Origin: Hyphomicrobium sp. D-2
GTDB taxonomy: Bacteria > Pseudomonadota > Alphaproteobacteria > Rhizobiales > Hyphomicrobiaceae
DNA length: 64,000 nt
Assembly: GCF_029872155.1 (NCBI RefSeq)
Contig: NZ_JARXLA010000008.1
Location: 622,501-686,500 of the forward strand
Direction: 5' to 3'
Under the pieces are notes generated by a model that saw only the letters and a program-made list of their open reading frames with translations, did no database searches and was not told the DNA's origin. Positions 1 through 64,000 of this stretch are shown piece by piece; position 1 is the stretch's first letter; each line of letters begins with the position of its first letter. The translations under genes and the position numbers were made by a program.

Positions 1-3000
1 GTGTCTTCGCGCACGCGACCGATGAACCAGCTCGTGATCTGATCACGGCTCTTGTAGTCGAGGTCGCCCGGCGACTGGGTGGCGAGCATGATGCCCAGAC
101 CGGCGGAGCGTGCGCGCTTCAGCAGGCTCTGCAGCGGCTCAGCTGTTGCCGGTTTCGCGTTAGCCGGGATGTAAAGGTCGGCCTCGTCGAACATAACGAC
201 GGCCTGCAGTTCATCGTTCGGATTGCGCTGGCAGAAGCGCAGTGCTTCGGAAAGGAACTGCGAGACCCAGAACAGGATGTTCTCGTTGTCGCCCAGGAAG
301 CCCGTGTAGATGATGGAAAGGCGGGTGCGGCCTTCGCGAGCATGCGGACCGAGGCCAAGCAGCGACTCCATGGTGAGTGACTCACCGCCCGCTTCGAACA
401 GCGACGCGTTGCGGTGACGGAGACTGTCGAGCTGGGCCACCAGATCGCGACGCAGCTTGCCGGATGGGTCCATGCGCTGCGTCAGATCGGACAGCTCGGG
501 GTCTTCATCTTCCAACAGGTTGATGAGGTCAGCCAGCGTCACTTCGCGGCTGTGGCGTGAACCGAGAATGCGCAACGCAACCGACAAAGTGCCCGACTGC
601 TTCTGGTGGGTTGCCGAGTTCTTTAGATGCAGCATTTCGCCGAGCGCTGCGGACGAAAGGTTCGCCAGCAGCTGTTGCTCATGATCCGGCAATTCGTTGA
701 TGCCGTTAGGCAGCAGCGTGATCGAGATCGGCCGGCCTGAAGAACGCCCGGGTGTGAACACGGCAACGTCGATCGCGTCGGCCAGCTTTTCGCGCTCGCC
801 ACGCCGCTCGGAAAATTCCTCGTCGTTTTCGCGCCAGACATCCGGGTTGGCGTAGGAGCAGAGATCGCCCTTGCGGTCCAGCAGAACGGCGGGGATGCCG
901 CGCAGCAGAAGCTGCTCGATAAGGCTCAGCGCCAGCGTCGTTTTACCGGAGCCGGAGCCGCCAAGCACCGCTGCGTGGCGTTTCAGAACGTTCTTGTTCA
1001 GCGTCACCGGGCGGCCGCCAGCGCGGATCTCACGCCCACTGAAAATGCTGTCGCCGTCACTATTTTCGTCGAGGATGACCGACAGCGGGAGCTGTTCTTC
1101 CACTTCGCCGACGGCTGGTGTTTCAACGCCCTCTTCGTCGAAGACTTCCGTGCCATCCGGCGAAGCGGGCGCCATCGTTTCCAGCGCGCCCATCAGGCCG
1201 CGAGCAGGTGTCGTCGCGTTCGTTGCACCGGCGGCGGGCGCTTCCGGTTGATGTACTCCGTGCAGCTCCATCATTGCGGAGCGCGGCAACGTGCGCCCAA
1301 GCAGATCGAGCCGCAGCAACTGGATGATGACAGTAAGGTTCGAAAGCAGCTTCGCGCCCGCCAGCCAATCCATGAAGCCGGGATCGAGTCGATGGTGCGT
1401 CTGGAATTCGCGCACCATCATCATGCGCTCCCATTCGGCGATGGGAACAGTGAGCGTGCGGCCGCCATTCTCGCGGAACTTGCGCACCGCTTGCGCCGTC
1501 TGGTTCTTGCGATTGGGCGGGAAATCTGAGGCGCGCAGCATGAAGCACTGCTTGGTGCCCATGCTGGAAAGCACACGGTCAAGCTGTCGCTTCAGGCCAC
1601 CGCCCTGCGTCGGACGATTGCAGATGAAAACGCGGCCATCCGTGGCGAAGCCCTGCTCGTGGCGCAGCGTAAAGTCGAGCGCAGCCACGTCATCGCCAAG
1701 CTCAAGCCGCTCGACGGAAAGCTGCAGCGTGCCGGCCCATTCTTCGCGGGCCAGCGGCAGAGCACCGGCCAGCACATCCAGAAGCTCGCTCTCGTCAGAG
1801 GGAATTTCAGCTTCGGATGCGCTTTGGAAGCGTTCCCACGTTTCACGATAGTCAAAAGCCGGCGCACTGTTTGCAACAGCAGGCCGCGCCGGAGCGCCAC
1901 CCATCTCTTCTGGCACGCCGAGGCCAAGCGCCGCTGCGAGCCGCGAGATGAAACCGCTGGGCTCCGACTGCGCGATGCTTACATCTTCGGTTTCGTCGTC
2001 CGGTTCGTCCGAGGTGGTCTTGGTGCGCAGCCGGTTGTAGGCGTGCTCCAGCAGGCGCCGCGTCGAAAGACCGGCGAATTCCTCATAGAACTGCGGGCCG
2101 AAGTATGCCGATGGATCGGAGTAATGTGTGCCTTGCTCGGCAGCTTCGGCGATGTGCGCCAACCGCTTAGCAATGATCAGGCGCGCTTCTTCCGGCGTGC
2201 GGCTTTCCAGCAGCGCCACCGGCCCCGACTTCTCGATGCGATCGATGTAGGACTGCGCGAGAACGCCTCGCACCTGACCGTAAAAATCCTCAAGGCACGA
2301 GATGATGAGGATGGCGTTCGGAACGCGGTTGGCCATCTGGATCAAGTCGCGCACCGCGCGCTGGAAACGTTCTTCGGCGTCTGAGAAAAAGCGCAGGTCT
2401 TCAACCTGATCGACGCAGAACACCAGCGCGGCGCGATCAATGCTCCACATCAGTCCGCCAAGTGCGGCGATGATTTCGAATGCGCGATCTTCGCCGTCAT
2501 TGGGGTCGAGCGCGGCAACGGCCTGATGCGCAAGCTCCGTCAGCGGGCGGCCATGCAGATACTGGCGCACGCGCTGATCGATACGCGGATCGCGGCGCTC
2601 AAGATACAGCAGCGCGCGAACGACGTTGATGTCGAGTTCCAGCTCGGCATAGCGAGGCGAAGCCAGAATATCGTCGGCCATCTTCAGCACGAGCTGCGCC
2701 AGCCGCGTTTCATCCAGGCTGGCTTCGCGCAGGTTCTGCAGATCCTTGGGATCGACATCGGCGTTGTCGATCATGCGGCTCGTCAGGCGCGCCAGGGCAC
2801 TCTCGCCGGAAGCATCCGGATCGTATGTCTTCTCAAGCGAATGGACGAGACGGCGCAGATAATAGTCGGCGTAGTTGGCGACATCCGGTGTCATCTGCGC
2901 ATAGCCGAAATAAGCGCGGCCTTCGCGATGGGCAGATGTGCGCAGTGCGCGCAAAAGGTGCGTTTTTCCCGCGCCGGACTGGCCGTGGAACAGCAGGATA

Positions 3001-3197
3001 CGATCCTGCGTACCGGGGCCGCGGCCCGAAACGATCCCGGAAAGCAGGTCAGAAAACTTGCGGCGTGCCTTGGCGTGAACCTCGACGACATCGACGGGGT
3101 CAGCCCGCCAGATATCGTCCTCCCACGTGATGGAGTGTTCGAACGCTGAGAACAGCCGGTCGGAAGCTGGCTGTGGGGAAGCTTGATTAAGCTGCAT
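1..3197 (-). CDS. Large dual P-loop ATPase (AAA-like plus HerA/FtsK-like), partial
   Basis: The reading frame is open from an ATG at 3197 to the left edge, so about 1065 residues are visible and the C-terminus is missing. Near residues 72-79 there is a Walker A motif GQSGAGKT, with a Walker B-like segment ALVFCVDQ near residue 257; this resembles an AAA/STAND ATPase half. A second Walker A, GGSGSGKT, lies near residue 750 and a Walker B, AVVMFDEAD, near residue 1003; this half resembles HerA/FtsK or DUF87-type DNA-translocating ATPases. It begins 21 bases after the stop of the winged-helix-like gene, so the two are probably one operon. The role is unknown. HerA-type ATPases act in DNA end processing, conjugation and several defence systems, so genome maintenance or defence is an inference only. 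I recognise no exact named family. Confidence 0.75.
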   Translation of the reverse strand, partial: MQLNQASPQPASDRLFSAFEHSITWEDDIWRADPVDVVEVHAKARRKFSDLLSGIVSGRGPGTQDRILLFHGQSGAGKTHLLRALRTSAHREGRAYFGYAQMTPDVANYADYYLRRLVHSLEKTYDPDASGESALARLTSRMIDNADVDPKDLQNLREASLDETRLAQLVLKMADDILASPRYAELELDINVVRALLYLERRDPRIDQRVRQYLHGRPLTELAHQAVAALDPNDGEDRAFEIIAALGGLMWSIDRAALVFCVDQVEDLRFFSDAEERFQRAVRDLIQMANRVPNAILIISCLEDFYGQVRGVLAQSYIDRIEKSGPVALLESRTPEEARLIIAKRLAHIAEAAEQGTHYSDPSAYFGPQFYEEFAGLSTRRLLEHAYNRLRTKTTSDEPDDETEDVSIAQSEPSGFISRLAAALGLGVPEEMGGAPARPAVANSAPAFDYRETWERFQSASEAEIPSDESELLDVLAGALPLAREEWAGTLQLSVERLELGDDVAALDFTLRHEQGFATDGRVFICNRPTQGGGLKRQLDRVLSSMGTKQCFMLRASDFPPNRKNQTAQAVRKFRENGGRTLTVPIAEWERMMMVREFQTHHRLDPGFMDWLAGAKLLSNLTVIIQLLRLDLLGRTLPRSAMMELHGVHQPEAPAAGATNATTPARGLMGALETMAPASPDGTEVFDEEGVETPAVGEVEEQLPLSVILDENSDGDSIFSGREIRAGGRPVTLNKNVLKRHAAVLGGSGSGKTTLALSLIEQLLLRGIPAVLLDRKGDLCSYANPDVWRENDEEFSERRGEREKLADAIDVAVFTPGRSSGRPISITLLPNGINELPDHEQQLLANLSSAALGEMLHLKNSATHQKQSGTLSVALRILGSRHSREVTLADLINLLEDEDPELSDLTQRMDPSGKLRRDLVAQLDSLRHRNASLFEAGGESLTMESLLGLGPHAREGRTRLSIIYTGFLGDNENILFWVSQFLSEALRFCQRNPNDELQAVVMFDEADLYIPANAKPATAEPLQSLLKRARSAGLGIMLATQSPGDLDYKSRDQITSWFIGRVRED

Positions 3198-3218
3198 CAG
3201 TCGACGGTCCTCGACGTC

Positions 3219-4367
3219 CTAGTCTTCGACGCGCACGTAGTGCCAGACGGTGTTCTTGTAGAGGATCGCTGAATCCTCAAACTCCTTGATGTTTTGTTTG
3301 TCTTTAAGGTCTGCACCGGCCAATACAAGTTGGCCTGCCCGGTGAGCCCCGGCCAGCATGTCTTTGAACTCGATCTCGGAAAGCCCCCATTCGGGGTGCG
3401 AGGTGCAGATCGCGTCCCACACCTTTGAAATAAACGCCTTCCGGGCCCCTGGCCAGCCCTCGGCGTTGCTCCGTGCCGCCCTGAGCACACCGGCAGAAAA
3501 TTGCGACAATCCAGGGCGCTGCGGCGCTTCTTCCGGTTGCGGTGTGAACTGGAGGACGCTTTGCGAAAATGATTCGCTCGGCGGCGGCAAGGGGGTTCTT
3601 TCGGCGATGCGCGGGAGTTTCGACACCTCAGCGGATGCCAGTTTGCGCAACACCGCCAGACGAAGACTTTCAACATCGTAGCGGATACTGCCGGCCTGAT
3701 CGGCGCATAGCGCGGTAATGAGGCGCGCGTCGGTCGGCAACTCGCGCGGTTTTTTCAGCAGTTGTCCGGCAAGTACGCGTCCCGCCTTGGCTGAAAGCGG
3801 TGAGCCCTTACCCAGCCCGTCTTTCACGTTGTCGCCGAAAGCCCGTTCAAGCGCCAGCAACGCAAGTGCGGCCCGCAGCTTGGAGGGCGAGAGCGCCTGA
3901 CGCACCGACAGCCCAAACGTATGCTGCACCACCAGCGCGCTGAGACCATCCTTGCGAGACAGCGCAGAGCGCGGCGCCGATTTGCGCGGGTCGACGCCAA
4001 GCGCCTTAGCCGTCAGCCACACATCGCGCTGTTCGCTCCAGGTGCGGTTGTGCGCTTCCTTCTCGCCGAAATATCTGGCGACTGTCTCTTCGCCGCTTGC
4101 TGTCAGCTTCAGCTTGCTGCGCGCTTCAGTGATGAAACCGCCAAGCATCAGTTTCGTCAGTGCAGTGTCGGCCTTCGAGCGCCAGCGGGCTGATGGCACC
4201 TTGGGGGTGAAAAGCGGTGCAAGGTCGCGAATGACCTGGGCGCGGCTGGCGCCGCCTGCACACGCTGCCCGCACAAGAATAAGGTGCTCGATAGGGTTTG
4301 CTGTGTCCTGCTGCGGCCCACTGCCGTTCACCGGCAGCGCCTGCGCGCTCAAGCTCGGCGCCGACAT
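3219..4367 (-). CDS. Winged-helix-like partner of the large ATPase, hypothetical
   Basis: This 382-residue protein starts at an ATG preceded by AAGGAG with a 9-base spacer. It has no signal peptide or membrane segment. Residues about 25-105 have the pattern of a winged helix-turn-helix, including a helix followed by the wing-like stretch KLKLTASGEE. The last 70 residues look like a second small helix-plus-wing module ending in NTVWHYVRVED. The middle is alanine/leucine-rich and helical. It is the first gene of the operon with the dual ATPase, so it may be a DNA-binding or adaptor subunit of that complex. That is inferred from gene order and fold pattern. I do not recognise the family. Confidence 0.7.
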   Translation of the reverse strand: MSAPSLSAQALPVNGSGPQQDTANPIEHLILVRAACAGGASRAQVIRDLAPLFTPKVPSARWRSKADTALTKLMLGGFITEARSKLKLTASGEETVARYFGEKEAHNRTWSEQRDVWLTAKALGVDPRKSAPRSALSRKDGLSALVVQHTFGLSVRQALSPSKLRAALALLALERAFGDNVKDGLGKGSPLSAKAGRVLAGQLLKKPRELPTDARLITALCADQAGSIRYDVESLRLAVLRKLASAEVSKLPRIAERTPLPPPSESFSQSVLQFTPQPEEAPQRPGLSQFSAGVLRAARSNAEGWPGARKAFISKVWDAICTSHPEWGLSEIEFKDMLAGAHRAGQLVLAGADLKDKQNIKEFEDSAILYKNTVWHYVRVED

Positions 4368-4758
4368 ACAAGGATTCTCCTTCGTAGACCTTCGGCCGAA
4401 CGCGCGAATCAGCAGCCACTGAAAATGGATTGTGTTTGAAGTCCCCGCTGCATCAAGGGGCTGAGGAAGTTACTGACAACCAATGTTGCATCGCCCGCAG
4501 CTGGCTTTTGTCAGATTGGCGCCCGGGTTTGGCCTCAACTGGGCCAAATTGACGACGCCATATGGGGAGGCGCGCTTTGGCTCCGAAACCGCTGCGGGGC
4601 CCCGAGGGAATTGGGGAAGCCACAAACGATGGCTGGATCGTGGGCAGTTGGTCCGGATCTACACATGTGCTTCCGGGTCATTAGCATTAACGGCGAGTTA
4701 ACAGGTTATCGCGATGATTGATCAATGTACCGCAATCATCCACGCGGGAGTGGTTCGT
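4368..4758. other. Intergenic region between divergent genes
   Basis: About 390 bases separate the start of the winged-helix gene (minus) from the CAP-domain lipoprotein (plus). The region should hold both promoters, but I cannot assign -35/-10 boxes confidently. The one clear structure is the palindrome at 4528-4548, listed separately. Short open frames here have no ribosome-binding site or protein-like composition. Confidence 0.5.
4528..4548. promoter_or_regulatory. Perfect inverted repeat TTTGGCC-N7-GGCCAAA, operator-like
   Basis: Seven-base arms TTTGGCC (4528-4534) and GGCCAAA (4542-4548) are perfectly inverted, with centres 14 bases apart. This is a spacing typical of dimeric repressor sites. 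It lies between two divergent genes and could control either. No T-tract follows, so a terminator is unlikely. No regulator can be named. Confidence 0.35.
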
Positions 4759-5442
4759 ATGTATCGCGTCGCGCTTTGCGCAATTGCAGCCATTGCATTG
4801 GCTGCCTGCAGCCTTGGCTCTTCCAACACCACCATTTCGTCCGGTTATGCTCAGCCTGATACAACGGGGTCGATAACCTCGTCTCCGAACATGCAGAGTG
4901 TTGCGCTGGGCGGTGATCCCGGTGCGCCTCGCGGTCGCAAGACAGCGGTAGCCGGACAGCAGTACGCCAGCTTGGGCGATCAGGCGCCGAAGGGCTCCTA
5001 TGAGAAAGCGACAACCGGCGCGCTTTCCGATCGGGATTATTCTCACACGGCGCTCGATCCGGAAAAAGCTCGCGACGTGATCAATCAGTATCGCCGCGAC
5101 AAGGGTTTGAAGCCGTTGCGCCTCAACTCCGAGCTGTCGGAAGCTGCCAAGGGCCATTCGCGTGACCTCGCCAAGTGGGACCGCATTTCGCACTATGGTT
5201 CGGACGGCTCCAATCCATGGGATCGCGTCAAGCGTACCGGCTTCAACGCCAAACTTGCGGCGGAGAACGTCGGCACCGGTCAGGTGGACTTTCTTGAGGT
5301 GATGCGCGGCTGGAAGGATAGTCCCGGCCACAACAAGAACCTGCTGCTCAAGGATGCGACCCACATGGGTATCGCGCTGGTGCAGGATCCGCGCACCGAG
5401 TTCAAGTCGTTCTGGACGCTGGTGATCGGCACGCCGATGTAG
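4759..5442 (+). CDS. CAP/SCP-domain lipoprotein
   Basis: The frame is open from 4714, but the ATG at 4759 is the likely start because it begins directly with a lipoprotein signal, MYRVALCAIAAIALAAC, with lipobox LAAC. That gives 227 residues. The C-terminal 140 residues form a CAP (cysteine-rich secretory/antigen 5/PR-1) domain. Recognisable elements are HSRDLAKWDRISHYG, the AENVGTG motif and WKDSPGHNKNLL. Bacterial CAP proteins of this kind are exported and their biochemical role is mostly undefined. The region between lipobox and domain is low-complexity and probably a linker. The gene stands alone and is followed by a terminator. Confidence 0.85.
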   Translation: MYRVALCAIAAIALAACSLGSSNTTISSGYAQPDTTGSITSSPNMQSVALGGDPGAPRGRKTAVAGQQYASLGDQAPKGSYEKATTGALSDRDYSHTALDPEKARDVINQYRRDKGLKPLRLNSELSEAAKGHSRDLAKWDRISHYGSDGSNPWDRVKRTGFNAKLAAENVGTGQVDFLEVMRGWKDSPGHNKNLLLKDATHMGIALVQDPRTEFKSFWTLVIGTPM

Positions 5443-5498
5443 GCTTCGCGGCTCCGCGCGAAAGACGCACGGCACGCTCCGGTCGCTATCTGAAATAC

Positions 5499-5537
5499 AA
5501 ATGCCGCCCGGCTCTATGGCTACGGCGGCATTTTTTT
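5499..5537 (+). terminator. Rho-independent terminator, probably bidirectional
   Basis: AAATGCCGCC (5499-5508) pairs with GGCGGCATTT (5524-5533), followed by more T residues. It sits between the convergent CAP gene and the flippase gene. The A-rich 5' side could also serve as a T-tract for the minus strand. Confidence 0.8.
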
Positions 5538-5598
5538 GTTCTGTACCCAGCACCGGCGGCCGGCTCCCCGCAGAGGAGTCGCGGTGCCAAACAGGACT

Positions 5599-6996
5599 CT
5601 AGTGGCGGAAGATATTGCGCCAGATCGCAACCTCGATGCCCAGCGAACGACTGACCACGATGCTGTTCAGCAGCGCGCCGGTTGCCAGCGCGATCGATGT
5701 TGCGGTCGCCGCGCCGATCAGGCCGTACAGCGGCACCAGTATCAGATTGAGCACAATCGTCAGCACCGCCATCGTCACCTGAACCGCGGCACTGATTTTC
5801 TGTTTGCCCAGCATGTTGAGCAGGAATTCCGCCGGGCCCATCGCAGAGCGGAACAGGAAGCCGACGATGAGGATCAGCATCACGGGATAGCCTGCGGTGA
5901 ACTGCGGGCCGAACAGCCAGAGCAACGGCATGCCCATCGCCAGCAGCACAGCACCCGCGGCAAGCGACGGCCAGAATGTCCAGTGCGAGGCTTCGCGCGC
6001 GAAACGGTCGAGTTCGCCGTGATCGCCGCGCGCGTAAAGCGCTGCAAACTGGTTCGCCACCGAGCTGCCGACCGCGTAATGCACGAACAGAATGAGCGAC
6101 ATCGTCTTGGCTGCAGCGAAGTAGATCGCGACGTCGGTCGGGTTCATGTAGTGCGAGACGATGAGCACGTCGGCGCTCTGCAACGCGAACTCGCTGGCGT
6201 TGATGACCAGCAGCGGCCAGCTCACCTTCAGCCACAGCGGAAAATTGTAACGCCGCACGCCCGCGCCGATGGTGGCTTTGATGCGGCGATCCATCAGGAT
6301 CGTTTGCACCACGCCGGTGATCCATGTGGCGACGATGGCTGCGGCGACGGCGGTATTTGCATCCATCGGCAGTGCGGCTTCGTGCGCGGCGACCATGGCT
6401 GCAAGCAGCAGTGCCGGACGCAGAATATACGGCGGAACAAGCGACAGCCCCATCCAGGCGAAGGCCTTGCCGATGCCGTCCTGAACCCAGGTGAGCGTGT
6501 ATAGCGGGATGCAGACCAGCGCGAGATACGCCGGCACCATGTAATGGCTGTCGAGCGGTTCAAAGAGATAGAGTCCGGCCAGGCCAGCAAGCATGATGAG
6601 CGTCGCAACACCGACTGAAAGCCAGCGTGAGCCGCGCACCACGCCGCGCACCAGCTCGGTTTCGCCGGTTTCGCGATAGCCCGGAATGAATCGGATGGTG
6701 GCAACGCCGAGCCCGAGATCGGCCAGGCCGCCAAGCACCATCACCCAGGTCCAAACGAAAACGTAGATGCCGTACTCATAGCTGCCCATCCAGCGCGCCA
6801 GCGCGATTTGCGACAGATACATCAGCGCAGCACTGGCGCAGCGAACGGAGAACGCGGTCATCGCGTCCCGCTGCGCACGGTGACGGTCAGTCTCGCCGCG
6901 CAGAATGGTCAGGATCTGTGCCGGAAAAACCTGAATGGCGTCTTTGATGCGATTGATGGGGGAAGCCCTGAGAGTATTGGTTGTGCTCTGAGCCAT
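5599..6996 (-). CDS. Polysaccharide flippase-like membrane protein (MOP/Wzx-type)
   Basis: Counted from the ATG at 6996 (MAQSTTN...), the protein has 465 residues; the frame extends 50 residues further upstream but with low-complexity, non-conserved sequence. It is strongly hydrophobic with about 12-14 predicted membrane segments. Early segments include YGIYVFVWTWVMVLGGLADLG, followed by a VATIRFIPGYRE loop; this arrangement is typical of lipid-linked oligosaccharide flippases of the MOP superfamily. It would act in the inner membrane, moving a lipid-linked sugar or related molecule outward. The substrate cannot be inferred, because no glycosyltransferase genes adjoin it. A small hypothetical gene lies just upstream on the same strand. 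Confidence 0.8.
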   Translation of the reverse strand: MAQSTTNTLRASPINRIKDAIQVFPAQILTILRGETDRHRAQRDAMTAFSVRCASAALMYLSQIALARWMGSYEYGIYVFVWTWVMVLGGLADLGLGVATIRFIPGYRETGETELVRGVVRGSRWLSVGVATLIMLAGLAGLYLFEPLDSHYMVPAYLALVCIPLYTLTWVQDGIGKAFAWMGLSLVPPYILRPALLLAAMVAAHEAALPMDANTAVAAAIVATWITGVVQTILMDRRIKATIGAGVRRYNFPLWLKVSWPLLVINASEFALQSADVLIVSHYMNPTDVAIYFAAAKTMSLILFVHYAVGSSVANQFAALYARGDHGELDRFAREASHWTFWPSLAAGAVLLAMGMPLLWLFGPQFTAGYPVMLILIVGFLFRSAMGPAEFLLNMLGKQKISAAVQVTMAVLTIVLNLILVPLYGLIGAATATSIALATGALLNSIVVSRSLGIEVAIWRNIFRH

Positions 6997-7018
6997 GGTT
7001 TCCCGTTCAGCGCCACTT

Positions 7019-7234
7019 TCAGTCAAGCAGTCGCTCGTTTTCACGCTCGCGCAAACGCTCGGCGACATCGGCCCAGGCATCGGATCGGTCTCGGTCGCCA
7101 TTTTTGAAGTGCACCGCTGAGAAAAAGTCCGCCACCTCGGCCGCAAACTGGCCGTGCTTGGCCTCCAACACGATCGCCATGGCGTCGAATTCAGGCTCGT
7201 CTATGGACGGCTTGTGTTGCCAGACATTTGACAT
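7019..7234 (-). CDS. Small hypothetical protein upstream of the flippase
   Basis: The ATG at 7234 gives a 71-residue, soluble, charged protein beginning MSNVWQHKPSIDEPEF and ending RLRERENERLLD. The frame is open upstream to 7324, but that extension looks non-coding (cysteine- and arginine-rich). It ends 22 bases before the flippase start, so the two may be cotranscribed. I do not recognise a domain; the composition is protein-like and helical. Confidence 0.55.
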   Translation of the reverse strand: MSNVWQHKPSIDEPEFDAMAIVLEAKHGQFAAEVADFFSAVHFKNGDRDRSDAWADVAERLRERENERLLD

Positions 7235-7390
7235 CGTCTTGGAATCCCGTGTGGTGCATCTTGCGGTAGGGTAGCAAGAAGCACGCCAGCCCGAGTTGCC
7301 CCGTTTTGAAACTGTGAAAGCCAACCCGTGCGCTCCGTGATAATCTCGCGTTGGCGTTTGTTCGGGGTGAATGGACAGCGAGGTGTACCC

Positions 7391-7639
7391 ATGTCCCTAT
7401 CATTGCAGTTAACCATCCGTTGCGCTGCCGTTGTGATGGCTTTCGGGATTGCAGGATCTGTGCTGGCTGAAGAAGCTGGGGCGCCGCAAGGCAGCGGATC
7501 GAATGATCGGCAGATGGAGCAGCCCGCGCCTCCTGCGGATGGAGCGCCGGCGCGGCGCGATCCGAATGTGAAGCCGTTGATTGACGTGCCGGCTGGCTGC
7601 CCATATTGGGGCAATGACAAGCTGGAGCTGATCGCCTGA
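7391..7639 (+). CDS. Small exported hypothetical protein
   Basis: Counted from the ATG at 7391, the protein has 82 residues. Residues 1-26 are a clear signal peptide: a hydrophobic core followed by a SVLA/E cleavage site. The mature part is short, glycine/proline-rich and ends in PAGCPYWGNDKLELIA. A 5' extension to 7328 lacks support. No domain is recognised. The gene stands alone between divergent and convergent neighbours, and its function is unknown. Confidence 0.55.
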   Translation: MSLSLQLTIRCAAVVMAFGIAGSVLAEEAGAPQGSGSNDRQMEQPAPPADGAPARRDPNVKPLIDVPAGCPYWGNDKLELIA

Positions 7640-7806
7640 TTTGTGATTGCTCGCAGCGAAGCTGACTGAGCTCGCATCTACGTCGAGCGGATCAGGTGAG
7701 GCTTTGTAGCGCCCGCCCACGCCGGAGCCGGGCGCATCACGCGTCAGCCGGCCAGATGTTGAGGCTGGCGTGGATGCCGAACTTCGCCAATCAAAGCTGA
7801 CGCGTT

Positions 7807-8916
7807 TTAGTGCGGCGCCTGGAATGCCGCTGCCGGTGGCGGCATCGTGCCGCGAAGCTGGATCGCCGAGGTGTCACCGCTTCCGGTTTCAACCTCAACG
7901 GTGACCGGTGCGGGGCGAGGCTCGCCACCATCGCCGCGCGGCGCGCGCTTGGCTTCTTTCTTCTTGCCGTCGTCCTTGGCCTTCACCGTCGCCGGTTTAG
8001 GTTTGCGCTTTTTGGCCGGCGGCGGGTTACAGCCCCAGGACGTCACATCCTTACGCACGCTGCGGACCGGAACTGCAGGCGCCAAGGGCATGTTGTCGAT
8101 GGTGGTTGAATTGAAAAGCTGCTTCCAGCCCGGCTGCTGAAAGCCATGTTCCAAAAGGCTGGCGGCTCGAATGTTGCGCTCAGCGCTGGTCACATCACCC
8201 AGAACAACTGCAATGATGCGGCGGCCGTCGCGGGTAGCCGAGGCAACAACGTTGAAGCCGGAATCGCAGATGAAGCCGGTCTTGAAGCCATCGGCGCCTT
8301 CAAGTGACCGGAGCAAGCCATTGTGCGACGTAAGCCGCTGCTTGCCGAGACGCATCTCCGACATGCCCCAGTAGTGGGCATGTTCCGGGAATTCGTCGAT
8401 CACCGCCCGCGTGAGCTTGGCAAGGTCGCGCGCTGTCGTCACCTGTCCCGGAGCAGGCAGTCCATTCGGGTTGACGAACACGGTGCGGCTCATGCCGAGG
8501 CGATGGGCTGTGGCGTTCATCTTGGCGACGAAGGCAACCGTGCTGCCGGCGACGGCTTCAGCCAGCATCACGGCGACATCGTTGGCAGATTTTACGATCA
8601 GGGATTCAAGTGCTTTATCGACCGTGAGCTGTCCGCCGACGGCGAGCCCGATCTTGCTGGGCGGCTGGGTGTGCGCATCGGCCGAGCAGGTCACCTTGGA
8701 TTTAAGGGTGAGCTTGCCTTCCTTGATCGCGCCGAACACCAGATAGGCGGTCATGATCTTGGTGAGCGAGGCGGGGTGCCAGAGGTCGTCGGCAGCTTCG
8801 GCGTACAGCACTTTGCTGTTCGTGTGCTCAACGACGAGAGCAGGGGCTGCGGTGGCCGGCCGCGATGCAAACATCGCGATCAGCATCAGGGCAACGAATG
8901 CGGTGCCGCTGCGCAT
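7807..8916 (-). CDS. D-alanyl-D-alanine carboxypeptidase (PBP5/DacF-type)
   Basis: The start at 8916 is supported by GGGGGAG four bases upstream and gives 369 residues, beginning with a signal peptide MRSGTAFVALMLIAMFASRP. The three active-site motifs of low-molecular-mass penicillin-binding proteins are present: SLTK (serine 50, lysine 53), SAN (110-112) and KTG (212-214). The enzyme removes the terminal D-alanine from peptidoglycan stem peptides in the periplasm. The C-terminal third is lysine/proline-rich and low-complexity, so a typical membrane anchor is not obvious. An upstream ATG at 8937 is possible but has a weaker ribosome-binding site. Confidence 0.9.
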   Translation of the reverse strand: MRSGTAFVALMLIAMFASRPATAAPALVVEHTNSKVLYAEAADDLWHPASLTKIMTAYLVFGAIKEGKLTLKSKVTCSADAHTQPPSKIGLAVGGQLTVDKALESLIVKSANDVAVMLAEAVAGSTVAFVAKMNATAHRLGMSRTVFVNPNGLPAPGQVTTARDLAKLTRAVIDEFPEHAHYWGMSEMRLGKQRLTSHNGLLRSLEGADGFKTGFICDSGFNVVASATRDGRRIIAVVLGDVTSAERNIRAASLLEHGFQQPGWKQLFNSTTIDNMPLAPAVPVRSVRKDVTSWGCNPPPAKKRKPKPATVKAKDDGKKKEAKRAPRGDGGEPRPAPVTVEVETGSGDTSAIQLRGTMPPPAAAFQAPH

Positions 8917-9107
8917 GCAACTCCCCCAACTGCTCATGCTCGGCGGATACCATATCCTGCGCTGTGGCCGCAACGCGCGGTCGGGCCCTTTGTTGTGCAG
9001 TGTGTCAGTAGGCGCACACAGAGACGCCAAATGAGGCAACCGTGCGATCAGTGCGCAGGGGGGATGATGCGCACCTTTGCAACGGTTGCCTTATTCCGGT
9101 GCGCGGC

Positions 9108-9746
9108 TCAGTTTGTCAGCGTGCGATAGGCATGCGCGCTGGCCAGCATAACGATGGGCAGGGCTACGAACACACCGACGCCAAGCGCCAGCAGGCCGAG
9201 GATGACGATACCAAGCTGCGCAAGCATCAGCAGGGCGAGCTGCCACTTGTTGCCCTTGGTGATGCGCCAGCTTTCCTTGATGGCTTCTACCGGTCCAAGT
9301 CCGCGCTCCACGACGAGATAAGGCACGAATAACAATCCCAGCATGATGATGAGGCCGGGAACGACGAAGGCCATGAGCCCGAGCGTGACGGCGATACCGG
9401 CGAGGATGTGCGCACCGAGGAAGCGCCAGAACGGGCCAGGGTTCCAGAAGTCGGTGAGCTGTACGCCCATGACGTTGTCGTGCGCGCGCAGATAGAAAGC
9501 AATAATTCCGCACCAGGCCAGCGTTGACACAACGATGCTGGCCAGCAGAGCGACGAGGCTCATGGCGGTAACAGGTTCGGGAATGAATTCGCCATTTGGA
9601 TCAATGTCCGGCAGATCGGGGCCGAACGAGCTGGGGATGGAGGTGATGATCAACACGAGCAAAAGCGTGCCGATGAGGAACCAGGGCCGCTTCTTGAAGG
9701 TCTCCCAGCCGAAGCTGATGCAGTCGCCGACGGATAATTTGCGCAT
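9108..9746 (-). CDS. Polytopic membrane protein of unknown function
   Basis: The ATG at 9746 (MRKLSVGDCISFGWE) gives 212 residues. The longer frame to 10046 runs into the tRNA gene and is rejected. There are about four to five hydrophobic segments. Sequences such as FGWETFKKRPWFLIGT and VEAIKESWRITKGNKWQL resemble the helical membrane proteins grouped with glycerophosphoryl-diester-phosphodiesterase membrane domains or DUF975. No catalytic residues can be identified. Its role is unknown. Confidence 0.7.
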   Translation of the reverse strand: MRKLSVGDCISFGWETFKKRPWFLIGTLLLVLIITSIPSSFGPDLPDIDPNGEFIPEPVTAMSLVALLASIVVSTLAWCGIIAFYLRAHDNVMGVQLTDFWNPGPFWRFLGAHILAGIAVTLGLMAFVVPGLIIMLGLLFVPYLVVERGLGPVEAIKESWRITKGNKWQLALLMLAQLGIVILGLLALGVGVFVALPIVMLASAHAYRTLTN

Positions 9747-9965
9747 GTTGCTGTCCCGCGGATTGATGAGGCGGGCAGTTTCGCATGAAGGCCTTAACAG
9801 GCCGCGGATGGGAGGAGGCCGGGAAACAATCTCGCTTGCTGGCCGATAGCCGGGGCCCCATACGCGCGGCGCTTGACGCAATGTGTGACGCGGGAAATGG
9901 TACCCGGCGACCCAACGCGAACGGGCGCAGCTTTGCCGATAACGAATTTTGAGAGTTCCGCGCTG

Positions 9966-10052
9966 TGGTGCCCGAGGTCGGACTTGAACCGACATACCCT
10001 TGCGGATGCGGGATTTTGAGTCCCGTGCGTCTACCAGTTCCACCACTCGGGC
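9966..10052 (-). tRNA. tRNA-Leu (anticodon CAA)
   Basis: Read on the minus strand, the 87-base gene begins GCCCGAGTGGTGGAACTGG and ends CTCGGGCACCA, with CCA encoded. The acceptor stem GCCCGAG/CTCGGGC pairs fully. The anticodon stem CGGGA/TCCCG encloses the loop CTCAAAA, giving anticodon CAA for UUG codons. A long variable arm (GCATCCGCAAGGGTATGT region) and the GGTTCAAGTCC T-loop confirm a type II leucine tRNA. Confidence 0.97.
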
Positions 10053-10340
10053 GTACCACTGCGGAGAGCTTTTGCTACAGCTTTTGTCCGGCGAAGGGAA
10101 GCGTCTCGAATCCTGTTTCCGTGCGGCACACTGGGCGGCGACACGTGGGAGAAGGCTAGGCGGGCTCTCGACGGGCCACCCGACGGAAAAGGCGATGCAA
10201 CCTTATTAAATCCGGCTGAGTTATCGCGGCCGTTGAGAGGTTCCGTAACGCTCCGGTGCGATCCTCCTCCCATCCAGGTGCAGGGACCGGCGCCTCGGCT
10301 TGGCTCGTCCGGTGTCTGGTGCGGCCTGTTCCTATGGGAG

Positions 10341-11393
10341 ATGACCAACTTGCTGACCCCTTCGTCGGTGCTGAGCGAAGCTCAATTCATCCGCCGCGTG
10401 CTTATTGTCGTCGGCATCCTGGCGCTGGCCGCCGCGCTTTATGTGCTTTCCGACATTCTGCTGCTGATCTTCGGAGCGGTGCTGGTGGCCGTGGTGCTGC
10501 ATGCCATCGCGGCTCCGGTGCGCAGGCTTACCGGTTGGGGCGAGCAGCTGTCGCTGGCGGTGGCGGGGTTCGGAACGGCGTCGCTGATCGCGCTGGTGGT
10601 TTATCTGTTCGGTGCCGAAATCGCCGATCAGCTCTATGCGCTGATTGAGAAACTTCCAGCGGCGGTGGCCAGCCTGTCCCGGGCTGAGCCGTTTCTGTCC
10701 GTTTCGGACATCGTGAAGGGATCCTCCGTCGGCAACCTGATCATGAATGCGGTGTCGTGGGGATCGACCATATTCGGCGCATTCGCCACTTTCATCGTGG
10801 TGCTTATTGCGGGCATCTACATCGCAATCGAGCCGAAGATCTATCGCGACGGACTGCTGAAGCTGTTCCCAAAGTCCGCGCAGGAGCGGGTCAGTGCAAC
10901 CTTGAGCGACGCTTTTGATGCGCTGCGCATGTGGTTGGGCGCTCAGCTTGTCGCGATGATACTGGTGGGTGTTCTCATCGCTATCGGGCTTGCGATTGTC
11001 GGTGCGCCGTCAGCGTTGGCGCTCGGCTTGATCGCTGGCGTGCTGGAATTCGTTCCTATTGTTGGCCCGGTGATAGCGGCCATTCCCGCGCTGCTGCTGG
11101 CTTCGGCCGATGGCTGGAATCTCGTCTGGTGGACGCTCGGCGTGTTTGTGGTCGTGCAGCAGATCGAGAGCAACATCATCATGCCTCTGCTCTCCGGCAA
11201 GGCGGTCGACCTGCCCCCGGCTGTTGGACTGTTTGCCGTGGTGGCGCTGGGCATCCTGTTCGGCCCGCTCGGCCTGCTGCTTGGCTATCCCCTCGCCATT
11301 GTCATCGATGTCGCCGTGCGCCGGCTTTACGTGCACGAAACGCTTGGGGAAGAGGTCACGATTGCCGGCGAGAAGGTTGATGATGAAGCCTGA
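10341..11393 (+). CDS. AI-2E/PerM family transporter
   Basis: Counted from the ATG at 10341, the protein has 350 residues; a TTG three codons later with a better-placed GGGAG is an alternative. It has about eight membrane segments with the AI-2E transporter family layout: two N-terminal helices, a soluble stretch, then a bundle with ALGLIAGVLEFVPIVGPVIA and QQIESNIIMPLL. The latter two are hallmark segments of the family. Members export small molecules or ions; the substrate here cannot be predicted, and the AI-2 name should not be taken literally. The gene appears monocistronic. Confidence 0.85.
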   Translation: MTNLLTPSSVLSEAQFIRRVLIVVGILALAAALYVLSDILLLIFGAVLVAVVLHAIAAPVRRLTGWGEQLSLAVAGFGTASLIALVVYLFGAEIADQLYALIEKLPAAVASLSRAEPFLSVSDIVKGSSVGNLIMNAVSWGSTIFGAFATFIVVLIAGIYIAIEPKIYRDGLLKLFPKSAQERVSATLSDAFDALRMWLGAQLVAMILVGVLIAIGLAIVGAPSALALGLIAGVLEFVPIVGPVIAAIPALLLASADGWNLVWWTLGVFVVVQQIESNIIMPLLSGKAVDLPPAVGLFAVVALGILFGPLGLLLGYPLAIVIDVAVRRLYVHETLGEEVTIAGEKVDDEA

Positions 11394-11449
11394 GCGAGCG
11401 CGACGTCCGGCCTGAACGGTATATTTCAGGGCCCCAAATTTAAGGCGGG

Positions 11450-11779
11450 TTATCTGCCCGGTATCTGGCGTCGGCCAAAAGTGCCCGACTGGCGGATGTC
11501 CTGAGCCGAAGGCCAGGTGCCCCGGTCGGTAAAGCGCACGCCGATGGTGAGATGATCGCGCCATGCGACGGTGCACTTGCGCGCCGCTCCGGTCATCACA
11601 TCGCGCAGTTCAAATGAATTGCCGACGCTGCGGGCTGAAGGAATCTCCAGCTTTGCGCCGGTATGCGACAGGTCGCAAATCGAACAGGGCACAGAATCAT
11701 TGCCGCCGAGCGAAATACGCCCCGGACGCCGCACGGTCTGGCGGTGGTTTATTCTGCGTTCCATAGCCTTGTTCTCCAT
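11450..11779 (-). CDS. PilZ-domain protein
   Basis: From the ATG at 11779 the protein has 109 residues. The N-terminal MERRINHRQTVRRPGRI contains an RxxxR-type c-di-GMP-binding signature, and the following ICDLSHTGAKLEI supplies the (D/N)xSxxG strand motif. These two elements define PilZ domains. It is a single-domain protein and probably a c-di-GMP receptor or adaptor. The target cannot be named; the flagellar locus lies 11 kb away, so a motility link is possible but unproven. It lies downstream of the small membrane-protein gene and Ecm on the same strand. Confidence 0.8.
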   Translation of the reverse strand: MENKAMERRINHRQTVRRPGRISLGGNDSVPCSICDLSHTGAKLEIPSARSVGNSFELRDVMTGAARKCTVAWRDHLTIGVRFTDRGTWPSAQDIRQSGTFGRRQIPGR

Positions 11780-11916
11780 ACCGGAAACATATGCAGGCAG
11801 TGGGCCGGAAAAGAGGTGAGTGAGATTTGATTTGCGGCGGTGGTTAAGCATTGGTGACCAAGCGCCGACGGGAATCATCACGCGCTACTGTCGCCAGGCA
11901 GCCGATCCCGAACGCG

Positions 11917-12273
11917 TCACTTCCAGGAATAGGTGACGCGGCCGGTGCCATGGTGGTGTTCGGTGATTTCGACATGATCGCCGACGTGGGGCGAACTGGT
12001 CTTGAGGGCGATGACGTTAACGTGCCGGCCATCGTTCAACAGCATGTCTACTGCCAGCCCGTCTTCGATCATGCGCGTGTTTTTTACGTTCAGCGGCGTA
12101 ATCGCGGCGATGGTGGCAGGGACGCGCACGTTTTCGATGCGCGCGTCCATATCCTCATAAACGAAGTAGGCTCCGATCGCGACCAGCGCCATGGCGCCGA
12201 TCCCGATCCGCTTCAGCCGCTGGACCCGGATAACGCGGTCCAGCTTGCGACGTGTCTCTTCACGCATTGCCAT
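11917..12273 (-). CDS. Single-pass membrane protein, hypothetical
   Basis: This is a 118-residue protein with a basic N-terminus (REETRRKLDRVIRVQRLKR), one membrane helix at about residues 24-41, and a C-terminal beta-rich domain of about 75 residues ending HHHGTGRVTYSWK. The topology suggests an inner-membrane anchor with a periplasmic domain. It starts 44 bases after the stop of ecm on the same strand and may be cotranscribed. A second in-frame ATG two codons in is possible. I recognise no family. Confidence 0.6.
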   Translation of the reverse strand: MAMREETRRKLDRVIRVQRLKRIGIGAMALVAIGAYFVYEDMDARIENVRVPATIAAITPLNVKNTRMIEDGLAVDMLLNDGRHVNVIALKTSSPHVGDHVEITEHHHGTGRVTYSWK

Positions 12274-12317
12274 TTTTTATCGGGCCTTCAGGCCTGTTAT
12301 GGCGGCGGTGCTTCGGG

Positions 12318-14312
12318 TCAGGCAGCCAAAGACTGGGTGCTGACGAGACGCACGATGTCGCTCATGATGTCGTTGAGCTGGAAGTTCTTCGGTGTGTAGA
12401 TGGCCGCGACGCCGAACGCTTTCAACTTGGCCTCGTCCTCGGGCGGAATGATGCCGCCGACGACGACCGGCACGTCGCTGATGCCTTCCTTGTGGAGCCG
12501 TTCCATCACTTCCTGCACCAGCGGCACATGGCTGCCGGACAGGATCGACAGGCCGATCACGTGCACGCTTTCGTCCACCGCGGCACGCACGATCTGCGTC
12601 GGCGTCAGGCGGATGCCTTCATACACAACTTCCATGCCGACATCGCGCGCGCGCACGGCGATCTGCTCGGCGCCATTGGAATGGCCATCAAGACCCGGCT
12701 TGCCGACCAGGAACTTCACGCGGCGGCCTAGCTTGTCGGAGAGGTCGTCCACTTCGGCGCGGACGGCATCGAGCGCGCCGCTATCGCGAACAACAGCAGC
12801 CTGAGCAACGCCGGTCGGGGCGCGGTATTCGCCAAACACGCGACGCAACGTCGTGCCCCACTCGCCGGTGGTGACGCCTGCGCGTGCGGCCGCAATGGAG
12901 GAATCCATGATGTTGCGGCCTTCCTTGGCCGCGCGCTCAAGCTCTGCCAGGGCCTCGTCAACGGCCTTGTTATCGCGGGAGGCACGCCAGGCCTTGAGGC
13001 GTTCGATCTGCTCGGCTTCGACGGCCGGATCGACAACCATGATGGCGCCTTCGCCAGCGGTGAGGGGCGACGGCTCCGTTTCCGTCCACTTGTTGACGCC
13101 GACAACGATCTGCGCGCCGGTCTCGATGTTTGAAAGCCGCGCCGTGTTGCTCTCAACCAGACGCCGTTTCATGTAATCGATGGCAGCGACAGCGCCGCCC
13201 ATGGCTTCAATGGCGGCCAGTTCGCTCAGGGCCTGCTCTTTCAGCTCTTCAACCTTGCGCGTGATCTCGTGCGAGCCATCGAAGATGTCGCCGTATTCGA
13301 GCAGGTCGGTCTCGTAAGCAACAATCTGCTGCATGCGTAGCGACCACTGCTGATCCCACGGGCGCGGCAGGCCGAGCGCTTCGTTCCATGCCGGAAGCTG
13401 TACGGCGCGGGCGCGGGCGCGCTTCGACAGCGTCACACCCAGCATTTCCAGCAAGATTCGGTAGACGTTGTTTTCTGGCTGCGGCTCGGTGAGACCGAGG
13501 CTGTTCACCTGCACGCCGTAGCGGAACATGCGTTCCTTGGGATTGGTCACGCCATAGCGGTTGAGGGTGATATCCTCCCACAACTCGTTGAAGGCGCGCA
13601 TCTTGCAGATCTCAGTGACGAAGCGCATGCCGGCGTTGACGAAGAACGACACGCGTCCGACCACCAGGCCGAAGTTTTCGTCCGGCACTTCGCCTGAGGC
13701 TTTCACGGTGTCGAGCACGGCGAGAGCGGTGGCTAGCGCGAAGGCCAGCTCCTGAACCGGCGTCGCGCCTGCTTCCTGCAAGTGATAGGAGCAGACGTTC
13801 GTCGGATTCCACTTCGGCACGTTCTGGTAGGAAAAGACGATCGTGTCCTTGATCAGCCGCAGCGAGGGCTCCGGCGGGAACACGTAGGTGCCGCGCGACA
13901 GGTATTCCTTGATGATGTCGTTCTGGATGGTGCCGGTGAGCTTGTCGCGCGAGGCGCCCTGCTCATCGGCGAAGGCGACATACAATGACAGCAGCCACGC
14001 CGCGGTGGCATTGATCGTCATCGAGGTGTTCATCTGGTCGAGCGGAATGCCGTCCAGCAGGGTGCGCATGTCGCCGAGGTGCGACACCGGCACGCCGACC
14101 TTGCCAACTTCGCCGCGGGCAAGCTCGCTGTCGCTGTCATAGCCGGTCTGTGTCGGCAGGTCGAAAGCGATCGATAGGCCCGTCTGCCCCTTCGAGAGGT
14201 TCTTCCGGTACAGTGCATTCGACTTCGCGGCCGTCGAGTGGCCGGCGTACGTGCGCAGCAACCATGGGCGGTCGGGAGCCCGCTTCTCGGCCCCGCTCTT
14301 GCCTTCGCTCAT
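12318..14312 (-). CDS. ecm: Ethylmalonyl-CoA mutase (B12-dependent)
   Basis: Counted from the ATG at 14312, preceded by GAGG, the protein has 664 residues. The N-terminal half is a methylmalonyl-CoA mutase-type TIM barrel, with WLLRTYAGHSTAAKSNALYR and GLSIAFDLPTQTGYDSD matching the MeaA/Ecm branch. The C-terminal domain carries the cobalamin signature DGHSNG (aspartate 542, lower-ligand histidine 544). The enzyme converts ethylmalonyl-CoA to methylsuccinyl-CoA in the ethylmalonyl-CoA pathway for acetyl-CoA assimilation. The single-polypeptide length and nearby ccr and mcd genes favour Ecm over methylmalonyl-CoA or isobutyryl-CoA mutases. Confidence 0.93.
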   Translation of the reverse strand: MSEGKSGAEKRAPDRPWLLRTYAGHSTAAKSNALYRKNLSKGQTGLSIAFDLPTQTGYDSDSELARGEVGKVGVPVSHLGDMRTLLDGIPLDQMNTSMTINATAAWLLSLYVAFADEQGASRDKLTGTIQNDIIKEYLSRGTYVFPPEPSLRLIKDTIVFSYQNVPKWNPTNVCSYHLQEAGATPVQELAFALATALAVLDTVKASGEVPDENFGLVVGRVSFFVNAGMRFVTEICKMRAFNELWEDITLNRYGVTNPKERMFRYGVQVNSLGLTEPQPENNVYRILLEMLGVTLSKRARARAVQLPAWNEALGLPRPWDQQWSLRMQQIVAYETDLLEYGDIFDGSHEITRKVEELKEQALSELAAIEAMGGAVAAIDYMKRRLVESNTARLSNIETGAQIVVGVNKWTETEPSPLTAGEGAIMVVDPAVEAEQIERLKAWRASRDNKAVDEALAELERAAKEGRNIMDSSIAAARAGVTTGEWGTTLRRVFGEYRAPTGVAQAAVVRDSGALDAVRAEVDDLSDKLGRRVKFLVGKPGLDGHSNGAEQIAVRARDVGMEVVYEGIRLTPTQIVRAAVDESVHVIGLSILSGSHVPLVQEVMERLHKEGISDVPVVVGGIIPPEDEAKLKAFGVAAIYTPKNFQLNDIMSDIVRLVSTQSLAA

Positions 14313-14428
14313 AAAATTCAACCTCGATTGGGTTCAGGCGTTTTGCCCTAAAGTACCCTTAACACCTCGCGCAAGGCAAAATGATCTTTGCCGCAACGTG
14401 GAAAGGTAGTTTTGAGGGGCTGGGTCGC

Positions 14429-14809
14429 TTAGACGCGGCGGATCTGACGCCCGTAGGGAGAGGCTGCCTGCGCCATGTCGCTCTTGAACGCGTAATTCTG
14501 CAAAAAGAGCGTCGAAACAATTGCCATCAGCCGCAGGCTTACCAGCAACACGAGCAGCGCTGCGATCAGGCCCAGGGTGCAGGCGATGACGACGTTCACC
14601 TCCCGATCGGGGGTGGGATAAAAATGGTAGGCGTTGAAAAGGTAATTGGCCGTCAGAGCGCCAAAAACCAAGCCGGGCACAAAAATCACGGCCAGCATTG
14701 TGCGGGACAGCACCTGCATGGTGAGCACGCCGCCCCAACCCGAAAGTAGGGCAACAACTACCAGAGTATAGGTATCGACGGTGATGGCCTGATGGAGAAA
14801 ATCCGACAT
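14429..14809 (-). CDS. Small polytopic membrane protein, hypothetical
   Basis: This 126-residue protein has about three hydrophobic segments: TYTLVVVALLSGWGGVLTMQ, MLAVIFVPGLVFGALTANY, and a long VNVVIACTLGLIAALLVLLV helix. A polar tail ends SPYGRQIRRV. It lies between the divergent ecm and ccr genes, 116 bases upstream of ecm on the same strand, so it could share ecm's promoter. No family is recognised and no pathway role can be deduced from the sequence. Confidence 0.6.
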   Translation of the reverse strand: MSDFLHQAITVDTYTLVVVALLSGWGGVLTMQVLSRTMLAVIFVPGLVFGALTANYLFNAYHFYPTPDREVNVVIACTLGLIAALLVLLVSLRLMAIVSTLFLQNYAFKSDMAQAASPYGRQIRRV

Positions 14810-15022
14810 ACGCTACCCTGAACTGCCGCGGCCACCTCTCCCCAGACTTTCATTAATCCAGAGTTGGGTTTGACGGGGTTTTTTACGACCGTTCAGATTA
14901 AAGGTTCGTTGACACGATTACATAGCGGCGCAACAGCCTCTTCATTGCAGCGCGAAATCGTGCTTGAAACGCCATCTGACTTTGCGGCCCCTGACCCTCG
15001 GGAAGCCGCGGTCGAATTCTTC

Positions 15023-15041
15023 CGCCGGCCGCAGGCCGGCG
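15023..15041 (+). promoter_or_regulatory. GC-rich hairpin in the ccr leader
   Basis: CGCCGGCC (15023-15030) and GGCCGGCG (15034-15041) form a perfect 8-base stem with a 3-base loop, 25 bases upstream of the ccr ATG and just before its GGGAG ribosome-binding site. No T-tract follows. It could be an mRNA hairpin near the initiation region or a palindromic protein site. Confidence 0.35.
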
Positions 15042-15066
15042 TTTCATCCACGGACGGGAGCCAAGA

Positions 15067-16386
15067 ATGACGAGCCAAAGCGCCGCCAGGCCGGAAATCG
15101 CCATGGGCGCACCGGTGACGACCGAGAAAAAGGATCTCTACGAAATCGGTGAGATCCCGCCGCTCGGCCACGTCCCGAAGAATATGTACGCCTGGGCCAT
15201 CCGGAAGGAACGCCACGGTGAGCCGGACACAGCCATGCAAATGGAGGTGCTGCCGACTTGGGAGCTGGATAGCCACGACGTGCTGGTTCTGGTGATGGCG
15301 GCCGGTGTTAACTACAACGGTGTCTGGGCATCGCTGGGCGTGCCGCTTTCTCCGTTGGATGGCCACAAGAACCCATACCATATCGCCGGTTCTGATGCCT
15401 CGGGCATCGTCTATGCTGTGGGCTCCAAGGTGAAGCGCTGGAAAGTTGGCGACGAAGTCGTCATCCACTGCAACCAGGACGACGGTGACGACGAGGAGTG
15501 CAACGGCGGCGACCCGATGTTCTCCACCAGCCAGCGCATCTGGGGCTACGAGACGCCGGATGGTTCGTTCGCGCAGTTCTGTCGCGTGCAGGATCGTCAG
15601 CTTCTTGAGCGCCCGCGCCATCTGACCTGGGAAGAGAGCGCCTGCTATACGCTGACGCTCGCCACCGCCTATCGCATGCTGTTCGGTCACCGTCCGCACG
15701 TGCTGCGTCCGGGCCATAACGTGCTGGTGTGGGGTGCCTCGGGAGGCCTTGGCTCGTTCGCAGTGCAGCTTTGCGCGACTTCCGGGGCCAACGCCATTGG
15801 CGTTGTATCCGAGGACGACAAGCGCGACTTCGTCATGCAGCTCGGTGCGCGCGGTGTCATCAACCGCAAGGACTTCGACTGTTGGGGCGAACTGCCGAAG
15901 GTTGGCACGCCGGAATATGACGCCTGGTTCAAGAGCGCCCGCAAATTCGGCGCCGCGATCTGGGAGATCACCGGCAAGGGCAACAACGTCGACTGCGTGT
16001 TCGAGCATCCGGGCCAGTCCACGTTCCCGGTATCGGTGTTTGTCGTGAAACGCGGCGGCATGGTTGTGATTTGCGCTGGTACCACCGGCTACAACCTGAC
16101 CATGGATGCGCGCTATCTCTGGATGCATCAGAAGCGCGTGCAGGGTTCGCACTTCGCCAACCTGATGCAGGCCGCTCAGGCCAACAGGCTGGTCGTCGAA
16201 CGGCGTATCGATCCGTGCATGTCGGAAGTGTTCCCGTGGGATCAGATCCCGAAGGCGCACATGCGCATGATGCGCAACGAGCACAAGCCGGGCAACATGG
16301 CCGTGCTGGTTTCAGCTCCGACAACCGGCCTGCGCACGTTCGAAGACGCCATTGAGGCCAGCGAGCGCATTCACGGCCCCAAATAA
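15067..16386 (+). CDS. ccr: Crotonyl-CoA carboxylase/reductase
   Basis: This 439-residue medium-chain dehydrogenase/reductase starts at an ATG preceded by GGGAG. The cofactor-binding fold shows VLVWGASGGLGSFAVQLC, a variant of the AxxGxxG NADPH-binding motif. Family hallmarks include VMAAGVNYNGVWASLG and the HIAGSDASGIV stretch, and the IHCNQDDGDDEECNGGDPMF insertion is characteristic of Ccr. The enzyme reductively carboxylates crotonyl-CoA to ethylmalonyl-CoA with NADPH and CO2, the committing step of the ethylmalonyl-CoA pathway. Its product, after epimerisation, is the substrate of the Ecm encoded divergently nearby. A strong terminator follows. Confidence 0.95.
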   Translation: MTSQSAARPEIAMGAPVTTEKKDLYEIGEIPPLGHVPKNMYAWAIRKERHGEPDTAMQMEVLPTWELDSHDVLVLVMAAGVNYNGVWASLGVPLSPLDGHKNPYHIAGSDASGIVYAVGSKVKRWKVGDEVVIHCNQDDGDDEECNGGDPMFSTSQRIWGYETPDGSFAQFCRVQDRQLLERPRHLTWEESACYTLTLATAYRMLFGHRPHVLRPGHNVLVWGASGGLGSFAVQLCATSGANAIGVVSEDDKRDFVMQLGARGVINRKDFDCWGELPKVGTPEYDAWFKSARKFGAAIWEITGKGNNVDCVFEHPGQSTFPVSVFVVKRGGMVVICAGTTGYNLTMDARYLWMHQKRVQGSHFANLMQAAQANRLVVERRIDPCMSEVFPWDQIPKAHMRMMRNEHKPGNMAVLVSAPTTGLRTFEDAIEASERIHGPK

Positions 16387-16417
16387 GGGCCGCTAGCCGA
16401 CTAAGATGAGATAAATG

Positions 16418-16453
16418 GGCGGGTTGCCGATATCGGCGACCCGCCTTTCTTTT
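16418..16453 (+). terminator. Rho-independent terminator after ccr
   Basis: GGCGGGTTGCCGA (16418-16430) pairs with TCGGCGACCCGCC (16433-16445) across a 2-base gap and is followed by TTTCTTTT. It separates ccr from the convergent YihY-family gene. Confidence 0.9.
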
Positions 16454-16520
16454 GTTGCTGCTTTTGTAGCGGTGCTGCGTTGCCCGCTGCCGTTCTTGCG
16501 CTGTGTGATCGGATGATGGA

Positions 16521-17399
16521 TCAGCGTGAACGATGGGCCTGTGATGGCGACACGGCGCCCAAGCCAACGGCGCCCATGCGTTTGAACTCGAAGATGCCGC
16601 GATTGAGTTCTGCTCCGAGAATGACGATGACAGCGGTCATCTGGAAGAAGATCATCGCCACCATGAGCTGCGACAGACCGGCGTAGAAACGCGTGTAGTC
16701 CGACAGGTTGAGATAATAGGAATAGAGGCTCGCCAGCAGAATCCAGAGTGCTGTCGAGACCAGCACGCCGGGCCAGACGTCCTTGATGCGGCGCTCCCCA
16801 GCTGCAAGCCATAGATGGAACGCGAAGAGCTGCGCTGCGATGAGGCAGCCAGCGGAAATGTAGCGCATGGTGGCGCCCAGCCACGTCGACCGCATCAGAG
16901 TGAAAGACTGCGTGAGTGTCGGGTCGAAGCTTTCAGCCAGCGCCGGTCCGACGACGACCACCCAGGTGAGAAAGAGCATCGAGGCTGCCGACGCGAGCAC
17001 GAAGCACATGCTGCGCACGAGGCAATAGAGATACGGCCGCTTCTCGACGACGCGATAGGCGCCGTTGAGGGCGGTGCGCAGGGTTTCGATGGCGTTGGTG
17101 GCGAAGAACAGTGACAGGCCGGCGCTGACCGTGAGCAGGTCGATACGGGTCCGGCCCATGATGGCTTCGACCTGGGGGGCGAGGCCCGCCGCTACGCCGC
17201 TGGGCAGGATCTCGAACAACTGCTCGATGGCGTGATTGGCGAGTTCGCGGCCGCCGAAGATGCCGGCCAGCGCGCCCAGGAAGATACAGAACGGGAAAAG
17301 CGAGACCACGAATGAGAACGCCACCGCGCCGGCCATGGCAAAGCCGCTGTGCTCATAGAGGCGATAGATTGCCTCGAGCAATGTGCGGTAGCGCTGCAT
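16521..17399 (-). CDS. YihY/BrkB-family inner-membrane protein
   Basis: This is a 292-residue polytopic membrane protein with about six hydrophobic segments. It starts MQRYRTLLEAIYRLYEHSG, followed by the family-typical AMAGAVAFSFVVSLFPFCIFLG. It later has FATNAIETLRTALNGAYRV and, near the C-terminus, FQMTAVIVILGAELNRGIFE. This arrangement matches the YihY/virulence-factor BrkB family, once misassigned as RNase BN. The molecular function of the family is not established. It is transcribed toward ccr, with the ccr terminator between them. Confidence 0.85.
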   Translation of the reverse strand: MQRYRTLLEAIYRLYEHSGFAMAGAVAFSFVVSLFPFCIFLGALAGIFGGRELANHAIEQLFEILPSGVAAGLAPQVEAIMGRTRIDLLTVSAGLSLFFATNAIETLRTALNGAYRVVEKRPYLYCLVRSMCFVLASAASMLFLTWVVVVGPALAESFDPTLTQSFTLMRSTWLGATMRYISAGCLIAAQLFAFHLWLAAGERRIKDVWPGVLVSTALWILLASLYSYYLNLSDYTRFYAGLSQLMVAMIFFQMTAVIVILGAELNRGIFEFKRMGAVGLGAVSPSQAHRSR

Positions 17400-17672
17400 T
17401 CGTTTCTCCCGGAACGTTAAAAATTTTGCGCGGAACCTAACGGCGCAAGGCGTGCCGGTCTATGCCCGGAGATGCCGCGCCATTGGATTGCCGCAGGTTG
17501 TGGGGATTTACGGCCAAATAAGCGGCATTTCGGGCTGCGGTTACTGGTGAACATAGGCTGGAGGCTGGTTCAGCGTTTGGCGCTGGCAAGGCGCTCGTGG
17601 ACGCAATAGTGGCCGCCGTCTAGGATGTTGTGGCCTTGCAGGGCCGCGTTTGGAGTGGATACGGGCAAGCCG

Positions 17673-18263
17673 ATGGAGCGTGAGTGGAAGCGTAGCGGCG
17701 AGGGAATTGGCTGGCCGGCGGCCCGTCAGTCCGCGGCGGGCAATGCTCTGCCGCAACAGCCGCCACCGGTTCCATCGCCCGTTGAATTTGATCCGGATGG
17801 CTTCGGCAGCGACGACGAAGATGGGCTGAGGATGCTGGCGGCGCTGGGGGCGATGACCAGCCTCGAGCCCGACTATTCGTCTGAATCTGGTGATGATTTC
17901 TCGGGCGAGGCGTCGGTGACGATCATCGAGGCGACGGTGATGCCTGCTCCGGCGCGGCCATTCGGGGTCGCTCAGCGCGAGGGGCAGCCCCTGGCGCCAA
18001 TATCAGCGCAGGATGGTTATCCGCCGATAGTTGCCCAGCTGGCAGAGCCCGATTTTGTGGCGGACAGCGATGAATCTGGCGTGCTCAGCGCGATGCGCGA
18101 GGAAGCTGAGGTTGAAATTATCTATCCCGATCAAGCTGTTCTGGATCCACTTGGTGCGACGCCCACGCGGGCTGAAAAGCCAGCATCGCTACCGGAGCGC
18201 ATCGCGGCAGTGGCGGGGCGTAGCGCCGGAAGCCGCTTTATAAAGGCGCTTTCTGGAAAATGA
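17673..18263 (+). CDS. Acidic low-complexity hypothetical protein
   Basis: From the ATG at 17673 (MEREWKRSGEGIGW) the protein has 196 residues; an earlier ATG at 17625 would add 16. It is acidic, proline/alanine-rich and probably largely disordered, without a signal peptide or membrane helix. The C-terminus is basic (RSAGSRFIKALSGK). It precedes mcd on the same strand by about 140 bases. No domain is recognised and coding status rests on frame length and composition. Confidence 0.5.
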   Translation: MEREWKRSGEGIGWPAARQSAAGNALPQQPPPVPSPVEFDPDGFGSDDEDGLRMLAALGAMTSLEPDYSSESGDDFSGEASVTIIEATVMPAPARPFGVAQREGQPLAPISAQDGYPPIVAQLAEPDFVADSDESGVLSAMREEAEVEIIYPDQAVLDPLGATPTRAEKPASLPERIAAVAGRSAGSRFIKALSGK

Positions 18264-18402
18264 TGGGGCCTGCGGCACCGATTGCCTTGACGAGCGGGCC
18301 ATTTACCCGCAACGCAGTCGGCCAGCAATTGTGAATTCAAAGTTTGCAAATTAGCGGCGCCGCTAAGGTGTTCCCGCTGCAAAATTCCCAGGGAGGTCAA
18401 GG

Positions 18403-20076
18403 ATGACGACGTCGGTGATGACGGCCGAGCAGGATTTGCTTGCGGCGGGCCCGGGCGCGCTGCTGGAGCGTGCGGAACGTGCGGTGGCTGCGGCCGATCG
18501 CGTGCTTGATGCCGCCAAGGTGGGCGTCAAGGCCATCGTTGCCGAAGCCGGCGTCGATAATGTCCAGCATACCGCGCACGGCTTGGCATGGCTTGCGACC
18601 GCTGTTGAAGGTCTGCGCCAGTTGCAGGTCTGGGGTTCCAACCTTTCCGCAGAAGGCCGTTTCAGCGATTTCGAGCAGCTCATCCTGCTGATCGGCTTTG
18701 GCGAGTATCTGGCGCAGATTTCCGGCGGCGTGCCGATGAGCCAGCTTGAGTTCGTGCGCCCCGAGCAGCTTGGTGTCGCCCGCTCGATCATCCGCACCTA
18801 CGAGGACGAAGTGGCGGACATGATCGCCGCCGGTTCAACGCAGGCGGTGAAGCAGAAGCTGGCCGACCTGATTGCGGCGCAGCCCAATGCAGCTACGTTC
18901 GGCGATCCTGGCCTCGACGAGACGCATGCTGCCATCCTCGATCAGATGCACACCTTCTCCGAGGCGGAGGTTGTTCCCTTCGCCCACGAATGGCATCTGG
19001 CCAATGAGTACATTCCGCTGGAAGTGATCCAGAAGGTTGCCGAGCTTGGCGTGTTCGGCCTGACGATGCCGGAAGAATTCGGCGGTATGGGCCTCGGCAA
19101 GGAGAGCATGTGCATCGTCTCTGAGGAGCTGTCGCGCGGCTATATCGGCGTCGGCTCGCTTGGCACCCGCGCCGAGATCGCGGGCGAACTGATCCTCAAC
19201 AACGGCACCGACGAGCAGAAGGCAAAGTATCTGCCGAAGATCGCTTCCGGTGAGCTGCTGCCGACGGCCGTATTCACTGAGCCGAATACGGGTTCGGATC
19301 TGGCCTCGCTGAAGACGCGCGCGGTGAAGGAAGGTGACACCTATAAGGTGACGGGCCAGAAGACCTGGATCACGCATCCGGTTCGCGCTGACCTGATGAC
19401 GCTGCTGGTGCGCACCAATCCGGACGAGCCGGGCTATCGCGGGCTTTCGATGCTGCTGGCTGAGAAGCCGCGCGGCGATGACGCCAATCCGTTCCCTGCC
19501 GATGGCATGAGCGGCGGCGAGATTGAAGTGCTCGGCTATCGCGGCATGAAGGAATACGACATTTCCTTCGACGGCTTCGAGGTTCCGGCCGACCAGCTTC
19601 TGGGCGGCAAGGAAGGTCAGGGCTTCAAGCAGCTGATGAACACGTTCGAAGCTGCCCGCATCCAGACTGCTGCGCGCGCTGTCGGCGTTGCGCAGGCGGC
19701 GATGGATCTTGGCCTCAAGTATGCGCTGGAGCGTATCCAGTTCGGCAAGCCGATCTATTCATTCCCGCGCATCTACAACAAGATCGTTATGATGGCGGTG
19801 GAAACGATGATTGCCCGTCAGCTCACGCTGTTCTCGGCGCGCCAGAAGGATCAGGGACACCGTTGCGACCTTGAGGCCGGCATGGCGAAGCTGCTCGGCG
19901 CACGCGTTGCGTGGGCGAACGCCGACTGCGCGCTGCAGATCCACGGCGGCAATGGCTTCGCGCTGGAGTATCCGATCAGCCGCGTTCTGTGCGACTCGCG
20001 CATTCTGAACATCTTCGAGGGCGCAGCTGAAATTCAGGCGCAGGTGATTGCGCGCCGCCTGCTGGAAGACAAGTAA
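18403..20076 (+). CDS. mcd: (2S)-Methylsuccinyl-CoA dehydrogenase
   Basis: This 557-residue acyl-CoA dehydrogenase has a strong ribosome-binding site, AGGGAGG, before its ATG. Residues about 1-150 form the extra N-terminal helical region typical of methylsuccinyl-CoA dehydrogenases. A full acyl-CoA dehydrogenase domain follows, with TAVFTEPNTGSDLASLKTRA, the TGQKTWITHPVRADLM segment, and a C-terminal ILNIFEGAAEIQ bearing the putative catalytic glutamate near residue 540. It oxidises methylsuccinyl-CoA to mesaconyl-CoA, feeding electrons to ETF. Together with ccr and ecm nearby it makes three consecutive steps of the ethylmalonyl-CoA pathway. Confidence 0.92.
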   Translation: MTTSVMTAEQDLLAAGPGALLERAERAVAAADRVLDAAKVGVKAIVAEAGVDNVQHTAHGLAWLATAVEGLRQLQVWGSNLSAEGRFSDFEQLILLIGFGEYLAQISGGVPMSQLEFVRPEQLGVARSIIRTYEDEVADMIAAGSTQAVKQKLADLIAAQPNAATFGDPGLDETHAAILDQMHTFSEAEVVPFAHEWHLANEYIPLEVIQKVAELGVFGLTMPEEFGGMGLGKESMCIVSEELSRGYIGVGSLGTRAEIAGELILNNGTDEQKAKYLPKIASGELLPTAVFTEPNTGSDLASLKTRAVKEGDTYKVTGQKTWITHPVRADLMTLLVRTNPDEPGYRGLSMLLAEKPRGDDANPFPADGMSGGEIEVLGYRGMKEYDISFDGFEVPADQLLGGKEGQGFKQLMNTFEAARIQTAARAVGVAQAAMDLGLKYALERIQFGKPIYSFPRIYNKIVMMAVETMIARQLTLFSARQKDQGHRCDLEAGMAKLLGARVAWANADCALQIHGGNGFALEYPISRVLCDSRILNIFEGAAEIQAQVIARRLLEDK

Positions 20077-20116
20077 GCCAGCGGCGCGCTTCCGACAGAA
20101 GTCAGACGAATAGAGA

Positions 20117-20147
20117 ACCCGGTGCCAGAAATGGCGCCGGGTTTTTT
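20117..20147 (+). terminator. Strong rho-independent terminator after mcd
   Basis: ACCCGGTGCCA (20117-20127) pairs over eleven positions with TGGCGCCGGGT (20132-20142) around a GAAA tetraloop, followed by six T residues. Confidence 0.95.
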
Positions 20148-20450
20148 CTTGTCCGGTGCGCGAGGGGGGGGGATGGCTGCCGTGGGCCTGGCTGGTGATG
20201 ATTTGCGGCGCGCGCGCAATGCTTTGGAAACCAGTCGAGGCGGAATTCTGGCATGGAGCGGGTTTTGAGGCGGCTTCATCAAGTGTGTGGCAGCATCTGT
20301 GGATGAGCGTGATCGGGCTGCGGGCTGTTTCCATTGCGGGTCTTGCGGACTGTTTGCCGCCTGATCATCTTAAGCGTGAAGACGCAGCGTTTGTGCAGCG
20401 GCGTTCGGCCAGTATTTAAAAGCCATTTTTTGGAGGCGATAGACGAAACC
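20148..20450. other. Intergenic region upstream of the BtuF-like gene
   Basis: About 300 bases follow the mcd terminator. A short plus-strand frame (20156-20419) has a tryptophan/cysteine-rich, non-protein-like composition and no ribosome-binding site. The region probably holds the promoter of the following gene. I do not recognise a cobalamin-riboswitch core, despite the B12 theme of the neighbourhood. Confidence 0.4.
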
Positions 20451-21416
20451 ATGACCAAGAAGAAGCCAAGTCTTCGTGTCGTTTCGCTCATCGCCAGTTC
20501 CACCGAAATCCTCAACGCGCTCGGCGCCGGCAAGCTTCAGGTTGGGCGCTCGCATGAGTGCGATTATCCGCCGTCGGTCCTCGACCTGCCGGCTATCACG
20601 CGGCCGAAGTTCAGTGTGCGCGGCGGCAGCGCGGAAATCGACAAGCGCGTACGCACGCTGGTTGAAAAGGGCCTGTCGGTCTACGAGGTGGATGCCGATG
20701 CGCTGGAGGCGCTGCACCCCGATGTGATCCTGACGCAGGATCAGTGTCAGGTGTGTGCAGTTTCGCTGCGCGATGTCGAGAAGGCGGTCTGCAAGCTGCT
20801 GCACGCCGATCCGCGCATCGTCTCACTGCATCCGCATACGCTGGACGATATTTATCGCGATATCGCGATGATCGCCGACGCGATCGCCGATCCGCAGGCG
20901 GGCAAGAAACTCGTCACATCGATGAAGAAGCGCTTCGCCGCAATTCGCGACAAGGTCGCCGATCAGCCGCGCAAACGTCTTGCGTTCATCGAGTGGGTTG
21001 ATCCGCCGATGTCGGGCGGACACTGGATGCCGGAGCTGATCGACATTGCCGGCGGTGAAAGCGTGTTCGGAACCACCGGACAGCCCTCGCCATGGATTAC
21101 CTGGAAAGATGTTGCGGCGGCCGATCCCGACGTGATCGTGATTGCGCCGTGCGGTTACGATCTTGATGTCACGCAGCGCGAGGTGCGTCCGCTGGCGCGC
21201 TATGCCATCTGGCAGCAGATGCGTGCAGTGCGCGAGGGAAATGTGTTTCTTGCCGATGGCAATGCGTTCTTCAATCGGCCGGGCCCGCGTCTGGTGGACA
21301 GCTGCGAGATCCTGGCCGAGATCATGCATCCCGACGTGTGCGATTTCGGTCTGCGCGGCGAAGCCTATGTGAAATACAAGATGGCGCGCGCGGGTGTGAT
21401 CGAGAAGGTGTCCTGA
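20451..21416 (+). CDS. Cytosolic BtuF-like (ABC substrate-binding fold) protein
   Basis: The ATG at 20451 gives 321 residues. The fold pattern is that of cluster A (BtuF/FepB-type) binding proteins: RVVSLIASSTEILNALGAG at the start, then LHPDVILTQDQCQVC and ADPDVIVIAPCGYDLD. It lacks a signal peptide or lipobox, so it appears cytosolic. The conserved-looking QDQCQVCAVS segment carries two cysteines that might bind a metal or cofactor. No ABC permease or ATPase genes adjoin it. Location near the B12-dependent mutase gene makes a cobalamin-related role attractive but inferred. Confidence 0.75.
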   Translation: MTKKKPSLRVVSLIASSTEILNALGAGKLQVGRSHECDYPPSVLDLPAITRPKFSVRGGSAEIDKRVRTLVEKGLSVYEVDADALEALHPDVILTQDQCQVCAVSLRDVEKAVCKLLHADPRIVSLHPHTLDDIYRDIAMIADAIADPQAGKKLVTSMKKRFAAIRDKVADQPRKRLAFIEWVDPPMSGGHWMPELIDIAGGESVFGTTGQPSPWITWKDVAAADPDVIVIAPCGYDLDVTQREVRPLARYAIWQQMRAVREGNVFLADGNAFFNRPGPRLVDSCEILAEIMHPDVCDFGLRGEAYVKYKMARAGVIEKVS

Positions 21417-21449
21417 TCGAGCGCAGAGGCAGAGTTGCGTGGCTGTTGC

Positions 21450-21680
21450 TCAGGCGATCATGGCGAACGTGATCGCCGCGGTGGCGGAGACAATTGCGCC
21501 AGCGGAAAAGCCCAGCATCAACGCCGAGAAGAATGTGGTGGAGCTGGGTGCCGTGCGCGACCATGCAATTTCATTGACCGCATCATGCAGGGCGCGGCGA
21601 AGTTCCGGACCGCTGAGGGTATCGATGGGCCGATTGCGCCACGTGATGCTGTTGCTGACGATGCTACGCGATGATGACAT
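21450..21680 (-). CDS. Small membrane-anchored hypothetical protein
   Basis: This 76-residue frame encodes a polar, helical N-terminus (IDTLSGPELRRALHDAVNEIAW) and a C-terminal hydrophobic helix (FFSALMLGFSAGAIVSATAA). The layout suggests a tail-anchored small inner-membrane protein. It lies between the BtuF-like gene and the BamE-like gene. No family is recognised; coding status rests on composition. Confidence 0.5.
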   Translation of the reverse strand: MSSSRSIVSNSITWRNRPIDTLSGPELRRALHDAVNEIAWSRTAPSSTTFFSALMLGFSAGAIVSATAAITFAMIA

Positions 21681-21710
21681 GGGTGCTACGCTACATTTTA
21701 CGCAAACTGT

Positions 21711-22538
21711 TTAGGTCTCCTTCAGCAATCGGCGTGCCAATGCCATGCGGAGGCACGGCCAGCGCATTAACGTTTTGAGCTTGGCCTGATTGAGCTGGTT
21801 CAGAAGCTCGCGCGATAAAATTCCTGGCAGCCGGCGCCAGAGTAAACGGGGTGCACCTTCACGTCGCAGAATCTCCTGCTTGTCGATGAGAATCGCCGTG
21901 TAATAGAGGGCGTTGCGGCCTTCATCTCGGCCGTATGAGTCGCGGCAATACTGCCAGACTTCGGCAGCGCCATTGGAGCGCACGTAGTCGGGCCCACCGA
22001 TCAGCGAGACGAGTTCGGCGGTTTTCATGCCGGGCCGGACAGCGCTCCAGGCTTCAGGTGGGATTTCAGTGGCACATCCTGCAACGCCGATGGCTGATGC
22101 AACCATTGCTGACAGTGCCAAAATGGGGCGAACGTATCCGCGCGTGCCGAAGCGACCTTGCCGCGCGAAATGGATGTTGGCCCGAGCCGCAGCCGTGCTG
22201 ACGTTGGCTGCCGGACCTGACGTGCTCTGAGTAATGTGAAGCGGCGCCGCGTATGTTACCTGCATCGCGTTCAGTGTCTGCTGCCACAGCGCGGCCTCAG
22301 CATGAGCCTGACGGCGGTCTCGCCGCTGTTGCCGTTGCCGCTCTTCAAGATCGGACAGCGACCCGAACCAGATCAGCAACGCAACGGGCCCGCCGATCAT
22401 CAATGCAAATGTGCAAACCACTACGGCGACCTTGGCGCCACCAATTAGAATGCATGCATGCACGAGCAACACGATGATCGCAGCGGCGAGAAGAAATGGC
22501 GATCCCTTGTGCAGCATCGGTGTGTCGGCCCCAGTCAT
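21711..22538 (-). CDS. Membrane protein with a BamE/SmpA-like segment
   Basis: This 275-residue protein has two adjacent hydrophobic stretches within residues 14-60, then a charged arginine/glutamine-rich helix (EERQRQQRRDRRQAHAEA). A later hydrophobic stretch ends in IGVAGC, resembling an internal lipobox. After it comes VRPGMKTAELVSLIGGPD...VWQYCRD, which matches the SmpA/OmlA (BamE-like) pattern. The arrangement suggests a fusion of a membrane module to a BamE-like domain, or two overlapping genes with an internal start. Function is unknown. Confidence 0.55.
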   Translation of the reverse strand: MTGADTPMLHKGSPFLLAAAIIVLLVHACILIGGAKVAVVVCTFALMIGGPVALLIWFGSLSDLEERQRQQRRDRRQAHAEAALWQQTLNAMQVTYAAPLHITQSTSGPAANVSTAAARANIHFARQGRFGTRGYVRPILALSAMVASAIGVAGCATEIPPEAWSAVRPGMKTAELVSLIGGPDYVRSNGAAEVWQYCRDSYGRDEGRNALYYTAILIDKQEILRREGAPRLLWRRLPGILSRELLNQLNQAKLKTLMRWPCLRMALARRLLKET

Positions 22539-22635
22539 CCAATCGTGGACTTTCTAGGGCGTACAGCCTGCGCCAAGCTTGCGTGGCTATGAATTCGGCT
22601 TGAAACCGCATGCGCAACTATAGGTGCGATAGTGC

Positions 22636-22718
22636 ATCACCCTTTGAACTCAATAATTTAAAGGATGACTGATCGCGAAAGTAATATGTTGTGCATAACT
22701 TAAAGGATGAGATGATCG
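22636..22718. promoter_or_regulatory. Triple TTYAAAGGRTGA repeat upstream of ftcR
   Basis: Two direct copies of TTAAAGGATGA, each followed within a few bases by TGATCG, start at 22658 and 22700. They are exactly 42 bases apart, about four helical turns. A third, imperfect inverted copy occupies 22636-22647 (TTCAAAGGGTGA on the minus strand). The last copy ends 22 bases before the ftcR ATG. This looks like a cooperative operator for the flagellar regulator gene. Confidence 0.5.
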
Positions 22719-22740
22719 TCGTGTGATTCGGGGGGTAGCG

Positions 22741-23412
22741 ATGATCATAATTGTTGATGATTGTGATGCGTTGGAGCGTGCAAACACTCTCGGGTTTGGT
22801 CGTGAGGGCATCTCGACCGAAGGCTTGATTGCCAGCGACTTCAGGGAATGGGTGCGGACCGCGCCGGAACCGGAACTCGCAGCGGTAGAAGCATTCGTGC
22901 TCGGCGAGTTCGATGATCGACGCATCTTTCCGAAGATCATCAAGCAGCGCACCCACGCGCCCGTGCTGGCGCTGAATGGCGGTCGCTCGCTGCAGGAAAC
23001 GCTGGATCTGTTTGCTTCGGGCGTCGATGACGTCATTGCCGATCCAACGCACATCCATGAAATTCTTGCGCGGATCAAAGCGATCAAACGCCGTGCGGGC
23101 ACCGAGCCTGCGGGCGAAGTGAGCGGCCAGATTCTCGTGTTTGGTGACGGTCGCGATCCTGAGGTGGGCGGTGAACCGCTGCATCTGCCGCGCCGTGAGC
23201 GTCGCATTCTCGAATACCTTGTGACCAACAAGGGGCGTCGCGTGACTAAGGGCCAGATCTTCAATTTTGTGTACGGACTGTTCTCTGAGGACATCGACGA
23301 GAACGTGATCGAGAGCCACATCAGCAAGCTGCGCAAGCGCTTGCGGCACCGGTTGGGTCATGACCCGATCGATTCGCAGCGGTATTTGGGATACCGACTG
23401 AACGACTGCTGA
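22741..23412 (+). CDS. ftcR: Flagellar transcriptional regulator FtcR/Rem (OmpR-type)
   Basis: Counted from the ATG at 22741, the protein has 223 residues. The N-terminal 118 residues are a receiver-like domain with IIIVDDCD at the first strand. The C-terminal 95 residues are an OmpR-type winged helix with LPRRERRILEYLVTNKGRRV and ENVIESHISKLRKRL. The sequence and its place just before flgE match Brucella FtcR and Sinorhizobium Rem, activators of flagellar genes. The usual phosphoacceptor aspartate after strand 3 is absent (AFVLGEFDD) and the usual lysine is replaced (IADP), so phosphorylation is doubtful. An upstream repeat array may control it. Confidence 0.88.
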   Translation: MIIIVDDCDALERANTLGFGREGISTEGLIASDFREWVRTAPEPELAAVEAFVLGEFDDRRIFPKIIKQRTHAPVLALNGGRSLQETLDLFASGVDDVIADPTHIHEILARIKAIKRRAGTEPAGEVSGQILVFGDGRDPEVGGEPLHLPRRERRILEYLVTNKGRRVTKGQIFNFVYGLFSEDIDENVIESHISKLRKRLRHRLGHDPIDSQRYLGYRLNDC

Positions 23413-23508
23413 CGAACTTGCATAAAAGCACGCGCGCCTATTCAGTTTCGCGCAAGGCGTGAATGTTCCAATCGGCCGCACACGGGCATGACGAGGGAGC
23501 ATTAGCCG

Positions 23509-24771
23509 ATGGGTCTTTATAGTACGATGCGGACAAGCGCATCCGGTATGGCTGCGCAGGCCAATCGGTTGGGTGCGGTTTCCGATAATATCGCGAACGC
23601 CACGACTGCAGGCTACAAGCGTTCGACGATTGAGTTTTCATCGTTGGTTCTTGATGGCGGCGGTTCCGAGTACGTCTCGGGCAGCGTTGAGTCGCACACG
23701 CGCTACATGATCAGCGAGCAGGGTGCGCGTAGCTTTACGACATCCGGCACGGATCTGGCTGTGAAGGGCAACGGCTTCTTCATCGTCAGCAACGAGAACG
23801 GCCAGACGTTCATGACGCGGGCCGGTTCGTTCGTGCCGAATGGCAATGGCGAGCTGGTCAACGCTGCCGGCTTCAAGCTGATGGGCTACAGCGTTCTCAA
23901 CGGTCCGCCGAGCATTGTTGCCAACGGCACTGCCGGGCTTGAAGTGGTGACGATCGGCAAGCTTGGCTTGCAGGCCAACGCCTCGACCGAAGGCCGGTTG
24001 AAGGTCAACATGCCGTTGAGCGCCGCTGTCGTTCCGGCAGCCAATTTGCCTTCGGCCAACGCGGCGACAGCACAACACACGGCGATGACGTCGCTCACTG
24101 CCTACGACAATCTCGGCAACCAGCTTACGCTCGACGTCTATTCGACGAACCTTGGCGGCGGAAACTGGGAAGTGTCCGTGTTCAATCGCGCGGATGCGGC
24201 TCCCGGTGGCGGGTTCCCGTATGCCGGCGGCGCGATGGCAACCGAAACGTTGGTGTTCGACACGACCAACGGTCAGTTTACATCGACCAGTCCGACATCA
24301 GTGACGGTGGCGGTTCCGAACGGTGCGAACCTCAAGATCGATATGTCCGGTAGCACCAATCTTGCCGGAAATTATCAGCTTCTGGACGCGACTGTCGTCA
24401 ACGGTAACGCACCGGAAGACGTCGATCGCATTGAGATTGCCGAAGACGGCACGATGTATTCCGTGTTTGGCAGCGGCACGCGCATTGCGACTTACAAAAT
24501 TCCGCTCGGTAGCGTTGCGAGCCCGGACAATCTGCAGCCAATGGCGGGCAACGTTTTCGTTGCAACGTCCAAGTCGGGCGAAATGCAGATCGGGTTCCCC
24601 GGTGAGAGCGGCTTCGGCACGATGATTGCGGGCGCGCTGGAGCAATCCACCGTCGATCTGGCGTCGGAGCTGACCACGATGATTGAGGCGGAGCGTAACT
24701 ATACCGCCAATTCCAAAGTGTTCCAGACCGGCGCCGAATTGATGGACGTCCTGGTCAACCTAAAGCGCTAA
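23509..24771 (+). CDS. flgE: Flagellar hook protein FlgE
   Basis: This 420-residue protein forms the curved hook between rod and filament. The N-terminus MGLYSTMRTSASGMAAQANR and NIANATTAGYKR are the conserved D0 helix and the rod/hook signature. The C-terminus ends MIEAERNYTANSKVFQTGAELMDVLVNLKR, with the matching terminal helix. It is exported by the flagellar type III system, so the absence of a signal peptide is expected. It is the first gene of a plus-strand run, 96 bases after ftcR. Confidence 0.95.
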   Translation: MGLYSTMRTSASGMAAQANRLGAVSDNIANATTAGYKRSTIEFSSLVLDGGGSEYVSGSVESHTRYMISEQGARSFTTSGTDLAVKGNGFFIVSNENGQTFMTRAGSFVPNGNGELVNAAGFKLMGYSVLNGPPSIVANGTAGLEVVTIGKLGLQANASTEGRLKVNMPLSAAVVPAANLPSANAATAQHTAMTSLTAYDNLGNQLTLDVYSTNLGGGNWEVSVFNRADAAPGGGFPYAGGAMATETLVFDTTNGQFTSTSPTSVTVAVPNGANLKIDMSGSTNLAGNYQLLDATVVNGNAPEDVDRIEIAEDGTMYSVFGSGTRIATYKIPLGSVASPDNLQPMAGNVFVATSKSGEMQIGFPGESGFGTMIAGALEQSTVDLASELTTMIEAERNYTANSKVFQTGAELMDVLVNLKR

Positions 24772-24809
24772 TGGCAGCGCTTTAGCACTCTAAGACGCGG
24801 ATTTATCGG

Positions 24810-26279
24810 ATGTCGCTTTCTGCCAGTCTCAACACTGCAGTGTCCAGCCTAGCTACTTTGGCGGACCAGACATCCGTGCTTTCCCGCAACGTTGCTCGGG
24901 CGGGAGATCCGACTGCGTCGAGGAAGGTCGCGCAGATAATCACGGTTCCGGGTTACGGCGTGCGTATGGCCGCCGTAACCCGTGTCGTGAATGAAGCGCT
25001 GTTCACGAGTGTTTTGAATAATTCATCCAGTGCGGCGGGGCAGCGTGCGCTCGTTGAGGCGCTGGATAAGCTTGAAGCTACGATAAACGATACCGAGCTT
25101 GATTTTTCTCCGGCTGCGCTGGTGCAGAAGCTGAACAACGCGCTGCAGCAGTATTCGTCGTCGCCGGAAAGCGATGCGTTCGCCCAATCGGCAGTGGCTG
25201 CCGCGCGTGATCTGGCCAACGCTTTGAATAGCGCCACTACGCTTGTGCAGGATGTGCGCAGCAAGGCTGACGCTGAAATTTCCAGTGCGGTTAGTTCCCT
25301 CAACACGCTGCTGTCGCGGTTCGAGGCCGTCAACAAGCAGATCGTCAAAGGCACGGTCAACGGCGGCGATGTGACGGACTATCAGGATCAACGCGATGCG
25401 TTGTTGCTGGAGATATCACAGGAAATCGGCATTCGCACGATTGCGCGTCCCGACGGCGGTATGAACATTTATACGGAAAGCGGTGTGACGCTGTTTGACG
25501 TCGTTCCGCGCCAGATCTCGTTCCAGCCAACGCCGATGCTGTCACCCGGTGTGGCAGGTAACGTTGTTTACGCAGATGGTGTGCCGATTACTGGCAGCGC
25601 TGCAACGATGGGCGTCAGCTCCGGACGCATCACCGGGCTGGTGCAGGTACGTGACGATGTCGGTGTAACCTATCAAAATCAGCTGGATGAACTTGCCCGC
25701 GGATTGATCGTTGCGTTTTCTGAGAGCGATCAAAGCGCGACGCCAACGCTGGCTGATGCAGCGGGATTGTTCAGCTGGAACGGCGGTCCCGGCTTGCCGC
25801 CTTCGGGTTCGATCACCTCGGGTCTGGCCGGCACAATTCGTCTCAATGCGGCAGTCGATCCAGATCAGGGCGGCGACGTGAAGAGGCTGCGTGATGGCGG
25901 CATGAACGGCGCTGCTTACGTCTACAACTCAGACGGTGTCGCAGGCTTTACCGGGCGACTTGACTCGCTCGTAGACCAGATGCGCGCATCTCAGACCTAT
26001 TCCTCCGACTCCAAGATCGCCACCGTCGCTACGCTTGTCGGCTTTGCTTCCAACTCAGCTGCCTGGCTGGAGGAGGCGCGACGCTCTTCGAACAACGAAT
26101 TCGAGTATCGCGAAACCGTCCTGGGGCGCGCGTCGGAGTCGCTGAATAAAATCACCGGCGTCAATCTTGACGAAGAAATGGCGCTGATGCTGGAGCTGGA
26201 GCGTTCATTTCAGGCATCGAGCAAAGTCATAACAACAATAGATTCGATGCTGGCGTCGCTGCTGGCAGCGGTGAGGTAA
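24810..26279 (+). CDS. flgK: Hook-associated protein FlgK (HAP1)
   Basis: This 489-residue protein is the first hook-filament junction protein. The N-terminal helix (SLSASLNTAVSSLATLADQ) and the C-terminal LDEEMALMLELERSFQASSK match FlgK. The usual glycine-rich NxANxxTxGY signature is degenerate here (NVARAGDPTASRKVAQ), as in other Hyphomicrobiales. It follows flgE by 38 bases and precedes flgL by 3, and would be coexpressed with them. Confidence 0.9.
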   Translation: MSLSASLNTAVSSLATLADQTSVLSRNVARAGDPTASRKVAQIITVPGYGVRMAAVTRVVNEALFTSVLNNSSSAAGQRALVEALDKLEATINDTELDFSPAALVQKLNNALQQYSSSPESDAFAQSAVAAARDLANALNSATTLVQDVRSKADAEISSAVSSLNTLLSRFEAVNKQIVKGTVNGGDVTDYQDQRDALLLEISQEIGIRTIARPDGGMNIYTESGVTLFDVVPRQISFQPTPMLSPGVAGNVVYADGVPITGSAATMGVSSGRITGLVQVRDDVGVTYQNQLDELARGLIVAFSESDQSATPTLADAAGLFSWNGGPGLPPSGSITSGLAGTIRLNAAVDPDQGGDVKRLRDGGMNGAAYVYNSDGVAGFTGRLDSLVDQMRASQTYSSDSKIATVATLVGFASNSAAWLEEARRSSNNEFEYRETVLGRASESLNKITGVNLDEEMALMLELERSFQASSKVITTIDSMLASLLAAVR

Positions 26280-26282
26280 GCT

Positions 26283-27332
26283 GTGAAGACAACATTCATC
26301 TCCACAAATTCCATGTCGGTCGCTACCCGCCAGGCTTTGGCGAAGGTGCAGCAACAGCTTGCCGATGCGCACCTGGAAATGACGACAAGCCGGTATGCGG
26401 ATGTCGGGAAAACGCTTGGTTACAAAGCGGGCGACACAATCTCGCTGCGGCAGGAGTTTGCCCGTCTCAACACCATAATCGACACCAACAGCACGGTAGC
26501 CTCACGCCTTAAATCATCTCAGTCGGTGCTTCAGAACCTGGTTGATACCGGGCGCGATTTTGTCGGCCAGCTCCTCGGTTCGCGTGTGGGCGGCGCAAGT
26601 GCTCTCAACGTTAAAGCCGAAGCACAATCGCGACTCGATGGCTTTATCGATGCCATGAACATGGCGTTTGGGGATGGCTATCTGTTTGCAGGTGTCAATT
26701 CCGACGTGAAGCCGGTTGCCGATTACTTCAGCACACCGACCAGTGCGAGCAAGCAGAGCGTTGCCAACGCCTTCTTTGCCGAGTTCAGGATCTATCAAGA
26801 CGATCCCGCTGCGGCTAACATCAGTGCCGCTGACATGCAGACGTTCCTGGACACGACGTTCTCAGATTTGTTTGCCGATCCGGCATGGACTTCGGATTGG
26901 TCGTCGGCATCGTCGCAGAATGCTCGCAGCCGAATTTCAAGTTCAGAGCTGCTTGAGACATCAACCAACGCCAATGAGTCAGCCTTCCGCAAGTTTGCTC
27001 AGGCATACACGATGATTGCCGACCTTGGCGTTGAGAACCTCGGGCAGCCGGCGTTCGAAGTTATCATCGACAAAGCCACCCAGCTTGTGAACGAAGCGAT
27101 ACAGGAGGTTGGCGATCTGCAGGCGCGGCTCGGCATATCTGAACAGCGCGTCGGTGACGCTAGTGAACGCATGAAGCTCCAGGTCGATATTCTTACGCGT
27201 CAGGTGAAAACACTGGAAGAGGTTGATCCTAACGAGGCAGCCGTACGAATTAATCAGATGCTGACTCAGATGGAAATCTCATACGCACTGACGTCACGTA
27301 TCATGGGGCTTAGCCTGCTGAAGTATATCTGA
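26283..27332 (+). CDS. flgL: Hook-associated protein FlgL (HAP3)
   Basis: The GTG at 26283 is preceded by GAGGTAAGCT and gives 349 residues. The protein is flagellin-like at both ends: the N-terminal helix has SVATRQALAKVQQQLADAHLE, and the C-terminus ends INQMLTQMEISYALTSRIMG. It sits between HAP1 and the filament. The central domain is variable, as expected. It starts three bases after the flgK stop, indicating translational coupling. Confidence 0.9.
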   Translation: MKTTFISTNSMSVATRQALAKVQQQLADAHLEMTTSRYADVGKTLGYKAGDTISLRQEFARLNTIIDTNSTVASRLKSSQSVLQNLVDTGRDFVGQLLGSRVGGASALNVKAEAQSRLDGFIDAMNMAFGDGYLFAGVNSDVKPVADYFSTPTSASKQSVANAFFAEFRIYQDDPAAANISAADMQTFLDTTFSDLFADPAWTSDWSSASSQNARSRISSSELLETSTNANESAFRKFAQAYTMIADLGVENLGQPAFEVIIDKATQLVNEAIQEVGDLQARLGISEQRVGDASERMKLQVDILTRQVKTLEEVDPNEAAVRINQMLTQMEISYALTSRIMGLSLLKYI

Positions 27333-27379
27333 TGAGCATAGAGTATTAGCGCGTAGCAATTCGTAAGTGAGATGGAAAC

Positions 27380-27727
27380 ATGTATCAATTCTCCTATGCC
27401 GATGTGCTTGAGACCAGCCCGAAGGTTGCGCGCGAGCGTGAGCGGCAGGTTTTTGAGCGCAGCATCGAATTGCTGAAAGCCGCTGATGAAAAGGGACCGA
27501 ACTCCATCGAAGCCGTCGAGGCGCTGACGTTCAGTCGACGCCTGTGGGCTGCGCTTCTGGAGGATCTGGCAAGCCCTGACAATGCGCTGCCCGATGAACT
27601 GCGTGCGCAGATTATTTCGATCGGCATCTGGGCCGTGCGTGAAGCTGAGAACATCCGTTTGGGTAAGACGGCGGATTTTAAACCGCTGATCGACGTCACA
27701 ACGGCGTTATATGAAGGTCTGCAATGA
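27380..27727 (+). CDS. flaF: Flagellar biosynthesis regulator FlaF
   Basis: This 115-residue protein matches FlaF, with YADVLETSPKVARERERQ and RLWAALLEDLASPDNALPDELRAQIISIGIWAVREAE. In alphaproteobacteria FlaF is needed for flagellin synthesis or export and acts together with FlbT. Its last four bases overlap flbT (ATGA), so the two are made together. Their likely targets here are the five flagellin mRNAs with shared leaders, 22 kb downstream. Confidence 0.92.
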   Translation: MYQFSYADVLETSPKVARERERQVFERSIELLKAADEKGPNSIEAVEALTFSRRLWAALLEDLASPDNALPDELRAQIISIGIWAVREAENIRLGKTADFKPLIDVTTALYEGLQ

Positions 27728-28161
27728 AAAAGCTGCAGATTTCTCTGAAGCCCGGCGGCCGCATTTATGTCAATGGCGCGGTGCTCAAGGTTGATCGCAA
27801 AGTCTCAATCGAGTTTCTGAATGACGTGACGTTCCTGCTTGAGCATCACGTGCTGCAGCCTAGCGATACGCATACGCCGCTGCGCCAGCTCTATTTTATC
27901 ATTCAGACGGTGCTTATCGATCCAGCGAACAGCGAGGACGCAAGGTCGATGTTCCACTCCGCCCATGCGGCGCTGCTGGCATCGTTCAAGAACTCGACAA
28001 TCATCAACGGGCTGGTTGAAGTGGGAGATGCGTTCGAACGGGGTCGCCCCTTCGATGCGCTCAAGGTCCTGCGCCCGCTGTTTGTAATCGAAGATGAGAT
28101 CATCGCACAGGGTACGCGCCCTGAGCGCTCGGAAATCCAGCATGAATGCGAGGTCCGCTGA
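27724..28161 (+). CDS. flbT: Flagellin mRNA regulator FlbT
   Basis: This 145-residue protein begins MKKLQISLKPGGRIYVNGAV, with the LKPGERIxING-type opening of FlbT, and contains the VTFLLEHHVLQPSDTHTPLRQLYF segment. In Caulobacter and Brucella FlbT acts post-transcriptionally on the 5' leader of flagellin mRNA. That is established for relatives and inferred here. The gene overlaps flaF by four bases and flgD by one. Confidence 0.93.
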   Translation: MKKLQISLKPGGRIYVNGAVLKVDRKVSIEFLNDVTFLLEHHVLQPSDTHTPLRQLYFIIQTVLIDPANSEDARSMFHSAHAALLASFKNSTIINGLVEVGDAFERGRPFDALKVLRPLFVIEDEIIAQGTRPERSEIQHECEVR

Positions 28162-28574
28162 TGTACGTTCCTGCAACAACGGGTGCTGAGAGCACGCAGC
28201 AGAAATCTAACACCCAAAGCAGCACGCAGGCTGGAACCGGCGCAACGATTGACTACAATACCTTTCTGCGACTTCTGATTGCGCAGATGAAGAATCAGGA
28301 TCCAACCAATCCGACGGATCCGGCGCAATGGATCGGTCAGCTGGCATCGTTCTCCGGTGTCGAGCAGAGCATGCAGACCAACGCGAAGCTTGATTCGCTG
28401 ATGACCTCGATGGCGCTATCGCAGGCTGACAGCCTGGTAGGGCGCAATCTCACGCTGCTTGAAGATGGTTTCAGCGGTAAGATTGAGTCGGTGCGCATCA
28501 TTTCCGGTGGCACCGTGGCGGTGCTTGAGGATGGCACCGAGATTCTGCTGGGCGCGGGCGTGGAAATTTCCTGA
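28161..28574 (+). CDS. flgD: Hook assembly (hook-capping) protein FlgD
   Basis: Counted from the ATG at 28161, which overlaps the flbT stop, the protein has 137 residues. It contains the FlgD core: DYNTFLRLLIAQMKNQDPTNP and QWIGQLASFSGVEQSMQTN, followed by a short beta-rich region (GKIESVRIISGGTVAVLEDG). Enterobacterial FlgD is longer; the lack of the C-terminal FnIII/tudor domains is common in alphaproteobacteria. It caps the growing hook. It overlaps fliQ by one base. Confidence 0.92.
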   Translation: MYVPATTGAESTQQKSNTQSSTQAGTGATIDYNTFLRLLIAQMKNQDPTNPTDPAQWIGQLASFSGVEQSMQTNAKLDSLMTSMALSQADSLVGRNLTLLEDGFSGKIESVRIISGGTVAVLEDGTEILLGAGVEIS

Positions 28575-28840
28575 TGAACCAAGCTGATGCTCTGGATCTC
28601 GTTCAGGCGGCTATCTGGACCATTATTGTTGCGTCCAGCCCTGCCGTTGTTGTCGCGATGCTGGTGGGCGTCGTTATCGCCCTGTTGCAAGCGTTGACAC
28701 AGGTGCAGGAAATTACGCTCACGTTCATTCCCAAGATCGTTGCCACATTGCTTGTGGCATCGCTGATGGCGCCGTTTATCGGAACCGTGATCTACACGTT
28801 TGCCGAGCAGATTTACGGCCGCATCGAGCAAGGTTTCTAA
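28574..28840 (+). CDS. fliQ: Flagellar export gate protein FliQ
   Basis: This 88-residue protein has two hydrophobic helices and the FliQ pattern: IVASSPAVVVAMLVGVVIAL followed by LQALTQVQEITLTFIPKIV. With FliP and FliR it forms the core of the type III export gate in the basal body membrane. Its start overlaps the flgD stop. Confidence 0.95.
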   Translation: MNQADALDLVQAAIWTIIVASSPAVVVAMLVGVVIALLQALTQVQEITLTFIPKIVATLLVASLMAPFIGTVIYTFAEQIYGRIEQGF

Positions 28841-28911
28841 CAGCACTCATTGCGGGCGACCTTCGCGCAAGCTTCGGCATCTATCTCTTTCGCGTCTAAG
28901 TGGGGGAGAGC

Positions 28912-31005
28912 ATGGCCGAAAGCGTTGTTGCAGCAGGGGCGGTACCGCGCAAACGTGGCGGAAACCACGACGTAAGCCTCGCCATCGGTATCGTTCTTAT
29001 TCTGGCGGTGCTGTTTTTGCCGCTGCCGGCGGCCATCATTGACATTGGCCTGGCCTTTTCCATCGCGCTGGCTGTTCTTGTTCTGATGGTGGCGCTGTGG
29101 ATTCAGCGCCCGCTGGACTTCTCCGCATTCCCAACCGTGCTGCTGATTGCAACGATATTGCGATTGGCGCTGAATATCGCCACCACGCGCCTTATTCTTG
29201 CTGAAGGCGCCAATGGACATGATGCTGCTGGACACGTCATCGCGGGGTTCTCCAGCTTCGTGATGAGCGGCGATTTCATTATCGGAACCATCGTGTTCCT
29301 GATTCTGATCACCGTGAACTTCATCGTCATCACAAAGGGTGCCACGCGAATCGCCGAAGTGGGCGCGCGCTTCACCCTCGACGCCATTCCCGGCAAGCAG
29401 ATGGCGATCGATGCCGATCTATCCGCGGGCCTCATCGATGAAAAGGAGGCCATGCACCGTCGCCGTGAGTTGGAAGAAGAAAGCTCGTTCTTCGGTTCCA
29501 TGGACGGTGCGTCGAAGTTCGTGCGCGGCGATGCGATTGCAGGTCTTATCATCACCGCGATCAACATTTTTGGCGGGATCATCATCGGCGTTACGCGCCA
29601 TGACATGTCAGTGTCAGATGCGGTTGACGTGTTCACCAAGCTGTCGGTGGGCGACGGCCTTGTAACGCAGATACCAGCGCTGATTATTGCGCTCGCGGCC
29701 GGCCTTCTTGTTTCAAAGGGTGGCACGCGAGGAAGCGCCGATAAGGCGGTATTCGGTCAGCTTGGCAATCATCCCAGGGCATTGTCGCTGGCAGCTGTCG
29801 TTATGTTCGTGCTGGCGGTTGCGCCGGGTCTGCCGTTTCTGCCCTTCGCAGTTCTCGGCAGTGCCATGGGCTTTGTGGCCTATGCAATTCCGCGCCGCGC
29901 CGCTGCAGCCAAGGCGCACGAAGAAGCGCTTGAGCTTGAGGCCAAGAACCAGGCAGAGGAAGAAGTTCGCCAGTCGGTAAAGGAATCGCTCAAGACCGTT
30001 GAGCTGGAACTTTGCCTCGGCAAGCAGATTTCGGGCACGCTGTTGTCGGCACATAACGAGCTCGCGCAGCGCGTAAGCAAAATGCGCCACAAGTTCGCGC
30101 GTCAGTACGGATTCGTGGTGCCGGAAATACGTCTCACGGACGACTTGTCGATTCCGCCGAAGAGTTATCAGATCAAAATCCATGGCACCGTCGTTGCGAG
30201 TGAAGAGCTGCGCATCGGCGATGTGATGGTCATCGTTGGTGATGGGCCGGCGCCGGACGTTCCGGGTGATGAGGCGCGCGAACCGGCCTTCGGCATGAAA
30301 GCCATGTGGACCTCGGAAATGTTCATGGGCGCATTGCAGCGTGATGGCTTCACTGCTGTCGACAACATGTCGGTGCTGCTGACGCATCTGGGTGAGGTAA
30401 TCCGCAACAATCTGGCGCAGATGCTGTCCTACAAGGACATGCGCACGCTGCTGGATCGGCTTGAACCTGAGTATCGCCGCCTCATTGAGGAAATCATCCC
30501 GTCGCGTATTTCATACTCGGGCTTGCAGGCTGTGTTGAAGCTGCTGCTGGCCGAACGGATCTCGATCCGAAACCTGCATCTCATTCTTGAGGCGATTGCG
30601 GAGATCGCGCCACATGCATCGCGTGCCGAGCAGATTGCGGAGCATGTGCGACTGCGTATGGCGCAGCAGATTTGCGGCGAGTCGTCTGAAGGTGGCGAAC
30701 TTAAGGTGCTGCGTCTCGGCAATCGGTGGGAGTTGGCCTTCCACCAGGCCTTGCGTCGCGATCCCAAGGGTGAAGTGGTTGAGTTCGACATCGACCCCAA
30801 GCAGATCGAGCAGTTTAGCACCGAAGCGACGACAGCAATCCGCAAGCTCATGGATCAGCGCCACAAGTTCGTGCTGGTCGCTGCGCCGGATGCACGACCG
30901 TACGTACGCATGATTACCGAGCGTTTGTTCGCAACGCTGCCGGTGCTGTCGCATCTGGAAATCGCGCGCGGCGTGCAGATAAAGTCTCTCGGTACGATTT
31001 CGTGA
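28912..31005 (+). CDS. flhA: Flagellar export protein FlhA
   Basis: The ATG at 28912 has GGGGGAG directly upstream and gives 697 residues. The N-terminal half has about eight membrane segments and carries the FHIPEP-family signature [17 protein letters not shown], plus the [19 protein letters not shown] loop. The C-terminal half is the cytoplasmic nonameric-ring domain that docks chaperone-substrate complexes. It is the main gate component of the export apparatus. Its stop overlaps the fliR GTG start by four bases. Confidence 0.95.
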
Positions 31006-31760
31006 CAGCGATTGGCCCGACCACTGTACTGGCCACGTTTCTGATTTTCTGCCGCATTGGCACTTGCCTGATGCTGATGCCGGGGTTCGGCGCGCAGCGC
31101 GTGCCGATGCGGGTTCGTCTGTTTATCGCGGTGTCGCTGACATTTGCACTGGCGCCGTTGCTGGTTCCAGAGGTGGAGCCCGCAACTACGGGCAACGTTG
31201 CGCCGGTTGCGCTGTTGGGCTTGGTGGCATCGGAGGCGCTTGTCGGCGCAATACTTGGCCTGATGGCGCGCATGTTTTTGCTGTCGCTGCAGTTTGCCGG
31301 TGCGGCGATCGGAATGCTGATCGGCCTTTCCAATACGCCCGATACGATGATTGACGAGGACGAGCCGGCTGCCAGCTTGACGACGTTGATAACGTTGACT
31401 GCCACGGTGTTGATATTTCTCACCGAGCTGCATTGGGAAATGTTGCGCGCGGTGGTCGATTCGTACGGCACGGTTCCGGTGCCGCACCAACTCGCGGCGA
31501 ATTTCGGGCTGGTGAAGCTGGTCGATGCCGTCACGGATGGCTTTATGCTGGCCTTGCGGATCTGCTCGCCGTTTATCGTCTACTCGCTGCTCGTCAATCT
31601 GCTGTTCGGGATTCTGGGCAAGCTCACGCCGCAGATCCCGGTCTACTTTATTTCGATCCCGTTCGTGCTCGCGGGCGGCGGGTTCATTCTGTATTTTACG
31701 TCGGCTGAGTTCCTGCAGATTTTCATCGTGACATTCTCCCAGTGGCTGCAAAGGCTGTAG
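31002..31760 (+). CDS. fliR: Flagellar export gate protein FliR
   Basis: The GTG at 31002 overlaps the flhA stop and gives 252 residues with about six membrane segments. Family features include [28 protein letters not shown] and the following FALAPLL. FliR joins FliP and FliQ in the export gate core. Three bases separate it from the next small coiled-coil gene. Confidence 0.93.
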
Positions 31761-31763
31761 GCG

Positions 31764-32165
31764 ATGACCCGGATACGTTTGGCGAAGGCGCAGCGACTGC
31801 TGAAACTCAATCGAGAGATGCAAAAGCTTGAAGAGGAAAAGCTGACGTCAGCGCGGTGGCAGCAGGCAGAGCTGCGCGAGGAGCAGGGCAACCTTATTGA
31901 AACACTGAGCGGTGCCGCTGAGATGCAGACGCTGCCAACGCCAATGGTGTTAAAGCGACTTCGTAAGCTTGATGATCAGCAGCGCGCGCTGGAGACGGAA
32001 ATAACTGCGCGATCAGCTTCGCTGCGCACGGTGGCAACGCGGGCAAAGTTTTCAGAACGCCTGACGAAGGAATACGAAGTGCAACATAAGCGTGCAGTAG
32101 AGGAAAAGGCGTTGCTCGAGGCGATTGAACGTATACTGATGAAGGGCGACGCAAGCCTCCCATAA
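31764..32165 (+). CDS. Coiled-coil protein, candidate FliJ
   Basis: This 133-residue protein is almost wholly alpha-helical and charged: LAKAQRLLKLNREMQKLEEE, then heptad-like runs to the C-terminus. Its size, coiled-coil character and place within the export genes suggest FliJ, the ATPase-ring stalk and chaperone-escort protein. Sequence conservation in that family is too weak to prove this. It follows fliR by three bases. Confidence 0.6.
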   Translation: MTRIRLAKAQRLLKLNREMQKLEEEKLTSARWQQAELREEQGNLIETLSGAAEMQTLPTPMVLKRLRKLDDQQRALETEITARSASLRTVATRAKFSERLTKEYEVQHKRAVEEKALLEAIERILMKGDASLP

Positions 32166-32180
32166 GCTTTTTAGGCGACC

Positions 32181-32756
32181 ATGTTGTTACAGCTCCCATG
32201 GATCGCCCAAGGATATTTGCAGGGTATGATAATCGGCTCCGATCTCGTTCTCGGCGTCGCCAATGCCGCCGATGCCGCCAGGCAACGTGAAGCAATGGCG
32301 AAGCTTCAAAAACTGAATAACGGCAAGTCGGAGTTGGCTACAGCATCAAATGCATCCGCTACCAGGCAGTTTGATCGATCAGAAGGGGTTGCTTCCGATT
32401 CCTGGTCTGCGCACGTCAGCGATTCCGGTTCGCCAAGGGCAGAAGCGCAGCCGCAGGTGGCGGCTCACACACCGCGCACGCGCGTGATTGAATCGTCCAG
32501 CAGCGAGTCGAATGTCTACACGCAGTTCGAAGCCGTATTGCTACAGAACATGGTCGAAGAAATGATGCCGAAAGACAGCCAGGCGATGTTCGGCAGCGGC
32601 ACAGCCGGCAACATGTGGAAGTCGATGCTGGCCGAAAAGATTGCTGAGCAGATCGCGAAATCTGGTGCGCTTGGCATAGCAGAACAAATTGAAGCGGGTC
32701 AGAATGCGCTGACATCTGCTCGCGCCGCAGCAAACAAGAACATCGGTGACGCATGA
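32181..32756 (+). CDS. Rod-binding FlgJ-type protein without hydrolase domain
   Basis: This 191-residue protein has a disordered serine-rich middle. Its C-terminal rod-binding domain has FEAVLLQNMVEEMMPKDSQ and FGSGTAGNMWKSMLAEKIAE. This matches the N-terminal (scaffold) part of FlgJ and lacks the peptidoglycan hydrolase half, as in other alphaproteobacteria. The lytic transglycosylase encoded after fliK may supply the missing activity. Its last four bases overlap the next gene. Confidence 0.8.
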   Translation: MLLQLPWIAQGYLQGMIIGSDLVLGVANAADAARQREAMAKLQKLNNGKSELATASNASATRQFDRSEGVASDSWSAHVSDSGSPRAEAQPQVAAHTPRTRVIESSSSESNVYTQFEAVLLQNMVEEMMPKDSQAMFGSGTAGNMWKSMLAEKIAEQIAKSGALGIAEQIEAGQNALTSARAAANKNIGDA

Positions 32757-33148
32757 TGGCCAATGAAACTGGAGCAGAGCGCAAACGGCGGGCGCTGATG
32801 AACTCCATGACCACAACCATGCGGCGGATAGAGCTGCTGGTGGATCAGGAAACAGAGGCTCTGCGCTCCAGAAGCGAAATTGACCTCAAGGACTCGAACA
32901 ACCGCAAAAGTCAGGCATTGCTGGAGCTGGGGTTGGCAGCTCGCGCGCTGGATGGCGGCATGCTGGATGAGGACATTGCCGCGCGCTTGCGGGGGCTGCG
33001 CGGCAAGCTGGAGAGAAATCAGGCGATGCTGCAGCTCCACCTGGACGCTGTGCGCGAAGTTGCGACCATCGTAGCCGATACAATCCGTGATCGCGATTGG
33101 GATGGCACGTATTCGGAGCACCTTGGTAGCGGCGGTGGCCAACGATGA
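32753..33148 (+). CDS. FlgN-like flagellar chaperone candidate
   Basis: This 131-residue helical protein contains MNSMTTTMRRIELLVDQETEALRSR and a following SNNRKSQALLELGLA. The pattern of an N-terminal helix with 'LxxE...L' spacing and a conserved NxRKxxxLxxL-like stretch resembles FlgN, the export chaperone for FlgK and FlgL. Identity is weak, so this is a fold-and-context call. It overlaps both neighbours by four bases. Confidence 0.6.
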   Translation: MMANETGAERKRRALMNSMTTTMRRIELLVDQETEALRSRSEIDLKDSNNRKSQALLELGLAARALDGGMLDEDIAARLRGLRGKLERNQAMLQLHLDAVREVATIVADTIRDRDWDGTYSEHLGSGGGQR

Positions 33149-33630
33149 TCCGCCTGATTGCCACAGGGCTGTGGATCTGCCTGGTGACGGCGCTTTCCAC
33201 CTACGCGGCGACGATGTGGGAATCCAAGACCACACCGGCAACGGAAGTGGATCAGCTCTTTGGCGGTTTGCGGTCGATGCAGACAAGCACGATCAGTGTG
33301 CCCGTCATCGATAACGGTGGGGTGCAAGGATACGTGCTCGCCCAGTTCACGTTCACGATGAACTCCGAGATTGTGAATCGGATGTCGATTACGCCAGACG
33401 TGTTTCTGCTGGATGCGGCATTCCGCACGATCTATGCAACCGATGCGGAGACGCTGAGCGGTTCCAAAAAGCAGGATTTCCAGAAGCTGACGTCAGCGAT
33501 CAAGAAGCGCGTGAATGAGCGCTTCGGCCATGATTTTGTGGCGGATGTATTGATTGAGAAATTTAACTTCGTCTCTAAAGATCAGACGCGACAGGGCATG
33601 GAACAGGTCAAGGCACGCCCTGAATTCTAG
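33145..33630 (+). CDS. FliL-like single-pass membrane protein
   Basis: This 161-residue protein has one N-terminal membrane helix (RLIATGLWICLVTALSTYAA) and a periplasmic domain. Its C-terminal pattern, LTSAIKKRVNERFGHDFVAD VLIEKFNFV, resembles the end of FliL (helix, then a strand). A separate clear fliL gene lies at 48324, so this would be a second FliL-fold protein. The gene ends the left plus-strand block and converges on fliI. Function is inferred from context. Confidence 0.5.
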   Translation: MIRLIATGLWICLVTALSTYAATMWESKTTPATEVDQLFGGLRSMQTSTISVPVIDNGGVQGYVLAQFTFTMNSEIVNRMSITPDVFLLDAAFRTIYATDAETLSGSKKQDFQKLTSAIKKRVNERFGHDFVADVLIEKFNFVSKDQTRQGMEQVKARPEF

Positions 33631-33731
33631 AGCGCGCCTTAGGCTGCGTTGTCACCCGTTGCATGGATGTAAGTTGCCAGCGCAGGCGCATTACGTGCAC
33701 GCGTTGCTGCGGCGCTGCACTTTATCTGATG

Positions 33732-35123
33732 CTACTGCTGCTGTTGCGGTGGTGGCGCACCCGCTGCGGCGGCAGCATTTTGCAGGGCGCGCGCGACCTC
33801 TTGAAATGCATCGGTGCTCTGCGGGTCTGGCGGCGATTGCTTGAGCGCATCAAACAACCGCGGAACGATCTCAATTGCCTTGTCGAGTTCTACGTCGGAG
33901 CCTGTGCGGTAGCCGCCCATCAAACGAAGATCGCGGGTATCTTCGAAACGCGCGATCAGAGAACGCAATTTGCCGATCAGCGTTGTTTCTTCCGGCGTCC
34001 ATGCGTGTTGGGCGAGACGGGAAATTGATGTCATCACATTGATAGCGGGATAGCGCGCTTGATCGGCGATGCTACGCTCAAGCACGATATGACCGTCAAG
34101 CGTGCCGCGGATGCTGTCGGCTATCGGATCGTTGTGATCATCACCATCGACAAGAACCGAATAGATGCCAGTGATAGAACCCGTTCCGATTTCACCGGGG
34201 CCTGCGCGCTCAAGCAGATTGGGCAGATTGCTGAACACGCTTGGCGTATAGCCGCGCGCAACGGGAGGCTCGCCAGCGGCAAGCGCAACTTCGCGCGCGG
34301 CGTGGGCAAAGCGGGTTATGGAATCGACGATCAGCAGAACCTTGTCGCCGCGATCGCGAAAATACTCAGCAATGCAGGTTGCCGTTTTGGGCGCCAGGCG
34401 CCGCATCATCGGGCTTTCATCGCCGGTGGATACGACGGCGATGACCCGCTCGCGGCTTTCGCCAAGCGTATCTTCCAGAAACTCACGCACTTCGCGCCCG
34501 CGCTCGCCAACCAGCGCGATGACGACGGTGTCAAAACCCTGCGCGCGAGAGAGCATGGCCAGCAGCGTGGATTTGCCAACACCGGAACCGGCAAAAATGC
34601 CGATGCGCTGGCCGAGACAGATGGGCGTGAAGAGATCAACGGCGCGCACACCAGTCTTGATGGGCGCGTTTATGCGTTGGCGGCGCAGAGCAGACGGTGC
34701 GTTGCGGTCGGGGAATGCAGGCTGGTCTCCGTGCGCAAGTGAAACATCTTCGCCGATCGGAATGCCGAGCGCGTTGAACACGTGCCCCTTCCAGGACGGA
34801 TGCGGATAAATGGCAGCTTGGCCCATCTTCCACGCCTTAGCACCCAGCCCGGCGGTGATCGGCTCCTGGAAAGTTTTGATCGTTACCTGCGCCTCTTCAA
34901 GCCGGATCACTTCACCTAGCTGAGATGGCGCCCCGTGCTCGCCGCCTATCGTGACGCGGTCACCCAGCTTAACAAACGGCGACAGCCCGGAAGCATTGCA
35001 GAATGCCGGTGTTACCTGAGTGATGGTTCCACCAGCAAGCACCAGGGGCTGCGTCGCAACAGCGGCGGACACGCGGGTAGCCAGCCTGGATAATGTCGAT
35101 GAGGGAAGGGGGGCGTTTGTCAA
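33732..35123 (-). CDS. fliI: Flagellar export ATPase FliI
   Basis: This 463-residue protein has the Walker A motif AGSGVGKS near residues 178-185 and the Walker B VLLIVDSITRFAHAAREV. The ERGREVREF region and the arrangement of an N-terminal hexamerisation domain before the ATPase core match FliI, a homologue of the F1 beta subunit. It energises export at the cytoplasmic face. A proline/glutamine-rich tail (GAPPPQQQQ) is unusual. It is the last gene of the minus-strand block, 12 bases after flgF. Confidence 0.95.
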   Translation of the reverse strand: MTNAPLPSSTLSRLATRVSAAVATQPLVLAGGTITQVTPAFCNASGLSPFVKLGDRVTIGGEHGAPSQLGEVIRLEEAQVTIKTFQEPITAGLGAKAWKMGQAAIYPHPSWKGHVFNALGIPIGEDVSLAHGDQPAFPDRNAPSALRRQRINAPIKTGVRAVDLFTPICLGQRIGIFAGSGVGKSTLLAMLSRAQGFDTVVIALVGERGREVREFLEDTLGESRERVIAVVSTGDESPMMRRLAPKTATCIAEYFRDRGDKVLLIVDSITRFAHAAREVALAAGEPPVARGYTPSVFSNLPNLLERAGPGEIGTGSITGIYSVLVDGDDHNDPIADSIRGTLDGHIVLERSIADQARYPAINVMTSISRLAQHAWTPEETTLIGKLRSLIARFEDTRDLRLMGGYRTGSDVELDKAIEIVPRLFDALKQSPPDPQSTDAFQEVARALQNAAAAAGAPPPQQQQ

Positions 35124-35135
35124 TGCAGCGCTCTA

Positions 35136-35861
35136 TTACGAAGTCGGCGATAGCGATTTAATAGCTTCGCGCATTGTGTCGTCGGATTGGTTCATCGCGT
35201 TCGACACCATGTCGTAATGTCGTGACGCCATGATCAGTTGTGACATTTCCCACATTGGGTTGACGTTCGAGCCTTCAATGTGGCCCTGCGTTACTCCAAC
35301 GCGATTGAAGTCGAGTGCGGGGATCGCAGCGAGATCGGGAATGACGGCGGAATTATCAAAGCGGCTCAGCTTCGCTTTGGGGTCGATAGTGAAGAGACCA
35401 ACCGCGCCGAGCTGATTGTTATCCTGCGTGACCATACCGTCGTTGCCGATGGTGATCGGACCGCCGTTCGGATTGATCTGGAGTGGCGCGCCGCCAACAT
35501 CCAGTATCGGATAGCCGGCAATTGAATGCAGCTCGCCTTCAGCAGTGATCTGCATGCGGCCATCGCGGGTGTAGGCGGTGCCAGCGGGCGTTTGAATTGC
35601 AAACCAGGCATCGCCCTGAACCGCCATATCCAGAGGATTGCCGGTTGGAGTGACTTGAGCCGCGTCGCGCTTGATGAAGGAAGCACCGTCAGAAGCGAAT
35701 GCGACCGGTTCCGTCGATGATTGGCTCAGCAGCGTTTCGAACTTGATTTCCTCGCGTCGAAAGCCGGGAGTTGAAGAGTTTGCGACGTTGTTCGCAATGG
35801 TTTCCAGGCGCCGCTGAAGTGACATCTGCGACGAGAGTGTAACGTAGAGTGCTGGCTGCAT
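35136..35861 (-). CDS. flgF: Flagellar proximal rod protein FlgF
   Basis: This 241-residue protein carries the rod/hook N-terminal signature (SLQRRLETIANNVANSSTPGFR) and the C-terminal SNVNPMWEMSQLIMASRHYDM. Length and sequence separate it from FlgG (44237), which is longer by 19 residues and begins differently. It forms part of the proximal rod. Its start overlaps the stop of the DUF1217 gene, so the two are coupled. Confidence 0.93.
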   Translation of the reverse strand: MQPALYVTLSSQMSLQRRLETIANNVANSSTPGFRREEIKFETLLSQSSTEPVAFASDGASFIKRDAAQVTPTGNPLDMAVQGDAWFAIQTPAGTAYTRDGRMQITAEGELHSIAGYPILDVGGAPLQINPNGGPITIGNDGMVTQDNNQLGAVGLFTIDPKAKLSRFDNSAVIPDLAAIPALDFNRVGVTQGHIEGSNVNPMWEMSQLIMASRHYDMVSNAMNQSDDTMREAIKSLSPTS

Positions 35862-38113
35862 TAGGCTCCGCCCAACCTTAGATTTTGGATGTTGGTCAGC
35901 AGACTGGTGCTGATACTCGCTTCAAGAGGCTGGCCGATAAGGATGCTGGCCGACGACTGACTGGCCGTCGAGTTGTCCATTTCCCATGCGGCCGTGAAGC
36001 GGGTGAGGAACGCCTTTACTTTGCTTGGATCGCTGAAGTCTTTGACGTCGAGCGCTTTAGTGATCATTTCTGCCTGACGGTCGATATCGAGCAGTGACAT
36101 CTGCGTTGGCAGCCTCAGCGCGGTCTGCACAACCTGAAGCAGTGCCTTGTCGGCAAGGATCGAATACGGCGACGTGATTGTTGCAGCCTTGCGGTCGAAA
36201 TAGAGCGCAAGCCGCACGCCTTCGTTCTCGTTGCCAGCATCCTCTTCAACGGCCTGGCGATAGTAGAGCGCGCGGGTCCGCATGATATCGGGTTTGCTCT
36301 GCGCAACGCCAAGCTCGGCTCTGCGAACTGAGCCGTCAGTGTCGAACTTGAAGTCTGCAGCTAGAGCTTTGTATGCTTCATTGCCCGACTTATTCACAAA
36401 GCTGCGCTCATCGAGAAGGTCGCTGGTGAATATCTTGCGCAGCGTGTCGTTGGTTGCGTCTTTCAGGCCGTAAGCCTTGACGATGAAGCTCTTCAGTCGC
36501 TCGTTCTTAAGCAGCTGGTCGACAGACGACAGCGTGAGAATTGTGCGATCATAGTACTGCGCTTCGGCGTTGCCGAGCGTCTGTGCCGATGCAGAATCGC
36601 CCAGCGTTGCCTTGTAGAGCGCTATCGCGTTCTTGGCGCCATCAGCGGTCTGAACCTGCCGAGCGCCGAGAGCAAAGCCATCGGAATCGAAGTTGAAAGC
36701 CGCGGCAAGGTCTTTGAAGCGCGAATCCTGCAGCAGATTTGCATAGCTGGTAACGCTTGAAGGATCGCTGAGAAGTATCCGCTTGATCTTGGTTTTCGAA
36801 ACTTCGTCCGGGTCAATGTCGAAAGCTGACAGGATGAAGTTATAGAGCTTGCTGTCCGACAGAAGCGTATCAACGTGCTGCACGGATTTCATCGCACTCC
36901 GATAATAATCGGTGCTGGTCTGCTCCGCGCTGATGGAATCGCCATCGTGATACTTTGTGAAGAGATCGCTCAGCGCTTTTGCCTGGGCGGTGTCTTGTGC
37001 AACTACGCCGCTGTCGAGTGAGCCATCAGTGTTGAAGTTGAAGGTCGCAGCAACCGCTTTGTGCAGCGCGCTTTGATTGGCGATGCTATCGGGGTCGTCA
37101 AGATCGCTGACGAGGATATCTCGGATCGTTGCGGCCGTCGTGTACAGCGGATTGAGGCCGGCAGCGGTGGCAACGAAATCGCGCAGGAAACTGTTATTGG
37201 CGAGATCGTCAACGTTGGTGACGCTCGCCATAGCCTGATTGAAATAGGCAGTTTTGAACACAGCAGCGGCGGGGGACTGATCGGCGTCGGTCGCCTCATA
37301 GTACGCAAGCATCATCTGCTTGGTCTGCTGTTCGGACTGTGCGGTGTTGCCCGGTGTTACCGATCCATCAGCGGCAAACGAAAACGCAGCTGCAAGCTTC
37401 TGGTACTTCTCACCATAGGTGTTGGCGACGCTGCCCGGATCGTTCAGATCGCTGGTCAGAACATTGCGAATGGCCGACACGGATGCAAGTTTGGCGTCGA
37501 GGCCCTGCGAGGTAAGCGCAAAGTTGAAAAGCCGTTCATTAGCGAGCAGGTCGTCAACCGAGGTAATGCTGCCGATATTGTCCGAGAAGTATTTGGCTTC
37601 AGCAGCTGCAGTTTCACCTTTGCTGATGCGCTGCTGCGTGTAGAGGCCAATCATGGCGTCTTCACTGCCCGAATCCTGAGCGCGGAGGGTGCCTAGCTCG
37701 ACGTCGCCGGTGGGCAGAAAATTGAAGGCCTTGGCAAATTCCAGGTAACGCTTGTCGGTAAGTTTGTTTGCGAAGCTGGATTTGTCGTTGAGGTCGCTTT
37801 CAAGAACCTTCCGCATGAAGGCCTTGGCGTAGTCCATTTCCTCCAGCCCCCAGGCCTTCATCGCATATTTGAAGACCCGATCGTTGGCGAGGAAGTCGTC
37901 GATTGATTTTACGTTGCCGATGTTGGCCAGATAATACTCGGTTTCCCGTGCAACCATCGGCTTGTTGGCCGTGGTGGTCAGCGTGCGCTGCAGGTTGCTG
38001 TTGATCAGGTAGAAGCTGGCGAGGGTGGTGGTCACGGCACGGGTTTCCTGGGTAAGCGGTGGCGCAGAGGTTGCACGTGTTGGCTTTCCCGAAGCTGGTG
38101 CCAGAACCGCCAC
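35861..38113 (-). CDS. Six-repeat DUF1217 flagellar-locus protein
   Basis: The GTG at 38113 has AGGTG five bases upstream and gives 750 residues; a second GTG at 38035 is possible. It consists of tandem repeats of about 85-140 residues. Each has a tyrosine-rich start (YYxxxI), a VDDLLxNxRL segment, a SDLxDPxSxANxxxxxxYKxLAxAF stretch and an FxFxxDGS end. I count five clear copies and a divergent sixth at the C-terminus. It has no signal peptide or membrane helix. DUF1217 proteins occur in flagellar clusters of relatives, usually much shorter. The role is unknown; coupling to flgF suggests rod or hook assembly. Confidence 0.8.
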
Positions 38114-38195
38114 CGGTTCACCTGCGGCCTACAGCTTCACGCAAGGATGTGATGCTTCAACTCCAAACAGGATAAAATCATTCGGATTCCGTCAC

Positions 38196-39086
38196 GTGAC
38201 CATTGCCCTAGGCCTATTCGTTACGATGGTGTGCATGCTCGGCGGCTTTGTCGCCATGGGCGGCCATGTCGCCGTCATTTGGCAACCGTGGGAATATGTG
38301 ATCATCGGCGGTGCCGCGCTTGGAACGTTCATCGTCGCGAACCCTGTTAAAACGATAAAAGATACAGGTAAGGGCATTAAGGAAGCTTTTACGGGTGATG
38401 CCCCCGGGCGGCAGGAATACCTGGAGGTGCTTGGCATCCTCTACTTCGTGATGCGCGAATTGCGGAGTAAGCCGCGCAACGAGGTTGAAGAGCATATTGA
38501 CAGCCCGGACGAATCGCCTCTGTTCCAGCGTTTCCCATCGGTTGCAGCCAACCGGGATCTCACGACATTCATCTGCGATTACTGCCGCCTCATCATCATC
38601 GGCAATGCACGCACGCATGAGATCGAGTCGTTGATGGATGAAGAGATCCAGACGGCGCGCACCGACAAGATGAAGCCCTATCATGCGCTGGTCAGTGTCG
38701 GCGAAGGATTGCCGGCGTTGGGAATCGTTGCTGCGGTTCTGGGTGTTGTGAAGGCGATGGGCGCGCTCGATGAGCCGCCTGAAGTGCTGGGTGGATTGAT
38801 CGGTGCGGCGCTGGTAGGCACCTTCGCCGGTATTTTTCTGTCTTATGCAGTGGTTTCTCCCGTCGCGACCAAGATCAAGACATTGCGCGACAAGCAGCTT
38901 CGGGCTTACGTCATCGTGAAGCAGACGCTGCTGGCGTTCATGAACGGTGCGATGCCGCAGGTTGCGCTTGAACACGGTCGCAAGACGATCTCTCTCAACG
39001 AGCGTCCCTCGATTGACGATGTCGAGCAGATTGCGCTCAGCTCCTCAAACGTCGGCGGAGATACAGCAGCCTCGGAGGCCGCTTAA
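38196..39086 (+). CDS. motA: Flagellar motor stator protein MotA
   Basis: The GTG at 38196 yields 296 residues, the normal MotA length in this order. The frame extends 57 residues upstream, overlapping the divergent gene, and is not supported. It opens [18 protein letters not shown], has four membrane segments, and contains the HLLVS-like [21 protein letters not shown]. MotA and MotB form the proton channel driving rotation. It heads the second plus-strand block and is followed by fliM with a 3-base gap. Confidence 0.93.
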
Positions 39087-39089
39087 GGC

Positions 39090-40022
39090 ATGGTGCAGGT
39101 GAGTGCCCAGACACGTGGAAAGAACGACGGCCTGTTCGCCGGCCCGCAGGATTTGGTCGAGCGCATGCCGATGCTGCGCACCATTCTGCAGAAGGTCGCG
39201 TCCTCGTGGAGCGAGCAGATCAAGAGCATTTCCTCCACCACACCTGAGGTCGTGCTGGTCGGGGTAGAAAGCGGTCCGCCAAACGCTGTGATGCCTTCCA
39301 GCGCGACGCAAGCTGTTGCGTGCGTTGTGGAAGCGCCGAACTGGAACGCGCGTCTCATCCTGTGCGCAGATCATGAGTTCGTGTTTACGCTGGTGGAGAT
39401 GCTGCTCGGCGGGGACGGTTCTGAGCCTGCACCGTCGGCCGACCGCGAGCTGACGCGCACCGAGTTGGGGCTTGCACAACTCGCCTTCAATCATTTCGCG
39501 GGTGCGCTGGAACTTGCGTTTGCCAGCGTGGCGCCGACGAATTTTACCGTGGGCCCAACGGAGCACAGCGTCAGCTATGACGTGCTGGGGCGGATGAACG
39601 TTCCGGTTGTGGTTGCGAAGTTCCACATGTTTGCGCACGGTTTCGGTGGCGCTGTCACACTAATGCTGTCGCAATCTGTTCTCAGTCCGATGCGTAACGA
39701 GCTTTCGCGTACCGTCGGCCCCGAATCAGTTCGTCCTGACCCGGCCTGGAGCCAGAAAATCCAAAGCGAGGTGTCACGGGCTAACGTTGACCTTGTCGCG
39801 GTGCTTGATGAGCAGGAGCTGACGCTGGCAGACGTGGCGCGTTTTGCCGTGGGTAAGGTCATCAGACTGGGTGCTACGCCGGACAGCGTTCTGCGAGTCG
39901 AGTGTAATGGCGAGCGGCTGATCAATTGCGAGATCGGGAAGTCGAACGGCGCTTATGCGCTGCGTATTCGCGATTTCATCGATCAGGAGCAGGAATTCAT
40001 GAACGATATCCTTGCCAGCTAA
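39090..40022 (+). CDS. fliM: Flagellar motor switch protein FliM
   Basis: This 310-residue protein has the FliM middle (CheC-like) domain with WNARLILCADHEFVFTLVEMLLGG and a C-terminal SpoA domain ending IRDFIDQEQEFMNDILAS. FliM forms the C-ring wall and binds CheY-P in other bacteria. The usual N-terminal CheY-binding EIDAL peptide is not evident here, which is common in rhizobial FliM. It lies between motA and fliN. Confidence 0.88.
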   Translation: MVQVSAQTRGKNDGLFAGPQDLVERMPMLRTILQKVASSWSEQIKSISSTTPEVVLVGVESGPPNAVMPSSATQAVACVVEAPNWNARLILCADHEFVFTLVEMLLGGDGSEPAPSADRELTRTELGLAQLAFNHFAGALELAFASVAPTNFTVGPTEHSVSYDVLGRMNVPVVVAKFHMFAHGFGGAVTLMLSQSVLSPMRNELSRTVGPESVRPDPAWSQKIQSEVSRANVDLVAVLDEQELTLADVARFAVGKVIRLGATPDSVLRVECNGERLINCEIGKSNGAYALRIRDFIDQEQEFMNDILAS

Positions 40023-40061
40023 CGAGCGGGCTGGGATATGCGTGCACGTTGAGGAAATAGA

Positions 40062-40442
40062 ATGTCTGACTTCGACCCGTTGAATCTTCAAACGGAGGGC
40101 GCGCCAGATGGGCCGCAGCTCTACGATCAGATTCCTAACGCTGCGGCTGCTGCGGCGGCTGCACCTGCAACGGAGGGGCTGAGCCTCGATACGATCATGC
40201 GCATCCCGGTGACGGTGAAGATCGTGCTGGGTTCGGCGTCGATGCCTGTCGCGGCCTTGATGAAACTTGGGAGAGGCGCGCTCATACCCCTTGATCGCAA
40301 ACTGGGTGAGCCCGTAGATGTGATAGTGAACGGGCGTGTTGTTGCGCGCGGTGAAGTGGTCGTCATGGATGACGATCCATCGCGACTGGGTATTTCGCTG
40401 ACTGAAGTGGTGGGCCCGTCCGGGGCTGAAACTCTGGCATAA
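40062..40442 (+). CDS. fliN: Flagellar motor switch protein FliN
   Basis: This 126-residue protein has an alanine-rich N-terminus and a C-terminal SpoA domain. The latter contains LDTIMRIPVTVKIVLGSASM, LGRGALIPLDRKLGEPVDV and VNGRVVARGEVVVMDD, characteristic of FliN. It forms the lower C-ring. A GAGG ribosome-binding site precedes its ATG. Confidence 0.95.
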   Translation: MSDFDPLNLQTEGAPDGPQLYDQIPNAAAAAAAAPATEGLSLDTIMRIPVTVKIVLGSASMPVAALMKLGRGALIPLDRKLGEPVDVIVNGRVVARGEVVVMDDDPSRLGISLTEVVGPSGAETLA

Positions 40443-40450
40443 GATCCTGA

Positions 40451-41479
40451 ATGGTCGCCTCTCACCAGCATCGCAGCGGCGGAAAGCGCCATGCTCTGAC
40501 CGGCCCGGAGAAGGTCGGCATACTTCTGCTTGCGCTGGGCAAGACGAAGGCGGCCAAGCTTTTGCGCCGGCTCGATCCGGATGAGCTGCGTCTGTTGACG
40601 CGCTCCAGTTCGAAGCTGCGCCCTGTGAGCTCCGATGAAGTTGAGGATCTCATAGAAGAATTCGCCGAGAGCTTCACCGGCGGCATCAATTTCGCTGGGA
40701 CGGCGGAAGAGGTTAAGAGCCTGCTCACCGATGTGATGAGCGAGGACGAGATCGCTCAATACATGAGTGATCAGCCTGATGATTCGCAGCCCGTGTGGGA
40801 GCGACTGGTTCCGCTGCGCGATAACGTATTGCAGCCGTTGATCCTGAAGGAACATCCGCAGACGATTGCGGTGATACTTTCACGCATCGATTCCAACGTT
40901 GGTGCGCGGTTGCTGCGCACGCTTGATCCTGAGGCTCGCCATTCGCTGCTGCGGCGCATGCTCGGCCTAAAAGGTATTTCGGCAGCCGCTATGGCAGCCA
41001 TCGAAGCTGGAATCCGCGAGGATCTGATGGCCACGATGATGGCGGCGCCAAATCCGGAAACGCGCAAAACAATCGCTGGTATCATCAACAAGCTGGACGG
41101 TTCTCAGGCGAACGAGATTCTGAAAAGCATTGCCGCAACGCGGCCCGATGATGCGAACGAACTCAAGAGCATGCTGTTCTCGTTCGCCGATATCGCGAAC
41201 CTCAAGTCGAGGGCGCGGGCGCTCGTCATCGAGAAGGTGCCGACCGAGCAGGTCGTGCTGGCGATGAACGGTGCTGATTCGGATCTGCAGGAAGCCATTC
41301 TGCAAACGATGACTGCGCGTCAGCGCCGCATGGTCGAGGCGGAGTTGGAGGCAGCGCCGCCAGCCCGTGCACGGGATATTGATGAAGCACGCCGCGCCAT
41401 TGTGGCCACCGTGCTGGCGTTGATGGGGCGCGGCGAGATTACGATGGAAGATCGTATAACCGACGACAGTCCCGATTGA
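40451..41479 (+). CDS. fliG: Flagellar motor switch protein FliG
   Basis: This 342-residue protein shows the FliG domains: an N-terminal segment (LTGPEKVGILLLALGKTKAAKLL), a middle domain with LKEHPQTIAVILSRI, and a C-terminal torque domain with MLFSFADIANLKSRA and VLAMNGADSDLQEAIL. The C-terminal domain contacts MotA; the N-terminus binds FliF. It starts nine bases after fliN. Confidence 0.95.
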   Translation: MVASHQHRSGGKRHALTGPEKVGILLLALGKTKAAKLLRRLDPDELRLLTRSSSKLRPVSSDEVEDLIEEFAESFTGGINFAGTAEEVKSLLTDVMSEDEIAQYMSDQPDDSQPVWERLVPLRDNVLQPLILKEHPQTIAVILSRIDSNVGARLLRTLDPEARHSLLRRMLGLKGISAAAMAAIEAGIREDLMATMMAAPNPETRKTIAGIINKLDGSQANEILKSIAATRPDDANELKSMLFSFADIANLKSRARALVIEKVPTEQVVLAMNGADSDLQEAILQTMTARQRRMVEAELEAAPPARARDIDEARRAIVATVLALMGRGEITMEDRITDDSPD

Positions 41480-41485
41480 TCGTGA

Positions 41486-42577
41486 ATGTCCGAGAACACT
41501 GATAAGGACAGCAAAACAGAAGAGGCGACCGACAAGAAGGTTCGGGACGCCTTGGAAAAGGGCAACGTCCCGTTCTCGAAAGAGCTGCCAGTGTTCGGCT
41601 CGCTCGCCGCCCTGATTGCCGTCACCGCATTTTTTATCGTCGGGAGTGCAATCGAGCTTGCCGCCTCACTGAAGGGGTTTCTCGATAACCCCGGCAAGTG
41701 GTCGTTGGAAAACACTGCCGATGTGGTGCAGGTTTTCGGCGCCGTGAACCTCGATGCGGCCAAGCTGGTGCTGCCCATCGTTCTCATTCTTGCCGCAGCC
41801 GGATTAGGCAGTTCGCTGATTCAGAATCAGCCGCGCATGGTGATCGACCGTGTGCAGCCGAAGCTATCGCGGATTTCGCTGAAGTCCGGCTGGAAGCGCA
41901 TATTTGGCGTGCAGGGCTGGGTTGAGTTCCTCAAGGGAACGTCGAAGTTCATTATTCTTGCGTGTCTCGCTTACGTCATCATGCGGGCGGCACGTTACGA
42001 CGTTTTCAATTCGATGTTCATGTCGCCGTACGCTCTGCCAGGCTTGTTGCAGGGCCTGATCATCTGGCTGTTTGCGTCAGTGGTCGTCGGCATCATGCTG
42101 CTCGTCATTCTGGATCTGCTCTGGTCGCGCTTCTATTGGCGGCGCGAATTGCGGATGACCAAGCAGGAAGTAAAAGACGAGCACAAGCAATCCGATGGCG
42201 ATCCGATCGTCAAATCGCGCATGCGCTCGCTGGCGCGCGATCGGGCACGCAAGCGCATGATCGCACGTGTGCCCGAAGCGACTGTCGTCATCGTCAACCC
42301 GACCCACTATGCGATTGCGCTGCGCTACGTGCGCACGGAAAATCAGGCTCCCGTTGTTGTCGCAAAGGGCCTGGATATTATTGCGCTGAAAATTCGCTCG
42401 ATCGCGGAAGAACACGACATTCCTGTTGTTGAAGACAAGCTTCTGGCAAGGTCGCTGTACGATAAAGTGGAGATTGATCAGCTTATTCCGCCAGAGTTCT
42501 ACAGGGCTGTGGCCAACGTGATCCTGTACCTGATGTCTCGCGGAAAGCCGGTCCCCTCCAGCGGGTCGACTACATGA
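41486..42577 (+). CDS. flhB: Flagellar export switch protein FlhB
   Basis: This 363-residue protein has four membrane segments and a cytoplasmic C-terminal domain with the autocleavage motif NPTH within VVIVNPTHYAIALRY. The N-terminus (KTEEATDKKVRDALEKGNVPFSKE) is family-typical. FlhB switches export specificity from rod/hook to filament substrates, with FliK. It overlaps the following unknown gene by four bases. Confidence 0.95.
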   Translation: MSENTDKDSKTEEATDKKVRDALEKGNVPFSKELPVFGSLAALIAVTAFFIVGSAIELAASLKGFLDNPGKWSLENTADVVQVFGAVNLDAAKLVLPIVLILAAAGLGSSLIQNQPRMVIDRVQPKLSRISLKSGWKRIFGVQGWVEFLKGTSKFIILACLAYVIMRAARYDVFNSMFMSPYALPGLLQGLIIWLFASVVVGIMLLVILDLLWSRFYWRRELRMTKQEVKDEHKQSDGDPIVKSRMRSLARDRARKRMIARVPEATVVIVNPTHYAIALRYVRTENQAPVVVAKGLDIIALKIRSIAEEHDIPVVEDKLLARSLYDKVEIDQLIPPEFYRAVANVILYLMSRGKPVPSSGSTT

Positions 42578-43065
42578 AGAGCAACGGCAATAGATTCACC
42601 TACGATCGTGAGCGTGCATTAGGCCTCGGCATCCGAGAGTTAGCTTCGGATCTTCGGCTAGTGGAGCCAGCGGACTACATTACGTTTGTCCGAACTGAGC
42701 GCTTCGCCAATATTGCCAATCTGGTTGCTTCATCAGCTGAGCTGTTTTTCAAGCCCGGCACTATTGCGTTCGGCCAATCGGGCGACGTGGAGTTGTCGTG
42801 GGATCGGCAGCCGGCTATCGCGCTGGATATGGAGTTTCGGCACCGTAGCGTCAGCGTTTATTTCCGGCTGATTCTCGAAGCCGAACAGGCCGGCGTCGAG
42901 ATTACCTATCTGACATTCGAAGGCGCTGCTGATTCGCCGGACGAGAACACACGTCGTCTGGTTGAGGCTATCGCCGATGCGCGCCTTGACCCTGTGGCCG
43001 ATTTCACGGAACTGGCTTTGTGGAAAGCGGCTGACCAGGCTGCGACAAGCCTGGGACAAGCTTAG
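42574..43065 (+). CDS. Unknown protein in the flagellar operon
   Basis: This 163-residue protein has no signal peptide or membrane segment. It begins KSNGNRFTYDRERALGLGIR and contains ANIANLVASSAELFFKPGT and VELSWDRQPAIALDMEFRHR. It overlaps flhB by four bases (ATGA) and lies 41 bases before flgB, so it is cotranscribed with core flagellar genes. I recognise no domain. Coupling to flhB suggests a role in export or C-ring assembly, which is inference. Confidence 0.7.
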   Translation: MKSNGNRFTYDRERALGLGIRELASDLRLVEPADYITFVRTERFANIANLVASSAELFFKPGTIAFGQSGDVELSWDRQPAIALDMEFRHRSVSVYFRLILEAEQAGVEITYLTFEGAADSPDENTRRLVEAIADARLDPVADFTELALWKAADQAATSLGQA

Positions 43066-43106
43066 GCCGGTATTCAGCTACGCAGACATAAAGCGCGGCT
43101 ATCGGC

Positions 43107-43487
43107 ATGAACTCAATATATCTTTTCGGCATCGCTTCTCAGCGCAACACCTGGCTAGCGGTGCGGCAGGAAACGATCACCAGCAACATCGCGCACGCCA
43201 ACACGCCTGGCTACAGAGCGCGCGATGTTCAGCCGTTTGCGGAAGTTCTGCAGGCTATTCGCCCGGATATGGCGGCCAGCGATCCTGGCCATTTGCAGGA
43301 TTCAAGCGCTTACGGCGGCGGTGATGCAGTGACCAATGAGGCCGCCTGGCACACCAGCGAGTCGGGAAACTCCGTAAGCATTGAGCGTGAGTTGGTGAAG
43401 TCGGGAGAAGTCAACGCTGCGTTCTCCCTGAATAACGGCGTGATCAAAGCGTTTCATCGCATGCTGCTAACGAGCACGAAGGTCTGA
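43107..43487 (+). CDS. flgB: Flagellar proximal rod protein FlgB
   Basis: This 126-residue protein has the rod signature NIAHANTPGYRARDVQPFAEVL in its first third and a C-terminal helix ending FHRMLLTSTKV. It is the FlgB of the flgB-flgC-fliE set. It follows the unknown gene by 41 bases and precedes the flgC GTG by two. Confidence 0.95.
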   Translation: MNSIYLFGIASQRNTWLAVRQETITSNIAHANTPGYRARDVQPFAEVLQAIRPDMAASDPGHLQDSSAYGGGDAVTNEAAWHTSESGNSVSIERELVKSGEVNAAFSLNNGVIKAFHRMLLTSTKV

Positions 43488-43489
43488 CC

Positions 43490-43909
43490 GTGTTTGATCC
43501 ACTCAACGTATCTCAAAAGATCTCCGCTGCGGGCCTTGATGCTCAGTCCCGCCGTATGCGTGTCATCGCAGAAAATATGGCGAATGCGCATTCGACAGCC
43601 AATACACCGGGCGGTGATCCGTATGCCCGCAAAACCGTGAATTTCGTCAACCGGTTTGACGATGTTCTTGGCGCCAGCGTGATCGCGGTTGATCAGATTG
43701 GAACTGATCAGGCTCCATTCCGCATTGAGCGCAATCCGAACCATCCGGCGGCCGACGAGGATGGCAACGTAAAATATCCCAACGTCAACATGCTGGTTGA
43801 AATGGCCGACATGCGCGAGGCCAATCGCTCTTACGAAGCGAACCTGCAGATGATGAAGCAGTCGCGCGCCATGGTCATGATGACCGTCGACCTGTTGAGG
43901 AGCACGTAA
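43490..43909 (+). CDS. flgC: Flagellar proximal rod protein FlgC
   Basis: The GTG at 43490 gives 139 residues. N-terminal ISAAGLDAQSRRMRVIAENMANAHST and C-terminal VEMADMREANRSYEANLQMM match FlgC. It overlaps fliE by one base. Confidence 0.95.
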   Translation: MFDPLNVSQKISAAGLDAQSRRMRVIAENMANAHSTANTPGGDPYARKTVNFVNRFDDVLGASVIAVDQIGTDQAPFRIERNPNHPAADEDGNVKYPNVNMLVEMADMREANRSYEANLQMMKQSRAMVMMTVDLLRST

Positions 43910-44226
43910 TGCTGAATCAGATGATCACTGGCGTATCCGGGGTAACGCAGAGTGCGCCTGTTCAGGGCAGCACGTCGATCCGGAAAAGTGATGCCACGCA
44001 GGAAGCGTCAAGTGACTTCGGTTCGATGCTGACGCGGATGGCTTCTGACGCAATGGAAACGCTGAAAACTGCTGAGGCCGTTTCCATTTCGGGCGTGCAG
44101 GACAAGGCGTCGGTGCAAAAGGTGGTCGAGTCCGTGATGGCTGCCGAACAACAACTCCAGGCTGCGGTGGCGGTGCGCGACAAGGTTGTCGCGGCGTACC
44201 TGGAAGTCAGCCGCATGACAATTTGA
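43909..44226 (+). CDS. fliE: Flagellar MS-ring/rod junction protein FliE
   Basis: This 105-residue protein matches FliE. The C-terminal VSISGVQDKASVQKVVESVMAAEQQLQ and AVRDKVVAAYLEVSRMTI form its helices. It links the FliF ring to the rod and is an early export substrate. It shares a base with the flgC stop. Confidence 0.93.
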   Translation: MLNQMITGVSGVTQSAPVQGSTSIRKSDATQEASSDFGSMLTRMASDAMETLKTAEAVSISGVQDKASVQKVVESVMAAEQQLQAAVAVRDKVVAAYLEVSRMTI

Positions 44227-44236
44227 GGAATAGATC

Positions 44237-45019
44237 ATGAGAGCGCTTGCCATCGCCGCTACCGGCATGAACGCCCAGCAGTTGAACGTTGAAGTGATCG
44301 CGAACAACATCGCGAACATCAACACCACTTCGTTCAAACGTTCGCGCGCAGAGTTCACCGATCTTCTGTATCAGACCGAGCGCTCCGCTGGCGTGCCGAA
44401 CCGTGGCAACCAGACGCCTATTCCTGAAGGTGCACACGTTGGCCTCGGCGTGCGTAACGCGGCAATCCGCAATCTGCACAGCCAAGGTGCGCTGAGCAGC
44501 ACCAATAACAAGCTGGACGTTGCCATCAACGGACGTGGCTGGTTCCAGATCGAAGCTGATAACGGCGAGACCTATTACACGCGCGCTGGTGCGTTCAACA
44601 AGAACGCAGAAGGCCAACTGGTGACGATGGATGGCTATCTAATTCAGCCGCAGATTACGTTTCCGCAGGACACTGTCGAGGTTGTAATCAACCAGACCGG
44701 CGAAGTGTTTGCGCGTATCGGCACGCAGACTGAGTTGCAGTCTCTGGGTCAGTTGACGTTGGCAAACTTCGCCAACGACGCGGGCCTGTCACCGATGGGC
44801 GGCAATCTTTATCGCGAGACGCCTGCTTCGGGCACCGCTGTTGTCGGTGTGCCGGGCGATCCCAGCTTCGGCACCATCGAGCAGGGCTATCTTGAGCTGT
44901 CAAATGTTGATCCGGTGAAGGAAATTACCGAGCTGATCACCGCGCAGCGTTCCTACGAGATGAACTCCAAGGTCATTCAGGCCGTGGATGAAATGTACAG
45001 CACTGTTGCACGGAGATAG
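44237..45019 (+). CDS. flgG: Flagellar distal rod protein FlgG
   Basis: This 260-residue protein begins [20 protein letters not shown], followed by [24 protein letters not shown], the distinctive FlgG signature. It ends [21 protein letters not shown]. It forms the distal rod and sets rod length in other species. A GAGG lies upstream of the ATG. Confidence 0.96.
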
Positions 45020-45021
45020 CC

Positions 45022-45498
45022 GTGAACACGCATTCTTTCGGAACCCGTCTGCTTGAAATAGCGATCGTCATGTTCGCGACAGCGTTTGTAAGCGTTGCGC
45101 CAGCGCCTGCGCAGCCAACAATGCTGCCGGTACCACGTGTTACGATCTATCCGGGCCAGGTGATCGAGAGCAACATGCTTGTCGATCGCGCTTTCCGTTT
45201 GAATGGCGACACTTCGGTAACCACGGACAGGGAAGCTCTGCTCGGCAAGATCTCCCGCCTCACTTTGTTGCCCGGCAAACCGATTGCGCACGCGGCAGTG
45301 CGTGAGCCCCATGCTGTGAAGCAAGGGCAGTCCACGCTGGTGGTGTTCAAGGCGGGTTCTCTGACCATTACCGCGAATGCAATCGCGCTGCAGAACGGCG
45401 GCTCCGGTGATGTTATTTCGGTTCGCAATCCTGACAGCGGGCGGATCATTCATGGCCGGATCGGTCCGGACGGATCTGTGCATGTGGGGGATCAATGA
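45022..45498 (+). CDS. flgA: P-ring assembly chaperone FlgA
   Basis: The GTG at 45022, preceded by CGGAG, gives 158 residues with an N-terminal signal peptide ending before QPTMLPVPRV. A SAF-like domain has VTIYPGQVIESNMLVDRAF and LPGKPIAHAAVREPHAVKQGQ. FlgA is a periplasmic chaperone for FlgI. It overlaps flgI by four bases. Confidence 0.9.
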   Translation: MNTHSFGTRLLEIAIVMFATAFVSVAPAPAQPTMLPVPRVTIYPGQVIESNMLVDRAFRLNGDTSVTTDREALLGKISRLTLLPGKPIAHAAVREPHAVKQGQSTLVVFKAGSLTITANAIALQNGGSGDVISVRNPDSGRIIHGRIGPDGSVHVGDQ

Positions 45499-46670
45499 CG
45501 CGAGCGTTGGCACTGGTAAGCCTGTTGTGCGCCATTTTCATGCTGGGCTCCGGCGGCACGTACAGTGCTGATGTCGGTGGCCAGTTTTATGGTGATATGG
45601 GCCCTTCCGGATTGCCGAAGTTTGGCTCGCCGACACGGCTCAAGAACATCGTAAGTGTTCAGGGCGTGCGGCCGAACCAGCTTGTTGGCTACGGCTTGGT
45701 GATCGGCCTCAATGGCACGGGCGACAGCCTGCGCAACTCGCCGTTCACGCAGCAGTCTATGCAAGCCATGCTTGACCGGCTGGGCGTCAATATCCGACGG
45801 CAAAACACGCGCACGCGCAACACTGCCGCAGTTGTGGTGACGGCAGAACTGCCGGCGTTTGCACAAACCGGAACCACCATCGACGTTACTGTTTCATCGC
45901 TTGGCGATGCGACGTCGCTGCTCGGCGGTACGCTGATCATGACGGCGCTGCATGGTGCCGATAATCTGGTCTATGCGGTTGCGCAGGGGCAGTTGACTGT
46001 TTCGGGCTATCAAATCACCGGCGCAGCCCAGACCATGACGCAGAACGTTCCGACCTCTGCGCGCATTCCTAACGGCGCGCTTGTCGAGCGCGAGGCACCG
46101 GGCCAGTTCCTGGAAGTCGAGTTCCTCGGACTTGAATTGCGCAACCCTGATTTTGGAACGGCTATTCGAATTTCAGATGCGATCAATGCCTACGGTCTTG
46201 ATCGGTTCGGAATGGAACTTGCGCGCGCTGCAGATCTACGCAGCGTTGCGGTGAAGCGCCCGCCGAACATGTCGCCAACACGTTTGATGGCGGAAATTGG
46301 TGAGCTGATCGTCGAGCCAGATGTGCCTGCGGTCGTCGTTGTCGATGAACGCACGGGCACGATCGTCATCGGTCGCGACGTGACCATTTCAACGGTTGCA
46401 GTCAGTCACGGCAATCTGACCGTTACCGTGACGGAAACTCCGCAGGTGTCGCAACCCTTGCCGTTCTCCGAAGGCCAGACAGTCGTGACACCGGAAACCA
46501 ACATATCTTCATTCGAACAGGGCGGCGCATTGCGGATCGTTCAAGGTACCAATCTGAATGTGTTGGTGCTCGGGTTGAATCGAATGGGCCTCAAGCCGCA
46601 GGGCGTTATTGCGGTGCTTCAGGCAATCAAATCAGCCGGCGCGCTGCAAGCTGACCTCGTGGTGCAATAA
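45495..46670 (+). CDS. flgI: Flagellar P-ring protein FlgI
   Basis: This 391-residue protein has a signal peptide and the FlgI sequence: SVQGVRPNQLVGYGLVIGLN and NMSPTRLMAEIGELIVEPD, ending INRMGLKPQGVIAVLQAIK-type. It forms the P-ring in the peptidoglycan layer. The last base is shared with the next gene. Confidence 0.95.
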   Translation: MTRALALVSLLCAIFMLGSGGTYSADVGGQFYGDMGPSGLPKFGSPTRLKNIVSVQGVRPNQLVGYGLVIGLNGTGDSLRNSPFTQQSMQAMLDRLGVNIRRQNTRTRNTAAVVVTAELPAFAQTGTTIDVTVSSLGDATSLLGGTLIMTALHGADNLVYAVAQGQLTVSGYQITGAAQTMTQNVPTSARIPNGALVEREAPGQFLEVEFLGLELRNPDFGTAIRISDAINAYGLDRFGMELARAADLRSVAVKRPPNMSPTRLMAEIGELIVEPDVPAVVVVDERTGTIVIGRDVTISTVAVSHGNLTVTVTETPQVSQPLPFSEGQTVVTPETNISSFEQGGALRIVQGTNLNVLVLGLNRMGLKPQGVIAVLQAIKSAGALQADLVVQ

Positions 46671-47596
46671 TGGCGAGCTCCGTTGATCGATATACTGCAT
46701 GCGTGGCACTGACGTTGCTCTGTGTTGCGGCTTGTGGAGCGGCGTCGCCTTTGTCTGCGCAGATGGGGTGGACGGCTTCGGTTGATGAGGCGCCAACGGA
46801 TGCGGCCACGGGGCGGTTGTCTCCGTCCAGCGCACTCGCCCGCGCGGCGCGCTCTATTCCAGCACCCAGGCCTGCAGCTCTGCCTCCATTGCCGAAGATG
46901 AAACCGCAGGCGCCGGTGGCTGTAGCTGCGCCTGTTGCCGGTAAAGCGGAGCCGATCGACGAGTTCGACGAGATCGTTACAGGATCGATTGTCAGCAGCG
47001 GCGAGCGTGTTCCGCCTCCGCTGGAGGAAAGCGCGCGGCTGTTCAACGACAATACGCACGCTGCAGGCGATCCGATCGTAACCGGATCGGTCGATGACGC
47101 GAATTCCGATCTTGCGAAGGGATACTGCGTTGCCATCTCCAGCGCAGCGGCAGACGCGCGCATTGCCGTGCAGCGCTCGAAGCTGACGGAAATGGAACAG
47201 CAGATCGCGCAACGCATCGCGACGCTGGAGCAGAAAACGCAGGAGCTGCGTAGCTGGGTGGAACGTCGCGATGCGTTTCTTCTGCGCGCCAATGCTTCGC
47301 TTGTGAACATCTACGCGCAGATGGAGCCGGATTCGGCGGCGCCACAGCTTGTCGAGATGGATGAGGAAACAGCGGCGTCACTTCTGTTGAAGCTGGAGCC
47401 GCAGAATGCCAGCGCAATTCTGAACGAGATGGCGCCGGAAAAAGCTGCGCGTCTTGCAGGCACGATTGCGGGCTCGGTGCGCAGGCCAAAAGCCGTCGCT
47501 GCACCGCGCCCGCCCGTTGTGTCTCCGACGCCGGGTGTCGCACAGCCGATCGATCAAATGCCAGCGCAAGCCTACCCAGGCGGGGGAAGATCATGA
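46670..47596 (+). CDS. motE: MotE-like motor chaperone
   Basis: This 308-residue protein has an N-terminal signal-like hydrophobic segment and a proline-rich linker. A coiled coil (LTEMEQQIAQRIATLEQKT) and a C-terminal MgtE-N-like helix pair (EETAASLLLKLEPQNASAIL and NEMAPEKAARLAGTIAG) follow. In Sinorhizobium MotE sits in the same place between flgI and flgH and is a periplasmic chaperone for MotC; motC is present at 59336. The assignment rests on domain layout and synteny. The stop overlaps flgH by four bases. Confidence 0.8.
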   Translation: MASSVDRYTACVALTLLCVAACGAASPLSAQMGWTASVDEAPTDAATGRLSPSSALARAARSIPAPRPAALPPLPKMKPQAPVAVAAPVAGKAEPIDEFDEIVTGSIVSSGERVPPPLEESARLFNDNTHAAGDPIVTGSVDDANSDLAKGYCVAISSAAADARIAVQRSKLTEMEQQIAQRIATLEQKTQELRSWVERRDAFLLRANASLVNIYAQMEPDSAAPQLVEMDEETAASLLLKLEPQNASAILNEMAPEKAARLAGTIAGSVRRPKAVAAPRPPVVSPTPGVAQPIDQMPAQAYPGGGRS

Positions 47597-48312
47597 TCGC
47601 AAGGCTGGCAGTGCTCTTGATGGTTGCGCCCATTCTGGGCGCTTGCGCTGTTGATGTGCGCGACTTCAATCGTGAGCCGCATATGACACCGGTCGGCAGC
47701 GGCATGGTGCCGAAGCGCGTTTCCATGATTACAGAAGCAGCGCCGCAGAATGTTTATCGAGGCAACTCCTCCATCTGGCAGGATTCGCGCGCGGACCTGT
47801 TCTCGGATCTGCGTGCACGCCGTATCGGCGACACCGTAACGGTGCGGATTTCGATCAAGGACAAGGCGTCGATCGCCAACGATTCAGAACGCAAGCGCGA
47901 CGCTTCAAATGAGCTTGGCTTCGACTATTCCTACGATTTCGCATCAACGGGCGGTGCGGTAGGTGGGCAAGGCGCGTTCGATATCGGCGCTGGCTCGAAG
48001 ACGCGGACAAAAAGCGAAGGCGGCATCGAGCGGTCTGAAAAGATTGAGCTGTTGGTGGCCGCAGTGGTTTCCGATGTGCTGCCGAACGGCAACCTCGTGA
48101 TCAGCGGCTCGCAGGAGGTGCGCGTCAATTTCGAGATGCGCATTCTGAATGTTGCAGGCATCATCCGGCCGTTGGATATCTCGGCTGACAACTCGATCGC
48201 GTATGAGAAAATTGCCGAGGCCCGCATCGCTTATGGCGGCCGTGGCCGTCTGATGGAAGTGCAGCAGCCCCCGTGGGGTCAGCAGCTCGTCGACAATATC
48301 TCTCCGTTCTGA
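47593..48312 (+). CDS. flgH: Flagellar L-ring lipoprotein FlgH
   Basis: This 239-residue protein has a lipoprotein signal with lipobox LGAC. It contains the FlgH motifs SSIWQDSRADLFSDLRARRIGDTVTV and NLVISGSQEVRVNFEMRIL, ending QQLVDNISPF. It forms the L-ring in the outer membrane. It follows motE with a four-base overlap. Confidence 0.95.
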   Translation: MIARLAVLLMVAPILGACAVDVRDFNREPHMTPVGSGMVPKRVSMITEAAPQNVYRGNSSIWQDSRADLFSDLRARRIGDTVTVRISIKDKASIANDSERKRDASNELGFDYSYDFASTGGAVGGQGAFDIGAGSKTRTKSEGGIERSEKIELLVAAVVSDVLPNGNLVISGSQEVRVNFEMRILNVAGIIRPLDISADNSIAYEKIAEARIAYGGRGRLMEVQQPPWGQQLVDNISPF

Positions 48313-48323
48313 CCGGTTGGGAA

Positions 48324-48833
48324 ATGACAGCAGCAGCCATGGATGAAACGATTTCCGATAACGGCCAGAAGTCGGCTTCGCTTTCGACCGGATACTTCCT
48401 GCTGGCCGTGGTGGTGCTGACGCTGGCCGCGGCTGGTGTTGGATTCGTATTGGGTCAGCAGCTACTTTTGCGCGGCGGCGGGAACGAGGTTGTCGAGCAG
48501 GCCAAGCCAGCTGGCTATCTGGGCGAGCGCCTGAAGATGGAAAGCTCCAAACTGCGGCCGCTCACCCCTATCGTCACCAATCTGGCCGGCTCCAGTTCGA
48601 CGTGGATCAGAATTGAAGCGTCGCTGGTGTTCGATGTGGTGCCCGATGATGCTGACGCACTGGTTGCCCGCATTACAGAGGACATAGTCGCGTTTCTGCG
48701 CACGGTGCCGATTGAGCGCATTCAAGGTGCATCCGGCTTTCAGCATCTGAGCGAGGATCTGAATGATCGGGTACGCGCACGCAGTGACGGCAATGTGCGC
48801 GAAATCATCATTCAGGGGCTCATAGTCGAATGA
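48324..48833 (+). CDS. fliL: Flagellar stator-associated protein FliL
   Basis: From the ATG at 48324 (11 bases after flgH) the protein has 169 residues; the longer frame overlaps flgH and is rejected. One membrane helix (LAVVVLTLAAAGVGFVLGQ) precedes a periplasmic FliL domain with TWIRIEASLVFDV and RTVPIERIQGASGFQHLSEDLNDR. FliL stabilises stators. It overlaps fliP by four bases. Confidence 0.92.
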   Translation: MTAAAMDETISDNGQKSASLSTGYFLLAVVVLTLAAAGVGFVLGQQLLLRGGGNEVVEQAKPAGYLGERLKMESSKLRPLTPIVTNLAGSSSTWIRIEASLVFDVVPDDADALVARITEDIVAFLRTVPIERIQGASGFQHLSEDLNDRVRARSDGNVREIIIQGLIVE

Positions 48834-49624
48834 AGCGAGCCCTTTTGATTGTGCTGTTGCTCGGTCTTGGAACCGTGCAGGCAGCAGCGCAAGCACTGCC
48901 GAGCCTGGAAGAGCTTTTACCGCAGGGTGATGCTTCTGCGGCGGGCCGGATCATTCAGTTCGTGATGCTGATCACGGTGCTGTCGATCGCGCCTGGCATT
49001 CTGGTGATGGTGACTTGCTTCACCCGTTTTGTGGTGGCGCTGTCTTTTCTGCGCGCTGGTATCGGTCTTCAAACAACACCGGCTAACCTGATCCTGATCA
49101 GTCTGGCGCTGTTCATGACGCTGTACGTGATGGCGCCGACCTTCGACAAGGCCTGGAAAAACGGGGTAGCCCCGCTCATTGAAAACAAGATCACGGAAGA
49201 GGAAGCGTTTACGCAGATCACAGCGCCGTTTCGATCATTCATGCTGGCCAACGTGCGCGATAAAGATCTGAAGCTCTTCTACGATCTGGCGCACGAGCGG
49301 CTTTGGCCTCGTCAAAGTGGATCGCAAGGCGAGCAGACTGAAGCACCACCTCCTCCGCCTCCGCCGCAAACCGATGAAAACATCGAGCTGCGGATTCTGA
49401 TCCCGGCATTCATGATCTCCGAACTGCGCAGGGGTTTTGAGATCGGGTTTCTAATGGTTCTGCCGTTTCTCGTGATCGACATGATCGTCGCAACGCTGAC
49501 CATGTCGATGGGCATGATGATGCTGCCACCAACGATCATATCGTTGCCGTTCAAGATCCTGTTTTTTGTTCTGATCGATGGCTGGAATTTGCTCGTCGGC
49601 GGTTTGATTCGCTCCTATGTGTAG
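48830..49624 (+). CDS. fliP: Flagellar export gate protein FliP
   Basis: This 264-residue protein has a cleavable N-terminal signal and four later membrane segments. Family signatures are LSIAPGILVMVTCFTRFVVALSFLR and IDMIVATLTMSMGMMMLPP. It is the pore core of the export gate with FliQ and FliR. The acidic/proline stretch TEAPPPPPPPQTDENIELR is a variable loop. It is the last gene before the flagellins. Confidence 0.96.
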   Translation: MKRALLIVLLLGLGTVQAAAQALPSLEELLPQGDASAAGRIIQFVMLITVLSIAPGILVMVTCFTRFVVALSFLRAGIGLQTTPANLILISLALFMTLYVMAPTFDKAWKNGVAPLIENKITEEEAFTQITAPFRSFMLANVRDKDLKLFYDLAHERLWPRQSGSQGEQTEAPPPPPPPQTDENIELRILIPAFMISELRRGFEIGFLMVLPFLVIDMIVATLTMSMGMMMLPPTIISLPFKILFFVLIDGWNLLVGGLIRSYV

Positions 49625-49690
49625 CTTTTTTGAGCGAATGGTTGCGTTTCGTTAACCAGTTCTTCAATGGTAGATGGTTGAGTAGCGTCA

Positions 49691-49802
49691 CACGGCGGGT
49701 TGGGCGGTTTTCGTCCAAGGGCATGATGCCGAGCCGCCGTGCCGGAATGGTGATCCGGCATGTCCCATAAGCAACACTAACTCCTCGGGACAGGCTTCCA
49801 AA
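49691..49802 (+). promoter_or_regulatory. Structured flagellin leader 1
   Basis: Hairpin P1 has TTGGGCG (49700-49706) pairing with CGTCCAA (49712-49718). P2 is GGCATGATGCC. P3 is TGCCGGA/TCCGGCA. The box TGTCCC (49761-49766) is complementary to GGGACA (49787-49792) at the ribosome-binding site. GGGCATG (49719-49725) can pair instead with CATGTCCC (49759-49766). Confidence 0.8.
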
Positions 49803-50741
49803 ATGGCTAGTATCAATACGAACATCGCAGCAATGACCGCGCTGCGCTCACTGACTTCCACCAACGATGCTCTCACGCGCACGCAGGACCGTATCTCTAC
49901 TGGTCTGCGCGTCAGCACGGCTGCCGACAACGCGGCGTACTGGTCGATCGCTACGACCATGAAGTCCGACACATCGGCGCTTTCGACGGTGCAGGATGCC
50001 CTGGGTCTCGGTGCAGCCACTATCGATGTCGCCTATACGGCGCTTGATGAGGCGAAGAACCTCGTCATCAAGATCAAGGACAAGCTGGTTGCTGCTGCGC
50101 AGCCCGGTCTTGACCGCGAGAAGATCCAGACGGAAATCACTGAGCTGCAGTCGCAGCTGAAGGGCATCGCCGACGCGGCGAGCCTGCAAGGCCAGAACTG
50201 GCTGTCGGTGGACTCGTCTGCGGCTGGTTACACTGCAACGAAGCAGGTGGTTTCGTCGATTGCGCGCGCTGCAGGCACCATTTCGGTGCAGACCATTTCC
50301 ATCAACACCGCTGGAATGGTTCTGTACGACAACAGCGCTACGGCTGACGGCATTCTCGATTCTATGCGCGATGCAGCCACTGGCGCCGTCGATCCGGCAG
50401 GTACGTTCAATATCGCAACATTGAATATCTCTGCGCTGACAGACAGTGTCGCGCATATGGCCATCCTCGACGGCTACATTAAGGGTGCAGATCGCGCGAT
50501 CACAGACTTGGCGGCAGGTGCAACGACGCTTGGCGCAGCCAAGGCCCGCATCGACATTCAGCAGACCTTCGTGGCCAGCCTGAAGGATGCGCTTGAGGGC
50601 GGCATCAGCCAGCTCGTCGACGCTGACATGAACGAAGAGTCGACCCGCTTGCAGGCGCTGCAGGTGAAGCAGCAGCTTGGCATTCAGGCGCTGTCGATCG
50701 CCAACAGCTCCAGCCAGAGCATCCTGAGCCTGTTCAAGTAA
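49803..50741 (+). CDS. fliC: Flagellin, subfamily A, copy 1
   Basis: This 312-residue flagellin has the N-terminal D0/D1 MASINTNIAAMTALRSLTST and the C-terminal LQVKQQLGIQALSIANSSSQ. The mid-N segment TTMKSDTSALS and the IDIQQTF and EGGISQL segments group it with copy 2. The central region carries the short TGAVDPAGTF form, like copy 5. It has only a small variable domain. It is exported and polymerises into the filament. A structured leader controls it, and a hairpin without a T-tract follows. Confidence 0.97.
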   Translation: MASINTNIAAMTALRSLTSTNDALTRTQDRISTGLRVSTAADNAAYWSIATTMKSDTSALSTVQDALGLGAATIDVAYTALDEAKNLVIKIKDKLVAAAQPGLDREKIQTEITELQSQLKGIADAASLQGQNWLSVDSSAAGYTATKQVVSSIARAAGTISVQTISINTAGMVLYDNSATADGILDSMRDAATGAVDPAGTFNIATLNISALTDSVAHMAILDGYIKGADRAITDLAAGATTLGAAKARIDIQQTFVASLKDALEGGISQLVDADMNEESTRLQALQVKQQLGIQALSIANSSSQSILSLFK

Positions 50742-50759
50742 CAGGTGAGGCAAGTTTAG

Positions 50760-50791
50760 CCTTGGCGCTTAATTTATTGCGTGCGCCAAGG
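50760..50791 (+). terminator. Hairpin after flagellin 1
   Basis: CCTTGGCGC (50760-50768) and GCGCCAAGG (50783-50791) form a perfect 9-base stem with a 14-base loop. No T-tract follows directly, so it may be an mRNA 3'-end stabiliser or a weak terminator. Confidence 0.55.
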
Positions 50792-50860
50792 TGACTATCA
50801 GCGGCTTTTGTATTCCGTATCGGCGACGATCTTGTGATCGGTTGTCGGGCCTTTAATGCG

Positions 50861-50967
50861 ACGGCGGGTTGGGCGGTTTTCGTCCAAGGGCATGATGCCG
50901 ATACGCCGTGCCGGAATTGATCCGGCATGTCCCATGAGCAACAATTTTTCCAAGGGACAGGCCTCCA
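50861..50967 (+). promoter_or_regulatory. Structured flagellin leader 2
   Basis: P1 is identical to leader 1 (TTGGGCG/CGTCCAA). P2 is GGCATGATGCC. P3 is TGCCGGA/TCCGGCA with a shorter loop. TGTCCC (50928-50933) is complementary to GGGACA (50954-50959). GGGCATG lies at 50888-50894. Confidence 0.8.
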
Positions 50968-51933
50968 ATGGCTAGTATCAACACGAACATTGCAGCGATG
51001 ACCGCGCTGCGTTCTCTGACTTCTACCAACGACGCTCTCACGCGCACGCAGGATCGTATTTCGACCGGCCTGCGCGTTAACACTGCAGCCGATAACGCCG
51101 CTTACTGGTCGATCGCCACGACCATGAAGTCCGACACGTCGGCGCTTTCGACGGTGCAGGACGCACTCGGCCTCGGGGCTGCGACGGTTGACGTAGCGTA
51201 TACGGCGCTTGATGAGGCGAAGAACCTCGTCATCAAGATCAAGGACAAGCTGGTTGCCGCTGCGCAGCCGGGTCTTGATCGTGCGAAGATCCAGACTGAA
51301 ATCACCGAGCTGCAGGCGCAGTTGAAGGGCATGGCTGACGCTGCAACTCTGCAGGGCCAGAACTGGCTTTCAGTGGATTCGGCCGCTGCAGGCTATAACG
51401 CGTCGAAAAAGATCGTGTCGTCGATCGCGCGTGCTGCCGGCACCATCTCTGTGCAGACGATCACGATCGATACAACGTCGATGGTGTTGTTTGACTCGAA
51501 CGCAGCTGTTGCAGGCGTCGGCATTCTCGATGCGTACCGCAACGCAACGACCGGTATTCGCTATCCGACCCAGCCGGCCACGCCTGCCGCTACCGACTTC
51601 ACGATCGTTGGCATCAACATCTCGGCGTTGACTGACAGCACTGCCGATCTCGCGACGCTTGATGGTTACATCAAGGGTGCGGATCGCGCGATCACGGAAC
51701 TCGCAGCGGGTGCTACGGCACTGGGTGCCGCGAAGGCCCGCATCGACATTCAGCAGACGTTCGTGTCGAGCCTGAAAGATGCGCTTGAAGGCGGCATCAG
51801 CCAGCTCGTCGACGCGGATATGAATGAAGAGTCCACGCGCTTGCAGGCGCTGCAGGTGAAGCAGCAGCTTGGTATCCAGGCGCTGTCGATCGCCAACAGC
51901 TCCAGCCAGAGCATTCTGAGCCTGTTCCGCTAA
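50968..51933 (+). CDS. fliC: Flagellin, subfamily A, copy 2
   Basis: This 321-residue flagellin shares its terminal domains with copy 1 (TTMKSDTSALS, ALDEAKNLVIKIKDK, ARIDIQQTF). Its central segment is the long TQPATPAATDF form shared with copies 3 and 4. It ends ILSLFR. An 8-base-distant GGGACA precedes the ATG. A clear terminator follows. Confidence 0.97.
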   Translation: MASINTNIAAMTALRSLTSTNDALTRTQDRISTGLRVNTAADNAAYWSIATTMKSDTSALSTVQDALGLGAATVDVAYTALDEAKNLVIKIKDKLVAAAQPGLDRAKIQTEITELQAQLKGMADAATLQGQNWLSVDSAAAGYNASKKIVSSIARAAGTISVQTITIDTTSMVLFDSNAAVAGVGILDAYRNATTGIRYPTQPATPAATDFTIVGINISALTDSTADLATLDGYIKGADRAITELAAGATALGAAKARIDIQQTFVSSLKDALEGGISQLVDADMNEESTRLQALQVKQQLGIQALSIANSSSQSILSLFR

Positions 51934-51956
51934 GACACGCTCAACGCACCTTATTG

Positions 51957-51992
51957 AAAGGGCCGGATCCCGTAGAGGGGTCTGGCCTTTTC
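51957..51992 (+). terminator. Rho-independent terminator after flagellin 2
   Basis: The imperfect stem AAAGGGCCGGATCCC (51957-51971) pairs with GGGTCTGGCC and following T residues (to 51991). Confidence 0.75.
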
Positions 51993-52120
51993 GTATTTGG
52001 ACATCCGTTTATGGCTCGTTCAGTACGTTTTTATGAGCGTTAATGCCGCACGATGGAAACATCGGCCAAGTGCCGCCGCGTTAGTTAGAATGCAAGGTAT
52101 TCATCATTAAGCATTGGCTA

Positions 52121-52220
52121 TGACAGGTTGGGCCACGAACCCAAGGGCATGATGCCGAACTGTTGTGCCGGTTAGACCGGCATGTCCCGATCGTAATCAG
52201 TCATCCCAAGGGACACTCCA
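52121..52220 (+). promoter_or_regulatory. Structured flagellin leader 3
   Basis: P1 is TTGGG (52128-52132) with CCCAA (52140-52144). P2 is GGCATGATGCC. P3 is TGCCGG/CCGGCA (52166-52182). TGTCCC (52183-52188) is complementary to GGGACA (52210-52215), five bases before the ATG. GGGCATG lies at 52145-52151. Confidence 0.8.
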
Positions 52221-53186
52221 ATGGCGAGTATCAATACCAACGTTGCCGCGATGACGGCGCTCCGTTCTCTCACTTCCACGAACTCTGCGCTTGAGCAGAC
52301 GCAGAACCGCATCTCTACCGGTCTGCGCGTCAACACCGCTGCCGACAACGCCGCTTACTGGTCGATCGCCACCACGCTGCGCTCCGACAGCTCGTCGCTG
52401 TCGACCGTGCAGGATGCGCTCGGTCTCGGCGCCGCTTTCGTCGATGTCGCCTATACGGCGATGGACGAAGCCAAGAACATCATGACCAAGATCAAGGACA
52501 AGCTGGTCGCTGCGGCTCAGCCGGGTCTTGATCGCGCCAAGATCCAGACCGAAATCACCGAACTGCAGTCACAGCTGAAGGGCATCGGCGATGCCGCCAG
52601 CCTGCAGGGCCAGAACTGGCTTTCTGTTGACTCGGCTGCTGCCGGCTATAACGCGTCGAAGCAGGTTGTTTCGTCGATCGCGCGTGCTGGCGGTACCATC
52701 ACGGTGCAGTCGATTTCGATCAACACCAGCTCGATGATCATGTTCGACTCCAACGCGGCCGTCGCCGGAGTTGGCATCATCGACGCATATCGCGACGGCA
52801 CCACCGGCGTGCGCCATGCAACCCAGCCTGCAACGCCAGCTGCGACCGACTTCCGTCTGTCGGACATCAACATCGGGGCGCTGACCGACAGCACGGCTGA
52901 TCTCGCAACGCTTGATGGCTACATCAAGGGTGCTGACCGCGCGATCACGGAAATGACTGCCGGTGCGACGACGCTGGGTGCTGCCAAGGCACGCATCGAG
53001 ATTCAGCAGTCGTTTGTTTCCAGCTTGAAGGACTCGATCGAAAGCGGCATCAGCCAGCTCGTCGACGCTGACATGAATGCAGAGTCGACCCGCTTGCAGG
53101 CACTGCAGGTGAAGCAGCAGCTTGGCATCCAGGCGCTGTCGATCGCCAACAGCTCCAGCCAGAGCATCCTGAGCCTGTTCCGTTAA
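52221..53186 (+). CDS. fliC: Flagellin, subfamily B, copy 3
   Basis: This 321-residue flagellin has the subfamily B terminal features TTLRSDSSSLS, AMDEAKNIMTKIKDK, ARIEIQQSF and ESGISQLVDADMNAEST. The long central form TQPATPAATDF is present. A strong terminator follows. It is nearly the same length as copies 2 and 4. Confidence 0.97.
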   Translation: MASINTNVAAMTALRSLTSTNSALEQTQNRISTGLRVNTAADNAAYWSIATTLRSDSSSLSTVQDALGLGAAFVDVAYTAMDEAKNIMTKIKDKLVAAAQPGLDRAKIQTEITELQSQLKGIGDAASLQGQNWLSVDSAAAGYNASKQVVSSIARAGGTITVQSISINTSSMIMFDSNAAVAGVGIIDAYRDGTTGVRHATQPATPAATDFRLSDINIGALTDSTADLATLDGYIKGADRAITEMTAGATTLGAAKARIEIQQSFVSSLKDSIESGISQLVDADMNAESTRLQALQVKQQLGIQALSIANSSSQSILSLFR

Positions 53187-53210
53187 TCCGGACAGAGATG
53201 CCTGCCTATT

Positions 53211-53247
53211 GAAAGCCAAGCTCCTCCCAGGGCTTGGCTTTCTTTTT
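53211..53247 (+). terminator. Strong rho-independent terminator after flagellin 3
   Basis: GAAAGCCAAGC (53211-53221) pairs perfectly with GCTTGGCTTTC (53232-53242), followed by TTTTT. Confidence 0.95.
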
Positions 53248-53358
53248 AATTGAGTTTTCACCAGCGCTCATCGAGCGGGATCGTTTCGAGCAGATAGATA
53301 GAAGTTGAATGATTTCATTAGCCGGGTTGAAAACGGCCAACGTTAAACGTGCAAGCAT

Positions 53359-53455
53359 GACAGGTTGGGTCTAACGAACCCAAGGGCATGATGCCGAACT
53401 GTTATGCCGGTTGATCCGGTATGTCCCGCTAGTTTGCGTTTAAAGGGACAGCCCG
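53359..53455 (+). promoter_or_regulatory. Structured flagellin leader 4
   Basis: P1 is TTGGGT with ACCCAA. P2 is GGCATGATGCC. P3 is ATGCCGG/CCGGTAT with one G-U pair. TGTCCC (53422-53427) is complementary to GGGACA (53445-53450). GGGCATG lies at 53384-53390. Confidence 0.8.
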
Positions 53456-54421
53456 ATGGCAAGTATCAATAGCAACGTCGCCGCTATGACGGCGCTGCGT
53501 GCTCTCACCGCGACCAATTCTTCTCTTGTTCAGACGCAGAGCCGTATTTCCACCGGTATGCGCGTCAACACCGCTGCCGACAACGCCGCTTACTGGTCGA
53601 TCGCAACCACACTGCGTTCTGACAGCTCGTCGCTGTCGACGGTGCAGGATGCGCTTGGCCTTGGCGCAGCATTTGTCGATGTTGCCTACACGGCGATGGA
53701 CGAAGCCAAGAACATCATGACCAAGATCAAGGATAAGCTGGTCGCTGCGGCTCAGCCGGGCCTCGACCGCGCCAAGATCCAGACCGAAATCACCGAACTG
53801 CAGTCGCAGCTCAAGGGCATGTCTGACGCTGCAACGCTGCAGGGCCAGAACTGGCTGTCGGTTGACTCTGAGGCAGCCGGTTACAACGCCACGAAGAAGA
53901 TCGTGTCTTCGATTGCGCGATCTGGCGGCAGCATCTCGGTGCAGTCGATTTCTATCGACACGTCCTCGATGGTTCTGTTTGACGCCAGCACGGAAGACGA
54001 CGGCGTCGGCATTATTGATGCCTATCGCGATGGAACAACCGGTGAGCGTTATGCAACGCAGCCGGGTACGCCTGCCGCTACCGACTTCCGTCTGTCGACG
54101 ATGAATATCTCGACTTTGACCGACAGCGCCGCCCATCTTGCGACGCTGGATGGTTACATCAAGGCTGCCGATCTCGCGATCAGTGAGATGGCTGCTGGCG
54201 CTACCACGCTGGGTGCTGCCAAGGCGCGTATCGAGATTCAGCAGTCGTTCGTTTCGAGCCTGAAGGATGCGATCGAAAGTGGCATCAGTCAGCTCGTCGA
54301 CGCTGACATGAATGCTGAGTCTACACGCTTGCAGGCCCTGCAGGTGAAGCAGCAGCTTGGTATTCAGGCGCTGTCGATTGCCAACAGTTCAAGCCAGAGC
54401 ATCCTGAGCTTGTTCCGTTAA
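53456..54421 (+). CDS. fliC: Flagellin, subfamily B, copy 4
   Basis: This 321-residue flagellin has subfamily B termini (TTLRSDSSSLS, ARIEIQQSF) and the long central form TQPGTPAATDF. Copy-specific changes include NSNVAAM near the N-terminus and GYIKAADLAISEM. A terminator closely related to that of copy 3 follows, showing that the duplication included flanking sequence. Confidence 0.97.
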   Translation: MASINSNVAAMTALRALTATNSSLVQTQSRISTGMRVNTAADNAAYWSIATTLRSDSSSLSTVQDALGLGAAFVDVAYTAMDEAKNIMTKIKDKLVAAAQPGLDRAKIQTEITELQSQLKGMSDAATLQGQNWLSVDSEAAGYNATKKIVSSIARSGGSISVQSISIDTSSMVLFDASTEDDGVGIIDAYRDGTTGERYATQPGTPAATDFRLSTMNISTLTDSAAHLATLDGYIKAADLAISEMAAGATTLGAAKARIEIQQSFVSSLKDAIESGISQLVDADMNAESTRLQALQVKQQLGIQALSIANSSSQSILSLFR

Positions 54422-54457
54422 ACTCACGTCGCTTACACGTTTCAAACGCCCAACTTT

Positions 54458-54496
54458 GAAGGTCGAGCTCCTCCCAGGGCTTGGCCTTCTTTTTTT
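54458..54496 (+). terminator. Rho-independent terminator after flagellin 4
   Basis: GAAGGTCGAGC (54458-54468) pairs imperfectly with GCTTGGCCTTC (54479-54489) and is followed by seven T residues. The loop TCCTCCCAGG is shared with the copy-3 terminator. Confidence 0.93.
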
Positions 54497-54672
54497 GTAT
54501 TCGTGTGAATCGATTTGAACCACTTACGCACCTGGTATGCGGCGCGTTCGTACTAATCGTGTTGCGATATCATTAGGCACATTTGTAGCAGCGCGTTTGA
54601 CGCATCGATTGCATAAACGGCGGGGCGTTGCGTTAGGGAGGGCGCAAGAGTTCATCGGATATGTGTTGTGTG

Positions 54673-54772
54673 ATGACAGGTTGGGTATCGTGAACCCAAA
54701 GGCATGATGCCGAACTGTCATACCGGCTGGTCCGGTATGTCCCCTCCAGTATCTAGTTCGCAGGGACACACA
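54673..54772 (+). promoter_or_regulatory. Structured flagellin leader 5
   Basis: P1 is TTGGGT (54681-54686) with ACCCAA (54694-54699). P2 is GGCATGATGCC. P3 is CATACCGG/CCGGTATG, perfectly paired. TGTCCC (54738-54743) is complementary to GGGACA (54763-54768). The alternative partner is AGGCATG (54700-54706), weakened by one base. Confidence 0.8.
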
Positions 54773-55711
54773 ATGGCGAGTATCAATACCAACGTTGCCG
54801 CGATGACGGCGCTCCGCGCTCTCACCTCCACCAACTCCGCACTGACGCAGACGCAGAGCCGTATTTCTACCGGTATGCGTGTCAACACCGCAGCCGACAA
54901 CGCTGCTTACTGGTCGATCGCAACCACACTGCGTTCCGACAGCTCTTCGCTTTCGACGGTGCAGGATGCGCTCGGTCTTGGCGCAGCTTTCGTCGACGTT
55001 GCCTACACGGCAATGGACGAAGCCAAGAACATCGTATCGAAGATCAAGGACAAGCTGGTTGCCGCCGCTCAGCCCGGCCTTGATCGTGGCAAGATCCAGA
55101 CCGAAATCACCGAGCTTCAGTCGCAGCTCAAGGGCATGGCCGACGCCGCCACGCTGCAGGGCCAGAACTGGCTGTCCGTGGATTCGTCCGCAGCTGGCTA
55201 CAATGCGACCAAGAAGGTTGTGTCGTCGATTGCCCGTACGGGTGGTTCGATCTCGGTGCAGTCGATCTCGATCAACACGGGTTCGATGAAGCTGTTCGAT
55301 TCCTCCGCTGCTGCGAAGGGCATTCTGGATACGAACCGTAACGCTACGACCGGTGCGGTTGATGCTGCTGGTACGTTCACGATTGCGGCCATCAATATCT
55401 CGGCGCTGACCGACAGCACGGCTGACCTCGCAACGCTTGACGGCTACATCAAGGGCGCTGACCGCGCGATCACCGAGATGGCTGCTGGTGCTACCACGCT
55501 GGGTGCTGCCAAGGCACGCATCGAGATTCAGCAGTCGTTCGTGTCGAGCCTCAAGAACTCGATCGAGAGCGGCATCAGCCAGCTCGTTGACGCTGACATG
55601 AACGCCGAATCAACCCGTTTGCAGGCGCTGCAGGTGAAGCAGCAACTTGGCATTCAGGCGCTGTCGATCGCCAACAGCTCCAGCCAGAGCATCCTGAGCC
55701 TGTTCCGGTAA
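54773..55711 (+). CDS. fliC: Flagellin, subfamily B, copy 5
   Basis: The ATG at 54773 matches the other copies; the frame is open further upstream through the leader (from 54704), but that reading is rejected. The protein has 312 residues with subfamily B termini (TTLRSDSSSLS, ARIEIQQSF) but the short central TGAVDAAGTF form, like copy 1. It is followed by a hairpin lacking a T-tract. Confidence 0.97.
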   Translation: MASINTNVAAMTALRALTSTNSALTQTQSRISTGMRVNTAADNAAYWSIATTLRSDSSSLSTVQDALGLGAAFVDVAYTAMDEAKNIVSKIKDKLVAAAQPGLDRGKIQTEITELQSQLKGMADAATLQGQNWLSVDSSAAGYNATKKVVSSIARTGGSISVQSISINTGSMKLFDSSAAAKGILDTNRNATTGAVDAAGTFTIAAINISALTDSTADLATLDGYIKGADRAITEMAAGATTLGAAKARIEIQQSFVSSLKNSIESGISQLVDADMNAESTRLQALQVKQQLGIQALSIANSSSQSILSLFR

Positions 55712-55734
55712 GGCCACAACTGGCATGAATTGAA

Positions 55735-55765
55735 TGAGCCAGCTTCCGGAAACGGGGCTGGCTCA
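55735..55765 (+). terminator. Hairpin after flagellin 5
   Basis: TGAGCCAGC (55735-55743) and GCTGGCTCA (55757-55765) form a perfect 9-base stem with no T-tract. Some readthrough into fliF is possible. Confidence 0.55.
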
Positions 55766-55849
55766 CTCATTGGAACGTCTCGCGCAAGGTTCCCCCCGAA
55801 AGGTTACGGCGGCAAATCATAGGCCGGATTCGTAACCGCCGGGGAAGCA

Positions 55850-57535
55850 ATGAACTGGAGCGAACAGCTCAAGCAACTGCGCGACAACCTTTTGGCTCTC
55901 GGCCCACGGCGCCTTGCCGTGCTCGGCCTTGTAGGGCTGGCTGTTTTCAGCGCCGTTGGTCTTAGCAGCTACTATCTCAGCCGTCCTGATTTCGAGACGC
56001 TGTATGCCGGTCTTGAACCGCAGGATGCTGCGCGTATCGGTGCAGCGCTGCAGGAAAGCGGCATTTCATTCGATGTGAATCCCGAGGGCACGGCCGTGCT
56101 TGTGCATCCGGGGCAGGCCTCGCGTGCGCGCATGCTGCTGGCGGAGAAAGGTCTGCCGAGCAGCGCCAGCGCGGGCTATGAACTTTTCGACAAGATGGGC
56201 GCGATCGGCCTGACATCGTTCATGCAGGAGATCACGCGTGTCCGTGCGCTGGAGGGCGAGATAAGCCGCACCATTCAGGGCATGAAGGGTGTGCGCGCCG
56301 CGCGTGTGCACATCGTGATGGCGGATACAGGTTCGTTCCGGCGCAGCACGCAGAAGCCTTCTGCATCGGTGGTAATCCGGGCGGATTCGACCTCAGAGTT
56401 CAACTCTTCCCAGGCCATCCGTCATCTTGTGGCGGCTGCGGTGCCGGGCCTGACTGTTGACCAGGTTCGCGTGTTGAGCACGGATGGCACGGTGCTGGCC
56501 GGTGGCGAAGGCGCTTTCAATGCTGCGCCGACGAAGATGCTGGAGCTTGAGCGCACCGTTGCGAATGAGCTGAAGCAGAATGTCAGCCAGACGCTGGCGC
56601 CCTATATCGGCATCGACAACTTCCAGATCAGCGTGGCCGCGCGTCTCAACATCGACAAGCGCCAGATCAACGAAACAACCTACGATCCGAATTCGCGCTT
56701 TGAACGTTCGCGCCGCACGATCAAGGAAAAGAGCAACGCGCGGGATGCGGGCAATTCGCAGCCTGTCGGCGTGGAGCAGAACATTCCGGCGGAACAGCCG
56801 CAGACAGGTGGGGACAGCAGCTCTGCCCGCGCCAGCGAGCGCAAGGAAGAGCTGAAGAACTTCGAGGCAAATTCGAAGGTCATGTCGACCGTCAGTGACG
56901 GCTATCGCATTGACGCATTGACAGTTGCGGTGGTGCTGAACCGCAAGCGCCTGGAGATGTTGCTCGGCGAGGGGGCGACGCCTGAAGCGATCGCTTCCAA
57001 GCTGAAGGAAGTTGAGAACATCGTCGCTTCGGCAACCGGAGCTGACACCGAGCGGGGTGATCGCATCACTGTTGCGGCGGTTGAGTTCATGCCGCACGGG
57101 GAGATGCTTGAGCCGCTGCCGGGTCCGGGCGTGATGGACTTCCTGATGGGCGAGATGGGCACCTTCATCAAGGCGCTGGCGGTGCTCGGTGCGGCGATGA
57201 TCCTGGTGTGGTTCGGACTGCGTCCGGCAACGCGCATGCTGCTGGAGTATCAGCCGATCGCAGCGCCTGCGGCAGTTGCATCAGTGACGAGCGACCTGCC
57301 GTTCGAGCCGCAGATTGCGCCGGCATTTTCATCGGATTTTGGATCTGGGAACATGGCGTTCGCGGGCGGAGGCATGCCGTTTGGCATGGATGATGGCGAG
57401 CCGGATCTGATCGGAGACCTCACCAGCAAGATCAATCGGAATCCGCAGAAGCGCCTGGAACAGATCATCGACTATGACGAGGACCAGGCCGTTACTATCA
57501 TGAAGCAGTGGCTGCGCGGGAGCGTAACGACGTGA
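55850..57535 (+). CDS. fliF: Flagellar MS-ring protein FliF
   Basis: This 561-residue protein has an N-terminal membrane helix (RLAVLGLVGLAVFSAVGLS) and two ring-building domains (YAGLEPQDAARIGAALQESG; LAEKGLPSSASAGYELFDKMG). A second membrane helix (FIKALAVLGAAMILVWFGL) precedes a C-terminal FliG-binding tail (KRLEQIIDYDEDQAVTIMKQ). It is the base plate on which the motor assembles. The stop overlaps the fliH GTG start. Confidence 0.96.
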   Translation: MNWSEQLKQLRDNLLALGPRRLAVLGLVGLAVFSAVGLSSYYLSRPDFETLYAGLEPQDAARIGAALQESGISFDVNPEGTAVLVHPGQASRARMLLAEKGLPSSASAGYELFDKMGAIGLTSFMQEITRVRALEGEISRTIQGMKGVRAARVHIVMADTGSFRRSTQKPSASVVIRADSTSEFNSSQAIRHLVAAAVPGLTVDQVRVLSTDGTVLAGGEGAFNAAPTKMLELERTVANELKQNVSQTLAPYIGIDNFQISVAARLNIDKRQINETTYDPNSRFERSRRTIKEKSNARDAGNSQPVGVEQNIPAEQPQTGGDSSSARASERKEELKNFEANSKVMSTVSDGYRIDALTVAVVLNRKRLEMLLGEGATPEAIASKLKEVENIVASATGADTERGDRITVAAVEFMPHGEMLEPLPGPGVMDFLMGEMGTFIKALAVLGAAMILVWFGLRPATRMLLEYQPIAAPAAVASVTSDLPFEPQIAPAFSSDFGSGNMAFAGGGMPFGMDDGEPDLIGDLTSKINRNPQKRLEQIIDYDEDQAVTIMKQWLRGSVTT

Positions 57536-58146
57536 GCGCCATCCCGATAGCCAACTTCCTTGTCGAGTTCGCAAGCGAACTTCCACAGCCGGTCGCGAGC
57601 CCCATGCTCGCGCCGGTTATGTCGGTTGTTGACGAGCTGGACTGGGAGGCGAAGCTTGATGAGGCCTACGCCAGAGGTCTTGTCGAGGGCCGCCAGGCTG
57701 TAGAAGCGATGGCCGATGCGCGCATAGAGGAGCAGCGCGCAGAGTTCGAGGCTTCGTTGTCGGCCGCGCGGGCTGGCTGGTGTGAGGAAACTTCGGCGCT
57801 GTCGGCGAAATTCGCTGATGCTTTGCAACAGTACGGTCAGCAGGTCGGCGATAGCGTTGCGCAGGTGCTGCGGCCATTTTTGGCTGAAGCGGTTCTCATG
57901 CGGGCGGTGAGCGAAATATGCACGACGATTGCGGATCTTGCCGCTGCAAATCCCGGTCTGACGATCGAGATCGCGGGGCCGAAGGATACGTTTGAAGCGG
58001 TGCGCAATGGATTGCCGCCGGTCATCGCCGAAGCGCTGGTCTATACACCGGCTGATAGCATTGAGCTTACTGTGAAGGCCGGGACGTCGTTGCTGGAAAC
58101 GCGCATCGCCACATGGCTTGAAGAAGTTCTGGTGGCGGCCGAATGA
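57532..58146 (+). CDS. fliH: FliH-like export ATPase regulator
   Basis: The GTG at 57532 overlaps the fliF stop and gives 204 residues. The protein is helical, with DEAYARGLVEGRQAVEAMADAR and later AKFADALQQYGQQVGD. Its C-terminal domain resembles the FliH/YscL family (AVRNGLPPVIAEALVYTPAD). FliH binds FliI and restrains or positions it. The family is poorly conserved, so the call relies on the place after fliF plus fold. Confidence 0.75.
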   Translation: MSAIPIANFLVEFASELPQPVASPMLAPVMSVVDELDWEAKLDEAYARGLVEGRQAVEAMADARIEEQRAEFEASLSAARAGWCEETSALSAKFADALQQYGQQVGDSVAQVLRPFLAEAVLMRAVSEICTTIADLAAANPGLTIEIAGPKDTFEAVRNGLPPVIAEALVYTPADSIELTVKAGTSLLETRIATWLEEVLVAAE

Positions 58147-59336
58147 ACGGAAGCCAATCAAGCGGTCAGGATGACACGACCCAGCAAGAGCTTGTGATTA
58201 TCAAGCGGCGGGGCGGTGACCATGATGAGCCACACAAGGGCGGCGTGTGGAAAATCGCGCACGCCGACTTCATGACGGCGCTGATGGCCTTCTTTCTCGT
58301 CATGTGGCTGATCGGCATATCCGACGAAAAGACGATCAGCGGCGTCGCGAACTATTTCAATCCGATGCGGATGAGCGATGCCGCGACGAAGCCGAAGGGC
58401 GTTTTCACGATGCAGCCTGAGGGCGCACGCGAGCGCGGATCGGGCACGCCGTCGGACACCGATGTGAAAGGCGAATCGCGCGTAAACGAGGCCGAAGAGA
58501 CCAAGGACGGCGAGATCACTCTGCTCGGCAACCCGTACGAAGTGCTCGATGAGATGGCCAAATCTGTCGATGCACGCAAAGAGGGCAACACTTCTTTGCA
58601 TGGGAACGCTTCGGGCGATCGCTCCGCTATGGGTTTCCGCGATCCATTTGAGCCCGATCCGGGTCTTGAACCTTCGGAGCGTGTAACCCCTGAGCGCCAG
58701 TCACAAATGGCAGATGCGGCAGAGGCAGCACGTGGCGGGCCGGATGGCAGTGGACGCGGTGAGCGCGCCGGCAATCAAAGTCGTGATGACGGTACGCAGA
58801 AAAGTCCAGCGGCTTCTGCTGATGGTGCAGAAGCGGCTCTTAGCTCCGCTCAGATGCAGGAAGCCGCTCGCACCGGCAACCCTCAGCAGCTTGCACGCCT
58901 GATCGAGAAAACTGTCGACGACGCGGGCTTTCCGGCCATTCCGGGTATCCAGGTGACCGAAACGCCGGAAGGCGTACTGATCAACATCAGCGACAATGCC
59001 GAATTTGAAATGTTTGGCGTATCGTCGGTGCGGCCAACCCCAGAGCTTGTCGTGTTGCTGGAACGTATCGGCGCGCTGTTGCAGGCGCGCTCTGAACCGA
59101 TTGTCATTCGCGGCCATACCGACAGCCTACAGTTCCGATCGGATCGCAACGACAACTGGCGGCTTTCCACGGCACGTGCGCAAATGGCGTATTACATGCT
59201 GACGCGCGGTGGCGTGCCCGATGAGCGTTTCCGGCGCATCGAGGGCCACGCCGATAACGAACCGAAGAATGCTGCTGATCCGACAGCGGGTGAGAATCGT
59301 CGCGTAGAGATACTGTTGCTTAAAGGAGAGCGCTGA
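58143..59336 (+). CDS. motB: Flagellar motor stator protein MotB
   Basis: This 397-residue protein has one membrane helix (HADFMTALMAFFLVMWLIG) containing the conserved channel aspartate. A long low-complexity periplasmic linker follows, then a C-terminal OmpA/MotB peptidoglycan-binding domain (VIRGHTDSLQF, NWRLSTARAQMAYYMLTRGG, GENRRVEILLLKG). The linker is longer than in enterobacterial MotB, as in rhizobial homologues that bind MotC. It overlaps the fliH and motC genes. Confidence 0.93.
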   Translation: MNGSQSSGQDDTTQQELVIIKRRGGDHDEPHKGGVWKIAHADFMTALMAFFLVMWLIGISDEKTISGVANYFNPMRMSDAATKPKGVFTMQPEGARERGSGTPSDTDVKGESRVNEAEETKDGEITLLGNPYEVLDEMAKSVDARKEGNTSLHGNASGDRSAMGFRDPFEPDPGLEPSERVTPERQSQMADAAEAARGGPDGSGRGERAGNQSRDDGTQKSPAASADGAEAALSSAQMQEAARTGNPQQLARLIEKTVDDAGFPAIPGIQVTETPEGVLINISDNAEFEMFGVSSVRPTPELVVLLERIGALLQARSEPIVIRGHTDSLQFRSDRNDNWRLSTARAQMAYYMLTRGGVPDERFRRIEGHADNEPKNAADPTAGENRRVEILLLKGER

Positions 59337-60526
59337 TGCGTTCTCGCATGCTCCGGTCGCTGGCGCTGACGGCAATACTGCTGCCGCTGACGGGGATTTC
59401 TGCGGAGACTGTATCCGCGCCACAGCAACCTTATGAGCTGGTGCGCGAGTTACAAAATGTGCAGAACAGCTCGGCAACCGATGGGCAGACGTCACGCATT
59501 GAACAGCGCAAGCGCATGGCCGAACTGGCCGAAGCGCTGAATAGCGTAGACATTGCTGTCTGGTCGCAGGAGCGCAATCTGCGCGCTGCCGTGATCTATG
59601 TTCTGAGTGGCGGCGATCCGACCATCCTGCGTCGGCTTATTGAAACGAAGGTCGATCTGGCGGGGCTGGATCGTCTCGTTCGGGGTGCGCTGGCATACAG
59701 CGACCGTGCTGACAAGGAAGCGCTGGAGCTTCTTTCGGGTGTAGATGTAGAAGGGCTTGATCGCACGATCGGCGGCCACGTTGCTTTGGTTCGCGCCGTG
59801 CTTACAGTGAGCGAAGATCAGAGCAAGGCGTTTGCGCTGTTTGATCGCGCGCGCGTTATTGCGCCGGGCACAATCGTGGAAGAGTCGGCTTTGCGGCGGC
59901 AAGCGATTTTGGCCGCGCGCATGAATGAACTCGCCATCTTTGAAGTCCTTTCATCGCAATACTTCCGTCGCTTCGGCAGTTCCATTTTCGCACGCACATT
60001 CGAGCGTCAGTTTGCTGCCGAGGTTGTTGGGCGTGGTTATCCTGTCAATGAGCAGCGGCTGGCAGTGATTGAGGACATGCTGCGCGATCTACCAGATGAT
60101 GTGCGCACGCATACCTGTCTCGCGCTGGCTGAGGAGGGCATTGTCCGTGCCAATGTGGAAATCGTGCGCTTCGCAGCGCGGCTCGCGGCGATAGATGCAC
60201 AGACGCATCCGATGTTTGCAACGCGGATGCGCTTGTTCGAAGCGTCGGCGCTGCTGGTTACCGATCAGCATGACGAAGGTGCCCGCGCGCTATGGTCGAT
60301 AGATCGTTCCAAGCTGGGTGTGCGCGAAGAAGCGTTACTCAACGCGGCATTTGCCGTCGCGCGTGCCATCGCAAAATCGCCGACCGCGGTACCGGCCCAA
60401 GCCTCGCAGCCGGCGCCTGCCTCGGAAGCAGCAGACAATGCGCAGCCGGTCGAGGAACTGCCGATCGTCAGCAACGCTGAAGCTGCGATGGCGCGTGCAG
60501 ACGAGCTGTTGAACGGGGCCCCGTAA
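59336..60526 (+). CDS. motC: Periplasmic motor protein MotC
   Basis: This 396-residue protein has a signal peptide (RSLALTAILLPLTGIS) and a helical repeat body: LAEALNSVDIAVWSQERNLR, LDRLVRGALAYSDRADKEALELL and VRTHTCLALAEEGIVRANVEI. In Sinorhizobium MotC is periplasmic, binds MotB and is needed for motility; the position after motB matches. It shares one base with fliK. Confidence 0.88.
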   Translation: MRSRMLRSLALTAILLPLTGISAETVSAPQQPYELVRELQNVQNSSATDGQTSRIEQRKRMAELAEALNSVDIAVWSQERNLRAAVIYVLSGGDPTILRRLIETKVDLAGLDRLVRGALAYSDRADKEALELLSGVDVEGLDRTIGGHVALVRAVLTVSEDQSKAFALFDRARVIAPGTIVEESALRRQAILAARMNELAIFEVLSSQYFRRFGSSIFARTFERQFAAEVVGRGYPVNEQRLAVIEDMLRDLPDDVRTHTCLALAEEGIVRANVEIVRFAARLAAIDAQTHPMFATRMRLFEASALLVTDQHDEGARALWSIDRSKLGVREEALLNAAFAVARAIAKSPTAVPAQASQPAPASEAADNAQPVEELPIVSNAEAAMARADELLNGAP

Positions 60527-61983
60527 TGACAACACCAGGTAATGTCGCATCGAGTTCAGCTGGGGCTGCAACAGTGAATGCGGTTTCTGCAGTTCGTGGA
60601 AACAGCGCCAAGGGTGGCGAGCAATCTGCCAGCGGAGGATTTGGCGACGTGCTGTCAGATGTCCAGAACGGCAACGGCAAGGGTGAGAAGTCTGGCGTTG
60701 TCGCAGCGGACGCGGGCAAGCGATCGAATACTGCAACGGGTGCGGGCGCGCGTGGCGGGATGGCGGCGGCTGCATCGTCTGGCAGCAGCGATGCGACCCG
60801 ACACTTTCAGGCTCAGATCGAAGATGCGCTGGAAAGTGCTGTGACTGATGGCGCAGCGGAAGGCCAGCCGCAGTATCAAGCTACGGCCAGCAGTGCTCAG
60901 ACAGCGCTTGCTGCTGTGGCAAGTGAACTCGCAGCCGTCATCGGGGCAGCGCAGGGCGGACAAGCGAACAGGGTCGCAAGCTCAAGTGATGGCGATGGCG
61001 TCGACGCCGGAACGGGAACCGACGTAGCCGCCAGACAAGGCGCACAGGCGGCACTGGCTCGTATTGCGAGTGTGTTCAATAACAGCAGCGGTTCTGCGGT
61101 CGCCTCCGATCCTGGTAATGAAGCTGGCATGGACGTGGATGCTGCCCGGGCCGGAGCCGGCAATTTTGCAATCGGTGGCCGCAACAAGTCCGGTGCGGCG
61201 GAAGCAGGCGCTATGCCGGGAGCGGTAGCAGACAGTCCGGTTGATGCCGCCACCGTAGCGCCGGAAGCCATTGCGGAAAGCGAAACTGCTCCGCGCCAGA
61301 CGTTGCGTGCACAGGTAGTGCGTCAGGAAGCGCATTTTCCGCCAGTCATGCCGCAGGCACCGGAGGGTGACGGCACTGTCGATGCTGCCGGAACTGCAAC
61401 CCTTGAAGGCGTGCTTCCTGTTGTCGATGAACTCGCAATGGCTGGAACGCGGCCTGCACAACAGGTGGCCGATCGCATCGGTGCAGGCATCGCGGCTGAT
61501 GCGGTGTTTTCCAGGCATCTGGCCGGTGAAGCAGATCCCGCAACGCCCAAACCCGTGCTGAAGGTGCTGCAGATCCAACTCCAGCCCGCCGATATGGGAA
61601 CGGTCACCGTTCGGATGGAGCTGAAAAACGAGGGCCTGATGGTTCATGTGGAGGCATCGCGCAGCGACACGGCGGAACTGATCCGCAACGATCAGGACAC
61701 GTTGTCGAAGCTGCTGCGCTCCGCCGGATATGCCATAGACGCGACGTCGATCCGGGTTGTGGAAGGCGATCGCAGCGGCGGCTCGCAACAGTTCAGCCAG
61801 CAGAGCGGCGGGCAACCGCAATCACAATCTTCCTGGCAATCTCAATCGGGTGCTTCGGATCATCAGCGCCAATCGGGGCGTGGTGATTCCGGAGATCAGG
61901 CAGGCAACCAAGGCGGACAGGCAAATCGGAATGACAGCAATGAGGCTTCCGCTCATCGCTCTTCTGGCGGGCTTTATCTTTAA
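60526..61983 (+). CDS. fliK: Flagellar hook-length control protein FliK
   Basis: This 485-residue protein is mostly low-complexity (alanine, glycine, serine). Its conserved C-terminal FliK domain has LKVLQIQLQPADMGTVTVRM and GLMVHVEASRSDTAELIRND. A glutamine/serine-rich tail follows. FliK measures the hook and triggers the FlhB specificity switch. The gene overlaps the lytic transglycosylase by about 50 bases. Confidence 0.92.
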   Translation: MTTPGNVASSSAGAATVNAVSAVRGNSAKGGEQSASGGFGDVLSDVQNGNGKGEKSGVVAADAGKRSNTATGAGARGGMAAAASSGSSDATRHFQAQIEDALESAVTDGAAEGQPQYQATASSAQTALAAVASELAAVIGAAQGGQANRVASSSDGDGVDAGTGTDVAARQGAQAALARIASVFNNSSGSAVASDPGNEAGMDVDAARAGAGNFAIGGRNKSGAAEAGAMPGAVADSPVDAATVAPEAIAESETAPRQTLRAQVVRQEAHFPPVMPQAPEGDGTVDAAGTATLEGVLPVVDELAMAGTRPAQQVADRIGAGIAADAVFSRHLAGEADPATPKPVLKVLQIQLQPADMGTVTVRMELKNEGLMVHVEASRSDTAELIRNDQDTLSKLLRSAGYAIDATSIRVVEGDRSGGSQQFSQQSGGQPQSQSSWQSQSGASDHQRQSGRGDSGDQAGNQGGQANRNDSNEASAHRSSGGLYL

Positions 61984-62503
61984 CGCAGCAGCGCTGGCTG
62001 ATGGCTCGCATATGAATGTATGCGAGCAGGAACTCGTGCGCGCGGCGGCGCTGCATAACGTGCCGCTGGGAATGCTTTATGCTGTCGGTTTGACGGAGTC
62101 CGGGCAGAACGGCAAGCTGACGCCGTATGCGATCAATGTTGACGGACGGGCGCTCTACAACCTGAGTAAGGCGGAAGCGCTTGCGGCGATTGAAAAGGCG
62201 CAGGGGCAAGGCGCGCGTTATATCGACGTCGGTTGCATGCAGATCAATCACCGGTATCACGGACGCAAGTTTGACTCGCTGGAAGAGATGTTCGATCCGG
62301 AAAAGAATGTAGCCTATGCAGCACGGTTTCTCAGTGAGTTGAAAGAACGCGAAGGAACCTGGACGATGGCCATTGCGCGTTATCATGCCGGGCCAAAGAA
62401 CTTTCCGGCGCAAAAGGCCTACGTGTGCCGCGTTATAAAACGCATGGTGACGACGGGTTTTGGCGAGTGGACGGATGAAGCACGCCAGTTTTGCGCGGGC
62501 TGA
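61931..62503 (+). CDS. Lytic transglycosylase (SLT-like), flagellar-associated
   Basis: The start is at 61931 or 61940 (in-frame ATGs); both overlap fliK's 3' end in another frame. The protein has about 190 residues, with a signal peptide (LPLIALLAGFIFNAAALA) and an SLT-type catalytic domain: NVPLGMLYAVGLTESGQNGK with the catalytic glutamate, IDVGCMQINHRYHGRKFDSL and IARYHAGPKN. The enzyme cleaves peptidoglycan, probably opening the wall for the rod. It complements the FlgJ-type protein lacking a hydrolase domain. Sinorhizobium has a similar gene after fliK. Confidence 0.88.
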   Translation: MTAMRLPLIALLAGFIFNAAALADGSHMNVCEQELVRAAALHNVPLGMLYAVGLTESGQNGKLTPYAINVDGRALYNLSKAEALAAIEKAQGQGARYIDVGCMQINHRYHGRKFDSLEEMFDPEKNVAYAARFLSELKEREGTWTMAIARYHAGPKNFPAQKAYVCRVIKRMVTTGFGEWTDEARQFCAG

Positions 62504-62552
62504 ATGAAGCGTTGATGCGCATCTTTGCAGAACCAGATCAGGGGCAGACGTG

Positions 62553-62903
62553 ATGGCGGGAAAGATGGGGCTGTTGGGCCCTTACCGGCTCAGCTTCGAC
62601 GGTATCGACGGAGCCGTTGCGCGTCGATCCGCAGGGGTCTACGCGTTGGGACGCATGGACCGCCTCGGCAACTTTCAGGTGAGACACATCGGCCGTTCCG
62701 ACAGCGATGTGGCAAGCAAGCTGCGCGAGTGCATCGGTTCGGATGCGATGTTCAAGTTCACATTTTTCGGAACGGCGCAGGCGGCCTTCGAGAAGGAATG
62801 CGAGCTGTTTCACGACTTCAGCCCACCGGGCAATCGCATCCATCCGGGAAGATGCAAGGGCACGCGCTGGGAGTGCCCGCGCTGCAGGATCTTCAGCGAG
62901 TGA
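62553..62903 (+). CDS. GIY-YIG-like fold protein, hypothetical
   Basis: The ATG at 62553 (or GTG 62550) gives 116 residues. The order GVYALGR, RHIGRSDSDVASKLREC and FFGTAQAAFEKECELFHDF follows the GIY-YIG nuclease layout. However, the second motif reads HIG instead of YIG, and the catalytic glutamate position is uncertain. It could be a degenerate nuclease or binding module. A cysteine pair (WECPRC) ends it. It is not a known flagellar gene. Confidence 0.55.
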   Translation: MAGKMGLLGPYRLSFDGIDGAVARRSAGVYALGRMDRLGNFQVRHIGRSDSDVASKLRECIGSDAMFKFTFFGTAQAAFEKECELFHDFSPPGNRIHPGRCKGTRWECPRCRIFSE

Positions 62904-63081
62904 GCAGCTTCAGCACATCGTCGATTGCTGCTTGATAACCGTGATGCCAATAGGCTCGCTCGGAGCTGCCGGAGTCCAGATGCTTCTGGTCGGCGTCGGC
63001 ATTTTCTGGCTGTTCCGATAGCCATTCGCGAATACGGTCGCGACGCTCTGCAAGGAGCGCAATATTTCCATCGGCGGCCAT
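62893..63081 (-). CDS. Small hypothetical protein
   Basis: This 62-residue protein (MAADGNIALLAERRDRIREWL ... WHHGYQAAIDDVLKLLTR) has protein-like amphipathic composition. It converges on the GIY-YIG-like gene and overlaps its stop by 11 bases. No domain is recognised. Confidence 0.5.
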   Translation of the reverse strand: MAADGNIALLAERRDRIREWLSEQPENADADQKHLDSGSSERAYWHHGYQAAIDDVLKLLTR

Positions 63082-63224
63082 CGTTGATTGAACCTTTGAC
63101 TCTTACGCTTTCACTTGCCTCCGATCATATTGAAGAGGTGTTGGCGTTGCCTCAAATCGATCGTTCAAATTTTTCGTATCTCGGTGTCGGGCGCTGCATG
63201 TAGTGTCGCGGCGTATGAATGCGA

Positions 63225-63761
63225 TCAGCGTGTTGCGCGCTTCTTCATGGCATCGTCGATCAGTTCGTTGGCAATCATCATGCGGCGCGTGGCGATTTCA
63301 CGCTCAGTCGCGGCGAGGCGATCGGGGTGATTGGCAAGCGCGAATGTGCGGCGCAGGCGCGTCAGATCCGCAACGGACATGCGTGTTGTGATGCGCAGTT
63401 CGCGGGCAACGATCTTGGGATCGATGCTGCGCGGAGGCGTAACACTGGCTGGCCGGCGTCCATCCTGATGCTGCAGGTACTCGTGGATATGATACGAAGG
63501 CGACGCGAAACGCTCCATCGTCTCGGCGTCGAATTTCGTTCCGGCAGCGCGATGCGAGGCATTGGCCCGGCGCGGGGTGCCGGTTGCGTTTTGATGCGGT
63601 TGCCAGTCCGACAAACGATTGAAGGTTGCGGCGGCGCGCTTGAAGATGGAGCGTGGGCCTTTCTCGCTGTCGCCCAGGTCGATGCCAGCGGCGCGTGAAA
63701 CGCTTTCAAGTACTTCCGTGAAGGATTGAGGGCGCGAAGCGCAGCTCAGAAAAACTCGCAT
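63225..63761 (-). CDS. J-domain-like protein
   Basis: This 178-residue protein has a disordered N-terminal half. Its C-terminal segment (RLRRTFALANHPDRLAATER, then MMIANELIDDAMKKR) contains the HPD motif between helices II and III of DnaJ domains. The J domain is truncated or divergent at its start. A DnaK co-chaperone role is likely but not proven. It overlaps the following partial gene by about 16 bases. Confidence 0.65.
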   Translation of the reverse strand: MRVFLSCASRPQSFTEVLESVSRAAGIDLGDSEKGPRSIFKRAAATFNRLSDWQPHQNATGTPRRANASHRAAGTKFDAETMERFASPSYHIHEYLQHQDGRRPASVTPPRSIDPKIVARELRITTRMSVADLTRLRRTFALANHPDRLAATEREIATRRMMIANELIDDAMKKRATR

Positions 63762-64000
63762 TCGTCACCCCCCGCGTGCACCTTGCGAGGCTGCGATGGT
63801 TGTTTCAGGCGTTCGCACAGGGAAGCCAGCAGGACGACATCGCATGCTGCGCGGGTGTCGATCTGCCATGAGGGGGGAGCTGATTCGGCCACCGTTTTCA
63901 GGAAATCGGCGAGCCCCGCCAGATTCTGAGTGATGTGGTCGATGCCCTGCAGAACATTGAAGCACTGCGCCTGACGCAGTGAATCGCGCACGCCTGGCAG
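63746..64000 (-). CDS. Hypothetical protein, partial (start off window)
   Basis: The frame is open to the right edge. The visible 85 residues end SQPRKVHAGGDECEFF and include helical stretches (VLQGIDHITQNLAGLADFLK; AACDVVLLASLCERL). No domain is recognised. It overlaps the J-domain gene start by 16 bases, which suggests translational coupling. Confidence 0.5.
   Translation of the reverse strand: MPGVRDSLRQAQCFNVLQGIDHITQNLAGLADFLKTVAESAPPSWQIDTRAACDVVLLASLCERLKQPSQPRKVHAGGDECEFF

Follow-up and report, generated by a model that had tools for sequence, protein, structure and literature searches.

A structured RNA leader of flagellin and chemoreceptor genes in Hyphomicrobiales and its possible recognition by FlbT

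Comparison of homologues showed that the RNA structure of a leader found 5′ of each of the five flagellin genes in the window, the 64,000-nt stretch of Hyphomicrobium sp. D-2 DNA analysed here, is under selection on the + strand (Table 1). The folded leader probably governs the timing of late motility protein production.

Table 1. Leaders, genes and hairpins of the window; R1 is a covariance model made from the five window leaders themselves
Feature	Position (strand)	Basis or remark
Leader 1	49692..49802 (+)	From P0 start to last base 5′ of ATG; R1 match in covariance search 49674-49810, 109 bits; R2 score 98.2 bits
Leader 1 P0 5′ arm	49692..49698 (+)	RNAalifold columns 23-29, hand-mapped
Leader 1 P1 hairpin	49700..49718 (+)	Alignment, RNAalifold
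Leader 1 P2, GGCATGATGCC, i.e. GGC-AUGAN-GCC	49720..49730 (+)	
Leader 1 P0 3′ arm	49734..49740 (+)	RNAalifold
Leader 1 P3 hairpin (CCGG...CCGG)	49741..49759 (+)	
Leader 1 P4 5′ arm (TGTCCC)	49761..49766 (+)	
Leader 1 P4 3′ arm (GGGACA), presumed ribosome-binding region	49787..49792 (+)	
Flagellin 1	49803..50741 (+)	Pfam Flagellin_N and _C
Leader 2	50861..50967 (+)	R1 118.9 bits
Flagellin 2	50968..51933 (+)	Pfam Flagellin_N and _C
Leader 3	52120..52220 (+)	R1 116.2 bits
Flagellin 3	52221..53186 (+)	Pfam Flagellin_N and _C
Terminator-like hairpin 3′ of flagellin 3	53211..53242 (+)	
Leader 4	53357..53455 (+)	R1 115.5 bits
Flagellin 4	53456..54421 (+)	Pfam Flagellin_N and _C
Terminator-like hairpin 3′ of flagellin 4	54458..54489 (+)	
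Leader 5	54673..54772 (+)	R1 116.1 bits
Flagellin 5	54773..55711 (+)	Pfam Flagellin_N and _C
flaF	27380..27727 (+)	Pfam FlaF, 3.4e-33
flbT, leader-linked clade, proposed trans-acting factor	27724..28161 (+)	Pfam FlbT, 7e-38; tree

The elements named in a preliminary description of this DNA, hairpin P1, the palindrome GGCATGATGCC, hairpin P3 and a helix complementary to the ribosome-binding site (P4), were present in 5/5 leaders of the alignment, each 5′ of a flagellin start, and the P1 arm sequences of all five agreed with those given there. The varying P3 pair was recovered as G-C in leaders 1-3, G-U in leader 4 and A-U in leader 5 by RNAalifold on the five leaders, and TGTCCC can pair with GGGACA 5′ of the start codon in all five, as claimed for the ribosome-site complement. 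The description had, however, overlooked an outer stem, P0 (alignment columns 23-29 with 65-71 in RNAalifold on the five leaders), which encloses P1 and GGCATGATGCC and holds three of the five pairs altered on both sides. The palindrome exists in the window, but its fourth pair is not kept in relatives, where the base opposite the A is T 144, C 56, A 36 and G 18 times among 256 distinct leaders; judging from this lack of conservation, P2 is a 3-bp RNA stem with an AUGAN loop and not a DNA palindrome. The P2 loop is near-invariant, the CCGG hairpin (P3) is conserved, and sequence is conserved across families, while conserved unpaired bases are few and lie mainly in the AUGA loop.

Among the five leaders, pairing was above chance, 98.6% of pair cells being paired against 30-41% when the partners were slid by 1-3 columns, and the covariation score was matched by 0/500 shuffles. 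The five leaders alone are nevertheless thin evidence, because shuffles reached the count of pairs changed on both sides in 19/500 and the number of pair types in 441/500 cases. The folding advantage of single leaders over shuffles was modest (z -0.5 to -2.7), and in leaders 3, 4 and 5 the minimum-energy fold deviates partly from the consensus. On these sequences, the case for structure rests on comparison and not on energy.

The covariance-model search of the order that the preliminary description had proposed gave leader matches at E<=1e-8 in 76/297 genomes by visual count, and these homologues strongly support its claim of selection on RNA structure. Covariation at E<0.05 was observed for 7/7 P0 pairs and 6/6 P1 pairs in a 28-pair test; after correction for all 8256 column pairs, 3/7 P0 and 6/6 P1 pairs were still below 0.05 and no P2, P3 or P4 pair was, these E-values being rough since the test imitates R-scape, but is not R-scape, and its null is heavy-tailed (maximum 131.8). 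When a structure-blind alignment was used, 9 of the top 12 among 4095 column pairs were helix pairs, with P0 and P1 at the top. In addition, G-U pairs outnumbered A-C pairs on the + strand (384 vs 118), indicating that the element acts as RNA.

None of the P4 pairs was significant in the column covariation test. It was tested by duplex energy, with non-binding pairs capped, because MAFFT and model alignments misplace it in GTCTTTC leaders. The arms paired better with their own partner than with permuted ones (-9.0 vs -7.8; 0/2000 permutations as good), and in some lineages they are replaced with pairing kept. For the 75 leaders that lack GTCCC, the mean self-pairing was -5.87, compared with -5.98 for their arms with the SD regions of GTCCC leaders, so that P4 self-pairing in these leaders is no better than mismatched. 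By duplex energy no P4 partner was found in Mesorhizobium-type flagellin leaders, and the model places no P4 in two rhizobial chemoreceptor leaders (L042 and L119). Shuffling the upstream sequence made the SD window more accessible in 108/149 flagellin leaders, although the difference was small (0.45 with shuffles, 0.38 with the native sequence) and, of the four window leaders tested, two showed the opposite direction.

Other architectures were also considered. A transcription attenuator was rejected, for no terminator-like site lies inside any window leader; the five sites in 49550-55900 are all outside the leaders and are no regional excess over the 6.1 expected. By inspection, an alternative helix of GGCAU (P2 5′ arm) with AUGUC 3′ of P3 is uncompensated, because leaders with P2 starting AGC (L089, L108 and L034) retain AUGUC, and one of P2 with the P0/P3 junction (CATGCC) is broken when P3 starts ACC.

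Matches to the leader lie mostly 5′ of flagellins, in B. diazoefficiens (L209) of flagellins of 303-309 aa. They also lie 5′ of chemoreceptor genes, one of them in this genome, so the leader is not confined to flagellins as first described; in Sinorhizobium and Agrobacterium, globin-coupled chemoreceptors carry it. Weak matches were found 5′ of genes for CheA-like, GGDEF or GGDEF/EAL (L123, L126 and L025) and PilZ (L146) proteins. Among genomes with no leader at E<=1e-8, the best R2 score at 30 flagellin-domain loci of 14 genomes was 8 bits, and in a class search of 289 genomes the best R2 match from any other genome than this one reached 30.1 bits. TTAR and CAAG occur at a fixed distance upstream of P0 in 71/247 leaders, compared with 4.9 in shuffles, which places a possible mRNA 5′ end near the beginning of P0.

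The absence of a named RNA family, as stated in the preliminary description, was upheld. No Rfam 15 family matches the leaders; two window matches, to RAGATH-4 and IRES_Bip, score far below the gathering scores, and the element was not found described in the open-access literature searched. The obvious named candidate is flg-Rhizobiales (RF01736), which gave no match on the leaders at E<=10 and did not reach its 55-bit threshold; its six matches in the genome (best 14.5 bits) all lie outside the window. It also differs in gene context, since its 19 matches in 18/150 genomes precede flgF-type rod genes (downstream proteins FlgF-like by eye), whereas the leaders precede flagellins and chemoreceptors, and in sequence, having repeated TTGGGAGAAC or TGGGGAG. 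The two are alike in that flg-Rhizobiales is a candidate structured RNA 5′ of flagellar genes of the same order (PMC2864571). Comparison has also revealed leader RNAs in Agrobacterium and related bacteria, namely the serC, speF, suhB, ybhL and metA (SAM-II) elements, but the outline of that study (Corbino 2005, PMC1273637) gives none of them the name of a flagellar gene.

FlbT was present in 75/76 leader genomes compared with 135/221 others (counted by eye), the sole leader genome without a match (G145) being 86% complete. In the FlbT tree, 44/44 leader-linked FlbTs fell in one clade (support 1.0), against 1/48 others, and the present genome encodes FlbT and has leaders directly 5′ of flagellins. 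By these counts, the leader tracks one flagellar system. FlbT and the leader mostly lie within the same flagellar cluster, however, so common descent alone could produce the clade match. Anderson and Gober in 2000 and Ferooz in 2011 reportedly described an FlbT-responsive flagellin 5′ UTR in Caulobacter and Brucella. These systems share with ours an alphaproteobacterial flagellin mRNA leader and an FlbT gene; unlike them, the covarying element here also precedes chemoreceptor genes, and, judged from the available parts of citing papers, no RNA family was defined there. Binding of FlbT to flagellin 5′ UTRs has been proposed for Caulobacter and Brucella, and in Caulobacter FlbT is a repressor (PMC4347634), whereas in Bradyrhizobium it is said in a review to induce lateral flagellins translationally (PMC8429497). 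The clade match and this induction lend indirect support to the FlbT link raised in the preliminary description.

We infer that FlbT would bind the leader and act as an activator with P4 as the expression platform. The leader would regulate late motility genes of the order's lateral-type flagellar system in cis, as RNA. Its conserved core, recognised by the cell, would consist of P0 around P1 and the P2 hairpin, followed by P3. P4 of most flagellin leaders would then pair the bases just 3′ of P3 with the region 5′ of the start codon, and translation would therefore be low by default. The likeliest reader of the core would be the FlbT belonging to that system, which is presumably produced at an earlier stage of assembly. 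Once bound, FlbT would either melt P4 or make the mRNA more stable, and flagellins and chemotaxis proteins would in this way be translated only when usable. We regard as reasonably likely a mechanism in which the ribosome site is masked by P4 and translation becomes possible when lateral-type FlbT engages the P0-P3 core.

A passive 5′ end that stabilises abundant late motility mRNAs, or an RNA thermometer, with no specific ligand, would accord with a P0 that may begin near the mRNA 5′ end and with a P4 that covers the ribosome region, but is unlikely, since the AUGAN loop, the CCGG hairpin and the cross-family sequence conservation exceed what such a stem needs. Reading by another factor such as c-di-GMP, which would make the leader a riboswitch of a new class whose aptamer is P0-P3 and whose expression platform is P4, is quite improbable. 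The layout of a conserved core with a variable SD-hiding helix is riboswitch-like, and a gene set with GGDEF/EAL and PilZ resembles that of c-di-GMP riboswitches; however, those matches score 26-32 bits, close to the background of the class search, conserved unpaired bases are few, a tie to one FlbT clade is unexpected for a general second messenger, and no Rfam c-di-GMP riboswitch model reached threshold in the window or E<=10 over the leaders. A DNA element, either a palindromic operator or a late promoter whose repeats merely resemble RNA structure, is already disfavoured and seems very improbable: the window copies of GGCATGATGCC are palindromic and are preceded by a motif resembling a promoter, but the dyad symmetry is broken in relatives at the fourth P2 pair, DNA would not produce the excess of G-U over A-C, and the P4 arms match across the region adjoining the start codon. 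CsrA, which controls flagellin mRNA in Campylobacter, would likewise act on flagellin translation at the SD, where GGGAC includes GGA, but its involvement is hardly conceivable, as a search of 80 genomes, both carriers and non-carriers of the leader, found no CsrA (control genomes 3/14 positive).

Well-studied rhizobia (Sinorhizobium meliloti, Bradyrhizobium and Rhizobium) carry a covarying element absent from Rfam 5′ of late motility genes, and as a defined RNA with point-testable parts this element makes FlbT recognition, and the question of activation or repression, directly testable. We tentatively propose, at somewhat less than even confidence, that this one RNA family is an order-wide assembly checkpoint through which a lateral-type FlbT activator controls translation of flagellins, chemoreceptors, a CheA-like kinase and some c-di-GMP enzymes. 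If so, FlbT would have its first defined RNA target in this leader, and its activating role in rhizobia but repressing role in Caulobacter could be explained; a leader read by FlbT would join flagellin and chemotaxis expression post-transcriptionally.

The window (C8:622501-686500) belongs to a genome of 3.79 Mb, and its five flagellin genes all lie on the + strand between fliP and fliF, each preceded by a separate leader some 100 bases long. Folding of the five leaders with RNAalifold gave an outer stem of 7 pairs (P0) that encloses hairpins P1 (6 pairs) and P2 (GGCATGATGCC), hairpin P3 (5 pairs), and P4, a helix between TGTCCC and GGGACA 5′ of the start codon. P1, P2, P3 and P4 were already in the preliminary description, which had missed P0. 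In leader 1 the P0 arms read ACGGCGG/CCGCCGT; leaders 3-5 have ATGACAG/CTGTYRT, with both sides changed at three pairs. The number of pairs changed on both sides among the five leaders was matched by 19 of 500 shuffles and the number of pair types by 441 of 500. P2, P4 and four of the five P3 pairs are invariant in these copies and uninformative alone. Flagellins 3 and 4 are each followed by a terminator-like hairpin, and the two hairpins are closely alike, with the common core GAGCTCC/AGCTCCTCCCAGGGCTTGG; inside the leaders of the window flagellin region no terminator-like site was found, which excludes a terminator there.

Positions of features around the flagellin leaders
Feature	Position	Strand	Remark
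flgK, flagellin-domain (flgL-like) gene, flaF, flbT, flgD	24.8-28.6 kb of window		
flbT	window 27724-28161		
Terminator-like hairpin after flagellin 3	window 53211-53242		
Terminator-like hairpin after flagellin 4	window 54458-54489		
Sixth leader of the same genome, before a chemoreceptor gene	G000:C8:694901-695016 (L051:2902-3017)	-	45.4 bits; outside window

A covariance model built from the five leaders (R1) found matches in 18 of 60 genomes, its own included, at E ≤ 0.01. The order search proposed in the preliminary description was performed with a second model (R2, from 47 matches, 43 distinct) and recovered the leader at E ≤ 0.01 in at least 108 of the 297 order genomes searched and in at least 76, counted by eye, at E ≤ 1e-8, these being lower bounds as 11 candidates per genome were scored. 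When 289 genomes were searched class-wide, 17 had matches at E ≤ 0.001, the own genome included, and the top score outside it was 30.1 bits, so that matches of about 30 bits are suspect. The leaders had no match in Rfam, and flg-Rhizobiales, the named flagellar RNA of the same order, was ruled out as a different RNA.

In a tree-aware covariation test of 28 pairs in 143 leaders of <95% identity, significance (E < 0.05) was reached by 7/7 pairs of P0, 6/6 of P1, 1/4 of P2, 2/5 of P3 and 0/6 of P4, and three P0 and six P1 pairs stayed significant when corrected for all 8256 column pairs. Selection on the RNA structure, first proposed from the five copies, is borne out in homologues. Since the model alignment leans to the structure, a structure-free MAFFT alignment of 181 core sequences was also made, and helix pairs accounted for 9 of the 12 strongest of its 4095 column pairs. 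G-U pairs outnumbered A-C mismatches (384 vs 118) in 256 distinct leaders, a few doubtful matches included and the fourth P2 position omitted, a bias not expected if the inverted repeats worked at the DNA level. The P2 hairpin consists of 3 bp closed by an AUGAN loop, and the most conserved letters of the flagellin leaders are GGCATGA-GC, CCGG/CCGG and ATGTC. Upstream of P0, 71 of 247 leaders have TTAR and CAAG at fixed positions (approximately -40 and -28), whereas shuffled sequences gave a count of 4.9 and the DNA further upstream a count of 6; within the window, leaders 3 and 5 alone match exactly. The pair is promoter-like, and we infer that the mRNA starts just before P0.

The genes behind the leader were determined by blastp for 170 matches in alignments A4 and A5, a sample holding nearly all order matches listed with E ≤ 1e-5, plus a handful of weaker matches; 142 precede flagellins and 13 chemoreceptors. 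The other 15 include two flagellins recognized by eye (L150 at a contig end and L117 in another frame) and five before CheA-like kinase, GGDEF, GGDEF/EAL or PilZ genes. The CheA-like kinase leader (L155) scores 34.5 bits; those before GGDEF or GGDEF/EAL genes (L123, L126, L025) and PilZ (L146) are weak (26-32 bits) and suggest that the regulon extends to c-di-GMP signalling. Eight matches (L098, L017, L024, L172, L173, L174, L176, L177) are antisense, chance or unexplained. Five scattered matches in one genome (G268) precede one flagellin, three chemoreceptor genes, two of them followed by CheW-like ORFs (by eye), and the CheA-like kinase; two of its three chemoreceptor leaders score just 27-30 bits. 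A pattern scan of named genomes, which selects for the leader pattern and is not a census, yielded at least 117 stretches, and in the 80 scanned with R2 (L189-L268), 97 matches were found; blastp placed 49 of them ahead of flagellins and 35 ahead of chemoreceptors, and several of the remaining 13 are the same protein kinds cut short (by eye). L252, from S. meliloti 4H41, and L231, from an Agrobacterium genome, carry the leader before a protoglobin chemoreceptor, probably IcpA, head of the che operon. Three of the 13, in Microvirga (L226, L243, L244; 64-71 bits), precede an ABC transporter-like ORF (Pfam on L226 only), no obvious motility gene.

P4 was evaluated in the 186 distinct leaders whose start codon lies where expected. 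Its arm directly after P3 pairs with its own pre-start region at a mean of -9.0 kcal/mol, compared with -7.8 for permuted partners (0/2000) and -4.3 for shuffled ones, and pairing is weaker than -6 in 40 leaders. Alternative arms are GTCTTTC/GAAAGAC, frequent in family f17, and GTTCC/GGAAC in L125 and L140. In the 75 leaders without GTCCC, self-pairing averaged -5.87, no better than the -5.98 obtained when SD regions were taken from GTCCC leaders. Mesorhizobium-type flagellin leaders (L138, L141, L189 and similar) keep the core and have lost P4; they carry ATGTCAAAAAAA, which has no partner, and a short GGTACGAGTACC hairpin adjoining the SD may stand in for it. The model placed no P4 in rhizobial chemoreceptor leaders L042 and L119, nor in the sixth leader of the own genome. 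Predicted accessibility of the SD window was 0.38 versus 0.45 with shuffled upstream sequence, and lower than shuffled in 108 of 149 leaders; the four leaders of the window that were tested split evenly, two below and two above. Taken together, these results make P4 look like a lineage-specific expression platform outside the core.

As for the trans-acting factor, CsrA was absent from all 80 genomes searched and its control of the leaders is excluded. Of the 297 order genomes, 210 gave an FlbT hit, namely 75 of the 76 leader genomes versus 135 of the 221 others (split by eye), where leader-free means no match at E ≤ 1e-8 and some such genomes have matches at 0.0001 to 0.01. At 30 flagellin-domain loci of 14 leader-free genomes, no leader match exceeded 8 bits. 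In 19 genomes with two FlbTs, one near a leader, the leader-near copy is a 372-base match in 18, the exception being G304 (366). When 100 FlbTs were placed in a tree, all 44 encoded no more than 60 kb from a leader grouped in a single clade (support 1.0). Of the 48 that are second copies or come from leader-free genomes, this clade includes 1, that of G283, on a different contig from its leader. Eight further FlbTs have no leader within 60 kb; six fall in the clade, including that of G190, distant from a leader on the same contig, and two outside it (G304, G180) are second copies whose partners are absent from the tree sample. Linked inheritance alone could produce this pattern, and the match is therefore no proof of binding. 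The predicted fold of the window FlbT has an N-terminal beta part and a C-terminal helical bundle; FliS is one among many similar-scoring bundles.

Reports from relatives bear on FlbT as the reader. In Bradyrhizobium, a review describes translational induction of the lateral flagellins LafA1 and LafA2 by FlbT (PMC8429497); in B. diazoefficiens (L209) the leader precedes three flagellins of 303-309 aa, inferred from size to be the lateral ones. A survey assigns only a lateral-type flagellar system to Hyphomicrobium, Rhizobium, Sinorhizobium and Mesorhizobium (PMC6406911), which fits the leader distribution. In Brucella, FlbT is said to allow FliC to be produced (PMC8781033), and it is described as a repressor in Caulobacter (PMC4347634, PMC3930126, PMC7591256), where class III control, as introduced in PMC9812332, covers flagellins and Che proteins, fitting the gene set of the leader.

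The leader, whose structure and gene context are established here, is a real RNA family outside Rfam, present in many families of the order in front of flagellin and chemotaxis genes. The best-supported mechanism, which we consider somewhat probable, is one in which FlbT would read the leader and P4 would act as an off-switch.
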